From contig JACCWM010000106.1 of NCBI GenBank assembly GCA_013697635.1, positions 1-64,000 of the forward strand: DNA of 64,000 nt, read 5' to 3'. Source of the stretch: Lujinxingiaceae bacterium (GTDB lineage Bacteria; Myxococcota_A; Bradymonadia; Bradymonadales; Bradymonadaceae). Position numbers and translations under genes: made by a program. The notes beneath the pieces were generated by a model that saw nothing but the letters and a program-made list of their open reading frames with translations, was not told the origin of the DNA and did not search any database. The stretch's first letter is position 1; the number at the start of each line of letters is the position of its first letter. Shown here piece after piece: positions 1 to 64,000 of this stretch.

Positions 1-837
1 CCCGAACCTGTGGCCTTGCTCGCACCCGTGCCCGCACAAGACGAAGCGATGGCTGCAGTGCCACCCGACCCGTTTGCCAGGCTGTGGATCAAGGAGGCGC
101 CTGAGAACGTCTTGCAGATTCGGCTCAAGCCGCTCAGCGAGCACCACAGCATTGGTCTGCGCTGGCTGCCGCCAGCGGGCACGATCGAGGCGCCGGTCGA
201 TTTGAGGCCGTCGCGCGCCGACCAGCCGTTGATCCTGTGCAATCTGGTGGTCGGTGCCGGAAGCTACGATGTCGAAGTGCGCTCGCTCGAGATGCGCGAC
301 CGGGCCATGGCGGCGCGCAGCTACGACTACGAGCTCGCCTTTTCAAACATCACACAGACTCCCGGCCTCGAGATCGAGCCCAACGATACCTTTGAGCAGG
401 CCGACAAGCTCGCGATGGGTCAGACACGCGTCGGCTACATCACCCACCTGGGCGATGTCGACGTCTTTGCGTTCGCTGTGCATGCGCCGGCGCCCAAAGC
501 TGCGGCTGCGAAAGCGGTAACGCCAGGGTTCGATGCCCCGCGCGAGGGCGCGACACCCGGGTTCGACGAGCCCGCCGGGGCCGCCGAGGTCGTCGAGATC
601 GTCGAGATCGACGAGACTCCGCAACGGGTCAACATCCACCTGGAGGGCAACGCGCTCAACCTCGAGTTCAAGCTCGTCGACGACGAGGGGGGCCTCGTCG
701 CCAACGTCAATCGCGCCGGTCCAGGGGCCGACGAGCGCCTTGGCGTCGAATTGCCTCCCGGTTTGTACTTTGTCGCCGTGAGCGCCTCGCAAGGGTTCAA
801 TTGTGAGCCGTATCGGATTACAATCCGTCAGGACTGA
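1..837 (+). CDS. PPC-domain (bacterial pre-peptidase C-terminal) protein, 5' end cut by window
   Basis: The reading frame is open back to base 1, so the true start may lie outside the window; a GTG at 10 is the first in-window start candidate. The middle of the protein has EIEPNDTFEQADKL, followed by a GDVDVFAFAV stretch and a C-terminal LPPGLYFVAVSA segment. This is the usual layout of PPC domains, small beta-sandwiches found on secreted proteins. An Ala/Pro-rich and acidic insertion of about 45 residues splits the PPC-like fold. No catalytic motif is visible, so the enzyme or anchor part, if any, lies upstream. An envelope or extracellular location is inferred from the domain type. The next gene, uridine kinase, starts 48 bp downstream. 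Confidence 0.6.
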   Translation, partial: PEPVALLAPVPAQDEAMAAVPPDPFARLWIKEAPENVLQIRLKPLSEHHSIGLRWLPPAGTIEAPVDLRPSRADQPLILCNLVVGAGSYDVEVRSLEMRDRAMAARSYDYELAFSNITQTPGLEIEPNDTFEQADKLAMGQTRVGYITHLGDVDVFAFAVHAPAPKAAAAKAVTPGFDAPREGATPGFDEPAGAAEVVEIVEIDETPQRVNIHLEGNALNLEFKLVDDEGGLVANVNRAGPGADERLGVELPPGLYFVAVSASQGFNCEPYRITIRQD

Positions 838-885
838 CCCTGGTTTGGTCAGTGGCCCACTTTTTCTGTACGCCACAGGTAGTAG

Positions 886-1524
886 ATGAACACCCAACCT
901 AGCTCGATTCTCGTTGGCATCGCAGGTGGAACCGGCTCGGGCAAAACCACCGTGGTTCGTCGCATACTCGAGGCCTTTGAAACCGACGTGATCTGTCTGG
1001 ACATGGACTCCTACTATGCCGATCTCGGGCATCTGCCGCTAAGCGAGCGCCGCGGCTACAATTTCGATCATCCCGACGCGTTTGATACGGCCCTGTTCAT
1101 GGCGCATCTGAGCCTCTTGGGCAGCGGTCATGCCATCGACAAGCCCATCTACAGCTTCGCCGAGTTCACCCGCACGGCGCAGACCGTGCGCGTTGCTCCG
1201 GCCGCGATCATCATCGTCGAGGGCATCCTCGTTTTGGCCGAACGCGGCGTACGTGAGATGCTCGACGCGCGCATCTACGTGGACGCCGACGACGACGTTC
1301 GCTTCATCCGCCGCCTGCAGCGCGATGTCACCGAGCGCGGCCGCAGCCTCGAGTCGGTGATCAGCCAGTACACCGAGACGGTGCGCCCCATGCACTTGAG
1401 CTTTGTGGAGCCAAGCAAGCGCTACGCCGACGTGATCATCCCGCGCGGCGGCAAGAATGACATCGCGATCACGATGGTGATCGCCGATCTGCGTGCGCGC
1501 CTGGTCCAACGCAGTCAGGACTGA
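886..1524 (+). CDS. udk: Uridine kinase
   Basis: The 212-residue protein matches the length of bacterial uridine kinases, which phosphorylate uridine and cytidine with GTP or ATP in pyrimidine salvage. A P-loop GGTGSGKTT lies at about residues 14-22. The substrate-side DMDSYYADL and YNFDHPDAFD segments are characteristic of the uridine kinase/phosphoribulokinase fold, and a family-typical R(F/L)IRRLQRDVTERG segment follows. The C-terminal YADVIIPRGGKN is also standard. The ATG at 886 starts the conserved N-terminus with no long extension. The gene stands between the PPC-domain protein and a convergent kinase gene whose stop lies 20 bp away. Confidence 0.93.
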   Translation: MNTQPSSILVGIAGGTGSGKTTVVRRILEAFETDVICLDMDSYYADLGHLPLSERRGYNFDHPDAFDTALFMAHLSLLGSGHAIDKPIYSFAEFTRTAQTVRVAPAAIIIVEGILVLAERGVREMLDARIYVDADDDVRFIRRLQRDVTERGRSLESVISQYTETVRPMHLSFVEPSKRYADVIIPRGGKNDIAITMVIADLRARLVQRSQD

Positions 1525-1544
1525 GGGTGTGATCGGGGCGGCGA

Positions 1545-3233
1545 TTAGAGCGTGAAGTGCCCGGCCCAGATCAGGTAGCCAGCCGCCATTGCGAGCAAAA
1601 CGAGCGTCGCTACAACCCAGATCAGCTTTGAGCCGGGCGAGCTCGCCAACATGTCATCGGACTCATCCGGTGCATGGGCATCGGAGGCCCACTCCCACTT
1701 TTCCAACTTGCCGTGTTCGCCGGAAGCGTCGAGCTCGGAGTAGGGCGCGTTCGAAGAATGAACAGCCTCCTGGGTGGCCGAGGGCGTGCCGGGGCGAACC
1801 TCGTACTCGCCGGTGGTGAAAGCACGGTCGACCGACTCGTCGGCGATCTTGCTGTTCGCGGGTTTTTTCTCGGGCTCCGAGACGATCGGCTTGGGTCGGG
1901 TGAGCAAAAATATCTCTTGCTCAGGTGGTGCAGGCTCGAGCACGGTCAGAATGGCCGAAATGCTGCTCGGATCGGGTGCAAGCCCCGGAGGTGGACCCTC
2001 GAAGACTTCGTCGAGCAACAAGATCATGTCCGATCCGTCGTTGAGACCGGAGCGTGAAGAACCCTGGCGTACGGGCTCTCGAGGCTTTCCTTTGGCCCTG
2101 TCAAACGGGATCGCGTCAAAGGGCGGCGATCCTGCGGCAGACAGCGGTGTGTTGTGCCTGGGCTTGGACTCGGGCTTCTTGGCTGAAAAGAGCGGGGCGT
2201 CGACCGCCATCAACGAGAGTGTGTTGGGCCGTGACAATTCGCGCGGCTCACTTGGATCGCCGTCGTGTTCGCTGGCCATCATCTCGATGGTGGGCGGCTC
2301 GATCTCGTTGACCTCGGGCTTGCCGATGGTGAAGAGCGGGGCATGCTTGGAGAAGTCGCCGTTGAGCGCCGCGAGAAACTCGGCGGCCGATTGGAAACGG
2401 TCGGGTTTCTCCTTTTGCAGCGCTTTGAGCACGATACGCTCGAGCAGCGATCCTTTTAGACCCGCGTCGTCGAAGGCCGGAATGGGGTCAAAGAGATGGC
2501 TGCGCATGATCTTGACCGGATTGCTGCCGAAGTAGGGCGGGCGGCCGCTGGCCATCTCGTACATGATCACGCCAAGCGCGTAGATGTCGGTCAACATGTC
2601 GACCTCCTCGCCGGCAGCCTGCTCGGGCGACATGTAGGCTGGCGTACCCACGGTGCTGCCGAGCATCGTCAACTGGCGAGCGGGTGGGGCGCCACTGTCG
2701 CCGGCGTCGGGCATCGAGGCGAATTTGGCGATGCCGAAATCGAGCACCTTGACGAAGTCGGTCTCGCCGCCGACGACTGACAAGAAGACGTTCTCGGGTT
2801 TGAGGTCGCGGTGCACGATGCCGTTGTCGTGGGCTTCGCTCAAGCTCTTGAGCGCCTGGCGCGCGATGCGAAAGATGCGATCGACCGAGAGTTTCTTCTC
2901 GCGCCTGAGCAAATCGGCCAGATCCTCGCCCTGCAGATACTCCATGACGATGAAGAGAAAATCCTCGTGGCGGCCGTAGTCGTGGATGGTAATGGTGTTG
3001 GGATGACGCAGTCGGCTGGCGAGCTGGGCTTCGCGACGGAAACGCTCGACGACCTCAGCGCTCGTCAAGAATTTTGGCGGCAACACCTTGATCGCGACGT
3101 CGCGATCGATGTTGAGCTGGCGCCCACGGTAGACCGTTCCGAAGCCGCCGCGGCCGATCTCGTTGGTGATCGTGTAGCGCTCCGCCAGGACGGTCCCGTG
3201 TGCCAATGTGCTGGTGCTGTTGCTCATAGCCAT
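1545..3233 (-). CDS. Eukaryotic-type Ser/Thr protein kinase with C-terminal membrane anchor
   Basis: The protein is about 562 residues if it starts at the ATG at 3233; an ORF extension to 3287 has no family support. The kinase domain is at residues 20-290: glycine loop GRGGFGTVY (27-35), ATP-binding Lys49, catalytic HRDLKPEN (141-148), DFG (166-168) and a substrate-lobe TPAYMSPEQ. All key catalytic residues are present, so it should be active. A low-complexity linker of about 240 residues follows, ending in a hydrophobic segment (LIWVVATLVLLAMAAGYLIW) that should anchor the protein in the inner membrane with the kinase in the cytoplasm. There is no PASTA or other recognisable sensor domain. 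The signal and substrates are unknown. Confidence 0.9.
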   Translation of the reverse strand: MAMSNSTSTLAHGTVLAERYTITNEIGRGGFGTVYRGRQLNIDRDVAIKVLPPKFLTSAEVVERFRREAQLASRLRHPNTITIHDYGRHEDFLFIVMEYLQGEDLADLLRREKKLSVDRIFRIARQALKSLSEAHDNGIVHRDLKPENVFLSVVGGETDFVKVLDFGIAKFASMPDAGDSGAPPARQLTMLGSTVGTPAYMSPEQAAGEEVDMLTDIYALGVIMYEMASGRPPYFGSNPVKIMRSHLFDPIPAFDDAGLKGSLLERIVLKALQKEKPDRFQSAAEFLAALNGDFSKHAPLFTIGKPEVNEIEPPTIEMMASEHDGDPSEPRELSRPNTLSLMAVDAPLFSAKKPESKPRHNTPLSAAGSPPFDAIPFDRAKGKPREPVRQGSSRSGLNDGSDMILLLDEVFEGPPPGLAPDPSSISAILTVLEPAPPEQEIFLLTRPKPIVSEPEKKPANSKIADESVDRAFTTGEYEVRPGTPSATQEAVHSSNAPYSELDASGEHGKLEKWEWASDAHAPDESDDMLASSPGSKLIWVVATLVLLAMAAGYLIWAGHFTL

Positions 3234-3452
3234 GACGCCGGGCAACTCGGGACGCCGACACCACCATGCCCAGATGAGTGTTGGCACTTCATGTCACTGT
3301 CGATTTTGTGTATCAGGGCTTGAAGACCTGGAACTACCATAAGGATAGCGAGGGCCAGGAAGCAAGACAATCACCAATTTCTTTCGCCACCACAGGCTCA
3401 ACCAGGCAATGTGTCATCTGCAGGCCGAGGCGGTCTGAATTGGAAAGTTGTT

Positions 3453-5354
3453 ATGAATCAAGATGTTGCGCGTTTTCTGGCGGGCGTTGCAGGCGCGGCG
3501 CTTGGCGAGGCCTTCGATAGGGCCAGGCCGCAAGCCTCCGTGCGTGCCGCGCTTGCCCCGATCCTCGAGAGCTCGGTGCTCGAACAGTGGCTTGTGCGCG
3601 TGGAGGCGAGCTGGTGGAGCGCGGCCAACCCCGGGCCACTGCACCGCGTGGCCGAGCACTACGCGCAAGCACAACGAAGGCTCGCCGGCATGTATCTGAC
3701 GCCCCCGTGGCTTGCCGATGCGATGGCAGCCACCCTCGAGAGTTGGCCGGGCGGCGCCGTGATCGATTTGAGCGCTGGTGGCGGGGCGTTGTTAGTCGCG
3801 GCGGCGGCACGAATGCCGGGGCTGCAGGCCGTCGGCGTCGAGTTGCGCCCGGGCCTCGCGATTGCTGCGGCGTTGGCGCTGTTCAATGTGCGCCGCACCC
3901 AGTCGTCGAGCGAGCGCCATGGCCTAAGCGATCGGATCTATGTCGCGGACGGCTTGAGCCATGATGGTCCCTGGGTCCAAGCCGAGGCGCCGATCACGGC
4001 CGTGCTGGGAAACCCGCCCTATGTCGGTGAGAAGGGAAACCGCGCGCTGTTTGACGCGATCAAGCGCGATCACCGGCACATGGCGCGCTGGTTTGGCCCA
4101 CGTATGGACCTGCTTTACTTGTTTTTTCATCGCGCGCTCGACCTCTTGGAGCCCGGCGGCCGCCTGATCTTTTTGACCAGTGAGTATTGGTTGACCGCGA
4201 GCGGTGCAGCAAAGCTGCGCGACGATCTGGCCACGCGCACCACCGCCGAGTTGTTTGCCACCTTCGACGCGCGCCTCTTCGCCGATGCGCCGGGTCACCA
4301 CTCGTTGCTCAGTGTTTTTCGCCGAGGGGTAGGCCAATCATCGGTTGCCAGGGCGCTGCGCGTTCAAACGCAGGCGCTCTCGACGCTTGATACCTTTCTC
4401 GAAGACGCGCTGGCCGAGCGCCCCTTGCAACGTCCAGGCGTCGACTTCAACGACGTCGACCCATTTTCGCTTCGAGCGTCGCGTTGGACGCCCTTTGTCG
4501 ACGGGCCAACCGTGCTGTGGGCACGAAGACTCGAAGCAATGGCCAGCCCGCTCCATGCGTTGGCCCAGGACTATCAAGGTTTTGTCAGTGGCGCTGACCG
4601 CGTCACGCGGCGTCATGTCGAGATCTTGGCCAAACAAGACATCGCTGTTCGTATTGGCGATCCAATCTTCATGTTTCACGAGCACGAGATCCCCCAGGAG
4701 CTCGTCGCGCTCAAAGGACTTGTCTTTCGTCCCGTATTGCGTGGCAGCGCGATTCGCGCAAACGCGCTGCGCGTGGAGGCCACGAGCGAGGAGTTCGCGC
4801 TCTACCTCGATCGTACGCTCTCGGCTGAAAGCGAAGCGATCATCTCGGGCCACCTTGCCAAGTTTCGGGGTCTGCTCGAGCTACGCCGTGAGGTGCGCGA
4901 GGGAACCATGGCCTGGTATAGGCTGCACTGGCCGCGCCGTCGCGCAGACTACAGCGGACCCAAGCTCGTGGTCCCAAGGCGAGCTCCCCGGCCGTGCTTT
5001 TGCCTCGATCTTTCGGCGAGCGTCGTCTCGAGTGATTGCACCTACCTGGTCGCGCCGCCAGATACCAAAGACCCGGTGCGCTATCTGACGGCGTTGATGT
5101 TCTTGCTCAATGGCGCCAACACCGCTCGCTACTTGCAAGCATTTGGAAAGCGCAAGGGCCAGCAAATCGAGTTCTATTCCGAGCCACTTCGCGCGCTGCC
5201 CATTTCTGCTTGTCGGGTAGATGGTGAGCTTCGACTGCTCGAAGAACTGTGGGTGCCGGAATTGATCGAAGCATTCTGGCACGAGGTCGATTCGGTTCTG
5301 GATGCAGCATCGCGCGGCCAGGAAACTTGCACATCCGTCTCAACTATAGTCTAA
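3453..5354 (+). CDS. Orphan N6-adenine DNA methyltransferase (Eco57I/TaqI-like)
   Basis: The start is set at ATG 3453 (MNQDVARF) rather than the in-frame ATG at 3411. The protein is 633 residues. After YLTPPWLADAM it shows a SAM-binding motif I (DLSAGGGALL, about 105-114), the acidic VGVELRPG, and catalytic motif IV NPPY (187-190), diagnostic of N6-adenine or N4-cytosine amino-methyltransferases and typical of gamma-class adenine enzymes. The segment MDLLYLFFHRALDLLEPGGRL is typical of Eco57I-type methylase domains. The C-terminal third has HEHEIPQELVALKGLVFRPV and NTARYLQAFGKRKGQQIEF and resembles a TaqI-type target-recognition domain. No PD-(D/E)xK nuclease segment is visible and no endonuclease gene is adjacent. 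It may be regulatory or a restriction-modification remnant. Confidence 0.85.
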   Translation: MNQDVARFLAGVAGAALGEAFDRARPQASVRAALAPILESSVLEQWLVRVEASWWSAANPGPLHRVAEHYAQAQRRLAGMYLTPPWLADAMAATLESWPGGAVIDLSAGGGALLVAAAARMPGLQAVGVELRPGLAIAAALALFNVRRTQSSSERHGLSDRIYVADGLSHDGPWVQAEAPITAVLGNPPYVGEKGNRALFDAIKRDHRHMARWFGPRMDLLYLFFHRALDLLEPGGRLIFLTSEYWLTASGAAKLRDDLATRTTAELFATFDARLFADAPGHHSLLSVFRRGVGQSSVARALRVQTQALSTLDTFLEDALAERPLQRPGVDFNDVDPFSLRASRWTPFVDGPTVLWARRLEAMASPLHALAQDYQGFVSGADRVTRRHVEILAKQDIAVRIGDPIFMFHEHEIPQELVALKGLVFRPVLRGSAIRANALRVEATSEEFALYLDRTLSAESEAIISGHLAKFRGLLELRREVREGTMAWYRLHWPRRRADYSGPKLVVPRRAPRPCFCLDLSASVVSSDCTYLVAPPDTKDPVRYLTALMFLLNGANTARYLQAFGKRKGQQIEFYSEPLRALPISACRVDGELRLLEELWVPELIEAFWHEVDSVLDAASRGQETCTSVSTIV

Positions 5355-5400
5355 AGTTAAACAGTAATGGTTGAATACGTGACGCTTCGAAGGCCTGGGA

Positions 5401-6492
5401 ATGGCGATGAACATACGCGCAAATTCATGGCGAGTACTCGTACTTGTTGCTTGCAGCGCTTTTTTTTGCGGCGCATGCAATCTATTCGTCGCGCTTGACG
5501 ATGCCAGTGTCCAAGCCGATGCAGACGCCTTGCTCCCTGACGTGACGGCTGACACCGACCTGATCGACATCTTAAACTTGGACGCCTCAGCCGCAGATAC
5601 CGATGATGCCACGAGCGCTGACGCCGATCCGGCTGATGTCGCAATTGCCATCGACGTCGAGCCCGATGTCGCCACTCCCGTCGACGAACGTGTGCACAAC
5701 GGTCTGATGCTCTACTACAGCTTTGAAGAGGGTGCAGGCGCCACGGCGCGCGATCGCAGTGCTCTCGCTCCGGCCATCGATCTCACGATCGGCGGGGCGG
5801 TCAGCTGGCTCGACAATCCACGCGGCGTTCGATTGAGTGGGGGTTCACTGGCTTCCGGGGGCGGTTCGGCGAAGCTCGCTGAGCGTGTCGCGGCAACAGG
5901 TGAGCTGACCTTCGAGATTTGGATCAAGTCCACCACCGTGAATCAGGGTCAGGGGTCGCTGTCGACGGCGCGCATCTTCAGCATCTCTCAAGCCGGCAGT
6001 GAACGTAACTTCACCTTCGGCCAGAACAGCGGCAAGCTTGAGATTCGATTTCGCACAAGCGCCGCCACCAACTCCGGCCAGCCTTTTTGGAGTATCAACT
6101 CGGCGTTCGACACAAGCCTGACGCACTATGCCGTGAGCTACGACGGGGAGCGCATCAAGCTTTATATCAACAGCATGCTTGTCGCCGACGACGCGCGCAC
6201 CGGTAATCTGGCGAGTTGGGATGCCACCTTGAACGTGATCATCGGCGACGAGTTGGGCGGCGGCTTCCCCTGGGCCGGCAACGTGAACCTGGTTGCGCTC
6301 TACGATCGCGTGCTGAGCGCCGCCGAGATCAGCAGAACTTTGGCGCCGGCGCCCCCTGATTCACCCTGGGTCGTGCCCGCGAGCCTCGCCAGACTAGAAA
6401 GGGTAGGTGGCCAAATCGAGCTCGCCGGCGGAGTCGACACCTTTGGCGCTGGCGCCGCGCACGATTTGTCGCAGCGAGCCAAAGGCGATTAA
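5401..6492 (+). CDS. Lipoprotein with LamG/concanavalin-A-like domain
   Basis: The 363-residue protein starts MAMNIRANSWRVLVLVACSA and has a lipobox FCGAC, so it is exported and lipidated at that Cys. An Asp/Ala-rich linker (about 30-95) precedes GLMLYYSFEEGAGATARDRS, a hallmark of LamG-type jelly-roll domains. The rest of the domain (TFEIWIKS, HYAVSYDGERIKLYINS, WAGNVNLVALYDRVLSAAEI) fits to about residue 315. The last 33 or so codons run antisense over the lasso-peptide precursor at 6394-6585, and this C-terminal tail looks unlike the rest of the protein. It is probably a surface or outer-membrane protein binding carbohydrate or another ligand; the ligand is unknown. An alternative start ATG lies at 5407. 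Confidence 0.75.
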   Translation: MAMNIRANSWRVLVLVACSAFFCGACNLFVALDDASVQADADALLPDVTADTDLIDILNLDASAADTDDATSADADPADVAIAIDVEPDVATPVDERVHNGLMLYYSFEEGAGATARDRSALAPAIDLTIGGAVSWLDNPRGVRLSGGSLASGGGSAKLAERVAATGELTFEIWIKSTTVNQGQGSLSTARIFSISQAGSERNFTFGQNSGKLEIRFRTSAATNSGQPFWSINSAFDTSLTHYAVSYDGERIKLYINSMLVADDARTGNLASWDATLNVIIGDELGGGFPWAGNVNLVALYDRVLSAAEISRTLAPAPPDSPWVVPASLARLERVGGQIELAGGVDTFGAGAAHDLSQRAKGD

Positions 6493-6585
6493 GCGGGGTT
6501 TCTCATAGCCAGAGCTTGTGGTGGGCGTGCGGTTTGGACGAGTATCTGCGTTGAGTCGACGTGTTGACAGCGTTTTGTTTTGCAT
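6394..6585 (-). CDS. Putative lasso peptide precursor (A protein)
   Basis: This encodes 63 residues, with GGAGAG about 9 nt upstream of the ATG at 6585. Residues 27-44 read YEKPRLIAFGSLRQIVRG. This fits the lasso leader pattern Y-x2-P-x-L-x3-G-x5-T-x-G except that Val replaces the usual Thr at position -2. Taking Gly44 as core residue 1 gives a 20-residue core, GASAKGVDSAGELDLATYPF. Its Asp8 could close an eight-residue macrolactam ring with the Gly1 amine, and the bulky C-terminal Tyr-Pro-Phe could act as plugs. The gene lies 97 bp downstream of an asparagine-synthetase-like cyclase on the same strand. No leader-binding B1 or protease B2 gene is in the window. Identification rests on the leader pattern plus context; processing and the exact core are inferred. 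Confidence 0.72.
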   Translation of the reverse strand: MQNKTLSTRRLNADTRPNRTPTTSSGYEKPRLIAFGSLRQIVRGASAKGVDSAGELDLATYPF

Positions 6586-6682
6586 CGGTCACTCTCCATT
6601 CAAATACCAGATGTTCCCAAAATCCTCAGGTGTCCCGCTGCGCCACACAAACATCAGAGGCCGGGCCGTCGGGGAACATGCA

Positions 6683-8554
6683 TCAACTTTTTTGCAGCCA
6701 ACCGAGCCAGACTTCGGCGGCGATGGTTTGCCACAGGGCCAACGAGCCCAAAAAGGGCCGTTCGACACCCAGCGTGGCCAGGCGGTAGCTTCGATAGACA
6801 TCCAAGAAGCGCTTGGAATCGATCACCTCCATCTGGGCCAGCCGCGAGGCGTCAAAGAGCGCCTCGATGCGCGCCGCTTCGCAGCGCGTCAAGGCCTTCT
6901 CAACCACGGCGTCAAAGCCTCCGTGTTTGCCACGTTGCACGACCGCATTGGGCAGCCAGCCGGTCATGGCCTCTCGCAAGAGTGCTTTTTGGCGGCCACC
7001 CGCGGCGAGCTGCTGTGGTTCAATCCTTAAACATAACTCCCACAGGCGATCATCAAGCATTGGATATTCAATATTCACACTATTGCGCCGTGCCTCGCGC
7101 TGCAGTGTGCGACAGACCAGCTCCCACTTCCAGGTGCGAAGCCTGCCCAGGCGCACCTCACCCCAGTTAGCGCCAGGCGCGCTCCAGGCAGTGTGCTGGG
7201 CTGGCTGCTCGCCATGGGGTTGGCGCACCCAGCGCTCGGGCTGGCGCCAGGGCATGGCACGATTGCTTGGGTGGCCGCCCGCGCCCCACGCACGCAGCGG
7301 CGCCAATGCACGGCGCAACTCGTCGCGAACGCCCAGCGACTCCAGTCCCCAGCCCATCATCTCGCGCGCCACAAAGCCCGCACCTGCGTGGCGCACCGCG
7401 CGCGCGAGCTCACCCAGGCGCCTGGTGCGCGCCAGGCTGCGCAGGTAATAGGGCGCCGAGCACCAAAGCGCATCGTCGGCGCCGTGGCCGCTCAAGAGGT
7501 CGACCGGGCCGAAGCGCTCACCAATCCAGCGGTGGTAGCCGTCGACATAGTACTCTTCGGGATGGAAGTGTGGCCCTGCGTGCAGCTGGCGCGCGTAAAA
7601 CGCCAAAGACTGCAGCGGCCAGCGCTCATCGATCGCATAGGGGTGCACCCGAATGGGAAGGGCGGCCTCGATTTCGCTGATCTGTGCGCTCTCGTCGGAC
7701 CGGGGTAGCCCTGGCGCCACCATGGAGACGACGTTGAGCGGGCGCTCGGGGCTGTAGCCGCCCCAGTGGCTCTCCAGGGCCGCGAGCGCCGGTGAGTCGA
7801 GTCCACCGCTCATGGCGACCACGCGCGGGCGAGCTTCGAGCGTATCGTAGAAGTCGCGCAGGCCATCGACGAGGCGCTGAGGCAAATCGTCGGCCGGGCC
7901 AAGTGGCGTTGTATCGGGCTGCCAGTAGAAACGACGTTTGGGGCCGACCGAGCCCGGCTGCCAGCGCACCCGCTCTCCGGGAAGCACGCGCTCCATGCCG
8001 ACGATGAAGTCGTCGTAGCCCTGATCGGTCGATCCGCTCAGAAATGCCCGCAGCCGGCTGGCATTGACCTCGGGCCGCTCGCCCATCCAGGCGCCCAGCC
8101 ATTCTGGATCGGTGGACAGCGCCACGCCCTGGTGTGCTCCGCGACCGGGCGCATAGACCAGCGGCGCCAGGCCGATCTTGTCGCGAAAGGCGTTGAGCAC
8201 GCCGCTCTCCATGTCCCAGACGACGGCCGTGACGATACCGCGCATGCGCGAGAAGGCCGATTCCCCATAATTGCGAAAGGCGGCCACCATCGTCTCGAGC
8301 GAGCTGGCCTCGATTGCAAGGCCCAGATCGCGGCGCATTTGCGCGCGGTTTCGCCAGTGGCCCACCCAGGCCACGGCCAGGTTGTCCAGGCAACCGAACT
8401 CGCCCGGGTAGGGCCTCGGGGCGGGCCGAAAGCCCACATGCAGCACATGGTGGGGCGTGCGATTGGAGACCATCACCGAGGCCGCAAAGCGCTTGAATAA
8501 GCCCCGTTGACCCACCCATGAACGCTCGCCGAAAACCACCAGAAAGTCTGCCAT
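6683..8554 (-). CDS. Lasso peptide cyclase-like asparagine synthetase homologue (C protein)
   Basis: The protein is 623 residues from ATG 8554 (MADFLVVFG); upstream in-frame sequence to 8692 looks non-coding. The N-terminal 200 residues resemble the class II glutamine amidotransferase half of asparagine synthetase. The N-terminal Cys nucleophile is missing, as is usual for lasso cyclases. The C-terminal synthetase half has the ATP-pyrophosphatase loop SGGLDS (249-254) and a later LLSGHGADDALW segment. Lasso cyclases adenylate the Asp/Glu side chain and join it to the core N-terminus. The adjacent downstream precursor gene supports this role over asparagine synthesis. Alternatives are a beta-lactam synthetase-like or other asparagine-synthase-related enzyme. 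Confidence 0.78.
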   Translation of the reverse strand: MADFLVVFGERSWVGQRGLFKRFAASVMVSNRTPHHVLHVGFRPAPRPYPGEFGCLDNLAVAWVGHWRNRAQMRRDLGLAIEASSLETMVAAFRNYGESAFSRMRGIVTAVVWDMESGVLNAFRDKIGLAPLVYAPGRGAHQGVALSTDPEWLGAWMGERPEVNASRLRAFLSGSTDQGYDDFIVGMERVLPGERVRWQPGSVGPKRRFYWQPDTTPLGPADDLPQRLVDGLRDFYDTLEARPRVVAMSGGLDSPALAALESHWGGYSPERPLNVVSMVAPGLPRSDESAQISEIEAALPIRVHPYAIDERWPLQSLAFYARQLHAGPHFHPEEYYVDGYHRWIGERFGPVDLLSGHGADDALWCSAPYYLRSLARTRRLGELARAVRHAGAGFVAREMMGWGLESLGVRDELRRALAPLRAWGAGGHPSNRAMPWRQPERWVRQPHGEQPAQHTAWSAPGANWGEVRLGRLRTWKWELVCRTLQREARRNSVNIEYPMLDDRLWELCLRIEPQQLAAGGRQKALLREAMTGWLPNAVVQRGKHGGFDAVVEKALTRCEAARIEALFDASRLAQMEVIDSKRFLDVYRSYRLATLGVERPFLGSLALWQTIAAEVWLGWLQKS

Positions 8555-8773
8555 GCTCCGATCCCTTCGCCCGGGCGCCCTGTTGACCAGGTCGGCTAGA
8601 CGGCGCGTGGGCGCGATCTGCTTCCAGACAGGCCGCCGATTCTGGTTGTCATGCAGTAGCCCTGAAATTGAGCGCGCCGGCATTGTTTTCAAGCCCAGAC
8701 CCTTGTCGTTGACTCTTCGCTCGGGAGACTAGATTTTTGAATATTCACAGATGCAGTACTTTCGGGAGTACCG

Positions 8774-9556
8774 ATGACACATCTACCTGAGGTTGATACG
8801 GCGCGCCTTGCCCCCTTTGGATTTGTCGGCTTTATGTCCGTTCTCGCGGTGCTGGCGCTGCTCAACGAGCATGCCGACGCCGGCCAAAAGGGCTCCCCGG
8901 TTACGGTCCACTCCCAGGCTCAGGCACAGAACTCGGGGGCCAAGGCTCGCAACCCGGCTGCACCATCCATGGCGAGCTACCACTTCGACCAGCGCGCGAG
9001 CCTGCTCTACGTGACAATTGGACAAGACCCATCGGCGCTCTTTAGCGCCATGGGCCACGACCACGTCGTGCGCGCTTCTCAGTGGCAGGGAAGCATGGAA
9101 TTGAGGGGCAATGCGGAGCAGGCCTGCGCGTTTGCGATCGAGGTTTCGGTCGCCGATCTGGTGGCTGACGAGCCGGCAATGCGCGAGCGCCTGGGCTTTG
9201 ACAAGCCCTTGACGCCAACCCAGCGCGAAAGCATCGATCGCAGCATGCGCGCCGCCGATCAGCTCGATGCTGCGCGCCACCCGACGATCACGGCCCGCTC
9301 GATCAGCTGCACGCGGGCCGTTGGCGCGGCAAACCTGCTCGATGTCGTCGTCGAAGTCAGCCTTCGAGGCCGCACCCAGGAGCTGCCACTGATGATCGTG
9401 ATCGAGTCTGACCAGGGCCGCCTGCTCGCCATGGGTGAATTTACGCTCACGCACGCCGACTTTGGATTCGAGCCCTACTCGGCATTCTTCGGGGCCGTTC
9501 GAAACGCACAAGAGATCACCTTCCACTTCAACCTCGTCGGCCAGATGCAACCTTGA
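8774..9556 (+). CDS. YceI-like family periplasmic protein
   Basis: The 260-residue protein has a hydrophobic N-terminal segment (LAPFGFVGFMSVLAVLALL) that acts as a signal or anchor, then a Ser/Ala/Gln-rich linker. From residue 75 it shows a YceI-like beta-barrel pattern: GHDHVVRASQWQGSMELRG, then a charged helix-containing insertion, HPTITARSI, ELPLMIVIE, and a closing HADFGFEPYSAFFGAVRNAQEITFHFNL. YceI proteins bind isoprenoid-like lipids or amphiphiles in the periplasm. The ligand here is unknown. The start at ATG 8774 has GGGAG about 8 nt upstream. It is divergent from the lasso cyclase across a 219-bp gap and followed by a P450 gene. Confidence 0.72.
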   Translation: MTHLPEVDTARLAPFGFVGFMSVLAVLALLNEHADAGQKGSPVTVHSQAQAQNSGAKARNPAAPSMASYHFDQRASLLYVTIGQDPSALFSAMGHDHVVRASQWQGSMELRGNAEQACAFAIEVSVADLVADEPAMRERLGFDKPLTPTQRESIDRSMRAADQLDAARHPTITARSISCTRAVGAANLLDVVVEVSLRGRTQELPLMIVIESDQGRLLAMGEFTLTHADFGFEPYSAFFGAVRNAQEITFHFNLVGQMQP

Positions 9557-9678
9557 GACATCGGCCCGCTCGGTTTGAATACAAAGCCAAGCTTTGGTAG
9601 ACCACTCGCACAGCCTTTCGCGCCAATTGTGGGTGCGTCCAATCCACACCTTGCATCGCCAGTATAGGGAGTGACCTC

Positions 9679-11049
9679 ATGGAGCTTTTGCCCGCCGCGA
9701 TCCGTTCTCGCGCGATGACCACCATTCCCAGACCTCCCGGGCCCAAGAACGTCGACGCGCTCATAATCTACGTCGATTTTATGAGCGATCCGCTGCGCTT
9801 CTTCACCGACATGGCTCAGAGATACGGTGACTTCGTCTACTTCAGGCTGGGTTTTGAGAACTACGAGATCACCGATCCTCGCGCTATCGAGCAGGTGCTC
9901 GTCACCAAGAGTGATTCGTTTACCAAGGATGCCATGACCCACGAGCTCGAGGATCTCGTCGGTCATGGCCTGCTCACGAGCGAGGGCGAGTTGTGGAAGC
10001 GCCAACGCCGTCTGGCGGCGCCAGCCCTGCAGCGAAAGCATATCGCAAGCTACGCCGAGACGATGGTCGCCTACACCGAGACGATGGTCGATGGGTGGGC
10101 AAACGGCGACGTTCGCGACGTTCACAAGGACTTGATGGAGCTTACGCTTCGCATTGTGGTCAAGACGCTCTTCAACGTCGAGATCGACGAACAGGTCGCC
10201 GAGATTGGCCATGCGATCGAGGTGGCCATGGAGATCTTCCATCAGCGCGTGCACACCCTGTGGCGCTTCGTTCCCGAGCGCATCCCGACGCCCTCGCGTC
10301 GTCGCTACAGCGTGGCGCTCGATTCGCTCGATGAGGTGATCTATGGACTGATTGCGCGCCGACGCGAAAGCAACGCGCCCGGAAACGATTTGCTCTATCG
10401 CCTGCTTCAGGCCGCCGACGAGGACGGCAACTCGATGAGCGATCGTCAACTTCGCGACGAGGCGATCACGATGTTTTTGGCGGGCCACGAGACCACCGCC
10501 CTGGCCGTTAGCTACGCCTGGTATTTGCTAACGCGCCATCCGGAGAGCGCCCAGCGCCTCCATGAGGAGGTCGACGCGGTACTAGGCGATCGCTCAGCAG
10601 GCGTCGATGACGTCGCCAGCCTCGAATACACCAAGGCGGTGATCCTCGAGACGATGCGGCTTTATCCGCCGGCGTGGATCATCGGGCGAGAGGCGTCGCG
10701 CGACGTGATCATCGGCGACTGGCTCATCCCCAAAGGGGCCCAGGTGCTGATGCCGCAGTATGTCATGCACCGCGACATACGCTGGTTTTCCGAGCCTGAT
10801 ACGTTTTTGCCCGAGCGCTGGCTCGACGGGCTCGAAAAACGCCTGCCGCGCTATGTGTACTTTCCCTTCGGCGGCGGCACGCGCGTGTGCATCGGCACCC
10901 ACTTTGCCATGATGGAGGCGATCTTGCTCGTCGCGGCGATGGCCCAAAAGACCCGGCTGCACGCGATGAGCCGCAAGCAACTGCAGTTTCAACCCTCGGT
11001 CACGCTTCGCCCGGCCTCGCCCATCAAACTGCGCGTCGAGCGACGTTGA
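9679..11049 (+). CDS. Cytochrome P450
   Basis: The 456-residue P450 starts at ATG 9679, with GGGAG upstream; the ATG at 9715 lacks one. The I-helix oxygen-activation motif is AGHETTA (about residue 271). The K-helix ExxR is ETMRLYP, and the heme loop is FPFGGGTRVCIGTHFA with the thiolate ligand Cys404. There is no membrane anchor, so it is a soluble monooxygenase that needs separate redox partners; none is encoded in the window. The PPAWIIGREASRDVIIGDWLIPKGAQV and PERWLDGLEKRLPR segments resemble CYP102/CYP4-like fatty-acid or terpenoid hydroxylases, but the substrate cannot be assigned. Opposite orientation argues against co-transcription with the lasso locus. Confidence 0.92.
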   Translation: MELLPAAIRSRAMTTIPRPPGPKNVDALIIYVDFMSDPLRFFTDMAQRYGDFVYFRLGFENYEITDPRAIEQVLVTKSDSFTKDAMTHELEDLVGHGLLTSEGELWKRQRRLAAPALQRKHIASYAETMVAYTETMVDGWANGDVRDVHKDLMELTLRIVVKTLFNVEIDEQVAEIGHAIEVAMEIFHQRVHTLWRFVPERIPTPSRRRYSVALDSLDEVIYGLIARRRESNAPGNDLLYRLLQAADEDGNSMSDRQLRDEAITMFLAGHETTALAVSYAWYLLTRHPESAQRLHEEVDAVLGDRSAGVDDVASLEYTKAVILETMRLYPPAWIIGREASRDVIIGDWLIPKGAQVLMPQYVMHRDIRWFSEPDTFLPERWLDGLEKRLPRYVYFPFGGGTRVCIGTHFAMMEAILLVAAMAQKTRLHAMSRKQLQFQPSVTLRPASPIKLRVERR

Positions 11050-11141
11050 ATCGAGGCGCGCCTCGGCGGTTGTATGCCTGAAGAAAACCAATTATCTTCG
11101 GCTCCGCTCGCAGTCCTGGTTTTGAGAGTCGTCAGCCGTCT

Positions 11142-14100
11142 ATGAAGTTGCGCAAGATCGAGATCATTGGCTTTAAGTCCTTTCGCGAAAAGGTCGTCGT
11201 AGAGATCGGTGATGGCATGACCTGCATCGTCGGACCCAACGGCTGCGGAAAGAGCAACGTCGTCGACGCGATCAAGTGGGCGATGGGCGACGCCTCGGCC
11301 AAGAGCCTTCGCGGCAACTCCATGCAAGACGTCATCTTCGCCGGCAGCGAGAACCACAAAGCGCTGGGCATGGCCGAGGTGACGCTGACCTTTGAAAACG
11401 ATCTCAACGCCCGGGCCGAGGCCTTGGCCGGTCAACAAGACGACGACCCCAACGCGCTTGGCGAGTCGATCCCGCGTGAATTTCGCGATCTCGCCGAGAT
11501 CGCGATTACCCGCCGGCTCTTTCGCTCCGGCGAGAGCGAATACCTGATCAACAAGGTCGGCTGCCGGCTCATGGATATCCAGGACCTGCTCGCGGGCACC
11601 GGCGTTGGAAAACAAGGCTATTCGATCATCGAGCAGGGCCAGATCGGATTCATTGTCAACGCGCGGCCCTCGCAACGGCGCCTGATCATCGAGGAGGCCA
11701 GCGGCATCACGCGCTACAAAGGCCAGCGCGATCGCGCCGAGCGGCGCCTCGAGCAGACCGAGCAAAACCTGGCGCGAACGCGCGACGTGCTCGAAGAGAT
11801 CAACAAACAGATGAAGAACCTCGAGCGCCAGGCGCGACGCGCCGAGGAGCACCGCACGCTGAGCGCGGAGCTCAAGGTGCTCGAGATCAGCGCCTTGCTC
11901 GAACGCCGCGCTCAGCTCTTTGGACTTCGAAGCTCGACCCAAAAGGGGCTCGACGAGCAGCGCCGCCTCTATGAGCAGCGCAAAGTGAGCCTGGCACGGC
12001 GCGAGGCGGGCTCGAGCGCTGCGCGCATTGAGGCTCACGTCACCGAGCAGCGCCACACCGAGGCGACGCAGAACTTCTACAAGCTCGATACTCGGCTCAA
12101 TCTGGCGCGCTCCAACCGCAATCACGGCGTGCGCAGCGTCACCGATGCCCGTGAGCGCCTCGAGAGCCTCCAGCGCGAGCGGGTTGGCCAGCAACGCCGC
12201 GTCCAGTCTCTGGACAGCGAGCTTGCCGGCGTGCGCGAGGAGCTCGCCGGCCTGCTGGGCACGCCCGAGGAGTCCGATGTCGACGTCGCACAGGCTCAGG
12301 CCTCGATTGGCTCGCTTCGAGACACACTTGTCAGCAAGCAACGCTTGCTCGACGAGCAGCGCGCGCGCTGCGCACAGGCTCGAGCGCGCCAGGAGCGCAT
12401 CGACGACCGGCGCGCCTGGATCGCTGCACAGCTTGGCGAGCTCGAGGCCCGCCAAGCGTCGGCCCGCGAGCAGGTCGATGGCGCACGCGAGGAGCTCGAA
12501 GATGCCCGACGCGCCGTCTCGCGCCATGCGATCGACCTCGAGCGGCTCAATGCTGACGTCGCGGCGTTTCAGATCCGCGCCGATGTACACACCAAAGCCC
12601 TGGCTGAGGCCCGCATGGCGCTGCAGGCCGGGGAAGCAGCCGCCAACCAGGCAAGTGCTGCCCGGCACAAGCAACAGGCGCGCGTCGAGAGCCTCGACGC
12701 CATGCGCCGGCGCGGCGAGGGTTATGCCGAAGGCGTGCAAAAGGTGCTGCGCTGGGCCGAGCAGCAGGGAAGGGCGGATATTCTTGGCCCGGCCGGCAGC
12801 TTCTTGGAGGTGCCCGAGGGCTGGGAGGCTGCCGCGGCCGCCTATCTTGGCGAGCGCATTGGCGACATCATAGTCACCAGCCGTCAGGCAGCCTTCGATG
12901 CTCTAAACATGCTCGCAGCTCAGCGCCTTGGACGCATCGCCTGTTTTGTGTTGGGCGACGATCGGACAACGCCTGGCGAGGTGGTTGGCGCCTGGCTCCA
13001 GGGCCTCGAGCTGGTCGAGTCGCTTGGCGATGTGCCGGCGAAAGGCGACGGCAAGATCGAGGCTTGGGCCACTGCGCGCGGAGACATCGTCTTTGCCAAT
13101 GGGCGCGTCGTCGGCGGATTTGTCGGCGAGAAGGCCGAAGGCTTACTTCGCCAGGCTCGCCAGCTCGAAGACCTGCGCCGCGAGCTCGTGCAAGCCGTCG
13201 TGCTCGATGAAGAACTTCGAGAATCACTTGAGCTTTTGCGCGAGGATGCAACGATTGTCTCCGGCCGCCTCGATCAGACCCGAAGCGCGCTTGCGGCGGT
13301 CCAACACGATTGTCGCGCGGCCGCTCACGAGCACGAGGCCCAGGAACGCCAACAAATACGCGTGCAAACACATCTTGAGCGCGTCTGCGCCGAGGACGTG
13401 GCGATCGTCCCGCTTCGTGAGGGACTCGCTGCGGAGCTCGTTGCCCTGGGTGATGCTCGCGAGGCCCTTGGCGCCGAGATGCCAGGACTTCAAGTGATGC
13501 TTGAAGGGCTCGGCGCCGAGGTTGGCGCGCTGCAAGCGCAAATCGAGCAACGAAACCTGCAGCTCACCGACACCAAGGTGCGCCAGGCCCAGGTGCGCGA
13601 GCGACGCCGAAGCCTCGAGCAGAGCCAGGAGCGACTCGACCAGAGCCTTCGCGGCGCGCGCCACCAGATCGAGCGCTTCGAGCGTGAAGCCGGCCAGCAG
13701 GCCGAGCGGCTGGCTCACTTCGAGAAGGTCGCCGTCGAGGCCGAGGCTGAAGCGCGGACTTTGGGCGAGTCCTTTGAGCTTGCCAGCGTGCAGATCAAGG
13801 CGGCCAAGGTGGCCCTCGATGCCACTCTTCTTGAGCTCCAGCAAATTGAGCTTGGGCTCTCGGGCAACCGGCGCGAGATCGAGGCGGTCGGTGCCCGAGT
13901 TCAAGAACTCGAGATCGAATCGCGTGAGAGCGCACTGGGTCTCGATCACGTCGACGAGCAGCTGCTCGAGCGCTTTGGCCTGAGCGCGCTCGAGGCCAAG
14001 CCTCTGGTGGCCGATCTCGTGCTCGCTGTCGCCAGCCGGCCGGGGCGGATCAACTACTTGCGAGCTCGCATCGAGGCGATGGGCGCGGTCAACGCGCTGG

Positions 14101-14696
14101 CGATCGAGGAGTTTGACGAGACCCGCGCACGAAAGCTGTTCTTGGAGGAGCAGCATCTCGATCTCGAGCGGGCTGTCGACGATCTGAGAAAGGCCATCGC
14201 GCGCATGGATCGCGAGAGCAAGAAGCGCTTCGAGGAGACCTTTGCTGCGGTCAACGCGAAGTTCCAGGAGGTTTTTCCCAGGCTCTTTCGTGGCGGGCGC
14301 GCGCGCTTGACGCTCACCGATCCCGACGATCCGCTCAACACCGGCGTCGACATCGAGGTTCAGCCACCGGGCAAAACGCTTCAAAACGTCACGCTGCTCT
14401 CGGGCGGCGAGAAGGCGTTGACCGCGGTGAGCCTGATCTTTTCGATATTCTTGCTCAAGCCCACACCGTTTTCGATCCTCGACGAGGTCGACGCGCCGCT
14501 CGATGAGGCCAACGTGGGCCGCTTTGCCGAGATGGTGCGCGAGATGAGCGCGACCAGCCAGATGATCGTCATCACCCACAATCGGCGCACGATGGAGGCG
14601 CCGCGCATGCTCTACGGCGTGACCATGGAGGAGCCGGGCGTCTCCAAAGTGGTTTCCGTGCGCCTATCGGACGTGGACGACCGGCTCGCTTCGTAG
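11142..14696 (+). CDS. smc: Chromosome segregation ATPase SMC
   Basis: The protein is 1184 residues, the normal SMC length. It starts MKLRKIEIIGFKSFREKVVVEIG. Walker A GPNGCGKSN is at 31-39. Long coiled coils (about 170-530 and 680-1010, rich in Glu/Gln/Arg/Leu) flank a hinge centred on residues 545-665. The ABC signature LSGGEKAL and Walker B SILDEVDAPLD lie in the C-terminal head. SMC homodimers with ScpA and ScpB load onto DNA near the origin and organise sister chromosomes. Neither scpA nor scpB is nearby. It is followed 160 bp later by ftsY, a common neighbour of smc in bacteria. Confidence 0.97.
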   Translation: MKLRKIEIIGFKSFREKVVVEIGDGMTCIVGPNGCGKSNVVDAIKWAMGDASAKSLRGNSMQDVIFAGSENHKALGMAEVTLTFENDLNARAEALAGQQDDDPNALGESIPREFRDLAEIAITRRLFRSGESEYLINKVGCRLMDIQDLLAGTGVGKQGYSIIEQGQIGFIVNARPSQRRLIIEEASGITRYKGQRDRAERRLEQTEQNLARTRDVLEEINKQMKNLERQARRAEEHRTLSAELKVLEISALLERRAQLFGLRSSTQKGLDEQRRLYEQRKVSLARREAGSSAARIEAHVTEQRHTEATQNFYKLDTRLNLARSNRNHGVRSVTDARERLESLQRERVGQQRRVQSLDSELAGVREELAGLLGTPEESDVDVAQAQASIGSLRDTLVSKQRLLDEQRARCAQARARQERIDDRRAWIAAQLGELEARQASAREQVDGAREELEDARRAVSRHAIDLERLNADVAAFQIRADVHTKALAEARMALQAGEAAANQASAARHKQQARVESLDAMRRRGEGYAEGVQKVLRWAEQQGRADILGPAGSFLEVPEGWEAAAAAYLGERIGDIIVTSRQAAFDALNMLAAQRLGRIACFVLGDDRTTPGEVVGAWLQGLELVESLGDVPAKGDGKIEAWATARGDIVFANGRVVGGFVGEKAEGLLRQARQLEDLRRELVQAVVLDEELRESLELLREDATIVSGRLDQTRSALAAVQHDCRAAAHEHEAQERQQIRVQTHLERVCAEDVAIVPLREGLAAELVALGDAREALGAEMPGLQVMLEGLGAEVGALQAQIEQRNLQLTDTKVRQAQVRERRRSLEQSQERLDQSLRGARHQIERFEREAGQQAERLAHFEKVAVEAEAEARTLGESFELASVQIKAAKVALDATLLELQQIELGLSGNRREIEAVGARVQELEIESRESALGLDHVDEQLLERFGLSALEAKPLVADLVLAVASRPGRINYLRARIEAMGAVNALAIEEFDETRARKLFLEEQHLDLERAVDDLRKAIARMDRESKKRFEETFAAVNAKFQEVFPRLFRGGRARLTLTDPDDPLNTGVDIEVQPPGKTLQNVTLLSGGEKALTAVSLIFSIFLLKPTPFSILDEVDAPLDEANVGRFAEMVREMSATSQMIVITHNRRTMEAPRMLYGVTMEEPGVSKVVSVRLSDVDDRLAS

Positions 14697-14856
14697 TAAA
14701 GACGGCGACTCGTGACTCATGATTGCAGCGATCAGGTCGGCGAATTGCCTAAAAAGGCGCTGGACCTTGGCGCCCGCGTGCTCAATGAATGAATGGAATT
14801 ATGATGGGTGACCTGCACTTTGCCGGGCCACCGCCAGTAAACCGAGGATTGAAGGC

Positions 14857-16647
14857 ATGAACGCTTGGAACTCGCTCGTATCAATCGCCGCAGGTGATGT
14901 GCCCGTACTCGCGCAAGCCGACCCGGGCGTAAGCAGCTTGTTGATCGTGTTGCTGGTCGTATTGGCTGTCGTCGCGCTGTTCTTCATCTTCACGCGCCTT
15001 CGCACCAAACACATCGACGAGGACGAGCTCGAGCCCAAGCGCCCCCGCGCCGACGAGGGACGCCCAACCGTCGACTTGCTTGCAGACCGCCCCGAGGTCG
15101 ACGCACCCGTCGAGATCCACGACGGCATGACGCTCGCGGAGGTCAAACGCGCCAAACGCAGCAAGGTCGTCGGCGACAAGGGAAAGCGCGAGACCGCCGC
15201 GGCGGCCACCGAGCGCGCCAAACGCGACCAGGAAAAACCCAAGGTCGACGAAGAGCCGCCGGCCGCTGAGGAGCCCAAGGTCGAAGAAGAGCCGCCGGCC
15301 GCTGAGGAGCCCAAGGTCGACGAAGTAATGCCGGCCGCTGAAGAGCCCAAGGTCGAGCAAGAAAAGCCCTCAACGCTTGAAGAGCCCTCCGGCTCGCTTC
15401 CTCGCCCCTTGCCGCGCCCGTCGTTCAAACAAGACGACAAGCCGGCAGCGGAGAAGTCACCGCTCAAATTCAAGGTTCCACGCCCCCAGGACGTCTTGGC
15501 GCCAAGCGCCGCAGCCGAAGAGCCGGTCACTGCTGCTGCGCCCGAGCCAGTTTCAGAGCCTGCGACTGCACCCGAAGCGCAATCCGTGGTCGAGCCTGTG
15601 GTCGAACCTGTGGTCGAACCTGTGGTCGAACCCGCGGCCGAGCCTGTGGTCGAACCCGCGGCCGAGCCCGAAGTTAAGGCCGAGCCCGAAGTGTCCGCGG
15701 CCGAGGCGGCCGTCGTCGAGGAGGTCAAGAAGGCGGTTCAAGCGCCCCCAAAGAGCCTTCGTGACGGATTGCAGAAGACGCGCACGGGATTTGTCGATCG
15801 GCTCGGCAACCTCTTCAAGCGCGAGCGCCTTGGTGACGACCTGGTCGAGGAGATCGAGGAGATCTTGTTTACGGCCGACATCGGCTCGCGCGTGGCCAAG
15901 AACATCTTGATGGCCGTCGAGGAGCACCTCGATGGAGACGACAAGAAAGACCCGTCGGCGATCTGGGCCTTCGTGCGCCAGTATTGCGAAGAGATCTTGA
16001 GCTCTCACGAGAGCGTGATCGACTACGACTCGGCCAAACCCTTCGTGATGCTCGTCATTGGCGTCAATGGCGTCGGAAAGACGACGACGATTGGCAAGCT
16101 TGCGGCCAAGCTGCATCGCGAGGGCAAGCGCGTGCTTGTCGTTGCCGGTGACACCTTTCGCGCGGCCGCCGTCGATCAGCTCGCTGTCTGGGCCGACCGC
16201 ACAAACATTCCCATCCACAAGGGCGAAGACGAGGCCGACCCCTCGTCGGTGATCTTCTCGGGCATCGAGCGCGGTGTGCGCGAGGGCTTTGACGTGATCA
16301 TCTGTGATACCGCCGGGCGCCTGCACACCAAGGTCAACCTGCTCGATGAGCTTGAGAAGATGGGCCGCGTGGCGACCAAGGCCATGGTGGGTGCCCCTCA
16401 TGAGACGATCCTCGTGCTCGACGCCAACACGGGCCAAAACGCCATCGCCCAGGCAAAACTCTTTCGCGAGGCGCTCGATATCACAGGCATCGTGCTGACC
16501 AAACTCGACGGCACGGCCAAGGGCGGCGTGATCCTGGGCATCTGCGACGAGCTCAAGGCGCCGGTGCGCTACATCGGCATTGGCGAGGGCATCGACGATC
16601 TGCGCGCCTTTCGCTCCGACGAGTTCGTCGAAGCCCTGTTCATCTGA
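14857..16647 (+). CDS. ftsY: Signal recognition particle receptor FtsY, with N-terminal membrane segment and long acidic linker
   Basis: The 596-residue protein ends in a canonical SRP GTPase NG domain (about 295-596): [11 protein letters not shown]-loop near 399, the [11 protein letters not shown] motif, [19 protein letters not shown] and the closing GIGEGIDDL segment. FtsY receives SRP-ribosome complexes at the inner membrane for cotranslational insertion. Unlike the E. coli protein, it begins with a transmembrane stretch ([19 protein letters not shown], about 28-46). A roughly 240-residue Glu/Pro/Ala/Val-rich linker follows, built partly from tandem repeats of 12 and 4 residues. The linker is probably an extended acidic A-domain. 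Confidence 0.96.
15241..15348 (+). repeat. Three tandem 36-bp repeats inside ftsY
   Basis: Three adjacent 36-bp units (15241-15276, 15277-15312, 15313-15348) encode versions of [12 protein letters not shown]. The third differs most (EVMPAAEEP). They expand the acidic linker of FtsY and are likely to vary in copy number between strains. Confidence 0.85.
15586..15669 (+). repeat. Seven tandem 12-bp repeats inside ftsY
   Basis: Seven consecutive 12-bp units of the type GTGGTCGAACCT encode VVEP or AAEP tetrapeptides in the FtsY linker. The units are in frame throughout, so length change would not break the gene. Confidence 0.85.
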
Positions 16648-16757
16648 GCCTGAAAAGCCAATGCTTTTGGCCTTTCATCCTTCTTGCCCGCCTCTTTGAG
16701 CCTGTGCTATACCGGTTGGCAGGTTGATACCTGGTTTCGAAACGAGACGGACGGCTT

Positions 16758-17519
16758 ATGTCACTAATCCATTTCCTGTCGCACGGACGAAGAATGCCAA
16801 GAGAAGGAATCTGGGCGAGTCGCCTCGCCGGCGCAATGTTGGTTTGTCTTGCGCTGCTTGTGGCTCAGCCGGCAATGGCGCAGCAAAAGCGCACGAAGTT
16901 CTCCGATACCATTCACGTCGTTCAGCGAAAGCCCGTGCTTCAAAAAGGGCGCTTCGATCTGGCGCCGCGCTTTGGCATGTCACTCAACGACTCGATCTAT
17001 CGAAGCTTCAAGGTTGGGACCAACGCCAACTATCACTTTACCGAACGCTTCTATGTAGGCGGACTGTTCGAGTGGTACAACTTTGGCGGCGTGCTCGGCA
17101 GCCCGACCACGGCCTACCAGGACATCGCCACCCAGACCAATACGCGCGCCGACTCGGCCGTGCTCAATTGGGTAGGCGGCCTCGAACTCGGCTTCGCGCC
17201 GATCGTGGGCAAGTTCTCGCTCTTCAATAGCGCGATCTTGTACTACGACGTCAGCTTCACGGCCGGCGGAATTTGGACCGATTCTGCGAGCATTGCCCTG
17301 CCTTCGGCCAAGGGCGGCCCCGGTGGCACCGTGAGCATTTCCAACCGGATCTTTCTCAACCGCTGGATGGCCTTTAACTTCGAAGTACGCGACAACATCT
17401 ATATGGCGACGCTCAAGGGTCTTCCGGATTCGACCTTGACGCACGCCGCCTCGGCAAGCCTGGGTATCAGCCTCTTCTTGCCCACAGCCTTTCAGTATTC
17501 CGACGCATCCGACGAGTAA
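16758..17519 (+). CDS. Outer membrane beta-barrel protein (Myxococcota-type), paralogue 1
   Basis: The protein is up to 253 residues. The ATG at 16758 gives MSLIHFLSHGRR in front of a typical signal peptide; the ATG at 16794 (MPREGIW) would give a standard signal ending at QPAMAQQ. The mature part has alternating beta-strand patterns with aromatic residues, for example FDLAPRFGMSLNDSIYRSFKVGTNANYHFTERF, and a closing strand, as in the outer membrane beta-barrel domain family known from Myxococcota. KFSLFNSAILYYDVSFTAGG is shared in pattern with the next gene. Function is unknown; small barrels of this type are often porin-like or structural. Confidence 0.72.
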   Translation: MSLIHFLSHGRRMPREGIWASRLAGAMLVCLALLVAQPAMAQQKRTKFSDTIHVVQRKPVLQKGRFDLAPRFGMSLNDSIYRSFKVGTNANYHFTERFYVGGLFEWYNFGGVLGSPTTAYQDIATQTNTRADSAVLNWVGGLELGFAPIVGKFSLFNSAILYYDVSFTAGGIWTDSASIALPSAKGGPGGTVSISNRIFLNRWMAFNFEVRDNIYMATLKGLPDSTLTHAASASLGISLFLPTAFQYSDASDE

Positions 17520-17576
17520 GCTTGCCGACCATCAAGATCCTTCGCTTGCCCGAATGCCCGTAGCGCGAGATGCTCA

Positions 17577-18326
17577 ATGACACGTCGCAAAACTTTGCTC
17601 GTCCTTTCAATGGTATGTTTGAGCGCGCTGATCGTGGCGCCAGCAGTCGCCCAGGCGCAGTCTACGCGCTCGGAGTCCGGGGCTGATTCCGGCCCGATCG
17701 TTCGCCGCCAGCTGCTTTTTCGCTCATCGCGCCTGGAAGTCGCGCCCATGGTCGCCTTCTCGATCAATGACGCCTTCATCCGCAACACCCTGGTGGGCGC
17801 CAACGTCTCCTACCACCTCAACAACGTCTTTGGTGTCGGATTGACCGTGGGCTACGGTGCGCTTCAGATGGACACGACGCTTCGGGACAACGTTCATGCA
17901 AGCCTGACTGCCGACGACCCCAGGCGCCTCAACAGCCTCTCGTATTCGTACATGAAGTGGACCGCCGATCTGGGCATCTCTTATGTGCCGATCTTTGGCA
18001 AGTTCACGATCTTCAACGGCGCAATCACCCACTACGACATCCACCTCATGGGTGGCTTGAGCGTCGTGGGCGAGGATGTGGTCGGCGCCAGTGTGAACAG
18101 CGTCACCGATCCCGGTCTTGCCGGCACGCGACCGGGCGGAATGCTCGGTGTGGGCCTGCGATTCTTCGTCAGCGACATGATCTCGATCAACTATGAGATT
18201 CGTGATTACATCTACAGCCGCGCCCAGGTCAGCCGGGGAGCGGCTAACCCACAACTGAGCAACAACGTGATCATGTCCCTGGGCGTGGGAATCTTCCTGC
18301 CTGGCGACGTCAAGATTTCGCGCTGA
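17577..18326 (+). CDS. Outer membrane beta-barrel protein, paralogue 2
   Basis: The 249-residue protein has a signal peptide ending at VAPAVAQAQS. It aligns in layout with the preceding gene product: LEVAPMVAFSINDAFIRNTLVGANVSYHLNNVFGVGLTVGYGAL parallels FDLAPRFGMSLND; KFTIFNGAITHYDIHLMGG parallels KFSLFNSAILYYDVSFTAGG; and both end with (N/S)YEIRDYIYS or NFEVRDNIYM then SLGVGIFLPG or SLGISLFLP. The pair is therefore a tandem duplication that has diverged strongly. It lies 57 bp after paralogue 1 and 101 bp before the TPR gene, so it may be co-transcribed with either. Confidence 0.72.
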   Translation: MTRRKTLLVLSMVCLSALIVAPAVAQAQSTRSESGADSGPIVRRQLLFRSSRLEVAPMVAFSINDAFIRNTLVGANVSYHLNNVFGVGLTVGYGALQMDTTLRDNVHASLTADDPRRLNSLSYSYMKWTADLGISYVPIFGKFTIFNGAITHYDIHLMGGLSVVGEDVVGASVNSVTDPGLAGTRPGGMLGVGLRFFVSDMISINYEIRDYIYSRAQVSRGAANPQLSNNVIMSLGVGIFLPGDVKISR

Positions 18327-18427
18327 AGTTATCGGCTCACCTCGCCCGCAAAGAGCTTGCAGTCGTGTTGTCGAAGCCCAGGACGGCAGATACGCCGTGA
18401 AGCGCCTCCTGCTTCCGGGTACCCCGC

Positions 18428-21400
18428 ATGAACTTTGAAGAACGTGCACGCAGTGCCTATGAGCGTGGCGACAAGATTCGCGCGCTGATCCTGCTGGTCG
18501 AGGGCCTCAAACGCCATCCCGAGCGTAAGGCTAGCCTCAATCTACTCCTACATGTCTATGGAGAGGAGTGCGACAACGCCGGCCTCGAGGCCGACGTTTT
18601 GGGTGCGCTCAAAAACCAACCCAACTGCAGCGAGCTGGTCGGCCGGCTTTGTCAGCGTCTTGACGACCGTGGTCTCGATTCCATGCGGCGCAATATGGTG
18701 CTCGTGGCGCGCGAGCGTGGCATTGCGATCGTCATGCCGCCCACCGAAATGGAGGCGCCAGAGGAGGCGCCAGAGGAGGCGCCAGACGAGGTCATGGCCA
18801 CAGCTGATTCCGATGCCGATGCGACGTCCGCGCTCGACGGGCCGTCATCGACCAAGTCCGAGGTGCAAGCGGTGGCCGTGCCCGAGGCCCGGCCGCCTTT
18901 GCCACGAGCCGAGTTTGACTCGGCCAGCGAGGAGGCCTCCGAGCGCATCTTCATCCGAAACAAGCGTGTCTCCTCGCGCGCCAATCGAGCCCAGCGAGAG
19001 GAGCGTGCTCGCCCGCTGCGCTCGATCCTCTTGGCGACGCTGCTCGCCGTGATCGTCGCCGCCGTTGGCTACGTGCTCTACCAGGGCTGGTCGCATGCCA
19101 GCCTCGCCACACGCATTACCCAACTCGACGCCTTGCTCTTGGACTACGACCCCCAGCGTCTGGCCGGCATCAACAAGGCCCTGGATGCGACGCGCTGGCA
19201 TGCAACCAACGGCAACCACCACATCGAGGAGCGGCGCGCCTTTGCCCTGGCCGTCACACAGGTCGAGTCGCGCGGCCACAGTGTTACTCCCTTGCAGGCG
19301 CCCCCTCAGACGGCCTGGGGCCAAAGCGCGCTGGTGTTGCACGCCATCCAGGAGGGCGATCTCGAAGCCGCCTTGAGTGAGGCGATGAAGCTCGAACGCA
19401 CCTATCCCCAGTCCCTGGCTGCGCTGTGGACACGGGCACGGCTGTGCGAGTATCGCGGCGACTTCCAATGTGCTGGCTCCTACTACGAGCGCACCCTCAA
19501 AGACTTTGAACGCTTCGTGCCGGCTCGCATGGGCCTTGTGCGCCTGTCCGCGCGCCAGCTCGATCGGGCGCGCTGGAAGAGCGAGCTTGCACGCCTGGGC
19601 GAGGTCAGCCCAAATCACCCTTACATGGCACTCGAGCTTGGGGTAGCGCTCGATGAATTGCTCTACACGCCGCCCGAAGCGCCCAGGGAAGCGCCCAAGG
19701 AAGCGCTCAATGCGGGCAGCGAGCCACTCGACGAGGAACATGCTCAGAGCTTCGTCATGGCGCTACGCCACTACATGCAGGCCCTCGCCGCGCTTTCCGT
19801 CGGTGATCAGGAGAGCGCACGCCAACGCGCCACCGAAGCGCTCTCCGAAGATGCTCATCTGGGCGCAGCCGCCGCGTTGCTCGGCGCGCTGGTCGCCCTC
19901 GATCTCCAGGTCGATGATGCACGTGACTACTTCACCCGCGCTGCCAACATCGATCAAGGCTCCTCAGAGCTGCGCTTTCTGGTCCAGTGGATCGCGCCGG
20001 ACAGCCTGAACGCGGCCGGGCGCCCGGACATGGCCTTCATGTTCGCCACGCCCGTGGACGGGGTGTTGGAGGGCGAGCCGGCGGGCCTGGCCCGCCAGAT
20101 CATCGCGCGCCGCGAAGGCCAGCGCCCGACTTCGCTTTCGACTGCGGCCGCCACAGCCCTCGAGAACAACCATCACGCCCGCGAGGCGCTCCTGGCACGC
20201 GCCTCGGCGGCCAGCGCCCTTGGCGCCGGCGAGCTCGTCGCGGATCTCGTGGTAGGCCTTGAGCCTTATGCCGATCAAAGCGCGCGCGCGCGCCTCGAGA
20301 TCGTGAACGCTCACCTCTCGCTGGGCAAGCAACGCGAGGCACGCCGCGCGATCAATCAACTGGCCCAGGGCCCGGAGCGCGAGATCGCCGAGGCGAGCTT
20401 GGCCTATTTCGAGGGCCGTTATCCGGCGGCCGTCGCACATGCCACCACAGCCTATGAGGCCGATCCCTCCTCTTTGCGTGCGCTTCGCCCCCTGGTGCTC
20501 AGCCACATGGCCTTGGGGCGCGCACGCGAAGCTGTAGCGCTGCTCGATCAGGCGCGCCTGGCGCCGATCTGGGCCTCCGAGCTCGACAGCCTCAAGCTGC
20601 GCGTCTACGCCCGTCTGGGCCAGCGTGGCCGCCACATCGACGATCTCTTCGAGCGCCTCAACAACAGCGAGCCGGCCGCGCTCGCCAGGCTGGTCGATCT
20701 GTCCACGTCGGCCTTCTGGCTGCGCCGCCCCCAGGAGGCCAAGGCCCTTGCCACGCGCGCCCTGAGTCTGAGCAGCGGCCACCCGGAGGCCAACTGGATC
20801 ATGGCGCTGATTTTGCGCGTCGAGGGCGATCAGACCAAGTCTCGCCAGCACTTTCGAAAGGCCTGGCGCACAGACGAGAATAACGTGCGCCTGCTCGTTG
20901 AGCTGGGCTACGTGCATCTGGATTTTGACCGCCACGCCATGGCCCAGGAGGTCTTCTATGCGGCGATCTTGCGCGAGCGCGACAACCTCGACGCGCTTCG
21001 CGGCCTGGGTGAGGCCTACGTCGGCTTTGACCCGGTGCGCGGCCGCCGGGATCTTGGGCGCATGGTTGCCAATTTTCGGGTATCGCTTCGCTACGGCGCC
21101 CAGATTGGCGAGGTGCTCAAGTGGTTGGCCGTGCTCCACGGGTCGCGCGATGGCGATGCCGGCGCGCATGCCTATCTCGTCGAGGCCCAGCAACACGTCG
21201 GTGAGCGCGCCGACATCCTCGTCGAGCTCGCCCGCTACCATGAGGCCCGAAAGGAGCACGCGATCGCTCGCCAGCACTACGTCAACGCCTTGCAAAAAAA
21301 CGCCACGCTGCCCGACGCCCACCACGGCCTGGCTCAGATGGCGATGCACTCCGGAGACAATCGCGTCGCGCGCGAGCACCTCGAGCGCTTTATTGTGCTT

Positions 21401-21490
21401 CGGGCAGCCGGCACTCAGGTCGAGGCTGCGAAAAAACAGCTTGAAGCCTTGCAAAAGAAAGAGCCCGCCGAGGTAGAATCCGGCCCATGA
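18428..21490 (+). CDS. Membrane-anchored TPR-repeat protein
   Basis: The 1020-residue protein has an N-terminal cytoplasmic part with helical repeats (about 1-90) and an acidic low-complexity linker with an EEAP tandem. One transmembrane segment follows (LRSILLATLLAVIVAAVGYVLYQGW, about 197-221). A long periplasmic region is made of TPR-like helical pairs, clearest in the last 400 residues (for example ALRGLGEAYVGFDPVRGRRDLGRM and TLPDAHHGLAQMAMHSGDNRVAREHLERFI). It is the first gene of a tightly packed operon: its stop overlaps the next start (ATGA at 21487-21490). It is probably a scaffold for the MoxR/DUF58 system encoded downstream. The exact partner is unknown. Confidence 0.8.
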   Translation: MNFEERARSAYERGDKIRALILLVEGLKRHPERKASLNLLLHVYGEECDNAGLEADVLGALKNQPNCSELVGRLCQRLDDRGLDSMRRNMVLVARERGIAIVMPPTEMEAPEEAPEEAPDEVMATADSDADATSALDGPSSTKSEVQAVAVPEARPPLPRAEFDSASEEASERIFIRNKRVSSRANRAQREERARPLRSILLATLLAVIVAAVGYVLYQGWSHASLATRITQLDALLLDYDPQRLAGINKALDATRWHATNGNHHIEERRAFALAVTQVESRGHSVTPLQAPPQTAWGQSALVLHAIQEGDLEAALSEAMKLERTYPQSLAALWTRARLCEYRGDFQCAGSYYERTLKDFERFVPARMGLVRLSARQLDRARWKSELARLGEVSPNHPYMALELGVALDELLYTPPEAPREAPKEALNAGSEPLDEEHAQSFVMALRHYMQALAALSVGDQESARQRATEALSEDAHLGAAAALLGALVALDLQVDDARDYFTRAANIDQGSSELRFLVQWIAPDSLNAAGRPDMAFMFATPVDGVLEGEPAGLARQIIARREGQRPTSLSTAAATALENNHHAREALLARASAASALGAGELVADLVVGLEPYADQSARARLEIVNAHLSLGKQREARRAINQLAQGPEREIAEASLAYFEGRYPAAVAHATTAYEADPSSLRALRPLVLSHMALGRAREAVALLDQARLAPIWASELDSLKLRVYARLGQRGRHIDDLFERLNNSEPAALARLVDLSTSAFWLRRPQEAKALATRALSLSSGHPEANWIMALILRVEGDQTKSRQHFRKAWRTDENNVRLLVELGYVHLDFDRHAMAQEVFYAAILRERDNLDALRGLGEAYVGFDPVRGRRDLGRMVANFRVSLRYGAQIGEVLKWLAVLHGSRDGDAGAHAYLVEAQQHVGERADILVELARYHEARKEHAIARQHYVNALQKNATLPDAHHGLAQMAMHSGDNRVAREHLERFIVLRAAGTQVEAAKKQLEALQKKEPAEVESGP

Positions 21491-23400
21491 TCGACGCCGT
21501 ATCAAAAGCAGTATTGTTCATCCTCGCTGGCGCCTTGGCGCTCGGGGTCACGCTGAGGCCGGCGACGGCGCCAGCCTTTGAGATCCGCGTTCGCGCCGAG
21601 GGCCAGCTCATCGTCGAGGCCGTCTCGGCAGGCACGCGCCTGCAACTCACCGGCCAACTGCGCGACGATCTCCAACAGGGCCTGCCCCAGCGGCGCATCG
21701 TCGTGCGCGTGACAGCGCTTGGCGCCCCGGCGCCCCTGTTCGAGCGCGCGACCTATACCGGCATGCGCGGCCACTTCGATGTTGCCGAGGAGGTCTCGCC
21801 GGGGACCTACGATGTGGACGTAGAGTTTGCCGAGACCGAACACGTCACGGGCGCCAACTTTGAGCAGCGCATCGAAGTCGAGCCGCGACCGGTAGAGCTG
21901 CGCATCCAGGCTCCGCGCTACGTGCATGGCCAGAGCGCGGCTGCCCTGGTCAGCGCGCACGCCTCGATCGAGAGCATCGGACTGCAGCTCGACGCCTTTG
22001 TGCAGGCCGGCGACCAGGCTCTTGGCACCGTCGCGCTCGATCGCTTCGGGCGCGGCTCGCTCGATGTGCGTGGCGCCCTGATCGCCGGTCACAACCCCAT
22101 CGAAGTCACGCTGCCCGCCTCGGCCTATCGAAAACAGGTTAGCCAGAGCGCGACGATTCGTCGCGGCGACGCGCTCTCACTGACGGCTGCGACGGCCAGC
22201 GTGTTCGAGCGCTTCGAGCGCGGCATCGAGGTCGCCGGCGTGGCCAGCGACGAGTTCGGCCCGATCGAGGCCATGGCCGTGCGCGTGACCTTTCGCCTGC
22301 AAGCCCTCGAAGGCCGCCGGCCGGCCGATGCCCCCCAGACGAAGGACGGTCAATCCAAAGAGGGCGGGCCGGGCAAGTCCGAGTTCGTGCGCACCGTGCA
22401 GACCGATACCCGCGGGCGCTATCGCGCCTTCGTCTCGGGCTCCGAGCTCAGCGACGGAGTCTGGCTGACGCGCGCCGAAGCCCTGCCCGATGTCGGCCAG
22501 AGCATTGCGCAAGACGGTGGACCTGCACAGCTCGACCGGGCCTCGACCCAGCGTGTGATCGACGTCTTGGGGCTGCTGGCACTGCTCGCTGGGCTGCTCT
22601 TTGTGGCTCAGCGCCTCGTGTTACGCCTCGTTGCCAGTTTTCGGGCTCGGCGCGAGCGCATGCAGGCCGAACGGTTGCTCGAAGGCGCCCTCCAAAATCG
22701 AGAGATCATCGTTCCGGTCGCCCTCGATGAGGACGAGCACGATCCGGGCACCGATGATGCCCGTCGCATGGCGCTCGGCGGCCTGGTCTGGGATTGTTGG
22801 AGAGAGCACGCCGTTGCCGGCGCCGAGCTGGATCTGCGCTCAGACAAACAGGGCGAGCCGGTTCGCGTGATCAGCGACGGCCGCGGCCGCTTTCGCTTTG
22901 CACCGCTGCAAGCCGGCCACTACACCCTACAGATTCGCGCCAAGGGCTACGTACAAGCCGAGCTTGGCTTCGAGGCCCCGCACGTCGGCACGCTGGCGAA
23001 CTTTCGCCTCGAGCTGATTGCCGTGCCCCTGAAGATCCGCCGGCTCTATCAGGTGACGATGAAGTCGGTTCATGGCGAGGATCTGTGGGGGCGGCTGACG
23101 CCTCGCCAGATCGAGGAGGTCGTGCGCGACGTGCTCGACGAGCGCCGCTCCGATGGCGGGTCCGACAAAATACTGAGCGCGTTGCGTGAGCGCCTCGAGG
23201 TGATCGCCGACAGCCAGGCGCAACCGCCCGCCGAAGAGGGCGGCAGCGAGGAGCACGAGCGTCTGCTCAGCCTGCTCACCGAGATTGTCGAGCAGAGCTA
23301 CTTCAGCGGCCGAGACTACGAGGAGGCCTACTGGCTGGCAGCGCGCGAGATCGCGCTCGGCTTGACCCGCGCCGCCGAATCCTCCGAGGAGCGACCATGA
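21487..23400 (+). CDS. Membrane protein with carboxypeptidase-regulatory-like domain
   Basis: The 637-residue protein has an N-terminal signal or anchor (AVLFILAGALALGVTL) and an extracytoplasmic beta-rich region with Ig-like pieces (about 35-340). A transmembrane helix lies near residue 360 (VLGLLALLAGLLFVAQRLVLRLV). Beyond it is a carboxypeptidase regulatory-like (transthyretin-type) fold, LVWDCWREHAVAGAELDLRS through GRFRFAPLQAGHYTLQIRAKGY (about 425-500). A helical C-terminus follows, with MTMKSVHGEDLWG-like and Glu-rich segments that resemble a DUF4129-like tail. No enzyme active site is visible. Both ends overlap neighbours by four bases, indicating translational coupling. Confidence 0.7.
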   Translation: MIDAVSKAVLFILAGALALGVTLRPATAPAFEIRVRAEGQLIVEAVSAGTRLQLTGQLRDDLQQGLPQRRIVVRVTALGAPAPLFERATYTGMRGHFDVAEEVSPGTYDVDVEFAETEHVTGANFEQRIEVEPRPVELRIQAPRYVHGQSAAALVSAHASIESIGLQLDAFVQAGDQALGTVALDRFGRGSLDVRGALIAGHNPIEVTLPASAYRKQVSQSATIRRGDALSLTAATASVFERFERGIEVAGVASDEFGPIEAMAVRVTFRLQALEGRRPADAPQTKDGQSKEGGPGKSEFVRTVQTDTRGRYRAFVSGSELSDGVWLTRAEALPDVGQSIAQDGGPAQLDRASTQRVIDVLGLLALLAGLLFVAQRLVLRLVASFRARRERMQAERLLEGALQNREIIVPVALDEDEHDPGTDDARRMALGGLVWDCWREHAVAGAELDLRSDKQGEPVRVISDGRGRFRFAPLQAGHYTLQIRAKGYVQAELGFEAPHVGTLANFRLELIAVPLKIRRLYQVTMKSVHGEDLWGRLTPRQIEEVVRDVLDERRSDGGSDKILSALRERLEVIADSQAQPPAEEGGSEEHERLLSLLTEIVEQSYFSGRDYEEAYWLAAREIALGLTRAAESSEERP

Positions 23401-24738
23401 GCGCCTGGTCTGCCACCCGTCTGGCGAGCGTGTTGCTCGCGCTCGTCTGCGCGTTTCCCGCCTTAGTTGGGGCGCAGGAGCCCGGCGCGGACTACGATCC
23501 CGTGAACGCGGATTGGTCCGGGCTTCGCCAGCTCGTCGAGCTTGCGCGCGTCGAAGGCATCGAGCTCGTCCACACCACCGAACTCGACTACGGCCGCCTC
23601 GGCCTCGAGGATGCCGTGGTGATCGTGCATCCCCAAGGCGAGCTGGACGTCTCCAATCTGGCGAACTTCGTGATCGCCGGCGGGCGTATCTTGCTGGCCG
23701 ACGACTTTGGCAAAAGCGAGGCCTTCTTGTCGCGCCTGGCCGTCTCGCGCATCACGATGGCGGCGGCCAACCTGCCACATCTGAACCATGTGCGCGACAA
23801 CCCCGCGCTGCCGATCTTCGAGCCCCGAGGGCGCCACCCGCTGCTCGTCGACGTCGAGCGCCTCGTGGCCAACCATCCGGCGGTCTTGTTCAACGTGGGC
23901 GGGCCGGTCGTGGCCTTCTCCGAGGGCGGTGGCCTCGTCTACGACATGACGTTGGCCGATGGTAAGGTCGTCGTTTTGGCCGATCCGAGCATGCTGATCA
24001 ATCACATGCTCAACGTGGCCGACAACGCCCAGTTTGCCCGAAATGCGCTGCGCTACATCTGCGCCGAGCGCAGCACCTGTCGCGTCCACCTGCTCGTCGA
24101 ATCCTGGCAGGAGCGCGGCCAGTTCGAGGGCCGCGCCTTGCCCAGCGGCGAGACCGAGATCAGCCGGCGCATCCAGGACGTCAACGACTACGTCTCCTCG
24201 TTGACGGAGGGCATCCCGCTGGCCGAGCTGCTCTACTATTTGAGCATCTTGCTCGTCGGCGGCCTGGCCGCCTATTTGATCACGGTCTTTCCGGTGCGCC
24301 GCCCGCGCGCCTACAGCCGCTACATCACCCAGGCCCTGGAGAACGTGCCCGCCCCGCAGACCGAATTCGACTGGAACATGTCGCGCTTTGGACAGGGCGC
24401 AAGCGAGGTCAACTACGCCTTGCCCGTGGCCATCTTAAAGGAGCTCTTCGAGGAGTTGTTCTTGACGCGCATGGGCCTTTGGCCCAGCCGCAGCACCGAC
24501 CGCCCGGGCGTCGACGTGCTCGGCGAGCGCTTTGCCGCGAGCTTTCTCAAAGAGAGCAGCGAGGCCGAGCGGCGAAAGCTCGAGAGCGAGGTGATCGATC
24601 TGCTGGCGACCTTCGCCCAGATCCCCACGCGCCACCGGGTGTTTCTCGACAGCGACGCTTACTTTAGCGAGCGCGACCTGTTAAGAATATACCGCAGGAC
24701 CATGCGGATCCTGAAACTGATGGGACTCGAGGAAGAAT

Positions 24739-24767
<29 letters not shown>
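23397..24767 (+). CDS. DUF4350-domain membrane protein
   Basis: The 456-residue protein has a cleavable signal (VLLALVCAFPALVGAQEP). The DUF4350-type fold at about 35-215 has GLRQLVELARVEGIELVHTTELDYGRL and VVIVHPQGELDVSNLANFVIAGGRILLADDFGKS, a Rossmann-like segment resembling glutamine-amidotransferase-type domains. A transmembrane helix at about 280-303 (LAELLYYLSILLVGGLAAYLITVFPVRRPR) is followed by a cytoplasmic helical domain. DUF4350 proteins are typical partners of MoxR and DUF58 proteins. It overlaps the upstream gene by 4 bp and the downstream moxR gene by 29 bp. Confidence 0.78.
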
Positions 24768-25713
<946 letters not shown>

Positions 25714-25725
25714 GCGGCACACGGC

Positions 25726-27351
25726 ATGAATCCGTTTCTGACCGCGCGTGGCAAGTGGATGCTCGGCCTGGGCCTGCTCTACTGCATGGTCGGCGTGCTC
25801 GCCCGCGAGCCGCTGGTGGTGTTGCTCGGCCAGATCCCGATCGTCTTGTTGGCCGTCTCGGCCTTGCTTTGCTTGCCCGGCGCGATGGCCCTGGACCGCC
25901 GCCTCGTGCGCCTTCGCCTCTCGCCGCCCGAGGGCGCCGCCACGCGCCAGACGCGTAGCTCCCATGTGGCCGGCCACGCCCTCGAGCTCGATCTCGAGAT
26001 CGTCAACCTCGCTCCGGTCGCCATGCACGGCTTTCGCACGCTGCCTTTTGTCAGCGCCGGGCTCAACGTTGAGCCCGCCGAGCCGATCGGGCGCCTCGGC
26101 CAGGTCTCGCGCACCCAGGCCCGCTTTCGCCTGAGCTGCCCGCAGGCCGGGCGCCAGTCCGTGCAGGGATTTGACGTGGTCATCTGCGATCCGATCGGCC
26201 TGGTTCAAAACATCGATTATCTGCCCTGCGTGCACGTCTTCGAGGCCTATCCGGCCGTTGGGCGCATGCGCCGTTTGCGCACCCGGCGAAGAGACGTCGC
26301 CCACGTTTTGGAGCGCGTCGGCCAGACCGTGCGCCAGCCCGTCAACAGCGGCACCGACATCCGCGAGCTGCGCGACTACGCGCCAGGCGATCCGCTTCGA
26401 AGCGTCGCATGGAAGGCCACCGCGCGCGCCCGAAAGCTCGTCGCCCGCGACTACGAACAAGAGGTCTCCAAGAGCACCTACGCGCTCGTGGACATCTCCA
26501 GCACGATGCGCGGCGGCCAGCGCAGCGGCCAAAAGCTCGAGCACGTCATCGCGCTCGTCAGCGAGCTGGCCGAGAACTACGTGCGCGAGCGTCAGCACAT
26601 CGGCCTGATGACCTTCGACGAGCGCCTCTACGCGCACCTGCCGACCGGTAACTCGACGGCGCATCTTCGCCGCATCCTCAACCACCTGATCGGCTTGCAG
26701 ACCGTGGCCAGCGCCGATCTCACCGAATTCGACGACGCCGAGCTCGAGCAGTTCCTGGTGGACTACCTGCTCGTCCAGGAGCGCCTCGACTTTCGAAAGG
26801 GTGGCCAGCTCGACCCGACGACCGGCATCAACCAGGCGTTGCTCGAGCGCTGGCTTCAAAGTGTGCTGCCGGCCGAAGAGGCGCGCCTGGCAAGCCCTGT
26901 GCTCAACGAGGCCCTGGTCAACCCGACGCTCTCACCGGCGCGCCGGTTCTTGCAGCTGCGCGGTGTGCATATCCCCTACCGCGCCGAAGCTCGCCTCGGC
27001 ATGAAAGAGCGCGGCCTGGCTGAGGCGATCGAGCAGCTCGCCCGCAGCGGCCGCGAGCGCCACCAGATCCTCGTCGTCAGCGATCTCTGCGGCATCATGA
27101 ACCTCGAGCTGCTCACCCGCGCGATCAAGCTTGCCCACCTCAAAGGCCACCGCCTCAAATTCGTCGTGCCCTTTACCCCGGCCTACTACGACGAACACGA
27201 GCAGGCCGGCGCCCGCTACCAGGTCGTGCGCGAGCTCTTCACCACGGCCGAGACCGAAGAGCGCATGCGCGTCGTTCGCCGCCTGCAAAGCCTCGGCGCC
27301 AACGTCAAGCTGCTCAAGCCCGGCCAGCTCGTGCTCGACCACGGCGCCTAG
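25726..27351 (+). CDS. DUF58 domain (VWA-like) membrane protein
   Basis: The 541-residue protein has two N-terminal hydrophobic helices (about 8-25 and 29-46), then a beta-rich domain. The DUF58 signature VNSGTDIRELRDYAPGDPLRSVAWKATARARKLVARDYEQE is followed by a VWA-like region starting ALVDISSTMRGGQ. The metal-ion site is DISST rather than the full DxSxS-T-D set, as in many DUF58 proteins. An insertion of about 90 residues between the VWA strands (around NHLIGLQTVASADLTEFDDAELEQF) makes it longer than most family members. It is the last gene of the operon and presumably the substrate or partner of the MoxR ATPase. Confidence 0.88.
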   Translation: MNPFLTARGKWMLGLGLLYCMVGVLAREPLVVLLGQIPIVLLAVSALLCLPGAMALDRRLVRLRLSPPEGAATRQTRSSHVAGHALELDLEIVNLAPVAMHGFRTLPFVSAGLNVEPAEPIGRLGQVSRTQARFRLSCPQAGRQSVQGFDVVICDPIGLVQNIDYLPCVHVFEAYPAVGRMRRLRTRRRDVAHVLERVGQTVRQPVNSGTDIRELRDYAPGDPLRSVAWKATARARKLVARDYEQEVSKSTYALVDISSTMRGGQRSGQKLEHVIALVSELAENYVRERQHIGLMTFDERLYAHLPTGNSTAHLRRILNHLIGLQTVASADLTEFDDAELEQFLVDYLLVQERLDFRKGGQLDPTTGINQALLERWLQSVLPAEEARLASPVLNEALVNPTLSPARRFLQLRGVHIPYRAEARLGMKERGLAEAIEQLARSGRERHQILVVSDLCGIMNLELLTRAIKLAHLKGHRLKFVVPFTPAYYDEHEQAGARYQVVRELFTTAETEERMRVVRRLQSLGANVKLLKPGQLVLDHGA

Positions 27352-27364
27352 ACTGGCCCTGCAA

Positions 27365-27388
27365 TGTCGGGGTGCCAGGGCAGCCGAC
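27365..27388 (+). repeat. 24-bp direct repeat, copy 1
   Basis: TGTCGGGGTGCCAGGGCAGC followed by CGAC, identical to 27870-27893, 505 bp downstream in the same orientation. The 13-bp core CGGGGTGCCAGGG recurs at 33097-33109 upstream of the TonB-like gene. Confidence 0.85.
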
Positions 27389-27417
27389 TTTGCGCAATCC
27401 CGGGTATTTTTGCCTAT

Positions 27418-27448
27418 CCCCGGCGAGGCTCGCTGAGCCTCGCCGGGG
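27418..27448 (+). terminator. Strong hairpin after the MoxR/DUF58 operon
   Basis: A 14-bp perfect stem (27418-27431 with 27435-27448) encloses a 3-nt loop, 67 bp past the DUF58 stop. There is no T-run after it, so it may be a Rho-independent-like attenuator, an mRNA-stabilising hairpin, or part of the repeat family rather than a true terminator. Confidence 0.45.
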
Positions 27449-27501
27449 TATGTGGCATAGGGCAGGGAGGCTCGCCAAGCCTCGCCGGGGTATGTGGCAT
27501 A
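27425..27501 (+). repeat. 35-bp tandem pair, 42-bp period
   Basis: Copies at 27425-27459 and 27467-27501 differ at two positions. Each contains GAGGCTCGC..AGCCTCGCC and ends GGGGTATGTGGCATA. Confidence 0.85.
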
Positions 27502-27761
27502 CCCATCAAAGTAGTAGCGAGCTTCTCGTGGTATCAGGGCATAGCAAAAATCGAGATTTTCAGCCCGAAAAGCGGGTGTGGTCGCCCAAAAAATCGGCCG
27601 AGGTGCCGTCCGATCGATGGATGGCGGGCGAAAATCCAGATTTAGAACGATAAATCACCCAATACAGCCCCCCGGGGAACTTTAATGAGCCTCCCCTGGA
27701 TATGCACCATCGCTGGGCGAGGCACAAAACTGCGATGGAAGGGATGGGGTATCGCCGGCGG

Positions 27762-27819
27762 AGGCTAAGCGACCCTCGCAAGGAGATAGGATATGGCCTG
27801 ACGAGGGTCGCTTAGCCTC
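27762..27819. repeat. 18-bp perfect inverted repeat
   Basis: GAGGCTAAGCGACCCTCG at 27762-27779 is the exact reverse complement of 27802-27819, with a 22-nt spacer. It is a possible transcript hairpin or protein-binding palindrome; no T-run follows. Confidence 0.8.
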
Positions 27820-27869
27820 GCAAGGCGATGGTGTGCGTTGAGCGGCGCCAGATCGGCGCAGGTGTGGAG

Positions 27870-27893
27870 TGTCGGGGTGCCAGGGCAGCCGAC
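27870..27893 (+). repeat. 24-bp direct repeat, copy 2
   Basis: Identical in sequence to 27365-27388. It lies about 100 bp upstream of the folD promoter. Confidence 0.85.
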
Positions 27894-27990
27894 GGCCCAG
27901 CGTCTGTGCCGCACGAATGGCATTTGATCAAGCATGGGGCGACATGCGGTCGGGCACGGAATGGCCCCCGAGAACGGCGCGTTCCTCCTG

Positions 27991-28019
27991 TGGACAGGGT
28001 CCGCTAAGGTACCTATATT
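27991..28019 (+). promoter_or_regulatory. Candidate sigma-70 promoter for folD-gcv operon
   Basis: TGGACA (27991-27996), a 17-nt spacer and TATATT (28014-28019) each match consensus at five of six positions. Transcription would start near 28026, leaving a leader of about 40 nt before the folD ATG, which carries GGGA a few bases upstream. Confidence 0.6.
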
Positions 28020-28066
28020 GCCGGCGTACTCAAGGCCGCTGGAAACGACGTTGACGCAGGGAACCC

Positions 28067-29041
28067 ATGGTTTTTCAGATCGATTTCGAAGCATTGCGTC
28101 AGGTCGCCGCCGGCGCCGAGCCGCGCATCTTGGATGGCAAGCGGATTGCGCATGCGTTGCTTGACCAGGTCAAGGGTGGCGTCGATGCGCTCGCTGAGCG
28201 CGGGGTCGAGCCCTGCCTGGGGGTGGTCCAGGTCGGGGCCGATGCAGCGAGCACGGTCTATGTGCAGCACAAGATTCGGGCATGCAAGCGGGTGGGGATT
28301 CGCAGCTTTCATCGTCTGCTGCCGGACTCGATTGAGCCGCGCGATCTCTATGCGCTGCTCGATGAGCTCAATCAGGATCCGCAGGTCAACGGGGTGCTTT
28401 TGCAGTTGCCGCTTCCGGATGCCATCGCCTCACATGACGCGATCTTACGCATTGAGCCCAGAAAAGACGTCGATGGTTTCCATCCCTTCAACCTGGGGTG
28501 TCTGGCGGCCGGGCGTGCGGAGCTCGAGCCGTGTACGCCGCGCGGGATCATGAGGATGCTCGCGGCGTTGGGGGTGGACTGTCGGGGCAAGAATGCGGTT
28601 GTGATCGGGCGAAGTGTGATCGTGGGGCGGCCGATGGCACAGATGCTCGTGCGGGCCAACGCGACGGTGACGGTTTGTCACCGCCACACGGCCGATCTCG
28701 CGGCCGAGGTGCGCCGGGCCGATATTGTGGTCGTGGCAGCCGGGGTGCCCAGGCTGGTCAAGGGCGACTGGATCAAACCCGGGGCGGTGGTGATCGACGT
28801 GGGGATCACGCGCGAGAGTTCCGGGCGGCTGGTGGGAGACGTCGAGTTCGATGCGGCCTTTGAGCGCGCCGCCTGGATTACGCCGGTGCCGGGCGGCGTC
28901 GGGCCGATGACGGTGGCCACCTTGCTCGAGAATACGATCCGCGCCACGTGCCTGCACCACCGGCTGCGCATCGTGGAGGGCAGGGCGATCGACAAAGATG
29001 GGCTGTCGGGACCGGAAAATTTGCGATTGACCTTTGTTTGA
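28067..29041 (+). CDS. folD: Bifunctional methylenetetrahydrofolate dehydrogenase / methenyl-THF cyclohydrolase
   Basis: The 324-residue protein interconverts 5,10-methylene-THF and 10-formyl-THF, using NADP(+). The catalytic YVQHKIRACKRVGI gives the conserved Tyr and Lys. GVLLQLPLP, the NAD(P)-binding GRSVIVGRPMAQMLVR, ATVTVCHRHTADL and the closing TPVPGGVGPMTVATLLENT are all diagnostic. It is about 30 residues longer than E. coli FolD, with extra length at both ends. It heads a cluster with the glycine cleavage genes, whose product methylene-THF is the FolD substrate, so the operon links glycine breakdown to the formyl-THF pool. Confidence 0.96.
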   Translation: MVFQIDFEALRQVAAGAEPRILDGKRIAHALLDQVKGGVDALAERGVEPCLGVVQVGADAASTVYVQHKIRACKRVGIRSFHRLLPDSIEPRDLYALLDELNQDPQVNGVLLQLPLPDAIASHDAILRIEPRKDVDGFHPFNLGCLAAGRAELEPCTPRGIMRMLAALGVDCRGKNAVVIGRSVIVGRPMAQMLVRANATVTVCHRHTADLAAEVRRADIVVVAAGVPRLVKGDWIKPGAVVIDVGITRESSGRLVGDVEFDAAFERAAWITPVPGGVGPMTVATLLENTIRATCLHHRLRIVEGRAIDKDGLSGPENLRLTFV

Positions 29042-29107
29042 GGCCGTGTCAATTCCATGGGCTGACCCAGTTTCTGCCCTCGTCGCGCCTTGCTTGGAGA
29101 TGCCTTG

Positions 29108-30202
29108 ATGTCCCAAGAACTTCGCCATATCCCGCTCGAAGATCGCCACGTCGCGCTGGGTGCAAAGATGGTCCCCTTCGCCGGCTATTTGATGCCGGTT
29201 CAGTATACGGGCCTTATCGACGAGCACCAGGCGGTGCGCACCCGCGCCGGGCTCTTCGATGTCAGTCACATGGGCGAGGTCGAGATCGTCGGCAAAGACG
29301 CCATCGCCGTGATCGATGGACTGGTCACAAACGATGCGACCAAGCTCGTCGACGGCCAGGCGATGTACACGGTGATGTGCAAGCCCGATGGCGGCATCGT
29401 CGACGATCTGATCGTCTACCGGCTGGCCGAAGACCACGTCTTCGTCTGCGTCAATGCCTCCAACCGGGACAAAGACTTCGCGCACATGCGCCAGTACGCG
29501 CGCGGCGAGGCAACACTCACCGATCGCGGCGACGCCTATGGACAGTTCGCGATTCAGGGCCCGGACGCCCAGACGCTCTTGCAGCGCATTGCAGGCATCG
29601 ACTTGAGCGCGATCGGCGCCTTTCGCTGCCAGTTCGGCCCGATCGCCGGCCACGTCAGCCTGATCGCGCGCACCGGCTATACCGGCGAGGACGGCTTCGA
29701 GATCTATGTGCCGGCCGAGCACGCCGGCGCGGTCTTCGATGCGCTCATTGAGGCCACCAGTCGCGAGGAACTCGCGCTTTGTGGCCTGGGCTGTCGCGAC
29801 ACGCTGCGCCTGGAGGCACGGCTCAATCTCTACGGCCAGGAAATGGATGAGCAGACCAACCCGTTTGAGGCAGGGCTTGCCTGGGTGGTCAAGCTCGACA
29901 AGTCCACGCCCTTTATCGGCCAGCAGGCCCTGACCGAGCTCAAGGCCGCAGGCCCTGGACGCAGGCTTCGCGGCCTGGTCGTCGAGGGTCGCGGAATCAT
30001 TCGCCACGGCCACGACATCTTTGTCGATGACCAGAAGGTGGGCGTGGTGACCAGCGGAACCTACTCACCGACACTTGAACAGAGCATCGGTCTGGGATAC
30101 ATCGACGTCGAGCACGCCGAACGGGCGAAAGTCGAGGTCGAGGTCCGTGGGCGCCGCATCGCGGCCGCAGTGACCAAGAAGGCGTTTTACTCGCGTAAGT
30201 AG
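29108..30202 (+). CDS. gcvT: Glycine cleavage system T protein (aminomethyltransferase)
   Basis: The protein is 364 residues from ATG 29108, preceded by GGAGA at an 8-9-nt spacing; the in-frame ATG at 29090 is less likely. GcvT transfers the aminomethyl carbon from lipoyl-H protein to tetrahydrofolate, releasing ammonia. The folate-binding GLFDVSHMGEVEI, the YTVMCKPDGGIVDDLIVYR segment, the ARTGYTGEDGFEIYVP motif and the C-terminal barrel VVTSGTYSPTLEQSIGLGYI are all present. It is 66 bp from folD and 52 bp from gcvH, consistent with one operon. Confidence 0.96.
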   Translation: MSQELRHIPLEDRHVALGAKMVPFAGYLMPVQYTGLIDEHQAVRTRAGLFDVSHMGEVEIVGKDAIAVIDGLVTNDATKLVDGQAMYTVMCKPDGGIVDDLIVYRLAEDHVFVCVNASNRDKDFAHMRQYARGEATLTDRGDAYGQFAIQGPDAQTLLQRIAGIDLSAIGAFRCQFGPIAGHVSLIARTGYTGEDGFEIYVPAEHAGAVFDALIEATSREELALCGLGCRDTLRLEARLNLYGQEMDEQTNPFEAGLAWVVKLDKSTPFIGQQALTELKAAGPGRRLRGLVVEGRGIIRHGHDIFVDDQKVGVVTSGTYSPTLEQSIGLGYIDVEHAERAKVEVEVRGRRIAAAVTKKAFYSRK

Positions 30203-30254
30203 TTTTTGGTGTTTGTCGGCCAACCAATACCCACATCGGAAGTGAGAGAGAGAG

Positions 30255-30644
30255 ATGGTTATCCCCGAAGGCTTTAAATTTTCGCGTGAGCATGAATGGG
30301 CCCACGACCAGGGTGATGGCACGGCCCTGATCGGGATCTCCCACTATGCCCAGGACGCCATGGGCGACATCGTCTTTGTCGAGCTGCCCAACGTGGGTGA
30401 CGCGCTCGAAGCCGAGCTGGAGTTTGGCGTCGTCGAGAGCGTCAAGACCGTCTCCGATCTCTATGCGCCGGTCTCCGGCGAGGTCGTCGAGATCAACGAC
30501 GAGCTCGAGGACTCGCCCGAGCTGGTCAACCAGAGCCCCTACGAGGGCGGCTGGGTGGTGCGCATCAAGATGAGTAACCCAGAAGAGCTCGACGCCCTGA
30601 TGGACGCCGAAGAGTACGTGGATTACCTCAAAGAAAGTGAGTAG
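30255..30644 (+). CDS. gcvH: Glycine cleavage system H protein (lipoyl carrier)
   Basis: The 129-residue protein has the lipoylation motif EFGVVESVKTVSDLYAPVSGEVVEIN; the lipoyl-Lys is the Lys in SVKTVSD. It shuttles the methylamine group between GcvP and GcvT. HEWA, GIGISHYAQDAMGDIVFVELP and the closing NPEELDALMDAEEY segment are standard. The ATG follows a GAGAGAGAG tract that serves as ribosome-binding site. gcvPA begins 8 bp after its stop. Confidence 0.97.
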   Translation: MVIPEGFKFSREHEWAHDQGDGTALIGISHYAQDAMGDIVFVELPNVGDALEAELEFGVVESVKTVSDLYAPVSGEVVEINDELEDSPELVNQSPYEGGWVVRIKMSNPEELDALMDAEEYVDYLKESE

Positions 30645-30652
30645 ACCGTACC

Positions 30653-32008
30653 ATGCGCTACATACCGCACACCCCTGAAGACGTTCGCGCCATGTTGGAG
30701 GCCATCGGCCTGGGATCGATCGACGAGCTTTTCGAGCAAGTTCCGGCTGAGCTTCGCGAACGTGCGCGAAAGCTCGAGTTGCCCGCGCCGATGAGCGAGA
30801 TCCAGCTCGAGAAGCACATCGGCGCCTTGGCCTCCAAGAACCGCGCAGCTCAGCCCGACACCATCTCTTTTATGGGCGCCGGGCTCTACGAGCATATCGT
30901 GCCCCAGGCGGTGTCCCAACTGCTGCTGCGCGCGGAGTTTCTCACCTCCTATACGCCCTATCAGCCCGAGATCAGCCAGGGCACGACCAAGGCGATCTTC
31001 GAGTTTCAGTCGATGGTCTCCGAGCTGCTCGACATGCCGATTGCCAACGCCTCGATGTACGACGGCGCGCATGCCACGGCCGAAGCGGCCCTGATGTCCC
31101 AGCGCGTGACGCGTCGCCAAAAGGTCTTCGTCGCCAAGAGCGTGCACCCGGAGTACCGCCACGTGGTGCAGACCTACCTTCGCTTCCAGGAGGGCAGCTA
31201 CAACGAGTTCGACTTCGATGCCAAGAGCGGGCGCATCGGTCTGAGCGCGCTCCAGGAGGCTGTCACCGAGCCCGACGAGGTGGCCTGCATCATCTTTCAG
31301 ACGCCGAACTTCTTTGGCGTGCTCGAGGACCCCACGGAGCTTGTGGCCTGGGCCCACGCGCACAAGATCATGGTCGTGGCCTGCTTCAACGAGCCGCACG
31401 CCTTTGCCATCTCCACGCCGCCGGGCAGCTTCGGCGTCGACATCTGCGCCGGCGAGGGCATGGGCTTGGGCGTTGGTCTGGCCTACGGCGGCCCGTCGCT
31501 TGGCATCTTTGCCTGTCGCGAGAAGCATTTGCGCCTGATGCCCGGGCGCCTCAGCGGTCGAACCGTCGACTCCCAGGGTCGCGAGGGCTACGTGCTCACG
31601 CTCTCGACACGCGAGCAACACATTCGCCGCGAGAAGGCCACGAGCAATATCTGCACCAATCAGGGCCTGATGGCGCTGGCGGCGGCCGTCTACTTGAGCC
31701 TGATGGGCAAGCAAGGCCTGCGCGAGCTGGCCGAGCTCAATACGTCGCGCGCCCACTACGCCCAGGAGCTCTTGAGCTCGGTGTCGGGCTCACGGCTAGT
31801 CTACGACGCGCCGTTTTTCAACGAGTTCGTCGTCGAGCTTCCCAGCTCGGCTCACTCCGTGGTTCAAGAAGCCCTCAACCGCGGAATTTTGGCCGGCTAC
31901 GATCTTGGCCGGCTCAACGCCGATTGGTCCAACCGCCTGCTGATCGCCGTCACCGAGACCACCGATCGCGTCGCGATCGACCGCCTCGCCCACCTGCTCG
32001 CTGCCTAG
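30653..32008 (+). CDS. gcvPA: Glycine dehydrogenase (decarboxylating) subunit 1
   Basis: The protein is 451 residues, the size of the N-terminal half-type P protein found in two-subunit systems. It starts MRYIPHTPEDVRAMLEAIGLGSIDELF, with FMGAGLYEHIVPQAV, YTPYQPEISQGTTKAIFEFQSM, MYDGAHATAEAALM and GRTVDSQGREGYVLTLSTREQHIRREKATSNICTNQG, all diagnostic. The PLP-binding Lys resides in the other subunit, GcvPB, so this subunit alone cannot decarboxylate glycine. No gcvPB follows; the next gene is convergent 12 bp away. gcvPB must be elsewhere in the genome if the system works. Confidence 0.94.
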   Translation: MRYIPHTPEDVRAMLEAIGLGSIDELFEQVPAELRERARKLELPAPMSEIQLEKHIGALASKNRAAQPDTISFMGAGLYEHIVPQAVSQLLLRAEFLTSYTPYQPEISQGTTKAIFEFQSMVSELLDMPIANASMYDGAHATAEAALMSQRVTRRQKVFVAKSVHPEYRHVVQTYLRFQEGSYNEFDFDAKSGRIGLSALQEAVTEPDEVACIIFQTPNFFGVLEDPTELVAWAHAHKIMVVACFNEPHAFAISTPPGSFGVDICAGEGMGLGVGLAYGGPSLGIFACREKHLRLMPGRLSGRTVDSQGREGYVLTLSTREQHIRREKATSNICTNQGLMALAAAVYLSLMGKQGLRELAELNTSRAHYAQELLSSVSGSRLVYDAPFFNEFVVELPSSAHSVVQEALNRGILAGYDLGRLNADWSNRLLIAVTETTDRVAIDRLAHLLAA

Positions 32009-32020
32009 AGCCTCGCCAAG

Positions 32021-33088
32021 TCAACGCCACTTGATTCGCAACCAATTGGAGTCGTCGGCTCGAATCTCGATGTAAAACGAGAACGAGAAGTGGACCATGC
32101 CGTCGCGATCTTTCATGCCATCGGGCGCATTGAGAAAGGGCGCGGCTGCGCGCACGGCGCGAACGGCCTCTTCATCGAGAAAATCCAGGCCCGACGGGCT
32201 CGAGATCCAGATCCTGTGGATCTGGCCGTCGCCGAGCAGCGAGATGCGCAGGGTCGTGACCCGGTCGCGCACACCGTAGACGTTGCCGCGTGGGTCGTGG
32301 CGACGGTAGACCTCGCCGCCGGCCCAGTGCTGGCGAACCTGCTCGACGAGGCGGTCAAAGAACGCCCAATAGCGCGTGCGGTGTCGGTTGAGCAGGGTGC
32401 GATCGCCTTCGTCGATCTCTCGGGTGTGATCGTAGAAGCCGCCGTCGCCCTCGCGGCTGGCCATGAAGGGATCGGAGAGCTTGGGAAAGAGTTGATCGGG
32501 GCGAAAAGGCGCTGGCGCGTCCTGTGGCTGGCGCAGCTCGGCCAGCGGATCGCTCGGTTCATCGGGGGCTTGGACCGCCTCGACCGGCGCGCTTTGAGTG
32601 GGCTCGGCCTCACTGTCTTCGGGCTGCTCGGGCTCGGTTTGCGGCGGTGTGGGCGACGGCGTGGGCGGCGGTGTAGGCTCAGGCGCAGCGAGCTCGGCGG
32701 CGCGATGCTCCGAGGGCCGCTCGAACTGCGGCGCAGGCTTGGCCGCTCCGGGCTCGGTGGGACGCACGCTCTGGCGCTCGACCGCATCGGCGTGGCGCGC
32801 GGCGAAGTCGGCCTGCTTGGGCGTCTTCTCCTGCTCGGGCTCGGGAAGCTGGACGAAGCGACGGGCTTTGTCCTCGGGCTTTGGCTCCTCGGGCTGCTCC
32901 TGGTCCTCATCGACCAGATTGATCGCGAAATCCTGGGCACTTCGAAGCGCCGAGGGCTCGAGCGTCGTGTCGTCCGGGGCGAGCATGAGCATCAGCGGCG
33001 CCAGGGAAACGTGAATGAGCGCCGAGACCACGAAGACAGCCGCGAGCAACGACGTGCTGCTGGGGCGTTTTCGGGGTTCGAGGCTCAT
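32021..33088 (-). CDS. TonB-like periplasm-spanning protein
   Basis: The 355-residue protein has one N-terminal transmembrane helix (SLLAAVFVVSALIHVSLAPLMLML, about 12-35). A Pro/Glu/Gln-rich linker of about 150 residues (35-200) is typical of TonB/TolA proteins. The C-terminal domain (about 235-355) contains YRRHDPRGNVYGVRDRVTTLRISLLGDGQIHRIWISSPSGLDFLDEEAVRAVRAAAPF, which matches the TonB C-terminal fold. It would carry inner-membrane energy to outer-membrane receptors or act in a Tol-like system. No exbB/exbD is adjacent; the exb-ton operon at 40554-42526 encodes a second TonB-like protein. Confidence 0.8.
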   Translation of the reverse strand: MSLEPRKRPSSTSLLAAVFVVSALIHVSLAPLMLMLAPDDTTLEPSALRSAQDFAINLVDEDQEQPEEPKPEDKARRFVQLPEPEQEKTPKQADFAARHADAVERQSVRPTEPGAAKPAPQFERPSEHRAAELAAPEPTPPPTPSPTPPQTEPEQPEDSEAEPTQSAPVEAVQAPDEPSDPLAELRQPQDAPAPFRPDQLFPKLSDPFMASREGDGGFYDHTREIDEGDRTLLNRHRTRYWAFFDRLVEQVRQHWAGGEVYRRHDPRGNVYGVRDRVTTLRISLLGDGQIHRIWISSPSGLDFLDEEAVRAVRAAAPFLNAPDGMKDRDGMVHFSFSFYIEIRADDSNWLRIKWR

Positions 33089-33096
33089 GAAATCCG

Positions 33097-33109
33097 CGGG
33101 GTGCCAGGG
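33097..33109 (+). repeat. Partial copy of the 24-bp intergenic repeat
   Basis: CGGGGTGCCAGGG matches bases 4-16 of the repeat at 27365-27388 and 27870-27893. It lies just upstream of the TonB-like gene start, in the divergent gap before pgi. Confidence 0.5.
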
Positions 33110-33281
33110 ATGAAGTGGGTTGCGCGCCGACCCTCAATGGGAGTAATGTGGCGCGCACCAGCTGCTACTATGTTAACACGAACCTGCTTGTAAAAGGATG
33201 ACCGTCGTTTGTCAGGATCACCGTGGCAGCTTCGGCGCGTGCAGGTCGGGTTTTGGAACTCTAAGGGAGAACAAAAGAGAC

Positions 33282-34670
33282 ATGGAACTTCTTCGCTACG
33301 ACGCCACCGGACTCGCAAGTGAAACCATTGGCCCCGAACTCGGCATCTCGCAGTCCGACCGCCAGGCGCTTGCGCCGCGCCTGATCGCCGCTCGCCAGGC
33401 GCTGCAGGCGCGCTTTGACAGTGGGGAGTTGGGCTTTATCAACAGCCCCGACGAAGAGATCGAGGCGTTGATCGCCTGGGCCCAGAAGAAGCGCGATGCG
33501 GGCTATACCGATCAGGTTGTCATCGGCATTGGTGGATCGAATCTGGGCACGCGCGCGATTTTGGAAGCCGCGGGAGCCAACGATTGCCCCGGGCTACGCA
33601 CTCATTTTGCCGAGAACATCGATCCGACCACGGTCAAGCGCTTGTTCGACGCGTTGCCGCTGGAGACGACGCTGTTTTTGGTCGTGACCAAAAGTGGCAC
33701 GACGCTCGAGACCATGGGCCAGTTCTGGATCGCCTATGCGCGCATGGTCGAGGCCGTGGGCGAAGAGCGCGCCGGTGCACATTTCGTGGCGATTACCGAC
33801 CCCAAAGTCGGCAGCCTTCGTGCGCTGGCCAACACCATGGGTCTCGAGGCCTTCGAGGTGCCGCCCAACGTCGGCGGCCGCTTCAGCGTGTTGACCAATG
33901 TGGGCCTCGTGCCCCTGGCGCTGGCTGGCTACCCGCTCGCCGAGCTGCTCGCTGGCGCGCGCCATGTGCGTGAAGCGGCGCTCCAAGACGACGTGGCCGA
34001 CAATCTGGTCATGCAATTGACCGCCGAGCACTTCTTGCTGCTCGAGCGCGGCATCGACCAGGTCGTGATGATGAGCTACAGCGATCAGCTCCTCTCCATG
34101 GTCGATTGGTATCGCCAAATCTGGGCCGAGAGCCTGGGCAAGGCCGTCGATCGCAGCGGGCGCCAGGTCAACATCGGCACAACGCCCATCAAGGCCTGGG
34201 GTGTGGTCGACCAGCACAGCCAGGTGCAGCTCTACATGGAGGGTCCCAACGACAAGCACGTGATCTTTGTCGAGGTGACCCACTTTGACGTCGATTTGCG
34301 CATCCCGGAGGAGCCGGCGCTGCCCGATAGCCTGTCCTATCTGGCCGGGCGCACGCTCTCCGAGGTGCTGCACGCCGAGCTTGCCGGCACGCGGGCCGGC
34401 TTGACCAACGTCGGGCGGCCAACCTCACGCTTTGTTTTTGAGCGTTTGCACCCGCGCGCCATCGGCGCATTTATCTTCTGTTGGGAGCTGGTCACGGCCA
34501 TGATGGGCGAGCTGCTCGATATCGACGCTTTCGACCAACCCGGCGTGGAGTTGGGCAAAAAGATCGCCCACGGGCTGCTCGGCCGCGAAGGCTTTTCAGA
34601 CTTTGCCAAAATGGCCGAGGGCGGCGTCAATGCAGGGAATCCCAATTCGTCAGGCAAGGTTGTGGTTTAG
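33282..34670 (+). CDS. pgi: Glucose-6-phosphate isomerase
   Basis: The protein is 462 residues from ATG 33282 (MELLRYDATG), with GGGAGA about 11 nt upstream; a frame extension to 33198 has no support. Pgi interconverts glucose-6-phosphate and fructose-6-phosphate. IGIGGSNLGTRAI, LFLVVTKSGTTLETMGQFWIAY and VGGRFSVLTNVGLVPLALAG are family signatures, and the C-terminal LLDIDAFDQPGVELGKKIA is standard. It is nearer in length to the shorter Bacillus/Thermotoga type than to the E. coli enzyme. Pyruvate kinase is encoded nearby on the opposite strand. Confidence 0.96.
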   Translation: MELLRYDATGLASETIGPELGISQSDRQALAPRLIAARQALQARFDSGELGFINSPDEEIEALIAWAQKKRDAGYTDQVVIGIGGSNLGTRAILEAAGANDCPGLRTHFAENIDPTTVKRLFDALPLETTLFLVVTKSGTTLETMGQFWIAYARMVEAVGEERAGAHFVAITDPKVGSLRALANTMGLEAFEVPPNVGGRFSVLTNVGLVPLALAGYPLAELLAGARHVREAALQDDVADNLVMQLTAEHFLLLERGIDQVVMMSYSDQLLSMVDWYRQIWAESLGKAVDRSGRQVNIGTTPIKAWGVVDQHSQVQLYMEGPNDKHVIFVEVTHFDVDLRIPEEPALPDSLSYLAGRTLSEVLHAELAGTRAGLTNVGRPTSRFVFERLHPRAIGAFIFCWELVTAMMGELLDIDAFDQPGVELGKKIAHGLLGREGFSDFAKMAEGGVNAGNPNSSGKVVV

Positions 34671-34721
34671 AATAGGCTAAGCCTGTGATGTCGGGCATGA
34701 TGGTGCGCTATTGAGTTGGTT

Positions 34722-34750
34722 TTGCAATTGAGCAGGGACTCTGGTTTAAT
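34722..34750 (+). promoter_or_regulatory. Candidate promoter for the FHA-GGDEF gene
   Basis: TTGCAA (34722-34727), a 17-nt spacer and TTTAAT (34745-34750). The match is four of six and five of six. The leader would be about 170 nt and contains a 9-bp hairpin with one mismatch (34817-34839). No known c-di-GMP riboswitch motif is seen in it. Confidence 0.4.
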
Positions 34751-34925
34751 CAAGCCCAACAAAACCCTTGTGTTAGTCAAATCAATGAATACGGCTGGTC
34801 ACCGCAGCGTCAAATGCCACCTCACCTGATGTGAGGCGGTGAGTTCAGACCGTGGATGCTCGAGCGTTGGGAGCAATAAGCATGGCTGACCTCTGACGGG
34901 TCAACAGACAGTGAAGAACACGAAC

Positions 34926-35846
34926 ATGGGCAAGGACAGCACGGTCGTCACAGTCATCAGTCAGCTGCCAAGCAAGCCGGGTAATGCCCGCGAAGCTTGT
35001 CTGGTGGTCATTAACGGCGTGGATCTGGGCAAAAAGTACAGCCTCGCCCAGGCCGCCACCGTCATCGGTCGCTCCAGCAAGGTTGACATCCAGATCGATG
35101 AGGAGTCGATCTCGCGCAGCCACGCGGTGATCGACAACCTGGGCGAAGAGCTCGTGGCCCGCGATCTCGAGAGCACCAACGGCACCTTCGTCAACGATCG
35201 CCCGATCCGTGAGCAAAAACTCCACGACGGCGATCTGGTCAAAATCGGCCGCACGATCTTCAAGTTTCTCTCCGGCAGCAACATCGAGGCGGCCTACCAC
35301 GACGAGATCTATCGTCTGACCACGACCGACGGCCTCACCCAGGTCTACAACAAGCGCTACTTCCTCCAAGAGATGGAGCGCGAGATGAGCCGTTGCATTC
35401 GCTACGAGCGCGACCTCTCGCTGGTGATGATCGACATCGACTACTTCAAGCCGGTCAATGACACCTACGGTCATCTGGCCGGCGACCACATCCTCAAGCA
35501 GTGCGCTCAGCGTATCGTGCGCCATATTCGCCGCGACGACATTTTCGCGCGCTATGGTGGTGAGGAGTTCATCTTGCTGCTGCCCGAGATCGCCAAGCCC
35601 AAGGCAACGCAGATAGCCGACAAGCTTCGCCAGATCATTGAAGCGCAGCCGTTCACCTTCGACAATATCGACATCTCAATCACGATCTCGATGGGTGTTG
35701 CCGATGTGCCCGAGTACCTGGCGCGTTCGACCTTAAGCGACAAGATTGAGATGTCGACCGACATCAACTGCTTTACCTTCGTCAAGATCGCCGACGATCG
35801 GCTCTTCGAGGCCAAAGAGGGCGGCAGAAATCGCGTGGTCGGTTAA
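34926..35846 (+). CDS. FHA-domain diguanylate cyclase
   Basis: The protein is 306 residues from ATG 34926; a GTG at 34911 adds five residues and cannot be excluded. The N-terminal FHA domain (about 20-105) has TVIGRSSKVDIQIDEESISRSHAVI and LESTNGTFVN, the phosphothreonine-binding GR...SRSH...NG set. The GGDEF domain (about 120-300) has DGLTQVYNKRY, MIDIDYFKPVNDTYGHLAGD and the active loop GGEEF (about 211-215). RRDD five residues before it is an inhibitory I-site. It should make c-di-GMP when its FHA domain binds a Thr-phosphorylated partner, which would link the abundant Ser/Thr kinases to c-di-GMP; that link is inferred. Confidence 0.92.
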   Translation: MGKDSTVVTVISQLPSKPGNAREACLVVINGVDLGKKYSLAQAATVIGRSSKVDIQIDEESISRSHAVIDNLGEELVARDLESTNGTFVNDRPIREQKLHDGDLVKIGRTIFKFLSGSNIEAAYHDEIYRLTTTDGLTQVYNKRYFLQEMEREMSRCIRYERDLSLVMIDIDYFKPVNDTYGHLAGDHILKQCAQRIVRHIRRDDIFARYGGEEFILLLPEIAKPKATQIADKLRQIIEAQPFTFDNIDISITISMGVADVPEYLARSTLSDKIEMSTDINCFTFVKIADDRLFEAKEGGRNRVVG

Positions 35847-35879
35847 GCGCGCTGAGCAAGTAACGGTTCAAGAAATCAA

Positions 35880-35920
35880 CGAGGCGCTGCTCCCAATTAG
35901 CTTTTGGGAGCAGCGCCTCG
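35880..35920. terminator. Bidirectional hairpin terminator
   Basis: A perfect 17-bp stem (35880-35896 with 35904-35920) and a 7-nt loop lie between the converging FHA-GGDEF and pyruvate kinase genes. The T-runs are weak on both sides, so efficiency is uncertain, but the position suits termination of both transcripts. Confidence 0.65.
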
Positions 35921-35947
35921 TGTCGTTTGAGCCCGATGGGCAAAGCG

Positions 35948-37366
35948 TTATTTGAGTCGGTGGAATTTGATCAGATTGGTTTCGGATTCTTTGCCGGCCG
36001 GAGAGCCCATGACGACGACGATCTCGTCACCGGATTTTCCGCCGCGCTCGGTGCGCATCAAATCCTCGACGCGCGCGAGCATCATGTCGGTGTTGTCGAA
36101 GAGTTCAAGCTGATAGGGCTCGACGCCCCAATACAGGGCAAGCTGGTGGTAGACACGACGATGCGGAGTGCAGGCGATGATCACCTGGCGCGGGCGGTAG
36201 GTCATGATCAGGCGCGCGGTGGCACCGGAGTTGGTGAGCACGACGATTCCCGAGACGTTGAGCTCGTCGGCGCCGATCGTCGCAGCCTTGGCCACCGCGT
36301 TTGGAAAGGTGCGCAGGTGGCCGATGAACTTCTGATCGGGCAGGTTTCGAAACATCGAGCTCTTCTCGACCTCACCGATAATGCTGGCCATCATGCGAAC
36401 AGCTTCGACCGGGTACTTGCCGGCGGCCGTCTCGCCCGAGAGCATGACGGCGTCGGTGCCGTCCATGACCGCGTTGGCGACGTCGGAGGCCTCGGCACGG
36501 GTCGGGCGAAAGTTCTCGGTCATCGACTCGAGCATCTGGGTGGCCGTGATCGTGATACGGCCCATGGCGTTGGCCTTGGCGATCGCCATCTTCTGAATCA
36601 GCGGCACCTGCTCGGGCGGCATCTCGACGCCCAGATCACCGCGCGCGATCATGATCCCATCGGAAACCGAGATGATATCCTCGAGCTCCAAAACGGCCTG
36701 GGGCTTCTCAATCTTGGAGATGATCTTGATGTTGTCCGCAACGGACTTGGGCAGGTGGGTACGAAGCTGATGGATGTCGAGCGCCGAGCGCACAAAGCTC
36801 AAGGCGATGAAGTCCACGCCCAGGCCGATGCCAAACTCCAGATCGATCTTGTCCTTTTCGGTCAAGCTTGGCGCCGAGACGGCCGCCGTGGGCAGGTTGA
36901 TGCCCTTGTTATTCTTGAGGATGCCGCTGACCTCGACGACGGTGGTCACGTCGTTGCCGTTGACATCGATGACGCGCAAGCGGATCAAGCCGTCATCGAG
37001 CAGCAGGATGTCGCCACGCACGACGTCCTCGTGGAGATGCTCGTAGGTGGTCGAGACGCGCTCGGAGTTGCCCAGCACATCGTCGACGGTGATGATGAAT
37101 TCATCGCCTCTGTGCAGGGCCACTGAGCCGGTCTCGAAGGTTCCAACGCGGATCTTGGGGCCTTGAAGATCTTGGAGGATCGCGATCGGGCGCTTGAGAT
37201 CTTTGGAGAGACCACGCACCAGATCGTAGACCGATTGGTGGTAGTCGTGCGAGCCGTGGGAGAAGTTGAGCCGGGCGACGTTCATGCCGGCATGAATCAT
37301 CTCTTCGAGGACTTCCGGCGAGGTGCTGGCAGGGCCCAGCGTACAAACAATCTTTGCATGTCTCAT
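35948..37366 (-). CDS. pyk: Pyruvate kinase
   Basis: The protein is 472 residues and starts MRHAKIVCTLGPASTSPEVLEEMIHAGMNVARLNFSHG. It converts phosphoenolpyruvate and ADP to pyruvate and ATP. The metal and substrate loop MIARGDLGVEMPPEQVPLIQKMAIAKAN, the TATQMLESM signature and DGTDAVMLSGETAAGKYP are present, and the C-terminal regulatory domain is complete (to EVVMGSPAGKESETNLIKFHRL). It is a normal-length single-domain-set bacterial enzyme without the extra PEP-utiliser-like C-terminal domain. Confidence 0.97.
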   Translation of the reverse strand: MRHAKIVCTLGPASTSPEVLEEMIHAGMNVARLNFSHGSHDYHQSVYDLVRGLSKDLKRPIAILQDLQGPKIRVGTFETGSVALHRGDEFIITVDDVLGNSERVSTTYEHLHEDVVRGDILLLDDGLIRLRVIDVNGNDVTTVVEVSGILKNNKGINLPTAAVSAPSLTEKDKIDLEFGIGLGVDFIALSFVRSALDIHQLRTHLPKSVADNIKIISKIEKPQAVLELEDIISVSDGIMIARGDLGVEMPPEQVPLIQKMAIAKANAMGRITITATQMLESMTENFRPTRAEASDVANAVMDGTDAVMLSGETAAGKYPVEAVRMMASIIGEVEKSSMFRNLPDQKFIGHLRTFPNAVAKAATIGADELNVSGIVVLTNSGATARLIMTYRPRQVIIACTPHRRVYHQLALYWGVEPYQLELFDNTDMMLARVEDLMRTERGGKSGDEIVVVMGSPAGKESETNLIKFHRLK

Positions 37367-37410
37367 AGTCAGACTTATTGGGCGGTAGACGAAAGCGAGC
37401 AGCGTGGTGG

Positions 37411-37438
37411 AGCATACCGGCGCGCGGGCCGTTGTCCA
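37411..37438 (-). promoter_or_regulatory. Candidate pyk promoter
   Basis: On the minus strand, TGGACA (37433-37438), a 16-nt spacer and TATGCT (37411-37416). The matches to consensus are five of six and four of six, about 45 nt before the pyk start codon. Confidence 0.42.
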
Positions 37439-37456
37439 GTTGCGTGTAGAGAATCT

Positions 37457-38551
37457 TCAATTGGTGCTTGAACAGACACGCGATACGCCGCCGCCATGAA
37501 CCGCTTTGGTCTTGCAGGTGACGTCAAAGCGTTGGTCGGGCACGTTGAGCGGGCAGGGCGCGCTGCCGCCGAGCGCTCCATCGCCGCAGGTCAGGCTGCA
37601 CCAGTACTCGCCGGTGCGCAGCTCAACACAGGCGGCGTTGGATGGGCATGAGCCGGTTTCGCAGCGCCTTGAGCAATAGCCGGTGTTGAAGTAGCCCAGC
37701 AGACAGGTGCCTGCGACGCACTCGGCATCGCTCGTACACGGCTCGCCTACGCTGATCAAGCTCTTTTGCACGCAGGCCTGCTGCCAGCCGATCGCGCCGT
37801 CGGCGTGAATCGGGACGTGTTTGCATTCCAAGCCTGCCAGCGTACAGGCCTGGTCGCAGCGGCGAACGCAGTGATCGTAGACGTGGCCAGCGCTGTGGTA
37901 GGCGGTGGCCATGCACCACTCGCTGGTCGTGCAGCCGGCCTGGTCAACGCAGGAGTTCGTGCAATAGGTCGGCGTCCAGCTCGCCGGGCAGGTGTCGTCA
38001 CTGCCGCAGCGGCACTTGTCGGCGGCGCAGTCCTGTGCCGAGGCGCAGGTCGTGCCGTTGGATGCGCCCGAGACGCATTGGTCGACGATGCAGACGCTGT
38101 CTTGCTCGCACGGGTGCGTGGCAAAACCGGTGCCTGTGGCGCGACAAACGAGCAGCGTGGTGGCGTCGTGACAGAGCTTTTCGCCCAGGTGGCACACTGC
38201 GGCGACGCTGCAGTTGCCGTCTTCACAGAGCTCTCCATTGGCGCAGGCTATCTCGTCAAAGCCCGTGCCGGATGCGTTGCAGATGCCACGTACGCTGTCG
38301 GATTGGCATTGTCGATCGCCCGGACAACATGCGGTGCATCGTGTGTCGGGCTGGGCGATGTCTTCAACAGCGATGTCGGGCGTGTCCTGGCCTGGCAACT
38401 CCGCGGTCGACGTGTCGAGCAGCTCGAAAACGTCGCGCTCGCTGAGCACGTCGGGCGGCAGGCTCTGGGCACAGCCAAGGCTTGATAGGATCAAGAAAAT
38501 CCACAGCAGCTCAAGCCATGGCAACGACTTTTTGAATTGACGAGGCGTCAT
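37457..38551 (-). CDS. Cys-rich lipoprotein
   Basis: The 364-residue protein has a signal peptide with lipobox LSSLGC. A short Asp/Glu-rich linker leads into a Cys-rich body with about 35 cysteines. Repeated CHDATTLLVCRATGTGF and CVSDSVRGICNASGTGFD-type segments resemble EGF-like or Dickkopf-like disulfide modules common on myxobacterial surface lipoproteins. The last third (CASAQDCAADKCRCG, CTSDAECVAGTCLLGYFNTGYCSRRCE) has the same spacing. Function unknown; adhesion or structural surface roles are typical guesses for such proteins. Confidence 0.72.
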   Translation of the reverse strand: MTPRQFKKSLPWLELLWIFLILSSLGCAQSLPPDVLSERDVFELLDTSTAELPGQDTPDIAVEDIAQPDTRCTACCPGDRQCQSDSVRGICNASGTGFDEIACANGELCEDGNCSVAAVCHLGEKLCHDATTLLVCRATGTGFATHPCEQDSVCIVDQCVSGASNGTTCASAQDCAADKCRCGSDDTCPASWTPTYCTNSCVDQAGCTTSEWCMATAYHSAGHVYDHCVRRCDQACTLAGLECKHVPIHADGAIGWQQACVQKSLISVGEPCTSDAECVAGTCLLGYFNTGYCSRRCETGSCPSNAACVELRTGEYWCSLTCGDGALGGSAPCPLNVPDQRFDVTCKTKAVHGGGVSRVCSSTN

Positions 38552-38641
38552 GGGCAGTCTGTGCGCGGGTCGTGGGTAAGGATTCGACGTTGCGCCAGAG
38601 CCTACGAGTTACGCCGTGATTTTGCAATGAGGAAGCCAAGA

Positions 38642-38659
38642 CGCCGCCCTGGGGCGGCG
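38642..38659 (-). terminator. Short GC hairpin downstream of the 130-residue protein gene
   Basis: An 8-bp stem CGCCGCCC/GGGCGGCG with a 2-nt gap lies 11 bp past the stop at 38670. There is no T-run, so it is a weak terminator candidate. Confidence 0.35.
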
Positions 38660-38669
38660 CAGGGGCTGT

Positions 38670-39062
38670 TCATATCTCCGGTGGGGCGGAGGCCTCATTG
38701 AACTCGTCCTCGATTGCGCGGCAGCGGCTGATCAACTCATCGATATAGAAGTGTTGACGCGAGACCATGTGGTTGCCATAGAGCCAACCGGCGAGCGCAC
38801 CTATGAGGGCGCCAGGCAGTCGGCCGCGCACCAGCGAGCCGCCGCCGCCGAGCAGCCCCATCTGGGCGCCGATTAAAGTCGATTGCATGGGAAACTCCAT
38901 CGACTTGCGGTGGGCGATGAGCTCGTCGACGAAGCCGCGCATCTGCGCGCGTGCTGCCCGGCGCTCGCCGCGGCGGATGTGCGCTTCAATGCGAAAGAGA
39001 CGTGTTGCGTACTGACCTAGGCGCTGCTCGTTTTGAGCGGCGATCTGGAGAAAATCAGCCAT
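38670..39062 (-). CDS. Uncharacterised 130-residue protein with glycine-rich hydrophobic segment
   Basis: It starts MADFLQIAAQNEQRLGQYATRLF, with AAGGGG about 9 nt upstream. The first 55 residues and the last 30 are charged helices. The middle (STLIGAQMGLLGGGGSLVRGRLPGALIGALAGWLYG, about 61-96) has the small-residue look of glycine-zipper membrane segments. I do not recognise the family. It lies next to the tRNA-Ala gene and the tRNA terminator lies between them. Confidence 0.6.
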   Translation of the reverse strand: MADFLQIAAQNEQRLGQYATRLFRIEAHIRRGERRAARAQMRGFVDELIAHRKSMEFPMQSTLIGAQMGLLGGGGSLVRGRLPGALIGALAGWLYGNHMVSRQHFYIDELISRCRAIEDEFNEASAPPEI

Positions 39063-39099
39063 TTGCAGTACCCCTTAGTTCCGTGAGTGACAGAGAAAC

Positions 39100-39146
39100 C
39101 AAAAAAAAATGCCGCACCTTGATCATAATATCAAGGTGCGGCATTT
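39100..39146 (-). terminator. Rho-independent terminator of tRNA-Ala
   Basis: A 17-bp perfect stem (39107-39123 with 39130-39146), a 6-nt loop, then a run of nine T on the minus strand. It begins 4 bp after the tRNA 3' end and is a textbook terminator. Confidence 0.92.
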
Positions 39147-39149
39147 CAA

Positions 39150-39222
39150 TGGAGCCAAACGGGATCGAACCGTCGACCTCCTGACTGCCAGTCAGGCGCT
39201 CTCCCAGCTGAGCTATGGCCCC
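39150..39222 (-). tRNA. tRNA-Ala, anticodon GGC
   Basis: The 73-nt gene has acceptor stem GGGGCCA/TGGCTCC with one G-T pair and discriminator A. The D-arm is GCTCAGCTGGGAGAGC, the anticodon stem CCTGA/TCAGG with loop CTGGCAG (anticodon GGC, reading GCC and GCU), and the T-arm GACGGTTCGATCCCGT has one non-Watson-Crick pair. The CCA end is not encoded, so it must be added after transcription. It has its own promoter and terminator. Confidence 0.95.
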
Positions 39223-39280
39223 AGAAAAAAACCCTGATGTCCTGCCTTGCTTCAAAAATGGCCAGTGGCCAGGGTCATGT

Positions 39281-39310
39281 CTTATAGATGACCCCCGACG
39301 CCTATGTCAA
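39281..39310 (-). promoter_or_regulatory. tRNA-Ala promoter
   Basis: On the minus strand a perfect TTGACA (39305-39310), an 18-nt spacer and TATAAG (39281-39286). Transcription would start near 39274, about 52 nt before the mature tRNA 5' end. Confidence 0.65.
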
Positions 39311-39356
39311 CACTGATTGCTGAAATGTTATTCACCGATGAAAGTCGCCGCCAAGC

Positions 39357-40358
39357 TCACTCGACGACGGCCTCGGTGGGGCTGGAAACACCTTCAGGCG
39401 CGCCGCTTTGCTCGAGCGCGCGAAGCCGGCGAAGGTATTCGGCATTGTTGGGATATTGCAGGTGCAGGGCGCGCATGCGCTCGGTAGCAAATGTCTTGTC
39501 CTTGCCCTCGACATCGAGCAAGGCTTCAGCCAGGGCGCTGTCGTAGTCGGGGAACAACTCCGTGGCCTGGCTCAAGAATTCTCGGCGCGCCTGCAGCGGG
39601 AAGGCGTCAGGGTCCTCAATACGCCAGCGCATCATCAGCCTGTATTCGTAGGGCGAGAGTTGGAGCCTGGCCGGCAGGCGAGCGTGAGCGATATGCGCCC
39701 AGCGAAAGCGGTTGAGGATCTCAAAGATCGCCGGCCCATAGGGCTTGAGCCACTGGCCGGTAGCGCTGACCAGGCCGTGCTCAAGCAGCGAGGGCAGGGC
39801 GTTGCCGCAATTCTCCCGGTATTTCTGGAAGCGTCGATGCGGTGGATTGGTGCGCGCCTCGGCGAGCGGTAGGTTGGCCAGGCGAAGCGCCTGCAAGAGC
39901 TGCTCGAGGCCTTCATTGCATGCCTCGAAAATCGGCTCTCCGGCGGCGATGAAACCTCTCACCCCGGTCGCCGGCAAAACCTCGTCGGCCGCAAAGACAA
40001 GCTCGGCCTGCATCTGGAGCGCATCGGGCGGCGCCTGCTCGTCGGCGCTGGGAAACTGGGACAGATTGGCCTTGCGAACGATCTGATGAAGGTGCGCAAG
40101 GTCCTCGCCAACCGCGTCGAGGCGCGCCTCGCCGTGGTGGCGGTCACGCTCGATCGCGAGTTGTCGCGCGTCGACCTCCAAAGGCGCAAACAACAGCGGC
40201 TCGTATCTGGCCGGCTCTTTGAGCCTGGCATGGGGCGTCGACGTGGTGTGCGTGAAAGCCACAAAGAGCACGACGATGATCAGCGCGCACAGCGCAAACG
40301 AAACCCACAAGACCGGATGAATAGTGGGAGGATCTGGGGGCGAGGTGTCATGAGCCAT
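39357..40358 (-). CDS. Uncharacterised single-pass membrane protein
   Basis: The protein is 333 residues from ATG 40358, with GGAG about 9 nt upstream; a TTG at 40373 is a less likely start. A transmembrane helix lies near the N-terminus (VLWVSFALCALIIVVLFVAFT, about 18-38). The rest is helical and extracytoplasmic, with a middle CNEGLEQLLQALRLANLP and FQKYRENCGNALPSLLEHGLV. The C-terminal part (YDSALAEALLDVEGKDKTFATERMRALHLQYPNNAEYLRRLRAL) looks like one or two TPR-like helix pairs. I do not recognise the family. Confidence 0.6.
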   Translation of the reverse strand: MAHDTSPPDPPTIHPVLWVSFALCALIIVVLFVAFTHTTSTPHARLKEPARYEPLLFAPLEVDARQLAIERDRHHGEARLDAVGEDLAHLHQIVRKANLSQFPSADEQAPPDALQMQAELVFAADEVLPATGVRGFIAAGEPIFEACNEGLEQLLQALRLANLPLAEARTNPPHRRFQKYRENCGNALPSLLEHGLVSATGQWLKPYGPAIFEILNRFRWAHIAHARLPARLQLSPYEYRLMMRWRIEDPDAFPLQARREFLSQATELFPDYDSALAEALLDVEGKDKTFATERMRALHLQYPNNAEYLRRLRALEQSGAPEGVSSPTEAVVE

Positions 40359-40553
40359 GGGATGTGTCTCCAAGTATAGGTGCCTGTTGTCGTCTAAAGG
40401 TCGGCCAGGACAACACAGTTTTCAGGTTACACATTGTTTTCCTGCGATGACAGGTGTGATAGAAATTTTTTCCGATCGCCTGGCAGTTATCTGCATGCCT
40501 GCCCTACCTACACGCCGAATCTGGCGATTCCGACGACCGAACTCGGGTTCATC

Positions 40554-41177
40554 ATGCTGACACATTATTTGCTTCAATTTGCGCTCATTGGAGCCGAGTG
40601 GGTTCTTTGGATTTTGGTCCTGCTCAGCTTTGCCAATGTTTACGTCGTCATCGAGCGCGCTCTGTTCTATGGCAGGCGAAAGGTCGACATCCACGGGCTT
40701 CGCCAGCGCTTTGAGGACTATTTGCATCAACAAGACTTCACCAAAGCTGCCGATCTGCTCAAGTCCAGTGACAGCATGGAGGCGCGCGTGGTGCTCTTTG
40801 GCATGCGCGGCCTGGAGCGTGGTCCGGCGGCCGTTGAGGATCTGATGGCCGGCGCGCTCGCGACCGAGAAGACGCGCTATGAGCGGTTGCTCAGCCTGCT
40901 GGCAACTACGGGTAACAACGCTCCGTTTATCGGGCTTTTTGGAACCGTTCTCGGCATCATTGGTGCATTTGCCGCGCTCGGCGAGGCCAGCGACGAGGCC
41001 GCGCAACAAGTCATGGCGGCGATCTCCGAGGCATTGGTCGCCACCGGCGTCGGATTGCTCGTGGCGATTCCGGCCGTCATCACGTTCAATGTGTTTCGAA
41101 CGCGCGTCAAGCACTCGCTCGCTCAGACGGATCTGTTGGGGCGCACGCTGCTGTCGAGCCTTCGACGCAACGACTGA
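40554..41177 (+). CDS. exbB: ExbB/TolQ/MotA-family proton channel protein
   Basis: The protein is 207 residues from ATG 40554 (MLTHYLLQFALIGAEW); upstream in-frame residues to 40434 lack family similarity. Three membrane helices are visible: about 10-30, 110-132 (NAPFIGLFGTVLGIIGAFAAL) and 153-175 (ALVATGVGLLVAIPAVITFNVF). GLFGTVLGI and the GVGLLVAIPAVI segment are family signatures. With ExbD it forms the proton-driven motor that powers TonB. It is the first gene of the exbB-exbD-tonB operon. Confidence 0.92.
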   Translation: MLTHYLLQFALIGAEWVLWILVLLSFANVYVVIERALFYGRRKVDIHGLRQRFEDYLHQQDFTKAADLLKSSDSMEARVVLFGMRGLERGPAAVEDLMAGALATEKTRYERLLSLLATTGNNAPFIGLFGTVLGIIGAFAALGEASDEAAQQVMAAISEALVATGVGLLVAIPAVITFNVFRTRVKHSLAQTDLLGRTLLSSLRRND

Positions 41178-41192
41178 GTTTAGGAGAATGTG

Positions 41193-41615
41193 ATGGCTGG
41201 TTTCAGTTCTGGCGATGACGATGACGTCATCTCGTCGATCAATATCACGCCCTTTGTCGACATCATTTTGGTCGTATTGATCATCTTCATGGTGACGACC
41301 AGCTATATCGTGCACGCCCAGATCGAGGTCAACCTGCCCAAGGCAGCGTCGGGTCAGGCCGAGGTCAAATCGACGCTGACCTTCCAGGTCACCAAGGAGG
41401 GCACGTACGCGATGGACGGCGAGATCGTCACCCTCGAGCAGATCGCGCGCGACGTGCGCAAATTGCGCGAGCAAGATCCAGACGTGCGCGCGGTGATCGC
41501 TGCGGACAAAGAGGTCGAGTACGGCAAGGTCGTCGACTTGCTCGATACGATCAAGATCAACGGTATCGAGAAGTTTGCGCTCAATATCGTTCGCAAGGAA
41601 AAAATCGCCCCGTGA
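41193..41615 (+). CDS. exbD: ExbD/TolR-family biopolymer transport protein
   Basis: The protein is 140 residues from ATG 41193; AGGAG six nt upstream favours it over the GTG at 41190. The motif [24 protein letters not shown] carries the membrane Asp ([13 protein letters not shown]) that takes part in proton flow. The periplasmic remainder has [10 protein letters not shown] and [30 protein letters not shown], as expected of the family. Its stop overlaps the start of the TonB gene (GTGA). Confidence 0.93.
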
Positions 41616-42526
41616 CCGACGAGACGTTGGAACCACAAGTCAGGGAGCGGTTTACGCTAGACGATCCGCTGATCGAGCGACCGCGCTCCAGAGCCCAGCG
41701 GGCTCTCTCGGCGTTTTGGGGCCTTGTTGCCACCATCCTCGCGCACATTGTCTTGGGCGGCCTGTTGGTTACGCTTGCTCCTCAATGCAATGTCGAGCGA
41801 CCAGAGCCTGAAAAGGGTTCGATCATTGAGGTGGCCGTCTCGGTGATGAACGAGCCCGAAGAACTCGTCGAGATGGAAGAGCCCGAGCCCGAGCTAGAGG
41901 CGGAGCCTGAACCAGAGCCTGAACCTGAACCGGAGCCGGAACCTGAGCCTGAGGTGAAGCCTGAGCCTCGCCCTGAGCCCAGGCCCGAACCGACACCTGC
42001 GCCGGAGGTGGTTGAAAAACCTGCCGGCGAGCCCGAATCGATGAATCCCGTGCACCTCGAAGGATTGACCATGGAGTCGACCGTCGGTGAGGGAATCGCC
42101 TTCAAGGTGGGCGAGGGGATCGAGAGCGGTAAAGTTTCCACGCGCTATGTCGATCCCAACCGCTTTGGCAAAATTCAGACAGGTAAAGGAGATGGTGAAG
42201 GCTACGGCGCAGGCAGCGAGCCGGTTCAAGCCGCGCCGGCTCGCCAGTGCCGTGCGGTCGACGCCAAAATCGTCTTTCAACCCAAGGGTGAATATCCGCT
42301 GCAAGCCCAACGACGCCGCCTCGAGGGCACCGTCGTCGGTCTGGTCAGCGTGAACGCACGCGGCGAGGTCACCAACGTGCGCCTGGTCAAGCGCGCCGGC
42401 AACGGCTTTGACGAGGCGGCCGAGGCGGCCTTCGGGCAAATGCGCTTCGAGCCCGCCCAGCGCGATTGTCAGGCCGTGGCCGCAACCGTGCGTGTGACCA
42501 ACGCATTTACGCTCTCGGATTACTGA
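41612..42526 (+). CDS. tonB: TonB-family energy transducer
   Basis: The 304-residue protein starts at a GTG overlapping the exbD stop. It has a cytoplasmic N-terminus of about 33 residues, one transmembrane helix ([26 protein letters not shown]), and a periplasmic linker of Glu-Pro repeats (about 90-130; [12 protein letters not shown]), the classic TonB spacer. The C-terminal domain has [61 protein letters not shown], matching the TonB fold. The two Cys residues in the C-terminal region may form a disulfide. Confidence 0.9.
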
Positions 42527-42755
42527 TCGAGCGTAAGCCACGCGGGTTGAATTTGCGTGGCTGACCAGACGTCCAAATGCCGTGATTTGAAGGGGAGGCA
42601 GCAATTGCGTTGAAAAACGGCTGTGACCCTTGATTTTTGCGATGAACTCTCTAGAATTTGTGGAATCGCATTCCAGTGCGGCTGTAAACTGGCCGCTGCA
42701 GTCAATGGAAGTCTTGTGTCATTTGAAATGACTGAACAAAGCATCAAGTATTTTC

Positions 42756-42784
42756 TTGATCGCTACCCGCCTGTGCAGTATAAA
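42756..42784 (+). promoter_or_regulatory. Candidate sigma-70 promoter for the gene at 42837
   Basis: TTGATC (42756-42761), a 17-nt spacer, TATAAA (42779-42784). The matches are four of six and five of six. The leader would be about 46 nt. Confidence 0.5.
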
Positions 42785-42814
42785 AGTGTTCAGTGTTGGT
42801 TGAGTGTTCAGTGT
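42785..42814 (+). repeat. Two 12-bp direct repeats just after the -10 box
   Basis: AGTGTTCAGTGT at 42785-42796 and at 42803-42814, period 18. The position right at the transcription start suggests a repressor operator or a leader RNA signal, but neither is shown. Confidence 0.55.
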
Positions 42815-42836
42815 GTCGTGTTACAGGAGCCTTCTT

Positions 42837-43457
42837 ATGTATGAGAGTATGATTTCCCCCAAGCCTACGTTGGATCAAGACGGTCGAGAGGTCCGACGCT
42901 CGGTCAGCGCGATCCTTGCACGGCGCAGCAGTCGCCTTCGCGCCCGGCGCGAGACACTGGCGCCGGATTTTTTGCACGGCGAGGTGCGCATCGAGGAGAT
43001 TTACGCGAGCCTGGGTGCAAGTTGGGTCGAGCAGGCGCTGTTTGTCGAGCCAATTCGCGATGCGCATGGTCAATTGCTGGCCATCTCGGTGGCCTATTTC
43101 AACGATTACTTTCTGACGATCGAGCAGGCCGTCGCCAGCGAAGTCGACGATCTGGAAGCATGGCTTGTTGAGCGCGCTCTCGATCGCGGCACGAGCGTGG
43201 AGTTGGTGTTGGGTGACGATTACGGCGATCGCGAGGAGTTGCCCGTCGTTTCACCGTCGCGCGCGACCGGGATTATCCCGATCTATTGCAGTGGCGAGCG
43301 TCTGCGGGAGATGGAGTCAGCGCTCTTGCAGGTGACCCGCGATGCGGATTGCGGCAATCGCGGGGCTTTCGAGGATGACAAGGAAGCCGTGTTGCAGGAC
43401 AGCCGCACGAATCTGCTCTCCTTGGTCACGCTTTCTGCGCGGCTTTTATCAGCCTGA
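42837..43457 (+). CDS. Uncharacterised 206-residue protein
   Basis: It starts at ATG 42837 (MYESMISP), with AGGAG upstream. The protein has an Arg-rich stretch (RRSVSAILARRSSRLRARRE) and then two acidic blocks, EVRIEEIYASLGASWVEQALFV and AVASEVDDLEAWLVERALD. LEVEP-like strand patterns in the middle are too weak to assign a fold. No signal peptide. Its 3' end overlaps the convergent purM by 32 bp. I do not recognise the family. Confidence 0.55.
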   Translation: MYESMISPKPTLDQDGREVRRSVSAILARRSSRLRARRETLAPDFLHGEVRIEEIYASLGASWVEQALFVEPIRDAHGQLLAISVAYFNDYFLTIEQAVASEVDDLEAWLVERALDRGTSVELVLGDDYGDREELPVVSPSRATGIIPIYCSGERLREMESALLQVTRDADCGNRGAFEDDKEAVLQDSRTNLLSLVTLSARLLSA

Positions 43458-44514
43458 CGCCGCCGTCGCCCTCGACAAGCTGGCCTATCACCCAGGCCGG
43501 ATAGCCCGCGCCAGCCAGGCTGTCGATCGCCTGATCGACATCGCCTCGCACGCTGGCGATCATTCCAATTCCCATATTGAAGACGTGATAGATCTCATCG
43601 TCGGCCAGTTCTGCCGCGTCCTGAAGCATGCCGAAGATTTTCGGGATGGGCCAACTTCCGATTTGAATGCTGGCGCTCAGTCCATCGGGCAGGATGCGCG
43701 GGATGTTTTCGTGAAAGCCGCCGCCGGTGATATGCGCGAGTCCGCTGACATCGAGCGCGTCGCCCAAGATCTGAACGGCTTTGACGTAGATGCGCGTGGG
43801 CTCGAGCAGCACCTCGCCGAGCGTCTTGTCTGCTCCGAGTGCGGGGTGATGCTTGGTCAAGTCGAGGCCGGCATCGGCCACGATCTTTCGCACCAGGCTG
43901 TAGCCGTTGCTGTGGATACCGCTCGATGCGATCCCGATGAGCATGTCGCCAAGGCGCGCCCGCTCGGGGCTAATCATCTGGGCACGGTCGACCACGCCGA
44001 CACAAAAGCCGGCAATGTCGTACTCGCCGGCGGCGTAGAATCCGGGCATCTCAGCGGTCTCGCCGCCGATGAGTGCGCATCCGCTCTCGACGCAGCCTTT
44101 TGAGATGCCGGCGACGATCGCCTCGGCCTGGGCGGGTACGAGCTTGCCTGTGGCGAGGTAGTCGAGGAAGAACAAGGGTCGAGCCCCGCAACAAATGACA
44201 TCGTTGACGCACATTGCCACGCAATCGATGCCGATGGTGTCGTGGCGGTCGAGTTCGAAGGCGATCTTGAGCTTGGTGCCTACTCCGTCTGTACCTGAGA
44301 CCAGCACGGGGTCGGCTGTGTCGCCAAGTTGGACTCCAGCCTCGCGCAGGCTGAACAGACCTCCAAAGCCGCCGATATTGGCCATGACGCCAGGAATAAA
44401 GGTGCGCGCGACGAGCGCTTTATAGCGCTCGACGGCGTCCTGGCCAGCGTCAAGATCGACGCCGGCTTCGCGATAGGAGGATGCCGTGTTTTGCGAGGAC
44501 TTGGACTTGCTCAT
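43426..44514 (-). CDS. purM: Phosphoribosylformylglycinamidine cyclo-ligase
   Basis: The protein is 362 residues from ATG 44514 (MSKSKSSQNTASSYREAGVDLDAG); the frame is open further upstream but with unrelated sequence. PurM catalyses the fifth purine step, FGAM plus ATP to AIR. YREAGVDLDAGQDAVERYK, LVSGTDGVGTKLKIAFE, CALIGGETAEMPGFY and HSNGYSLVRK are diagnostic. The C-terminal GMIASVRGDVDQAIDSLAGAGYPAWVIGQL is standard. It is divergent from a glycosyltransferase gene across 99 bp. Confidence 0.96.
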   Translation of the reverse strand: MSKSKSSQNTASSYREAGVDLDAGQDAVERYKALVARTFIPGVMANIGGFGGLFSLREAGVQLGDTADPVLVSGTDGVGTKLKIAFELDRHDTIGIDCVAMCVNDVICCGARPLFFLDYLATGKLVPAQAEAIVAGISKGCVESGCALIGGETAEMPGFYAAGEYDIAGFCVGVVDRAQMISPERARLGDMLIGIASSGIHSNGYSLVRKIVADAGLDLTKHHPALGADKTLGEVLLEPTRIYVKAVQILGDALDVSGLAHITGGGFHENIPRILPDGLSASIQIGSWPIPKIFGMLQDAAELADDEIYHVFNMGIGMIASVRGDVDQAIDSLAGAGYPAWVIGQLVEGDGGVRLIKAAQKA

Positions 44515-44613
44515 GGGCGACTCGTGATGTAGGTCCGGGTGAGATGCGTCGATGCCCGCCAATATGCCGGTCATACCCGACTTTGAAAAGGCCCTGAAGA
44601 TGAAGTTTGTTCC

Positions 44614-45387
44614 ATGAACAAACCAGCCAAAGCGAAGCTCGAGCGAAAGGGTGGCGTGTGGTGGCCGCCCGGTGCCGCGCCAGCTCCACCTGAGGGCGTG
44701 ATCATCGACGTGATGATTCCGGCGCTCAACGAGGAGCGAAGCCTGCCGTTGGTGCTCGAAGCGATCCCATCGGACTGGGTGCGCCGCGTGGTGGTCGGCA
44801 ACAACGGCAGCGTCGACGCCACGGCGCGTGTTGCCCGCGAGCTCGGGGCGGTGGTCGTCGACGAGCCGCGCCGAGGCTACGGCGCCGCCTGCTTGGCGGG
44901 TCTCGCGTTCATGGCCGCCGATCCGCCCGATATCGTGGTCTTTCTCGACGCCGATTTTAGCGATCATCCCGAAGAGCTGCCCCGCTTGGTCCAGCCGATC
45001 TTGAGCGGTGAGGCTGAGCTCGTCATCGGCAGCCGAACGCTGGGCGCTCGACAGCGCGGTGCGCTCTTGCCCCAGGCCATTGTGGGTAATATGTTGGCGT
45101 GCACGTTGGTCGATGCGCTCTACGGCTATCGTTTCTCGGATCTCGGACCTTTTCGCGCCGTGACATGGTCAGCGCTCGAGGAGATCGGCATGCGTGATCG
45201 CGACTTTGGTTGGACCGTCGAGATGCAGGTCAAAGCTGCCAAGCTCAAGATCGCGGCGGTGGAAGTGCCGGTGAGTTACAGAAAGCGCGTGGGTGTCTCA
45301 AAGGTTACGGGCACAATCCGCGGCTCAGTGATGGCGGGCTACAAGATCCTTTATACGATTTTTGCACAATATGTGGAGCCTCGATGA
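44614..45387 (+). CDS. Family 2 glycosyltransferase (dolichol/polyprenyl-phosphate-sugar synthase-like)
   Basis: The 257-residue protein has a short N-terminal extension, then the GT-A fold: IIDVMIPALNEERSLPLVLEAIP, VVGNNGSVDATARVARELGAVVVDEPRRGYGAA, and the metal-binding DxD as FLDADFSD. PVSYRKRVGVSKVTGTIRGSVMAG is the family C-terminal signature of polyprenyl-phosphate glycosyltransferases and their relatives. No transmembrane tail. The stop overlaps the start of the next gene, so the two enzymes are probably partners. Confidence 0.88.
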   Translation: MNKPAKAKLERKGGVWWPPGAAPAPPEGVIIDVMIPALNEERSLPLVLEAIPSDWVRRVVVGNNGSVDATARVARELGAVVVDEPRRGYGAACLAGLAFMAADPPDIVVFLDADFSDHPEELPRLVQPILSGEAELVIGSRTLGARQRGALLPQAIVGNMLACTLVDALYGYRFSDLGPFRAVTWSALEEIGMRDRDFGWTVEMQVKAAKLKIAAVEVPVSYRKRVGVSKVTGTIRGSVMAGYKILYTIFAQYVEPR

Positions 45388-46151
45388 GCGACGGATTGGA
45401 CGTAGAGCATGACGTCGTGATCGTGTTTGCCAAAGTTCCGATCGCCGGAGAGGTCAAGACGCGCTTGACGCCGCCGCTCAGTGAGGCGCAAGCCGCAGCG
45501 CTCTATACGGCCTTCATGGCGGATACGGCCTTGACGGTGGCACGCTACGGCGCCCAGTCGAGCCGGCCGTTGGTCAAGGTGGTGGCCGTCGCCGGCGACA
45601 GTGTTGCAGCGAGCGCTCACGCGGCGTTTGCGCCCTTTGTCGACGCTGGCTTCGTTTTTTTAGACCAAGGCGAGGGTAATCTTGGCGAGCGGCTTCGACG
45701 TATCAGCGGACTCTGTCTGGAGCAGGGAGCGGCGCGTGTCGTCGTGATTGGAACGGATAGCCCCACCTTGCATGTCGATCACATCGAGTTTGCGTTTACG
45801 CTGTTGAGTGCCCATGACGTCGTGCTCGGGCCGTCGTTTGACGGCGGCTACTATCTGATCGGTTTACGACAAATGGTGGTCGATGGCCCGGTAGCGCACG
45901 AGGTGGTGTTCGAGAACATTGCCTGGAGTACCGGGGATGTGCTTGCGCAAACTTGGGAGCGCTGCAAGAGCGCCTCGCTCTTGTGCGAGTTGATGGGCTT
46001 CTGGTACGATGTCGACACCTTTGAAGATGTAAAAATGCTCAGGTTTCATCTTCTTAAGTATCTCAAGGAACGTGACTCCGAACTGGCGCCGAACACTGTA
46101 CAACTGTTAGACGCGTGGCAGTTAGACGGCGCTTTTGGCTTATCGGGCTAA
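45384..46151 (+). CDS. TIGR04282-like (DUF2064) glycosyltransferase-type protein
   Basis: The 255-residue protein starts at an ATG overlapping the previous stop (ATGA). VVIVFAKVPIAGEVKTRLTPPLSEAQAAALYTAFM is the signature of the DUF2064/TIGR04282 family, a GT-A-fold group related to arsenosugar-biosynthesis-type glycosyltransferases. GTDSPTLHVDHIEFAF, VVLGPSFDGGYYLIGLR and WYDVDTFEDVKML complete the fold. Family members often lie beside a family 2 glycosyltransferase, as here. The sugar and acceptor are unknown. Confidence 0.85.
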   Translation: MSDGLDVEHDVVIVFAKVPIAGEVKTRLTPPLSEAQAAALYTAFMADTALTVARYGAQSSRPLVKVVAVAGDSVAASAHAAFAPFVDAGFVFLDQGEGNLGERLRRISGLCLEQGAARVVVIGTDSPTLHVDHIEFAFTLLSAHDVVLGPSFDGGYYLIGLRQMVVDGPVAHEVVFENIAWSTGDVLAQTWERCKSASLLCELMGFWYDVDTFEDVKMLRFHLLKYLKERDSELAPNTVQLLDAWQLDGAFGLSG

Positions 46152-46170
46152 GCATAAAGAGAGGACGATT

Positions 46171-46812
46171 TTGACGCGGACAAGCACCAAGGAACAAACC
46201 AGTGAGAAGGGCGTACTTCAGTGCCCGGCAGGAACCGTCCTTTTTCGCGAGGGCGAGGAAGGAACGCGCATGTACGTGATCAAAGCCGGACAGGTGCGCA
46301 TGAGCAAGAAGATCCACGACACCGAAGTGGTTGTCGAGGAGCTTGGTGCGGGTGAGTTTTGCGGCGAGTTGGCGATTCTGGGTCAGCAGCCGCGCCCTGT
46401 GACCGCGATGGTCATTCAGGATGCCAGCGTGATTCAGATCGATGTGGCGCAATTTGAGGCGATGGTCAAAGGCAACTCGGACATCGCGATGCGCATGATG
46501 AAGAAGCTCGCCCAGCGCCTGACCGAAGCCCAGTATCGCGTCTCGAATCTGATCTTGCGCACATCCAAGGCACGCGTGCTTCACCAGTTGCGTGCCGAGG
46601 CTCAGCGCGGCGCCGAAGAGACGCCGATTCCGGACAACATCGCCGAGGTGTTGGCTCTTGAGATTGGTGAGATCAAGCAGATTTTGAACCAGCTTGTGCG
46701 CGATGATTTGATCACGATCGACAAGCGAGGTTATTTCTCGATCGTCGATTGGGAAGCCTACGATCGCTATTTGCGCTATCTCGAGCTTCACGATCGGTTC
46801 GAGTACGCTTGA
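46171..46812 (+). CDS. CRP/FNR-family transcriptional regulator
   Basis: It most likely starts at TTG 46171, which has GAGAGGA upstream, giving 213 residues; another TTG at 46135 is possible. The cyclic-nucleotide-binding beta-roll is at about 10-110 (CPAGTVLFREGEEGTRMYVIKAGQVRMSKK, GEFCGELAILGQQPRPVTAMVI). The FGELAL-type phosphate cassette is present in part, without a clear second Arg contact. A dimer helix and a winged-helix segment follow (AEVLALEIGEIKQILNQLVRDDLITI). The Cys in the beta-roll is a single one, arguing against an FNR-type iron-sulfur cluster. Its stop overlaps the folC start. Confidence 0.85.
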   Translation: MTRTSTKEQTSEKGVLQCPAGTVLFREGEEGTRMYVIKAGQVRMSKKIHDTEVVVEELGAGEFCGELAILGQQPRPVTAMVIQDASVIQIDVAQFEAMVKGNSDIAMRMMKKLAQRLTEAQYRVSNLILRTSKARVLHQLRAEAQRGAEETPIPDNIAEVLALEIGEIKQILNQLVRDDLITIDKRGYFSIVDWEAYDRYLRYLELHDRFEYA

Positions 46813-48092
46813 GCGGGACTGCGGGCTGGCGCGACTTCACGGCTCGGCTCTTTGCCCAAAATCAATTCGCGATCAAGCTTGGCCTGGAATCGATCGCTCA
46901 GGCGCTGGCGCGCGAGGGCAGCCCGCAGCGTGCTCACAAGGCGATATTGATCGCGGGCACCAACGGCAAGGGTTCGACGGCGGCATTTCTGGCCGCCATC
47001 TTACAGGCCCACGGTTTACGCGTGGGCCTTTACACGAGCCCCCATCTCATCGATTTGCGGGAGCGTTTTCGCGTTGATGGCCGCCTGCTACCACAGGAGA
47101 TTGTGGAGCGGGTTGGTCGCGATGTGCTGGATCGCTTCGCGGACCCGTTGACATCGAGCCCCTTGTTGACCTTTTTCGAGTTGACCACCCTCATGGCGGC
47201 GCGTCTGTTTGCCGAGCAAGAGGTCGACGTGGCGGTCTACGAGGTTGGCCTTGGCGGGCGATTGGATGCGGTCAACGCGATCGAGCCATGCCTGAGCGTG
47301 ATCACGAGCATCGACTTTGATCACCAGCGATATCTGGGTGATACGATCGGCGCGATCGCGACCGAAAAATGCGGTATTTTTCGCGCCGACGTGCCGGCCG
47401 TCGTGGGTCATCAGGAGCACGACGAGGCGTTGCGCACAATCCTCGCGCTTGCTCCCCCGAACACTCGTCTCTTTGGCCGCGATTTCCCAGAAACCGAGTC
47501 GATCATCGAGCAAGGGAGCCGCTCAAAAGTCATGGAGCGAAACGCGTTGATCGCAACGGAGGCTGCGCGCTGCCATCTGGGCGAGGCCTTCGATCAGGGC
47601 ATAGCCCAGGTGGGCCTGGCGCGCGCGCGCTGGCCCGGGCGCATGGACGAGCGGCCAGGCAGCAGGATCTCAGCCCGTGGTCGACCGGTGACCTATTTGC
47701 TCGATGCCGCCCATAATCCTGCAGGCGTGTCGGCGCTCTTCGAGCATCTCGACATGGCGGGCATTGCTGCGGGCGCCATCGTGGTGGGAGCGATGGCCGA
47801 CAAGGCTCTGGAAGCGATGTTCTCCAGGCTTGGCGAGCGCGGCGTGGCCATCTTTGGTGTGACGATCGAGAATGCGCGGGCAGCGACGGCTGAGCAGCTG
47901 GGCGCAGCCATCGGTTCCCAGCTCTGGCGAGGAGCAGGCTCGTGCGCCTGGGCGCTGGAAGCGGCAACACACGAGAGTGCGGCAAGCGGGCGGCCCGTGC
48001 TGGTCTTTGGATCGATCTACCTGCTTGGTGAGTGTTTGACTTGGCTTGGGGTCGAGCCCGACGATCTTGTGAGCTACGACGCTGGACAATGA
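46809..48092 (+). CDS. folC: Folylpolyglutamate synthase / dihydrofolate synthase
   Basis: The protein is 427 residues from TTG 46809, which overlaps the previous stop (TTGA); upstream in-frame starts lie inside the regulator gene. The Mur-ligase-type P-loop is GTNGKGSTAAFLAAIL, followed by GLYTSPHLIDLRERFRVDG, YEVGLGGRLDAVNAI and TSIDFDHQRYLGDTIGAIATEKCGIFR, all FolC signatures. YLLDAAHNPAGVSAL is the second conserved block. It adds glutamate to folates, and so serves the same one-carbon pool as FolD and the glycine cleavage genes. Confidence 0.93.
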   Translation: MSGTAGWRDFTARLFAQNQFAIKLGLESIAQALAREGSPQRAHKAILIAGTNGKGSTAAFLAAILQAHGLRVGLYTSPHLIDLRERFRVDGRLLPQEIVERVGRDVLDRFADPLTSSPLLTFFELTTLMAARLFAEQEVDVAVYEVGLGGRLDAVNAIEPCLSVITSIDFDHQRYLGDTIGAIATEKCGIFRADVPAVVGHQEHDEALRTILALAPPNTRLFGRDFPETESIIEQGSRSKVMERNALIATEAARCHLGEAFDQGIAQVGLARARWPGRMDERPGSRISARGRPVTYLLDAAHNPAGVSALFEHLDMAGIAAGAIVVGAMADKALEAMFSRLGERGVAIFGVTIENARAATAEQLGAAIGSQLWRGAGSCAWALEAATHESAASGRPVLVFGSIYLLGECLTWLGVEPDDLVSYDAGQ

Positions 48093-48156
48093 GGTGGCGG
48101 TGCCGAGTTTAGAGGCAGTTGATTCAGTTGAATCTGGCGAGAACTTTGGAGAAGTC

Positions 48157-48369
48157 ATGGCGAAGCAAGAGTTCAACGAGGATCCGGCAAAGACCGCATA
48201 CCACGCCAATAAGCGTGAATTGCTTCGCAAGGGCCTCGAGAGCGGCGAATTGAGCTGGCGTGAGATCAGCGAGGCGCTGCCAGAAGAACACCTCGGTGAA
48301 GTGGAACTCGAGGTGTTTTTGTTTACCTGTCGCAACCTTGGCATCGAGGTCACTGGCCGCCCGCACTGA
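48157..48369 (+). CDS. Free-standing sigma-70 region-1.1-like protein
   Basis: The protein is 70 residues from ATG 48157, preceded by GGAGAAG at about 6 nt; a GTG at 48094 would add 21 residues. HANKRELLRKGLESGELSWREISEALPEEH followed by LEVFLFTCRNLGIEVTGR follows the pattern of RpoD region 1.1: a basic KxLLxxGKExGxLTxxEIxxALP helix pair and a closing MLxxxGIEV helix. In sigma-70, this domain sits in the polymerase DNA channel. Here it is not attached to regions 1.2-4. It may act as a DNA mimic or polymerase regulator; that role is inferred from resemblance only. Confidence 0.65.
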   Translation: MAKQEFNEDPAKTAYHANKRELLRKGLESGELSWREISEALPEEHLGEVELEVFLFTCRNLGIEVTGRPH

Positions 48370-48395
48370 GATCTTGTGGTAGGCTCCTGGACATC

Positions 48396-48430
48396 AAAAA
48401 GCCCCGACTCTCAAAGAATCGGGGCTTTTT
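48396..48430. terminator. Bidirectional terminator between two convergent genes
   Basis: AAAAAGCCCCGA-CT and AA-TCGGGGCTTTTT pair over about 14 bp with one mismatch and a 7-nt loop. A-run and T-run flanks suit termination on both strands. It serves the sigma-1.1-like gene and the lipoprotein at 48475. Confidence 0.85.
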
Positions 48431-48474
48431 GATATTCTTGGCGCTCGAAGACCGAGCGCCGCGCTGGACAGGTT

Positions 48475-50445
48475 TTAGAACTGCTCGCGCTCGCCGTGGA
48501 ACTTGCCACCCATCTTGGTGATGTTGCCCTCGCTAAACTTGATCTGGACGTCCCACTTGCACTTGAGGGTTTCGGGATCGCCCTTGCCGAGCTGTTGGAT
48601 ATAAGGCAGCGGGTAGCCAGGCCAGTTGTTGCCGACGTAGTTGGACGGCTGATGCAGCGTGCAATGCTCACCCTGTGGTGTTCCGATCAAAAAGCGGTCG
48701 CTACCATTGAAGACAAGGTTGGAGCCGACGTAATCGCGAAGGCTCGTGCTGGCCTGAGCGAGCATGGTGTCACACAGGCGTTTGGCGACGTTGTAGAGAT
48801 TGCTGCCCTCGCTGCCCGCATTGAGCGCGAGAGAGCGGCAGTTGATGAAGGTTGCCAACATGGCGTCGACGGAATCGACCTCGCGACCGAAGATGGCCGG
48901 CAGCACGACCTTTTCGACCACGGCCATGAGCAACAAACCGTAATTGAGGGTGAGTGAGTGCTGATTGATCTCGAACTTGTCGGAGCCAAAGACGGTACCA
49001 TCGAAGAAGCCCTCGATGGCCGAGCCCTGGACGCCGACCTGGCTTGCCGTGATCGGCACATCGCCGCAGGAGGGGCCTTGGCCTTCACAGCCCGGGCTCC
49101 ACTTGAAGATCAGAGTGTTCCAAAGCTGGCGTCCACCGTTCTCAGGCAAAAGGCCGACGACCTCGGTGCCGGCAAGCACCGGTTGCGGAGACTGCAGGAT
49201 GAAGATCTTGCCCTCGACGCGAAAGTTGCTCAGCGTCTTGTAGATGTCGGCGGTGATCGTGACGCTGTTTTTGACCCAAGACGGCACATTGGGGCCATTG
49301 AGGAAGTCGCCGACAAACTCGTTGATGGCGTCACGCACGATGGCGCGCACGAAGTCGTTGCCCAGTATGCCGTTAATCGCATCGGAGAACTGGCCGGCCG
49401 GAATGAAGTCGATCAAGATGTGGATGAGGCCTTCGGCACCACCCGGCGGGCAGCCCGGGTCGCCGCCCTTGCAGCCGACGATGAAGCTGCCCGGGTCGGT
49501 GGCGACACGGCCGATGACGTCGACGATGCGGCGGATGTTCTCGGGCAGGGTGTCACGCAGATCGAAGCTGTGGCTGACGGCGTAAATACCCTTGAGGTAG
49601 GGCACATGGTCGGTGAGCTCGACGGTGACAATGACCGGAAGGCCGTGCTCGATGGCCGGATTGCCGTCCGTGCATCCGTAGACGACTTCGACATTGTCAT
49701 TGGTCGAGGCGAAGGCTTTGCCAGCGACGGTGAACTTCTCGCCGTTTTTCAGGTTGGGGAAGACAGCCGGATAGATCGTGCCGTCGGCGTCGACCGAGGT
49801 GCGTCGGGTGTACTCGGCCGTGGGCAAGGTGCCGTTAGCCTCGAACTGCGCCTTGATTTGCGCACAGGTGACCGTGGGGGCAAAGAGAATCGCGTCGACT
49901 TTGTCGAACTGAGCCGTTCCGCTGTGAGTAAAGCGAACCTCGTAGCTCGAGGCGTCCTTGGAGCTGACCGCCACGGTAAAGCGCAGCTGTTCAACGCTTG
50001 GATCCGTGGTCGAAACCAGGATGACGGCCGTGCCGACCCCGGTGCTGGGATCTGGGCCGCCGGTAACATGGGTGCTGGCGATACCCTGATCATTGGTGAC
50101 CGCGTTGGCCGTTCCCAGTGATGTACCGACGGCCTCCATGGGCGTGACGAACTGGAATTTAACGATCGCATTGGCCACGGGGTTGTTGTTGCCGTCGACA
50201 AGTTTGACGCTCATCTCCCAGCGCGCGTTGATCGTCAGAGGGACGATGCACATCGCCTCATTAGGATTGCAGGGCGCCTGATGAAGCAGCTTACTGTTGG
50301 CCGGCGGATCGATCGTGTTGTCGATCGGCGGGTTGTTCAAGTCGTTGTTGGCGACGGTCGAAACGCCGCTGTCGGTACAGGCTGCGCCCACGAAAAGCGC
50401 GATGGCTAGAACCGCCAGGGCCAAGTGTCGTTCGGTCTTCAACAT
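48475..50445 (-). CDS. Large lipoprotein with Ig-like (Big-1-type) N-terminal domain
   Basis: The 656-residue protein has signal MLKTERHLALAVLAIALFVGAAC with lipobox VGAAC. AGGAG lies just upstream of the ATG. An Ig-like segment of Big-1 type covers about residues 78-165: VKLVDGNNNPVANAIVKFQFV...GTANAVTNDQGIASTHVTGGPDPSTGVGTAVILVST. The rest has no recognised domain; it contains several Cys (CKGGDPGCPPGG, CEGQGPSCGD) and long amphipathic helices. It is an exported lipidated protein of unknown function. A perfect 7-bp inverted repeat lies 34 nt upstream of the start. Confidence 0.72.
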   Translation of the reverse strand: MLKTERHLALAVLAIALFVGAACTDSGVSTVANNDLNNPPIDNTIDPPANSKLLHQAPCNPNEAMCIVPLTINARWEMSVKLVDGNNNPVANAIVKFQFVTPMEAVGTSLGTANAVTNDQGIASTHVTGGPDPSTGVGTAVILVSTTDPSVEQLRFTVAVSSKDASSYEVRFTHSGTAQFDKVDAILFAPTVTCAQIKAQFEANGTLPTAEYTRRTSVDADGTIYPAVFPNLKNGEKFTVAGKAFASTNDNVEVVYGCTDGNPAIEHGLPVIVTVELTDHVPYLKGIYAVSHSFDLRDTLPENIRRIVDVIGRVATDPGSFIVGCKGGDPGCPPGGAEGLIHILIDFIPAGQFSDAINGILGNDFVRAIVRDAINEFVGDFLNGPNVPSWVKNSVTITADIYKTLSNFRVEGKIFILQSPQPVLAGTEVVGLLPENGGRQLWNTLIFKWSPGCEGQGPSCGDVPITASQVGVQGSAIEGFFDGTVFGSDKFEINQHSLTLNYGLLLMAVVEKVVLPAIFGREVDSVDAMLATFINCRSLALNAGSEGSNLYNVAKRLCDTMLAQASTSLRDYVGSNLVFNGSDRFLIGTPQGEHCTLHQPSNYVGNNWPGYPLPYIQQLGKGDPETLKCKWDVQIKFSEGNITKMGGKFHGEREQF

Positions 50446-50478
50446 TCCAATCTCCTCAACATGCTTTCAGCAAACCTG

Positions 50479-50500
50479 TTAGACGACTTGAAACGTCTAA
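50479..50500. promoter_or_regulatory. 22-bp inverted repeat upstream of the Ig-like lipoprotein
   Basis: TTAGACG (50479-50485) and CGTCTAA (50494-50500) form a perfect 7-bp palindrome with an 8-nt spacer, 34 nt upstream of the start codon. It could be an operator or a leader hairpin. Confidence 0.4.
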
Positions 50501-50692
50501 TGGGCAATCATTTAGGGGATATTCACACGGCAACCAATCCCGTGAGATAGTCGCGTGAATTATGGTCCAATTACGTCTGGCAAGTATACCGGGGATCGAT
50601 AATGGGTCAAGCGTGGCCACGAAAGGCGCGCAAAATGTAGACGAGGTAGAGCAGGAGCTGTGGCGAGGGCTTTTCTTGGGCTCGTGTGCGGC

Positions 50693-53677
50693 TCAATCCT
50701 CGATGAGCGCCGGTGTGGCGATCGGTGCAAGGTGCCACTGCTTGTGGTCGAGGCAGAGGCGAGTGATCTCGGCGGCGGGCACGGGACGGCTGAAGTAGAA
50801 GCCCTGGCCAAGCGGACAGCCCAGATCTCGAAGGTAGCGCCACTGCTCGGCGGTCTCGATGCCTTCGGCCAAGGAGCGCATCTCGAAGTTTCGTGAGAGC
50901 TGAATGATCGAGGTGACGATGCTGGCGTCTTTTTTGTTGTCCGGCAGATCGCGCACAAACGAGCGGTCGATCTTGAGCGTGTGTACGGGCATGCGCTTGA
51001 GTCGATCGAGCGAAGAGTAGCCGGTGCCAAAGTCGTCAATGGCGATATTGAGACCGTGGCTGCGCATGTCGTCGAGCACACTCAGAGCGTGCTCCGGGTC
51101 GTACATCGTGGCGCTCTCGGTGATCTCGATCTCGAGCATGTTGGCCGAGACACCGGTCAAGGCCAGCGATTGCATCATCTTTGCGACCACGTCGTGGCGA
51201 AAGAACTGGCGCGCCGAGAGGTTACAAGCAGCGCGTAGATTGAAGCCCATGTCGTGCCAATCACGCAGCTGGCGGCAAACCTCGGCAAAAACCCAGTCGC
51301 CAATGGGCACGATCAGGCCCGTTTCCTCGGCCACGGGGATGAAGTCGGCCGGCGAGATCATCTCGCCATCGGCCGGCTTCCAGCGAATCAGAGCCTCGAC
51401 GCCAACGAAGCGACCATCGGTCAGATCGACGATCGGTTGATAGTGCAGCACGAACTCCTTTCGCTCAAGGGCGCGGTGGAGCCTGGCGTGCAGCGAGAGC
51501 AGGCGCTGCTGGCGGTGGGCAAGCTCACCGGCATAGAATTGATGGCCACCTCGGCCGATCTCCTTGGAGCGTGAGACAGCGCGGTGCGCATGCTTGAGCA
51601 GGGCTTCGGCGTCGGTCGCGTCATTGGGAAAGAGGCTGATGCCGATGCTCGCGCTCAAAAAGAATTCCTGATCCTTGGTGGTGTAGGGCGCCTTGATCAC
51701 GTTGAGCAGCTCGAGCGCGTAGCTCTGGGCTTCGACGTCGATGCCGGCGTTCTCCACGTCCTGCGCGCTTCCCAGATAGGCCAGGAATTCGTCGGCGCCT
51801 GTGCGCGCGATCATGGCGTCGGCAGGCAGCGCGGCCTTGAGACGATCGGTAACCAAAAGGAGGAGCTCATCGCCCGCATCGTGGCCGAGGATGTCGTTGA
51901 CCAGGTGAAAGCGATCGAGATCGACATAGAGGATCGCGCCGCAGCCTGTGCCTGTGTGCAGTGCTTTTTTGAAGATTTCGTCGAGGTCTTCGATGAACTT
52001 CAAGCGATTGGGCAGCCCGGTCAGGCTGTCATTGAAGGCCAGATAGGCCAGTCGGTCCTCGGCCACTTTGCGCGCCGAGATGTTGCTCACAACGCCGGTG
52101 ACCGAGATCGGATCGGCGTTCGCGTCGCGCTCGATGATGCCGCGATCCTCGAACCAACAAATGGTCTCATCGTCGCTGTGGAAAGAGCGATATTGCACGA
52201 CGTAGCTGTTGGCTCCGCTCAATTGCCCATCGATCTGCTGGGCGATGCGCTCGAGATCGTCGGGATGAATGCGGGTTCGCCACAACAAGGGGTCGCGGCT
52301 GAAGGCCTCGGGAGGAAAGCCCAGCATTGGCTCGACCGACGGGCTGACGAACTCGGTTTGGAAGCCGGGCAGTGACGCGGAGTAGAGGATGTCGGGCACG
52401 GTGTCTACGACGTTTCGAAAGCGCGCCTCGGAGGTGCGTGCATCGTCGAGCAGCTGCTGGCGGTGCAGAGCGACGCCGACCTGGCGAGCGATCGCCTCGA
52501 GCAACGGAATCTGCTCTTCGGTGAAGACCTGGCTTCGGCCTGTGGTGCCTACGACAAGTGCGCCCAGGGCGTGGCCGGCGACGAGAACGGGCACCGCTGC
52601 GACGCTCTGAAGTCCAAGCTCGACATAGGCTTGGATCGCGTCGTCGAATTCGCGGTAGTCGTCAATGATCACGGGTCGGCCGGTTTGCAGCACCACTCCT
52701 GCGACACCGCTTCTTGGATCCAGGCCGTGGCTCTCCGAGAAGGGGGAATCGAAGCCGGTAGCCCACAGATGGCGCAATTCGCCGCGATGGTCGAGCAAGA
52801 CGGCGCCGCCGATGTCGGCGCCGGTCAGGGTGACGATTGCCTCGACGGCCTTTTTGCCAAGGATATCAATGTCCATCTGGGCTGAAAGATCGGCGATGAT
52901 CGCGCCCAGACCATCAAGATAGCGCTGGGTTTGCTTGATGCGACGCAGGTCGAGGTAGTCGCCGACATAGCCCGTGACTTTGCCGGAGCCGTCGAAGACG
53001 GCCGCAAGCGTGAGGTGTATCGGAACGATTTTGCCATCGGCGGCGCGGCGCATCACTTCGCCAGCCCACATGCCGCTGGTGCGTGCGATGGCCAGGATAC
53101 TGCCAGGCTGCAGCTCGTTGTCCTGATTGGGCACAGCGAGCACGGAGAGCGACTGGCCGGTGATGTCGTCGGCCTGGTAGCCGAGCATTCGGCAAAAGGC
53201 AGGATTGACGTAGTTGATTCGCCCGCCGGCGTCGATCATGGCGATGCCGTTGGCGATCGTCTCGACGAGCTGGTTGAGCTGAATGTCCTTGGCCTGGGCT
53301 GCGCCCTGCCAAAGGTGCACGGCGTGGCCCTGGCGAAGGGCCAGGTGATAGAGCAAGCCGGCCGTGCATGCCACAAAGATCAGGCCTTTGAAGGTCTGGG
53401 CCTCGGCGAAGTGCTCGGGATCACTGGCAAAGTGCCAGAGCGCCTGGTCGGTAAAAGCGATCCATGCGCCCGCGAGCAAGATGTAGAGAAGGGTGAGCTG
53501 GGCCGCGATCTTGCGCCTGGCTGAAACGTCAGACTCGCGGCGCGAGGCCGCCAAGATCGCATAGTGGCGGCCACTGTTGGATGTGGGCGTATCGGATCTA
53601 AAAGTTGCTGTCGCGATGTCGGAGCCCCGCGTCCCTGGGAGTGCTCGCTCTGGCGAGGCGTGTGGGGTCTTCTTCAT
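50693..53677 (-). CDS. PAS-GAF-PAS-GGDEF-EAL c-di-GMP signalling protein
   Basis: The protein is 994 residues from ATG 53677; a TTG at 53698 is an alternative. Two transmembrane helices lie near the N-terminus ([15 protein letters not shown] and [20 protein letters not shown]). Then come PAS (about 120-250, [12 protein letters not shown]), GAF (about 270-410), PAS (about 425-540, GFPPEAF), GGDEF (about 560-720) and EAL (about 740-990). The GGDEF loop reads GADEF near residue 627, so cyclase activity is doubtful. [36 protein letters not shown] and the remaining metal residues look intact, so it is likely a c-di-GMP phosphodiesterase, perhaps tuned by GTP at the GGDEF half. Confidence 0.92.
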
Positions 53678-53871
53678 ACGCTGATGGACATCGGGCAACG
53701 CTAGGGTGTGGAGCGTTAACTGCCGTCTCGCGTTGCAAGACGAATGAGGCGCAGCCTACTGAGGAACTCTCGCAAAGTAAACTAATTGCTTACGTCCCCG
53801 TGCGTCAACCTGCCAAACCGACGATTGTCAGCGCGTGCGATAACCGCCGGTTTAGTCGGTTCGAAACCGCC

Positions 53872-56800
53872 TCAAGGATAGTAGATCTGCAGCGCGATGC
53901 CGGTGTTGCCATTGGTTCCCTGCGACTGTCCGCCGGCGCCGCCGGTGCCAGGGTTTAGGGTATTGGTCGTCGTCGGCGAGGTCAACGCGGTGGTACGCAC
54001 GACCATCGGGAGCGAGGGGCCGCCGGCGCCACCTCCGCCATAGCCGCCGCTGCCACCGTTGCCACCGTTGCCACCGTTGCCACCAGCGCCAATTTCGCCG
54101 GTATGGACCGACGCGCCGGCACCACCATTGCCACCAATGCCGCCGCTGCTACCGGCGCCTCCAGCGCCGCCGGGGCCGCCTTGACCGGTGCGGATCGTAT
54201 TGCGAGAGATGACGACGCCATCGGAATTGATCAGGACCATGCCAATGGATCCACCGCCGGCGCCGCCACCGCTGCCGCCATATCCGCCACAGCCCGCACC
54301 GCCGCCGCCACCACCGCCATTGCCCGTTCCATTGATGCAAAAGGTACAGCCCTGACCACCACCGCCACCGCCACCGCCGCCGCCATTGGCGTGGAAGCCG
54401 CGTCCACCGGCGCTGCCATCGTTGCCTCGCCAGAAGTTGTTGGTGAGCGCGCCGGTGTTGTTGCCGCCAGGGCCGGCTGGGCCCAGACTTCCGCCACTGC
54501 CTCCGGTACCGTCCCCACCTTTTTTGCCCGGGTTTCCTCCGGCGCCTCCAGGGCCACCTGGAGTATTGACCGAGCCAGTGAAGCCATTCTCGCCGTAATT
54601 GTTGCCCCTGGAGCCGCCGAGGCCGCCGCTGCCGCCATCGTTGCACAAGGACGTTCCAGCGCTGCCACGCGAGCCGCGCGTGCTGCCGTCATGGTCGCCA
54701 TTGCCACCATTGCCACCGGCAGTGCCGCCAGGGCCAACCGTGGTGCTGTTTGCTCCCAGTTTGCCGCTGGCGCCTGCGCCGGCGGTGATGTCGTTGCCAA
54801 TCATCGTAAGCGATGGGCAATTGACACAGTGCACGCCGTAGCTTGAGGCGCCCTGGTCAGTATTCAAGAGCAGGCTGTTGGCGCCCCCGGAGCGAATCGT
54901 GAGGTTTTGCACGATCGTGCGCGCAGCCCCCGTGATCGAGCTGCCTTGCATGGCGATGACGTTTCGGTTGGTCTCAAAGCTGTTGTTCTCTATGGCGCTC
55001 GTATAACTGGCCGAGCGTCGCCAGTTGTTGTCGCGCGAGTAACCTCCGTAGACGAAGACGCCGGGGCGCAAGGTGATTTGTCCGCTATAGGTGCCATTAG
55101 AGACGTAGACCTGGTTGATGCCACTGGTATTTGAGGCGCGGTCAATGGCGGTCTGCACGTTTCGCAGTGGGAACTGGCGCGTGCCGGAGAAGGTGTCGTC
55201 TCCGTTGGTGGCCACGAAGAAGGCGCGCGAGGCGTCGCCGTCGATGCCGTCGCAGTTGGTGTCACGGTTGGCCGAGGCGTAATCGAACTGGGTCGTGTCG
55301 TAGGGGTGATCCTCGCCAGCACTTGGCGTGCATGCATACTCGCAGCCGTTGGTTCCGGGACCGTTGACTCCGTCGAGATCGATCCAACCGGGCAGGCATT
55401 CGACGAAAGAGCAGCCGCCCGGCGCCTGGCACTGGGCTACGGCATTTGGAACTGAGCAGCCCAAGTTGCAGCCGCCGCAGTGCGCAAGGCTTGTGTTGGT
55501 GTTGGCCTCACAGCCATTGGCATGATTGCTGTCGCAATTGGCAAAGCCCGGATCACAGCTATCGATCAGGCAGTTGCTGCCTGTGCAGCGTGGTGTGGCG
55601 TTGGCCAGATCACAGGCCAGACCGCAGCCGCCACAGTGATCGACGTTGACCGAGGTGTTGGTCTCGCAGCCCGGCGCTTCGGTGCAGTTGGCGTAGTCGG
55701 TAAAGCAGGTGTCGATCGCGCAGCCGCGCCCTTCGCACTTGGCCGACGCGTTGGGAAAGCTGCACTTGTTGTTGCAGGCGTTGCAGTTGTTGACGTCGTT
55801 GGCCAGGTTGATCTCACAGCCGTTGGTCGTTTGTCCGTCACAGTTGCCGTAGTCGCCCATGCAGCTGTCGACAAAGCAGTTGCCCAGGGCGCAGCCGGGG
55901 TAGGCGTTGGGCAGGTTGCAGATAAATCCGCAGCTTCCGCACTGCGTGGGCGAAGTGTGGATGTTGACCTCGCAGCCGTCGGAGAGGTCCAGCGCCAGGT
56001 CACGATTGCAGTCGTCAAAGCCTGTGTGGCAGGCAAAATCGCAGTCTCCTGTACCATTGCAGCCGGTGTCGGCGTTGGCCCGCGCGCAGTTGCGGCCACA
56101 AGACCCGCAGTTGGCGTCGTCGGAGAGCACATTGGACTCACAGCCGCTGGCGACACTCTTATCGCAGTTGGCGAATCCTGGAATGCACTGGCCGTTCATC
56201 TGGCAGCCACCTTCGACGCAGCGGGCGTCAACGTTGGCCAACTCGCAGACGAGTCCGCAGCCGCCGCAGTGCGCGTCGTTGTTACTTGTGTCCGTCTCGC
56301 AGCCCGTGGCCGCACTGCCATCACAGCTTCCGGTGCCGGTCGCGCAATGCCCGATCTCACCGACAAAAGGTACGATCAGTTCGACAAGATCGTCGAGATT
56401 TACGTCGGCCTCAATGAGCACGGAATCGGCCGGCAGCGCTCCGGTCAAAACCCCAGCCTTAACGGTGACATCGACAAAGAGGGTTTCACCGGCGTTGATA
56501 CGCGCAGGGACGGTCTCGGGCACCCGAATGCGACGGTTGGGGTTGTTCGGGTCGATCTCGAGCTTGTAGGCGAGCGTTTCGATCTCCACGTCGCTCTCGT
56601 CGATTGGGACCGTGATCGACATGATCCAGATGCGGGCCTCGCCGGTATTCTCGAGGCGAAAGCGGCGCTCAGCGCTGCTCTTGATCGGGATCCAGCCAAA
56701 GTCGAGTTTATCGGCGCCGATACAGTTCGGCGAGGTGGGCGGATCGGAGCCCAGCAAACAAAGATCGAGCGAGGTTCCACCGATCGCCGTGTCATTCAGT

Positions 56801-57030
56801 GCATCGCTCGCCGTATCGTTGGCGGCGTCGGCGCCATTCGCGTCCTCGGCGCTGGTGTCGTCGACGCGCGCGGCGTCTTCAGCAGCATCAGTGATCTGGG
56901 TATTGTTCGAGGCGGTGTCGTTGCCCGCATCGTTGCCGGGCATTTTGACGCTGACATCGTCCGTGCAAGCAAAGACCATCGCCGCCAAAGTAAAGATGAT
57001 ACAGAGGCGTCGGGCGCTGTTTATGGCCAT
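53872..57030 (-). CDS. Giant Cys-rich, Gly-rich lipoprotein, short paralogue
   Basis: The protein is 1052 residues from ATG 57030 (MAINSARRLCIIF), preceded by GGGAG; upstream in-frame sequence to 57129 is not supported. The lipobox Cys is in AAMVFAC. Order: Asp/Ala linker, Ig-like beta domain with SSAERRFRLENTGEARIWIMSI, six Cys-rich modules of the GCE(T/V/I)N..x..CxxC..C type, a parallel beta-helix-like region (FFVATNGDDTFSGTRQFPLRNVQTAIDRA to NNVIA-type turns), and a Gly-rich tail of about 250 residues with poly-Gly runs. The Cys modules include one 210-residue unit that is repeated four times in the next gene. It is probably a surface fibre or adhesin; function unknown. Confidence 0.8.
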   Translation of the reverse strand: MAINSARRLCIIFTLAAMVFACTDDVSVKMPGNDAGNDTASNNTQITDAAEDAARVDDTSAEDANGADAANDTASDALNDTAIGGTSLDLCLLGSDPPTSPNCIGADKLDFGWIPIKSSAERRFRLENTGEARIWIMSITVPIDESDVEIETLAYKLEIDPNNPNRRIRVPETVPARINAGETLFVDVTVKAGVLTGALPADSVLIEADVNLDDLVELIVPFVGEIGHCATGTGSCDGSAATGCETDTSNNDAHCGGCGLVCELANVDARCVEGGCQMNGQCIPGFANCDKSVASGCESNVLSDDANCGSCGRNCARANADTGCNGTGDCDFACHTGFDDCNRDLALDLSDGCEVNIHTSPTQCGSCGFICNLPNAYPGCALGNCFVDSCMGDYGNCDGQTTNGCEINLANDVNNCNACNNKCSFPNASAKCEGRGCAIDTCFTDYANCTEAPGCETNTSVNVDHCGGCGLACDLANATPRCTGSNCLIDSCDPGFANCDSNHANGCEANTNTSLAHCGGCNLGCSVPNAVAQCQAPGGCSFVECLPGWIDLDGVNGPGTNGCEYACTPSAGEDHPYDTTQFDYASANRDTNCDGIDGDASRAFFVATNGDDTFSGTRQFPLRNVQTAIDRASNTSGINQVYVSNGTYSGQITLRPGVFVYGGYSRDNNWRRSASYTSAIENNSFETNRNVIAMQGSSITGAARTIVQNLTIRSGGANSLLLNTDQGASSYGVHCVNCPSLTMIGNDITAGAGASGKLGANSTTVGPGGTAGGNGGNGDHDGSTRGSRGSAGTSLCNDGGSGGLGGSRGNNYGENGFTGSVNTPGGPGGAGGNPGKKGGDGTGGSGGSLGPAGPGGNNTGALTNNFWRGNDGSAGGRGFHANGGGGGGGGGGQGCTFCINGTGNGGGGGGGAGCGGYGGSGGGAGGGSIGMVLINSDGVVISRNTIRTGQGGPGGAGGAGSSGGIGGNGGAGASVHTGEIGAGGNGGNGGNGGSGGYGGGGAGGPSLPMVVRTTALTSPTTTNTLNPGTGGAGGQSQGTNGNTGIALQIYYP
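55516..56145 (-). repeat. Single copy of the 630-bp Cys-module unit
   Basis: It spans exactly 630 bp (210 codons) from the GCE of module 2 (56145) to the GCE of module 6 (55515). It contains four Cys modules and aligns with each of the four tandem units at 58872-61391. Confidence 0.88.
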
Positions 57031-57092
57031 GAAGTGACTCCCGCGAGAACACGTGGTGGATGATGAAGGTAAAACGATGTGCTGGCAGAGAT

Positions 57093-57117
57093 TCTGGCAG
57101 GTTTGATAGGCGAAGTC
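57093..57117 (-). promoter_or_regulatory. Conserved upstream motif of the short paralogue
   Basis: TCTGGCAGGTTTG, 5 nt, CGAAGTC (plus-strand reading) lies 63 bp upstream of the start codon. The same motif with the same spacing is 65 bp upstream of the long paralogue (62323-62347). On the minus strand it contains a weak promoter-like TGGACT-17-CAGAAT. Confidence 0.55.
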
Positions 57118-57215
57118 CACGTTGGGCACGTAGCCACTGGCCCTGTCTGGACTTCAAGGCGCTCTGCTGATGAGCCGCTCGCGTGTTTGGCCAAGGCGAG
57201 CGACTCAATGCACGT

Positions 57216-60200
57216 TCATAGTGTGTGGAGTGGTAGTGCGAGGCCCTTGGCACCGACGGAGCTGGCCGGGCCACCTGAAGTTCCGCCGTTTCCGGAGGTG
57301 CCGTTGGTCGCCGTATTGTTAAGGGTCGGCGTCGTCGAAAAGGTGGTCGCGTTCAAGACGATCGGTATCGAGGCGCCACCGGCGCCGCCGCCGCCGTAGC
57401 CGCCAGTGCCGCCCATTCCGCCATTGCCGCCATTGCCGCCTGCCCCGATCTCGCTGGTCGCGTGCGTGGCGCCAAAGCCGCGATTTCCGCCGGGTCCGCC
57501 GCTGCTGCCGTTACCACTATTGCCGCCTGGGCCTCCCTGGCCGCTGAGGATGGTGTTGCGCGTGACGATGGCGCCGGTTGAGCTGACGAGAAAGAGACCG
57601 AAGGAGCCTCCGGCGGCACCGCCACCAGCGCCTCCATAGCCACCGCAGCCCGCACCGCCGCCACCGCCGCCGCCATTACCACTACCATCATCGACCCAGA
57701 ATCCACCCTGGCCGCCACCGCCGCCGCCGCCGCCGCCGCCATTCCCATGGATGCCGCGGCCGCCAACGGTGCCGTCGACGCCTCTCCAGAAGAAGCTCGT
57801 GAGCGTGCCCGAATTCGAACCACCTGCGCCGGCCGGGCCGAGTGTGCCACTGGGGCCGCTGTTACCTGCGCCTCCAATCTTACCGGGGTTTCCGCCGGCG
57901 CCACCGGCACCGCCGGAAACACCGTCCTGGCCAGTGAAGCCTGGTTCGCCCGTATTACTGCCCTCGGCGCCACCAAGCCCGCCGCTGCCACCCGAGCGGC
58001 AACTGGAAGTGCCGGGGGCCCCGCGCGCTCCGCGGGTGGGGCCGTCGGCCGAGCCGTTGCCGCCGTTGCCGCCGTTGCCACCGGTCGGGCCGATGGTCGA
58101 GTTGTTAGCGCCGTTCTGTCCGGCGGCGCCAGCGCCTGCGGCAATGTCGTTGCCGATCAAGCTCAACGATGGGCAGTTGACGCAGTGCACGGCGTAGCTC
58201 GAAGCACCCTGGCTTGTCGTGGGTATGATGCTGTTGGCGCCGCCCGAGCGAATCGTGAGGTTTTGCACGACCGCTCGAGCTGTCCCGGTGAGGTTAGTAC
58301 CGCGCATGGCGATGACGTTGTTGTTGGTCTCGAAACCGCTGTGATCGGTCAAAGTGACATAACTGGGTGAGCGCTGCCAGTTGTTGGTTCTGGAGAAGCC
58401 GCCGTAAACCGAGACCCCCGCCTGCAAAATGATTTGCCCGGTGTAGGTGCCGGCCGAGACGTAGACTTGGTCGATACCACTGGTGATCGAGGCGCGATTG
58501 ATCGCTGCCTGAATCGTGCGCATGGGGAACTGGCGCGTGCCGGAGAAGGTGTCGTCTCCGTTGGTGGCCACGAAGAAGGCGCGCGAGGCGTCGCCGTCGA
58601 CGCCGTCGCAGTTGGTGTCACGGTTGGCCGAGCCATAATCGGGCTGCGTGAGATCGTAGGGGCGATCTTCGCCAGCGCTGGGCGTGCAGGCGTACTCGCA
58701 GCCATTGGTGCCGGGACCGTTGACGCCGTCGAGGTCGGTCCAGCCGGGCAGACACGAGGCAAACGAACAGGTGCCGGGCGCCGAGCACTGGGCGACGGCG
58801 TTGGGGATGGTGCAGGCCTGATTGCAGCCGCCGCAGTGAGCAAGGCTTGTGTTGGTGTTGGCCTCACAGCCGTTGACGTGATTGGTGTCGCAGTTGGCAA
58901 AGCCAGCATTGCAACTGTCGATCAGACAGCCGCTGCCGGTGCAGCGCGGGGTAGCGTTGGCAAGATCGCAGGCCAGATTGCAGCCGCCGCAGTGATTGAC
59001 GTCGCTGGTGGTGTTGGTCTCGCAGCCCGGTGCCGTGGTGCAATCGGCGTAGTCGGTGAAGCAGGAGGCGATCGCGCAGCTGCGGCCCTCACATTTGGCG
59101 GAGGCGTTGGGAAAGCTGCACTTATTGTTGCAGGCGTTGCAGTTGTTGACGTCGTTGGCCAGGTTTACCTCGCAGCCATTGGTCGGGCTCGTGTCGCAGT
59201 TGGCGTGGTCGCCGGTGCAGCTCTGAATGAAGCAGCCGCCCATTGCACATCCCGGCACGGCGTTTGGCAGGTTGCAGGCGGCGTTGCACGTCCCGCAGTT
59301 AGCGGGCGAGGTGTAGATGTTGATCTCGCAGCCATTGGAGGGGGTCAGGGGCAGATCGTTGTTGCAGTCGGCGAAACCGACATGGCAGGCAAAGTCGCAC
59401 GCGCCCGCGCCGTTGCAGGCCGATCCGGCGTTGTCGCGCTCGCAGGAGCGCCCGCAGCCGCCGCAGTTGTCGTCGTCAGCGAGCAGGTTGGTCTCACAGC
59501 CGTTGGCGTGGTTGCCGTCGCAGTTGGAGAAGCCCGGGTTGCAAGAGTCGATCAGGCAGCCGCTGGCGCTGCAGCGCGCCGTGGCGTTGGGCAGATTGCA
59601 GGCTAGATTGCATCCGCCGCAGTGATTGACGTCGTTGGTCGTGTTGGTCTCGCAGCCCGGCGCGGTGGTGCAATCGGCATAATCGGTGAAACAAAAATCG
59701 ATTTCACAGGTGCGGGTCGTGCACTTGGCGCCGGCGTTGGGAAAGCTGCACTTGTTGCTGCAGGCGTTGCAGTTGTTGACGTCGTTGGCCAGGTTGGTTT
59801 CACAGCCGTTGGTCGTGCTCGTGTCGCAGTTGGCGAAGTCGCCATTGCAGGCCTCGATGGTGCAGTCACCCAATGTGCAACCCGGTACGGCGTTTGGCAG
59901 GTTGCAGGCGGCGTTGCACGCCCCGCAGTTAGCTGGCGACGTGTGAATGTTGATCTCGCAGCCATTGGAGGGGGTCAATGGCAGATCGTTATTGCAGTCA
60001 GCAAAGCCCGTGTGGCAGGCAAAGTCGCACGTGCCCGCGCCGTTGCAGGCCGATCCGGCGTTGTCGCGCTCGCAGGAGCGCCCGCAGCCGCCGCAGTTGT
60101 CGTCGTCAGCGAGCAGGTTGGTCTCACAGCCGTTGGTGTGGTTGCCGTCGCAGTTGGCGAAGCCCGGGTTGCAAGAGTCGATCAGGCAGCCGCTGGCGCT

Positions 60201-62258
60201 GCAGCGCGCCGTGGCGTTGGCCAACTCACAGACCTGGCCGCAGCCGCCGCAGTGATTGGCATTGTTGGTCGTGTTGGTCTCGCAGCCGGGAGCGTCGGTG
60301 CAATTGGCGTAGTCCGTGAAGCAGAAGTCGATCGCGCAACCGCGCTGCTCGCATTTTGCCGCGGCGTTGGGAAAGCTGCACTTGTTGTTGCAGGCGTTGC
60401 AGTTGTTGACGTCGTTGGCCAGGTTGGTCTCGCAGCCGTTGGTCGTGCTCGTGTCGCAGTTGGCGAAGTCGCCATTGCAGGCCTCGATGGTGCAGCCACT
60501 CGATGTGCAACCAGGGACGGCGTTTGGAAGATTGCAGGCGGCGTTGCACGCCCCGCAATGGGCAATCGCGCTGCGGGTGTCGATCTCGCAACCATCGGAG
60601 GTCGCCAGGGGCAGATCATTGTTGCAGTCGGCAAAGCCCGTGTGGCAGGCAAAATTGCAGCTTCCCGAGCCATTGCAACCGGAATCGGCGTTTTCACGTG
60701 CGCAGGAGCGGCCGCAGCCGCCGCAGTTGTGGTCATCGTCGCGCACATCGGCCTCGCAGCCGGTCGCAGCCGTGTTGTCGCAATTGGCAAACCCTGTATT
60801 ACAGCTGTCGATCAAGCAACCGCTGCCACTGCAGCGCGGCGTGGCATTGGCCAGCTCACAGGCTTGGCCGCATCCGCCGCAGTGATTGACGTTGGTGGTC
60901 GTGTTGGTCTCGCAGCCGGGAGCGGCGGTGCAATCGGCGTAATCGGTGAAACAAAAGTCGATTTCGCAGGTGCGGGCCGCGCACCTGGCGCCGGCGTTGG
61001 GAAAGCTACACTTATTGGCGCAGGCGTTGCAGTTGTTGACGTCGTTGGCCAGGTCGACCTCACAGCCGTTGGCTGCCAGTGTATCGCAGTCAAAGTGGTC
61101 GCCCACGCAGCTCTCGACGGTGCAAGCGCCCTGCGCACAGCCCTCATTGGCGTTGGGCAGGTTGCAGACGAAGCTGCAGCTTCCGCAGTGGGTTGGTGAG
61201 TTGTGAATGTCGACCTCGCAGCCATCGGAGCTGTCTTGTGGCAGGTCGCTGTTGCAGTCGCCAAAGCCCGTGTGGCAGGCAAAATTGCAGGTGCCCGAGC
61301 CGTTGCAGCCGGTCTCGGCATTCTCACGCGCACAGGAGCGGCCGCAGCCGCCGCAGTTGGCGTCGTCTGAGAGCACGTTGGCCTCGCAGCCGCTGCTGAT
61401 CTTCTTGTCGCAGTTGGCAAAGCCAGGCACACACTGGCCATTGATCTGGCAGCCGCCCTCGACGCAGTGAGAATCGACGTTGGCCAACGAACAGATCAGG
61501 CCGCAGCCACCGCAGTTCGCGGTGTTGGCGCCTGTATCGGTCTCGCAGCCTGTAGCGGCGCTGCCATCGCAGCTGCCACGGCCGCTCTCGCACTCTCCGA
61601 TCTCGCCGGTCAACGCCACGGTCAACGTAACGAATTCGGCGCGATTGATGTCCACCTCGACGAGAGCCGAATCGGCCGGCAGCGCGCCGGTCTCGAGGCC
61701 AGCGATTACTGCGACGTCGACGAAGAGCGTCTCGCCGGCGTTGAGGCGCGAAGGCAGGCTCTCGGGCACGCGGATGCGGCGGTTTGGGTTGTTCGGGTCG
61801 ACCTCGAGCTTGTAGATCGATGTCTCGAACTCGGCATCGCTGCTCTCGTCGCTCGGAATGGTCACCGAGAGCATCCAGATGCGGGATTCGCCAGTGTTTT
61901 CAAAGCGGAAGCGGCGCTCGGCGCGACTGTTGATCGGAATCCAGCCAAAGTCGAGTTGATCGCCGCCCACACAATTCGGCGAGGTGGGCGGGTCGGATCC
62001 GAGCAAACAAAGCGTGTACCGGGTGTTGCCGCCGGCTGTGTCGGTGTCGCTGATCGTGTCGGCGTCGAATGCGTCGGCCACGCCGGTATCGATCTTCTCC
62101 CCAACATCATCAACGAGATCCGTTGTTGTGTGCGCATCGCGCGCGGCGTCAGCGCCGGTGTCATTGGTGCCTGGCGGGTTGATCGCGGCATCGTCGGAAC
62201 AAGCGAAGGCTACCGTCATGAGAAAGACTAGACCAAGACGGCGCGCACCAAGGGACAT
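57216..62258 (-). CDS. Giant Cys-rich, Gly-rich lipoprotein, long paralogue
   Basis: The protein is 1680 residues from ATG 62258 (MSLGARRLGLVF); a TTG at 62276 is a weaker start. The lipobox Cys is in TVAFAC. Domain order matches the short paralogue: Asp-rich linker, Ig-like domain (SRAERRFRFENTGESRIWML), 18 Cys modules, beta-helix region (FFVATNGDDTFSGTRQFPMRTIQAAINRA) and Gly-rich tail. The Cys modules are arranged as one starter, four tandem copies of a four-module, 210-residue unit, and one closing module; the short paralogue has one unit in the same frame. The C-terminal beta-helix and Gly tail are strongly alike in both, so the pair arose by gene duplication followed by unit expansion. 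Confidence 0.82.
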   Translation of the reverse strand: MSLGARRLGLVFLMTVAFACSDDAAINPPGTNDTGADAARDAHTTTDLVDDVGEKIDTGVADAFDADTISDTDTAGGNTRYTLCLLGSDPPTSPNCVGGDQLDFGWIPINSRAERRFRFENTGESRIWMLSVTIPSDESSDAEFETSIYKLEVDPNNPNRRIRVPESLPSRLNAGETLFVDVAVIAGLETGALPADSALVEVDINRAEFVTLTVALTGEIGECESGRGSCDGSAATGCETDTGANTANCGGCGLICSLANVDSHCVEGGCQINGQCVPGFANCDKKISSGCEANVLSDDANCGGCGRSCARENAETGCNGSGTCNFACHTGFGDCNSDLPQDSSDGCEVDIHNSPTHCGSCSFVCNLPNANEGCAQGACTVESCVGDHFDCDTLAANGCEVDLANDVNNCNACANKCSFPNAGARCAARTCEIDFCFTDYADCTAAPGCETNTTTNVNHCGGCGQACELANATPRCSGSGCLIDSCNTGFANCDNTAATGCEADVRDDDHNCGGCGRSCARENADSGCNGSGSCNFACHTGFADCNNDLPLATSDGCEIDTRSAIAHCGACNAACNLPNAVPGCTSSGCTIEACNGDFANCDTSTTNGCETNLANDVNNCNACNNKCSFPNAAAKCEQRGCAIDFCFTDYANCTDAPGCETNTTNNANHCGGCGQVCELANATARCSASGCLIDSCNPGFANCDGNHTNGCETNLLADDDNCGGCGRSCERDNAGSACNGAGTCDFACHTGFADCNNDLPLTPSNGCEINIHTSPANCGACNAACNLPNAVPGCTLGDCTIEACNGDFANCDTSTTNGCETNLANDVNNCNACSNKCSFPNAGAKCTTRTCEIDFCFTDYADCTTAPGCETNTTNDVNHCGGCNLACNLPNATARCSASGCLIDSCNPGFSNCDGNHANGCETNLLADDDNCGGCGRSCERDNAGSACNGAGACDFACHVGFADCNNDLPLTPSNGCEINIYTSPANCGTCNAACNLPNAVPGCAMGGCFIQSCTGDHANCDTSPTNGCEVNLANDVNNCNACNNKCSFPNASAKCEGRSCAIASCFTDYADCTTAPGCETNTTSDVNHCGGCNLACDLANATPRCTGSGCLIDSCNAGFANCDTNHVNGCEANTNTSLAHCGGCNQACTIPNAVAQCSAPGTCSFASCLPGWTDLDGVNGPGTNGCEYACTPSAGEDRPYDLTQPDYGSANRDTNCDGVDGDASRAFFVATNGDDTFSGTRQFPMRTIQAAINRASITSGIDQVYVSAGTYTGQIILQAGVSVYGGFSRTNNWQRSPSYVTLTDHSGFETNNNVIAMRGTNLTGTARAVVQNLTIRSGGANSIIPTTSQGASSYAVHCVNCPSLSLIGNDIAAGAGAAGQNGANNSTIGPTGGNGGNGGNGSADGPTRGARGAPGTSSCRSGGSGGLGGAEGSNTGEPGFTGQDGVSGGAGGAGGNPGKIGGAGNSGPSGTLGPAGAGGSNSGTLTSFFWRGVDGTVGGRGIHGNGGGGGGGGGGQGGFWVDDGSGNGGGGGGGAGCGGYGGAGGGAAGGSFGLFLVSSTGAIVTRNTILSGQGGPGGNSGNGSSGGPGGNRGFGATHATSEIGAGGNGGNGGMGGTGGYGGGGAGGASIPIVLNATTFSTTPTLNNTATNGTSGNGGTSGGPASSVGAKGLALPLHTL
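58872..61391 (-). repeat. Four exact-length 630-bp tandem repeats within the long paralogue
   Basis: Unit boundaries fall at 61391, 60761, 60131, 59501 and 58871, each marked by the GCE tripeptide before a D-rich N(V/L)(L/R).DD module. Every unit is 630 bp, so the reading frame is preserved. Units 3 and 4 (59502-60131 and 58872-59501) are nearly identical in long stretches; for example, the SCERDNAGSACNGAG region is the same. This points to recent duplication or gene conversion. Confidence 0.9.
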
Positions 62259-62322
62259 AAGAGGCTCTCGACTCAACGTTTTTATAAATTGTAAGAGGGT
62301 AAGCGATTAAGCTTAAAGCAAG

Positions 62323-62347
62323 TCTGGCAGGTTTGTAGATCGAAGTC
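62323..62347 (-). promoter_or_regulatory. Conserved upstream motif of the long paralogue
   Basis: Same TCTGGCAGGTTTG-5 nt-CGAAGTC motif as at 57093-57117, 65 bp from the start codon. The minus strand reads TAGACT-17-CAGACT, a poor promoter match. Confidence 0.55.
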
Positions 62348-62378
62348 TAATCCATGCGTTGAGGCCAAGAACGCAAAA

Positions 62379-62409
62379 GAGCTCGGGCCAATTAAGTAGG
62401 CCCGAGCTC
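62379..62409 (-). terminator. Terminator-like hairpin after the HEAT-repeat gene
   Basis: An 11-bp perfect stem GAGCTCGGGCC/GGCCCGAGCTC with a 9-nt loop, followed on the minus strand by TTTTGCGTT, lies about 85 bp past the stop at 62494. Confidence 0.6.
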
Positions 62410-62493
62410 ACCATTGCAGCTCAATCACATATCATCCAATCAATTCAACGTTCATAACACAGCAAGCGTCATAGCAGAAATTTTTACTGCAAT

Positions 62494-63060
62494 TTAGCGC
62501 ACATAGCTGGTGATGCGCTGGTGGACGGCGTGGTCGCCTTCGGTCTGAGCGAGCACACTGAGCAGATCGAAGCCGGCCTGGCCACCGAAGCGGCCCAGAG
62601 CAACAACAGTTGCCATGCGCACATCCGTGTTGCGATGCGAGGCCAGACCCTCGAGTGTTGCCACACCTTGCTCGCCGAAGGCCTCGGCGTAGGCGAGGAT
62701 GATCGTGGGGTAGAGCGCGTGGGTGGCACGGTTTTTGGTGATCAAGTTCTCGAGCACTTCACGAACGCGCACGTCGTGGCCGTAGAGGGCAAGCGACTGA
62801 ATGGCGCGGGCGCGCACGTTGGCCTGGATGCCATTGGCGGTGGTGATGCTCACCAGATCGCGCACCGGGTCGGCCGAGAGCTTGCGAAACTCGAGGCGGC
62901 TGGCCACGTAGTTGTCGGACTGCAGAAACGAGGCGACCAGATCAAGGCTGTTGACGCGCTCGGCCTGGGTGGCCTCAGACGGCAGGTACTCGGCGAAAGC
63001 GGCCGTGTTGAAGAAGATCGTGGCGGCGAGGAGGATGAGAGCAAACTTGAGAGTCTTCAT
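62494..63060 (-). CDS. Exported HEAT-repeat-like protein
   Basis: The 188-residue protein has signal MKTLKFALILLAATIFFNTAAFAEYLP, with GGAG 9 nt upstream of the ATG. The mature part is helical pairs of about 30-35 residues with the HEAT spacing: DPVRDLVSITTANGIQANVRARAIQSLALYGHDVRVREVLENLI, and HRNTDVRMATVVALGRFGGQAGFDLLSVLAQ. No catalytic residues. It is probably a periplasmic binding scaffold; the partner is unknown. Confidence 0.75.
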   Translation of the reverse strand: MKTLKFALILLAATIFFNTAAFAEYLPSEATQAERVNSLDLVASFLQSDNYVASRLEFRKLSADPVRDLVSITTANGIQANVRARAIQSLALYGHDVRVREVLENLITKNRATHALYPTIILAYAEAFGEQGVATLEGLASHRNTDVRMATVVALGRFGGQAGFDLLSVLAQTEGDHAVHQRITSYVR

Positions 63061-63384
63061 AATCTATAATCTCCGTAACTTCGAAAGTTTCTGTTTCTGG
63101 TTGATGCGACCAACTCAGCGACTTGTTGCTATTCAATGCTAGCGTCATGCCAACGTTGGCAGATGCCCCGAAATAGGCGGGTAGTTGGCGCAATCACTGC
63201 TCGATGCAAGGTTTGCATGCAATGAGCGGGAGCCCCCACGGGCCGAGATTCCATGATCTGAATGCCAGACTAGCCGATCTGGCTGCGGGGGTGGCTAGGG
63301 CAGTTGCCACCGGGCGACGCGCGCAAAAAAGCCCCGGCGCGAACGCCGGGGCTTTTAATTCAAATCACGCGCATGCGAGAGATG
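63061..63384 (-). other. 324-bp intergenic region
   Basis: It holds the leader of the HEAT-repeat gene and the terminator of the next gene. No further gene or repeat is supported. Confidence 0.5.
63327..63356 (-). terminator. Terminator of the lamin-tail-like protein gene
   Basis: AAAAGCCCCGGCG/CGCCGGGGCTTTT forms a 13-bp stem with a 4-nt loop, followed on the minus strand by a T-rich run, about 30 bp past the stop at 63385. Confidence 0.85.
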
Positions 63385-64000
63385 TCAGGGGCAGCCTGCC
63401 ACCGGTGGGATGCCGAAGTTGCTGGCGTCGTTGATCACGGCGGGCATGGGCCGAAAGAAGTAATCCGCCCTTACAAAGGGGGCCGTGCCCAAGTAGGGCG
63501 TGAAGTTGCAGCGACGAAGCGTCATGTCGGCCCAGGTCGAGGATGTGGGTTGCGCCGAGATCTGGCCAAAGGCGTCGATGATCGTGTCGCCGGCGTTGAA
63601 GGCGCCGGAATTGTCTTCGTCACGGTAGACGAAGAAGCGGTCGTCGCCATTGTGGTTCATGACGCTGGAGGTGACCTGGTCGCAGTTGGTGGCGATTCCG
63701 GGCACCGGATCGGTGGCGCTGGTGGCCGTGCTCTTGCACAGAGTCCAAACCTCACCGGGAGCGATCGTGCCGGCCGTCAATTTGACCTGCTGTGTGCAGG
63801 TCGTGTTCTGATTGGCGACCAAACACACACCGAACTGGTTTCGAGCGAGCGGGCTGGCGCCACAATTGTACAGCTCGAGCGCCTTGTTGTTGGTACCGCT
63901 GCCCTCGATGTATTCCGAGATGATCAGGCAGTCACCGACGGGCAGGTCGACAACAGTGATCTGCGCCGACTGAGAAGATCCGCCGATGCTCACCCTGACG
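63385..64000 (-). CDS. Lamin-tail-domain-like exported protein, 5' end cut by window
   Basis: The frame is open to the window edge; GTG 63993 is only an in-window candidate start and the true start lies upstream. The visible part reads DCLIISEYIEGSGTNNKALELYNCGASPLARNQFGVCLVANQNTTCTQQVKL, the first strands of an LTD (lamin tail domain). VWTLCKST and DRFFVYRDEDNSGAFNAGDTIIDAFGQI follow. LTD repeats are common on secreted nucleases and surface proteins of this type of organism. The C-terminus ends at PVAGCP. Confidence 0.7.
   Translation of the reverse strand, partial: VRVSIGGSSQSAQITVVDLPVGDCLIISEYIEGSGTNNKALELYNCGASPLARNQFGVCLVANQNTTCTQQVKLTAGTIAPGEVWTLCKSTATSATDPVPGIATNCDQVTSSVMNHNGDDRFFVYRDEDNSGAFNAGDTIIDAFGQISAQPTSSTWADMTLRRCNFTPYLGTAPFVRADYFFRPMPAVINDASNFGIPPVAGCP

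Follow-up and report, generated by a model that had tools for sequence, protein, structure and literature searches.

The stretch of DNA analysed here (64 kb, hereafter the window) carries on its minus strand a small gene for a lasso-type precursor peptide (A) and, next to it, a gene for an asparagine synthetase-like cyclase (C), set between a methylase gene and smc (Table 1). The precursor ORF has a GGAG Shine-Dalgarno-like sequence upstream of its ATG and translates as MQNKTLSTRRLNADTRPNRTPTTSSGYEKPRLIAFGSLRQIVRGASAKGVDSAGELDLATYPF. In the numbering used for the Bradymonas system (PMC10368454), the leader has Tyr-17, Pro-14, Leu-12, Gly-8 and Val-2, so that the peptide combines what is expected of a lasso precursor, namely a YxxPxL-type leader, Gly1 and an Asp or Glu at core positions 7-9, with the marks of the bsf type, namely Ile/Val(-2) and a Ser or Thr as third core residue.

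Table 1. Features of the precursor-cyclase locus and its flanks, in window positions
Feature	Position	Strand	Remarks
Ser/Thr protein kinase (STK)	1545-3287	-	conserved on the left of the slot; not a pathway member
Eco57I-type methylase	3411-5354	+	borders the slot on the left in several relatives; adjoins smc where A/C is absent
LamG-domain ORF	5401-6492	+	antisense to the core-coding end of the precursor gene; overlap 99 bases
Precursor peptide A, 63 aa	6394-6585	-	ATG 6585, stop 6394-6396; orthologue family n=10
Core GASAKGVDSAGELDLATYPF	6397-6456	-	Gly1, Ser/Thr3, Asp8; YP conserved before the last residue
Core Asp8	6433-6435	-	predicted ring-closing residue, from spacing
Core Ser/Thr3	6448-6450	-	conserved; predicted kinase site
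Leader, 43 aa	6457-6585	-	YxxPxL at residues 27-32
Lasso cyclase C, 623 aa	6683-8554	-	Asn_synthase domain; from ATG 8554
SGGLDS PP-loop of C	7793-7810	-	motif kept
YceI-domain protein	8774-9556	+	divergent from C; same position in one relative only (G008)
Cytochrome P450	9679-11049	+	heme motif FGGGTRVCIG intact; between cyclase and smc, likewise in G013, G016 and G018
SMC	11142-14696	+	conserved right flank of the slot
ftsY	14857-16647		after SMC

The precursor and its cyclase

The earlier note, made from the DNA letters, had described this ORF, its leader pattern and its core exactly as we find them. The window holds the strict leader-plus-core motif a single time, whereas none of 100 simulated 64-kb first-order Markov sequences contains it, and a look for a better precursor near the cyclase found none. 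The NCBIfam model lasso_leader_L3 matches residues 27-45 with 17.1 bits, slightly below its cut-off of 19. Since Tyr-17, Pro-14 and Leu-12 stand as in BsfA, Gly1 and Asp8 are placed as a lasso macrolactam requires (PMC10368454), and the common spacing from Tyr-17 to Asp8 suggests a Gly1-Asp8 ring. The Val at -2, which the earlier note took to be uncommon, is ordinary in this lineage: Ile/Val(-2) is normal for Bradymonadales lasso precursors and has been shown to function with their B1/B2 (PMC10368454). The LamG-domain ORF that overlaps the core-coding end was seen in none of the slots of the relatives.

The cyclase gene can be read from ATG 8554 or, as a longer ORF with a TTG start, from 8692. 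The conserved start is the ATG, where MADF... aligns with MSDF... of the relatives; residue 2 is therefore Ala and there is no Cys2, the residue typical of glutamine-dependent enzymes. The protein has an Asn_synthase domain (97.7 bits) and a weak GATase_7 match, and is thus, as expected of a lasso cyclase and as the earlier note had it, asparagine synthetase-like, with the ATP site kept and the GATase Cys absent. In a tree, it falls with cyclases that belong to complete lasso clusters and not with the genome's own asparagine synthetases.

We considered whether the pair could instead be a plain asparagine synthetase, or some other amidotransferase, beside a chance small ORF. The general fold family is indeed that of AsnB and beta-lactam synthetase, and the best NCBIfam score is to TIGR01536; that score, however, is 79.5 bits against a cut-off of 267, whereas the true AsnB of this genome, encoded on contig C93, reaches 444 bits. 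The missing Cys2 and the recurrence of the precursor motif in 10 genomes at one and the same position leave this explanation extremely improbable. Neither the C93 protein nor a further asparagine synthetase-like protein on C102 was accepted as a lasso cyclase. Modelling the cyclase structure from seven sequences gave a poor result (mean pLDDT 48.9, pTM 0.44), which was set aside; the PDB matches of the model, AsnB, beta-lactam synthetase and carbapenam synthetase, merely echo the sequence result and were not counted as evidence.

A remote B1-kinase-B2 set and a second A/C pair

In lasso clusters B1 and B2 usually lie together with A and C, yet the chemistry does not require clustering. Neither gene was found among those flanking the window pair. 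The earlier note's claim that no B lies in 10 kb on either side therefore holds for the genes present, but not for the distance: the window begins at base 1 of contig C92 and the left flank is just 6.4 kb long.

The genome (6.2 Mb in 213 contigs, 99.45% complete) was searched for a PqqD-like B1 and a transglutaminase-like B2. With two matches each to PF13471 and PF05402, it has one lasso-type set, on contig C84, directly before rpsL, rpsG and fusA. This operon encodes a PqqD-like B1, an HprK-type kinase, B2 and an NTP_transf_5 nucleotidyltransferase. The B2 scores 51.3 bits against NF033537 (cut-off 33), the best PDB match of the B1 is the lasso B1 TbiB1 (5v1u), and the kinase, whose activity is predicted, retains the BsfK motif residues HGS, GESGAGKS and DD. 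The second PqqD (C15) was rejected as a lasso B1, being a PQQ-type PqqD above its own cut-off that adjoins a radical SAM gene, as was the second transglutaminase match (C36, 522 aa) as a B2, which belongs to another family and reaches 20.9 bits against the cut-off of 33.

The same genome has a second A/C pair on contig C117, with a cyclase 36% identical to the window's and a precursor (L013:4693-4950) that ends in YQKPVLCHHGKLSQIIAGGYGSGGDFLRQIPSDDD. The two leaders have a common frame, YEKPRL..QIVRG in the window and YQKPVL..QIIAG on C117; the C117 core has Tyr at position 3, and the kinase gene is retained. The end of C117 and the start of C84 hold the same tandem-repeat gene, with 58 identical bases of repeat that are absent from other contigs, and the C117 part of that gene contains FG-GAP repeats. 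Given this join, inferred from one common 58-bp repeat, and the gene order of Duan et al. (PMC10368454), C117-C84 very probably represents the bsf locus in this genome. The A/C of the window forms a second pair, apart from it.

The tree joins the cyclases of the window and of C117 as sisters (support 100/97); it contains long branches, which leave the order of duplication uncertain. The best match to a BsfD-type exporter in the genome is a 33% identical paralogue (G000:C86:11360-13015), and no exporter was seen in the slot. A dedicated lasso exporter thus seems absent from the genome, which counts against the pathway proposed below.

Conservation of the pair and of its separation from B

Profile searches of 379 genomes of the phylum, 21 of them from the family, found the window-type precursor in 10 of the 21 (88-106 bits) and in none of the remaining phylum genomes; other lasso precursors scored 22-39 bits in the same search. 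Eleven family genomes have orthologous A/C pairs, with the precursor read in 10 of them; in the eleventh (G019) the cyclase is truncated at a contig end. The carriers include Lujinxingia vulgaris TMQ2, with the slot core GATSKGVDATGGVDMDMPYPG (L073), from which the core of the relative G013 differs by one residue; others are ‘Myxococcales’ MAGs. Many relatives are fragmented MAGs, in which absence of a gene is weak evidence. In another family of the phylum, G240 (L124) encodes, side by side, two precursors of lasso-like type whose cores, GRTGRGGDFASLRS.. and GATGRGGDFASLRGNRS, are nearly identical.

On every contig of sufficient length, the pair lies between STK (often plus the methylase) and smc-ftsY, a synteny that spans five genera. 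In G003, G005 and G012, which lack A/C, the methylase and smc are adjacent with gaps of ~60-180 bases, and in G010 an unrelated gene takes the place of A/C. The P450 gene (four carriers including the window) is in none of the relatives' empty slots and possibly encodes a tailoring enzyme; the YceI protein (two carriers including the window) is a candidate accessory protein or a mere neighbour.

The ten slot cores align nearly without gaps as GA[ST]xKGxD[SA]xG....YPx, with Ser or Thr at position 3 in all of them, and the precursor family has 12 invariant columns. Mean pairwise identity is 0.64 in the core, 0.54 from YxxPxL to the cleavage site (with Y27 and P30 in this B1-binding part invariant), 0.39 in the cyclase and 0.17 in the N-terminal 26 leader residues; among eight precursor cores outside the slot it is 0.26. 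In a comparison of G013 with G016, 11 synonymous and no non-synonymous changes fall in the core, and 19.5 and 15.5, respectively, in the leader. The 11:0 ratio and the ranking of the core above the leader parts indicate, at the level of sequence, that the reading frame is under protein-level purifying selection, with the core as its best-kept part, constrained more than the leader. The earlier note had named absence of translation as a refuting condition; the strong purifying selection on the core speaks against it.

The same data bear on the idea that the pair is a relic, that is, a duplicated A/C from a lost cluster, now decaying or inactive. The sisterhood of the C117 and window cyclases indicates that duplication and reshuffling did occur, and the lack of an exporter would fit; however, the ORFs are intact in most carriers, the cyclase motifs are kept, the slot is fixed across five genera and the core has taken no non-synonymous change in the comparison above, which makes a relic very unlikely.

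The separation of A/C from B recurs in relatives. G013, G016 and G018 each have a single B2, on a large contig other than that of the slot pair; from contig positions, the distance between pair and B2 is no less than about 138, 160 and 31 kb, respectively. These three also retain, around that B2, a full A-C-B1-K-B2 cluster with an unrelated core. In G011, the sole lasso cyclase detected is the slot copy, which runs over contigs C312 and C61 (these overlap within the gene by 121 identical bases); neither A nor C adjoins the D-B1-K-B2 operon at rpsL. That this genome (93% complete) has its only detected A/C at the slot and its only D/B1/K/B2 at rpsL is strong but not absolute evidence. The B-loci of G008 and G014 adjoin contig ends and are not callable as free of their own A/C. 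A further A/C pair, with core GRTGNFNDGNSPNPRETPQ, lies on C145 of G002 (L205) with no B within about 8-9 kb, and the split may thus have more than one origin.

With B physically missing from the window locus, maturation could in principle be independent of B, a general protease trimming the leader or the cyclase taking an already short core. The poor conservation of the N-terminal 26 leader residues would suit this, as would pseudomycoidin, made without leader and leader peptidase according to the title of Zyubko 2019 (cited in PMC7533575). Against it, the conserved B1-binding part of the leader would be needless without B1, and G011 keeps B1-K-B2 though its sole detected A/C is the slot pair; we regard B-independent maturation as unlikely. 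Of the two options in the earlier note, B in trans is favoured over other means of leader removal, because there is a single B1-K-B2 set on another contig and the split recurs in relatives.

A probable bipartite pathway and its relation to known systems

The bsf cluster of Bradymonas sediminis FA350 is described as contiguous, with seven genes (A, B1, B2, C, D, K and N) and the relatives pcy, mmv, llb, lss and lvt (PMC10368454). The genes described here share with it the YxxPxL leader, Ile/Val(-2), a predicted Gly1...Asp8 ring, the Ser/Thr3 site and an Asn-synthetase-type cyclase, as well as a B1-K-B2(-N) operon, here on C84, that adjoins genes for ribosomal proteins and for an FG-GAP repeat protein. 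Unlike the contiguous bsf, the window A/C stands alone in the STK/methylase-smc slot without B, K or D, the B1-K-B2 genes being on C84; its core is of a different, strongly conserved family; and the accounts of bsf in PMC10368454, as far as they describe these loci, mention no second A/C locus. By sequence, then, the arrangement in this genome is a split form of the bsf system, which has been studied by experiment. According to Duan et al., the mature bsf peptide went undetected in heterologous hosts, and the canonical system's own product is thus itself unproven (PMC10368454).

Other systems offer partial parallels. Paeninodin-type lasso clusters comprise an HprK-like kinase, split B1/B2 and a cyclase. 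The present genes have the same composition as such kinase-containing clusters; unlike them, they are divided between two places, and the predicted target is S/T3, whereas the known kinases are described as targeting the C-terminal Ser (PMC10368454). As with the unclustered proteases of lanthipeptides, another RiPP class, a leader-processing protease is remote from the precursor and modifying enzyme (PMC8960859), but here leader-binding protein, kinase and peptidase are jointly remote and the split is syntenically fixed. Our literature search, which lay largely outside subscription journals, found no lasso cluster with a remotely encoded B.

From these comparisons we infer, with a probability of about 80%, a bipartite lasso pathway in which the window supplies A and C, and the B1, HprK-type kinase and B2 of C84 act in trans. 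The window locus would provide the precursor and its dedicated cyclase. B1, the leader-binding PqqD-like protein from the rpsL-fusA-adjacent locus, would bind YxxPxL in trans; the kinase would probably phosphorylate Ser3; B2, a Cys-His peptidase, would cleave before Gly1; and the cyclase would join Gly1 to Asp8, giving a lasso peptide of 20 residues, eight of them in the ring. BsfK phosphorylates Ser3, accepts Thr3, rejects Tyr3 and requires B1 for efficiency (PMC10368454). With S/T3 in the slot cores and Tyr3 in the C117 core, the kinase of this genome probably acts on the window peptide. In Bacillota, the RREs of co-resident pathways evolved leader discrimination (PMC13381572); here, by contrast, slot and non-slot leaders of one genome have the same frame, so that one B1 could serve both.

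The split arrangement and the nearly unchanged peptide across the family look like a real, maintained two-site pathway. Lasso searches generally seek A, C and B together, and split loci are likely to have been missed or discarded as incomplete. The split system also makes it possible to test whether several precursor/cyclase pairs share one B1-kinase-B2 set. No functional secondary metabolite is on record for the clade of predatory bacteria to which this genome belongs (PMC11509652). More tentatively, and at somewhat less than even odds, we propose that a nearly invariant phospho-lasso peptide with its own cyclase by smc-ftsY is matured by a remote, shared B1-kinase-B2 hub that serves several A/C pairs per genome, and that it may serve these bacteria as a conserved signal or internal molecule and not as a variable antibiotic. 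A core constrained more than its leader suggests such a conserved job, not an arms-race antibiotic.
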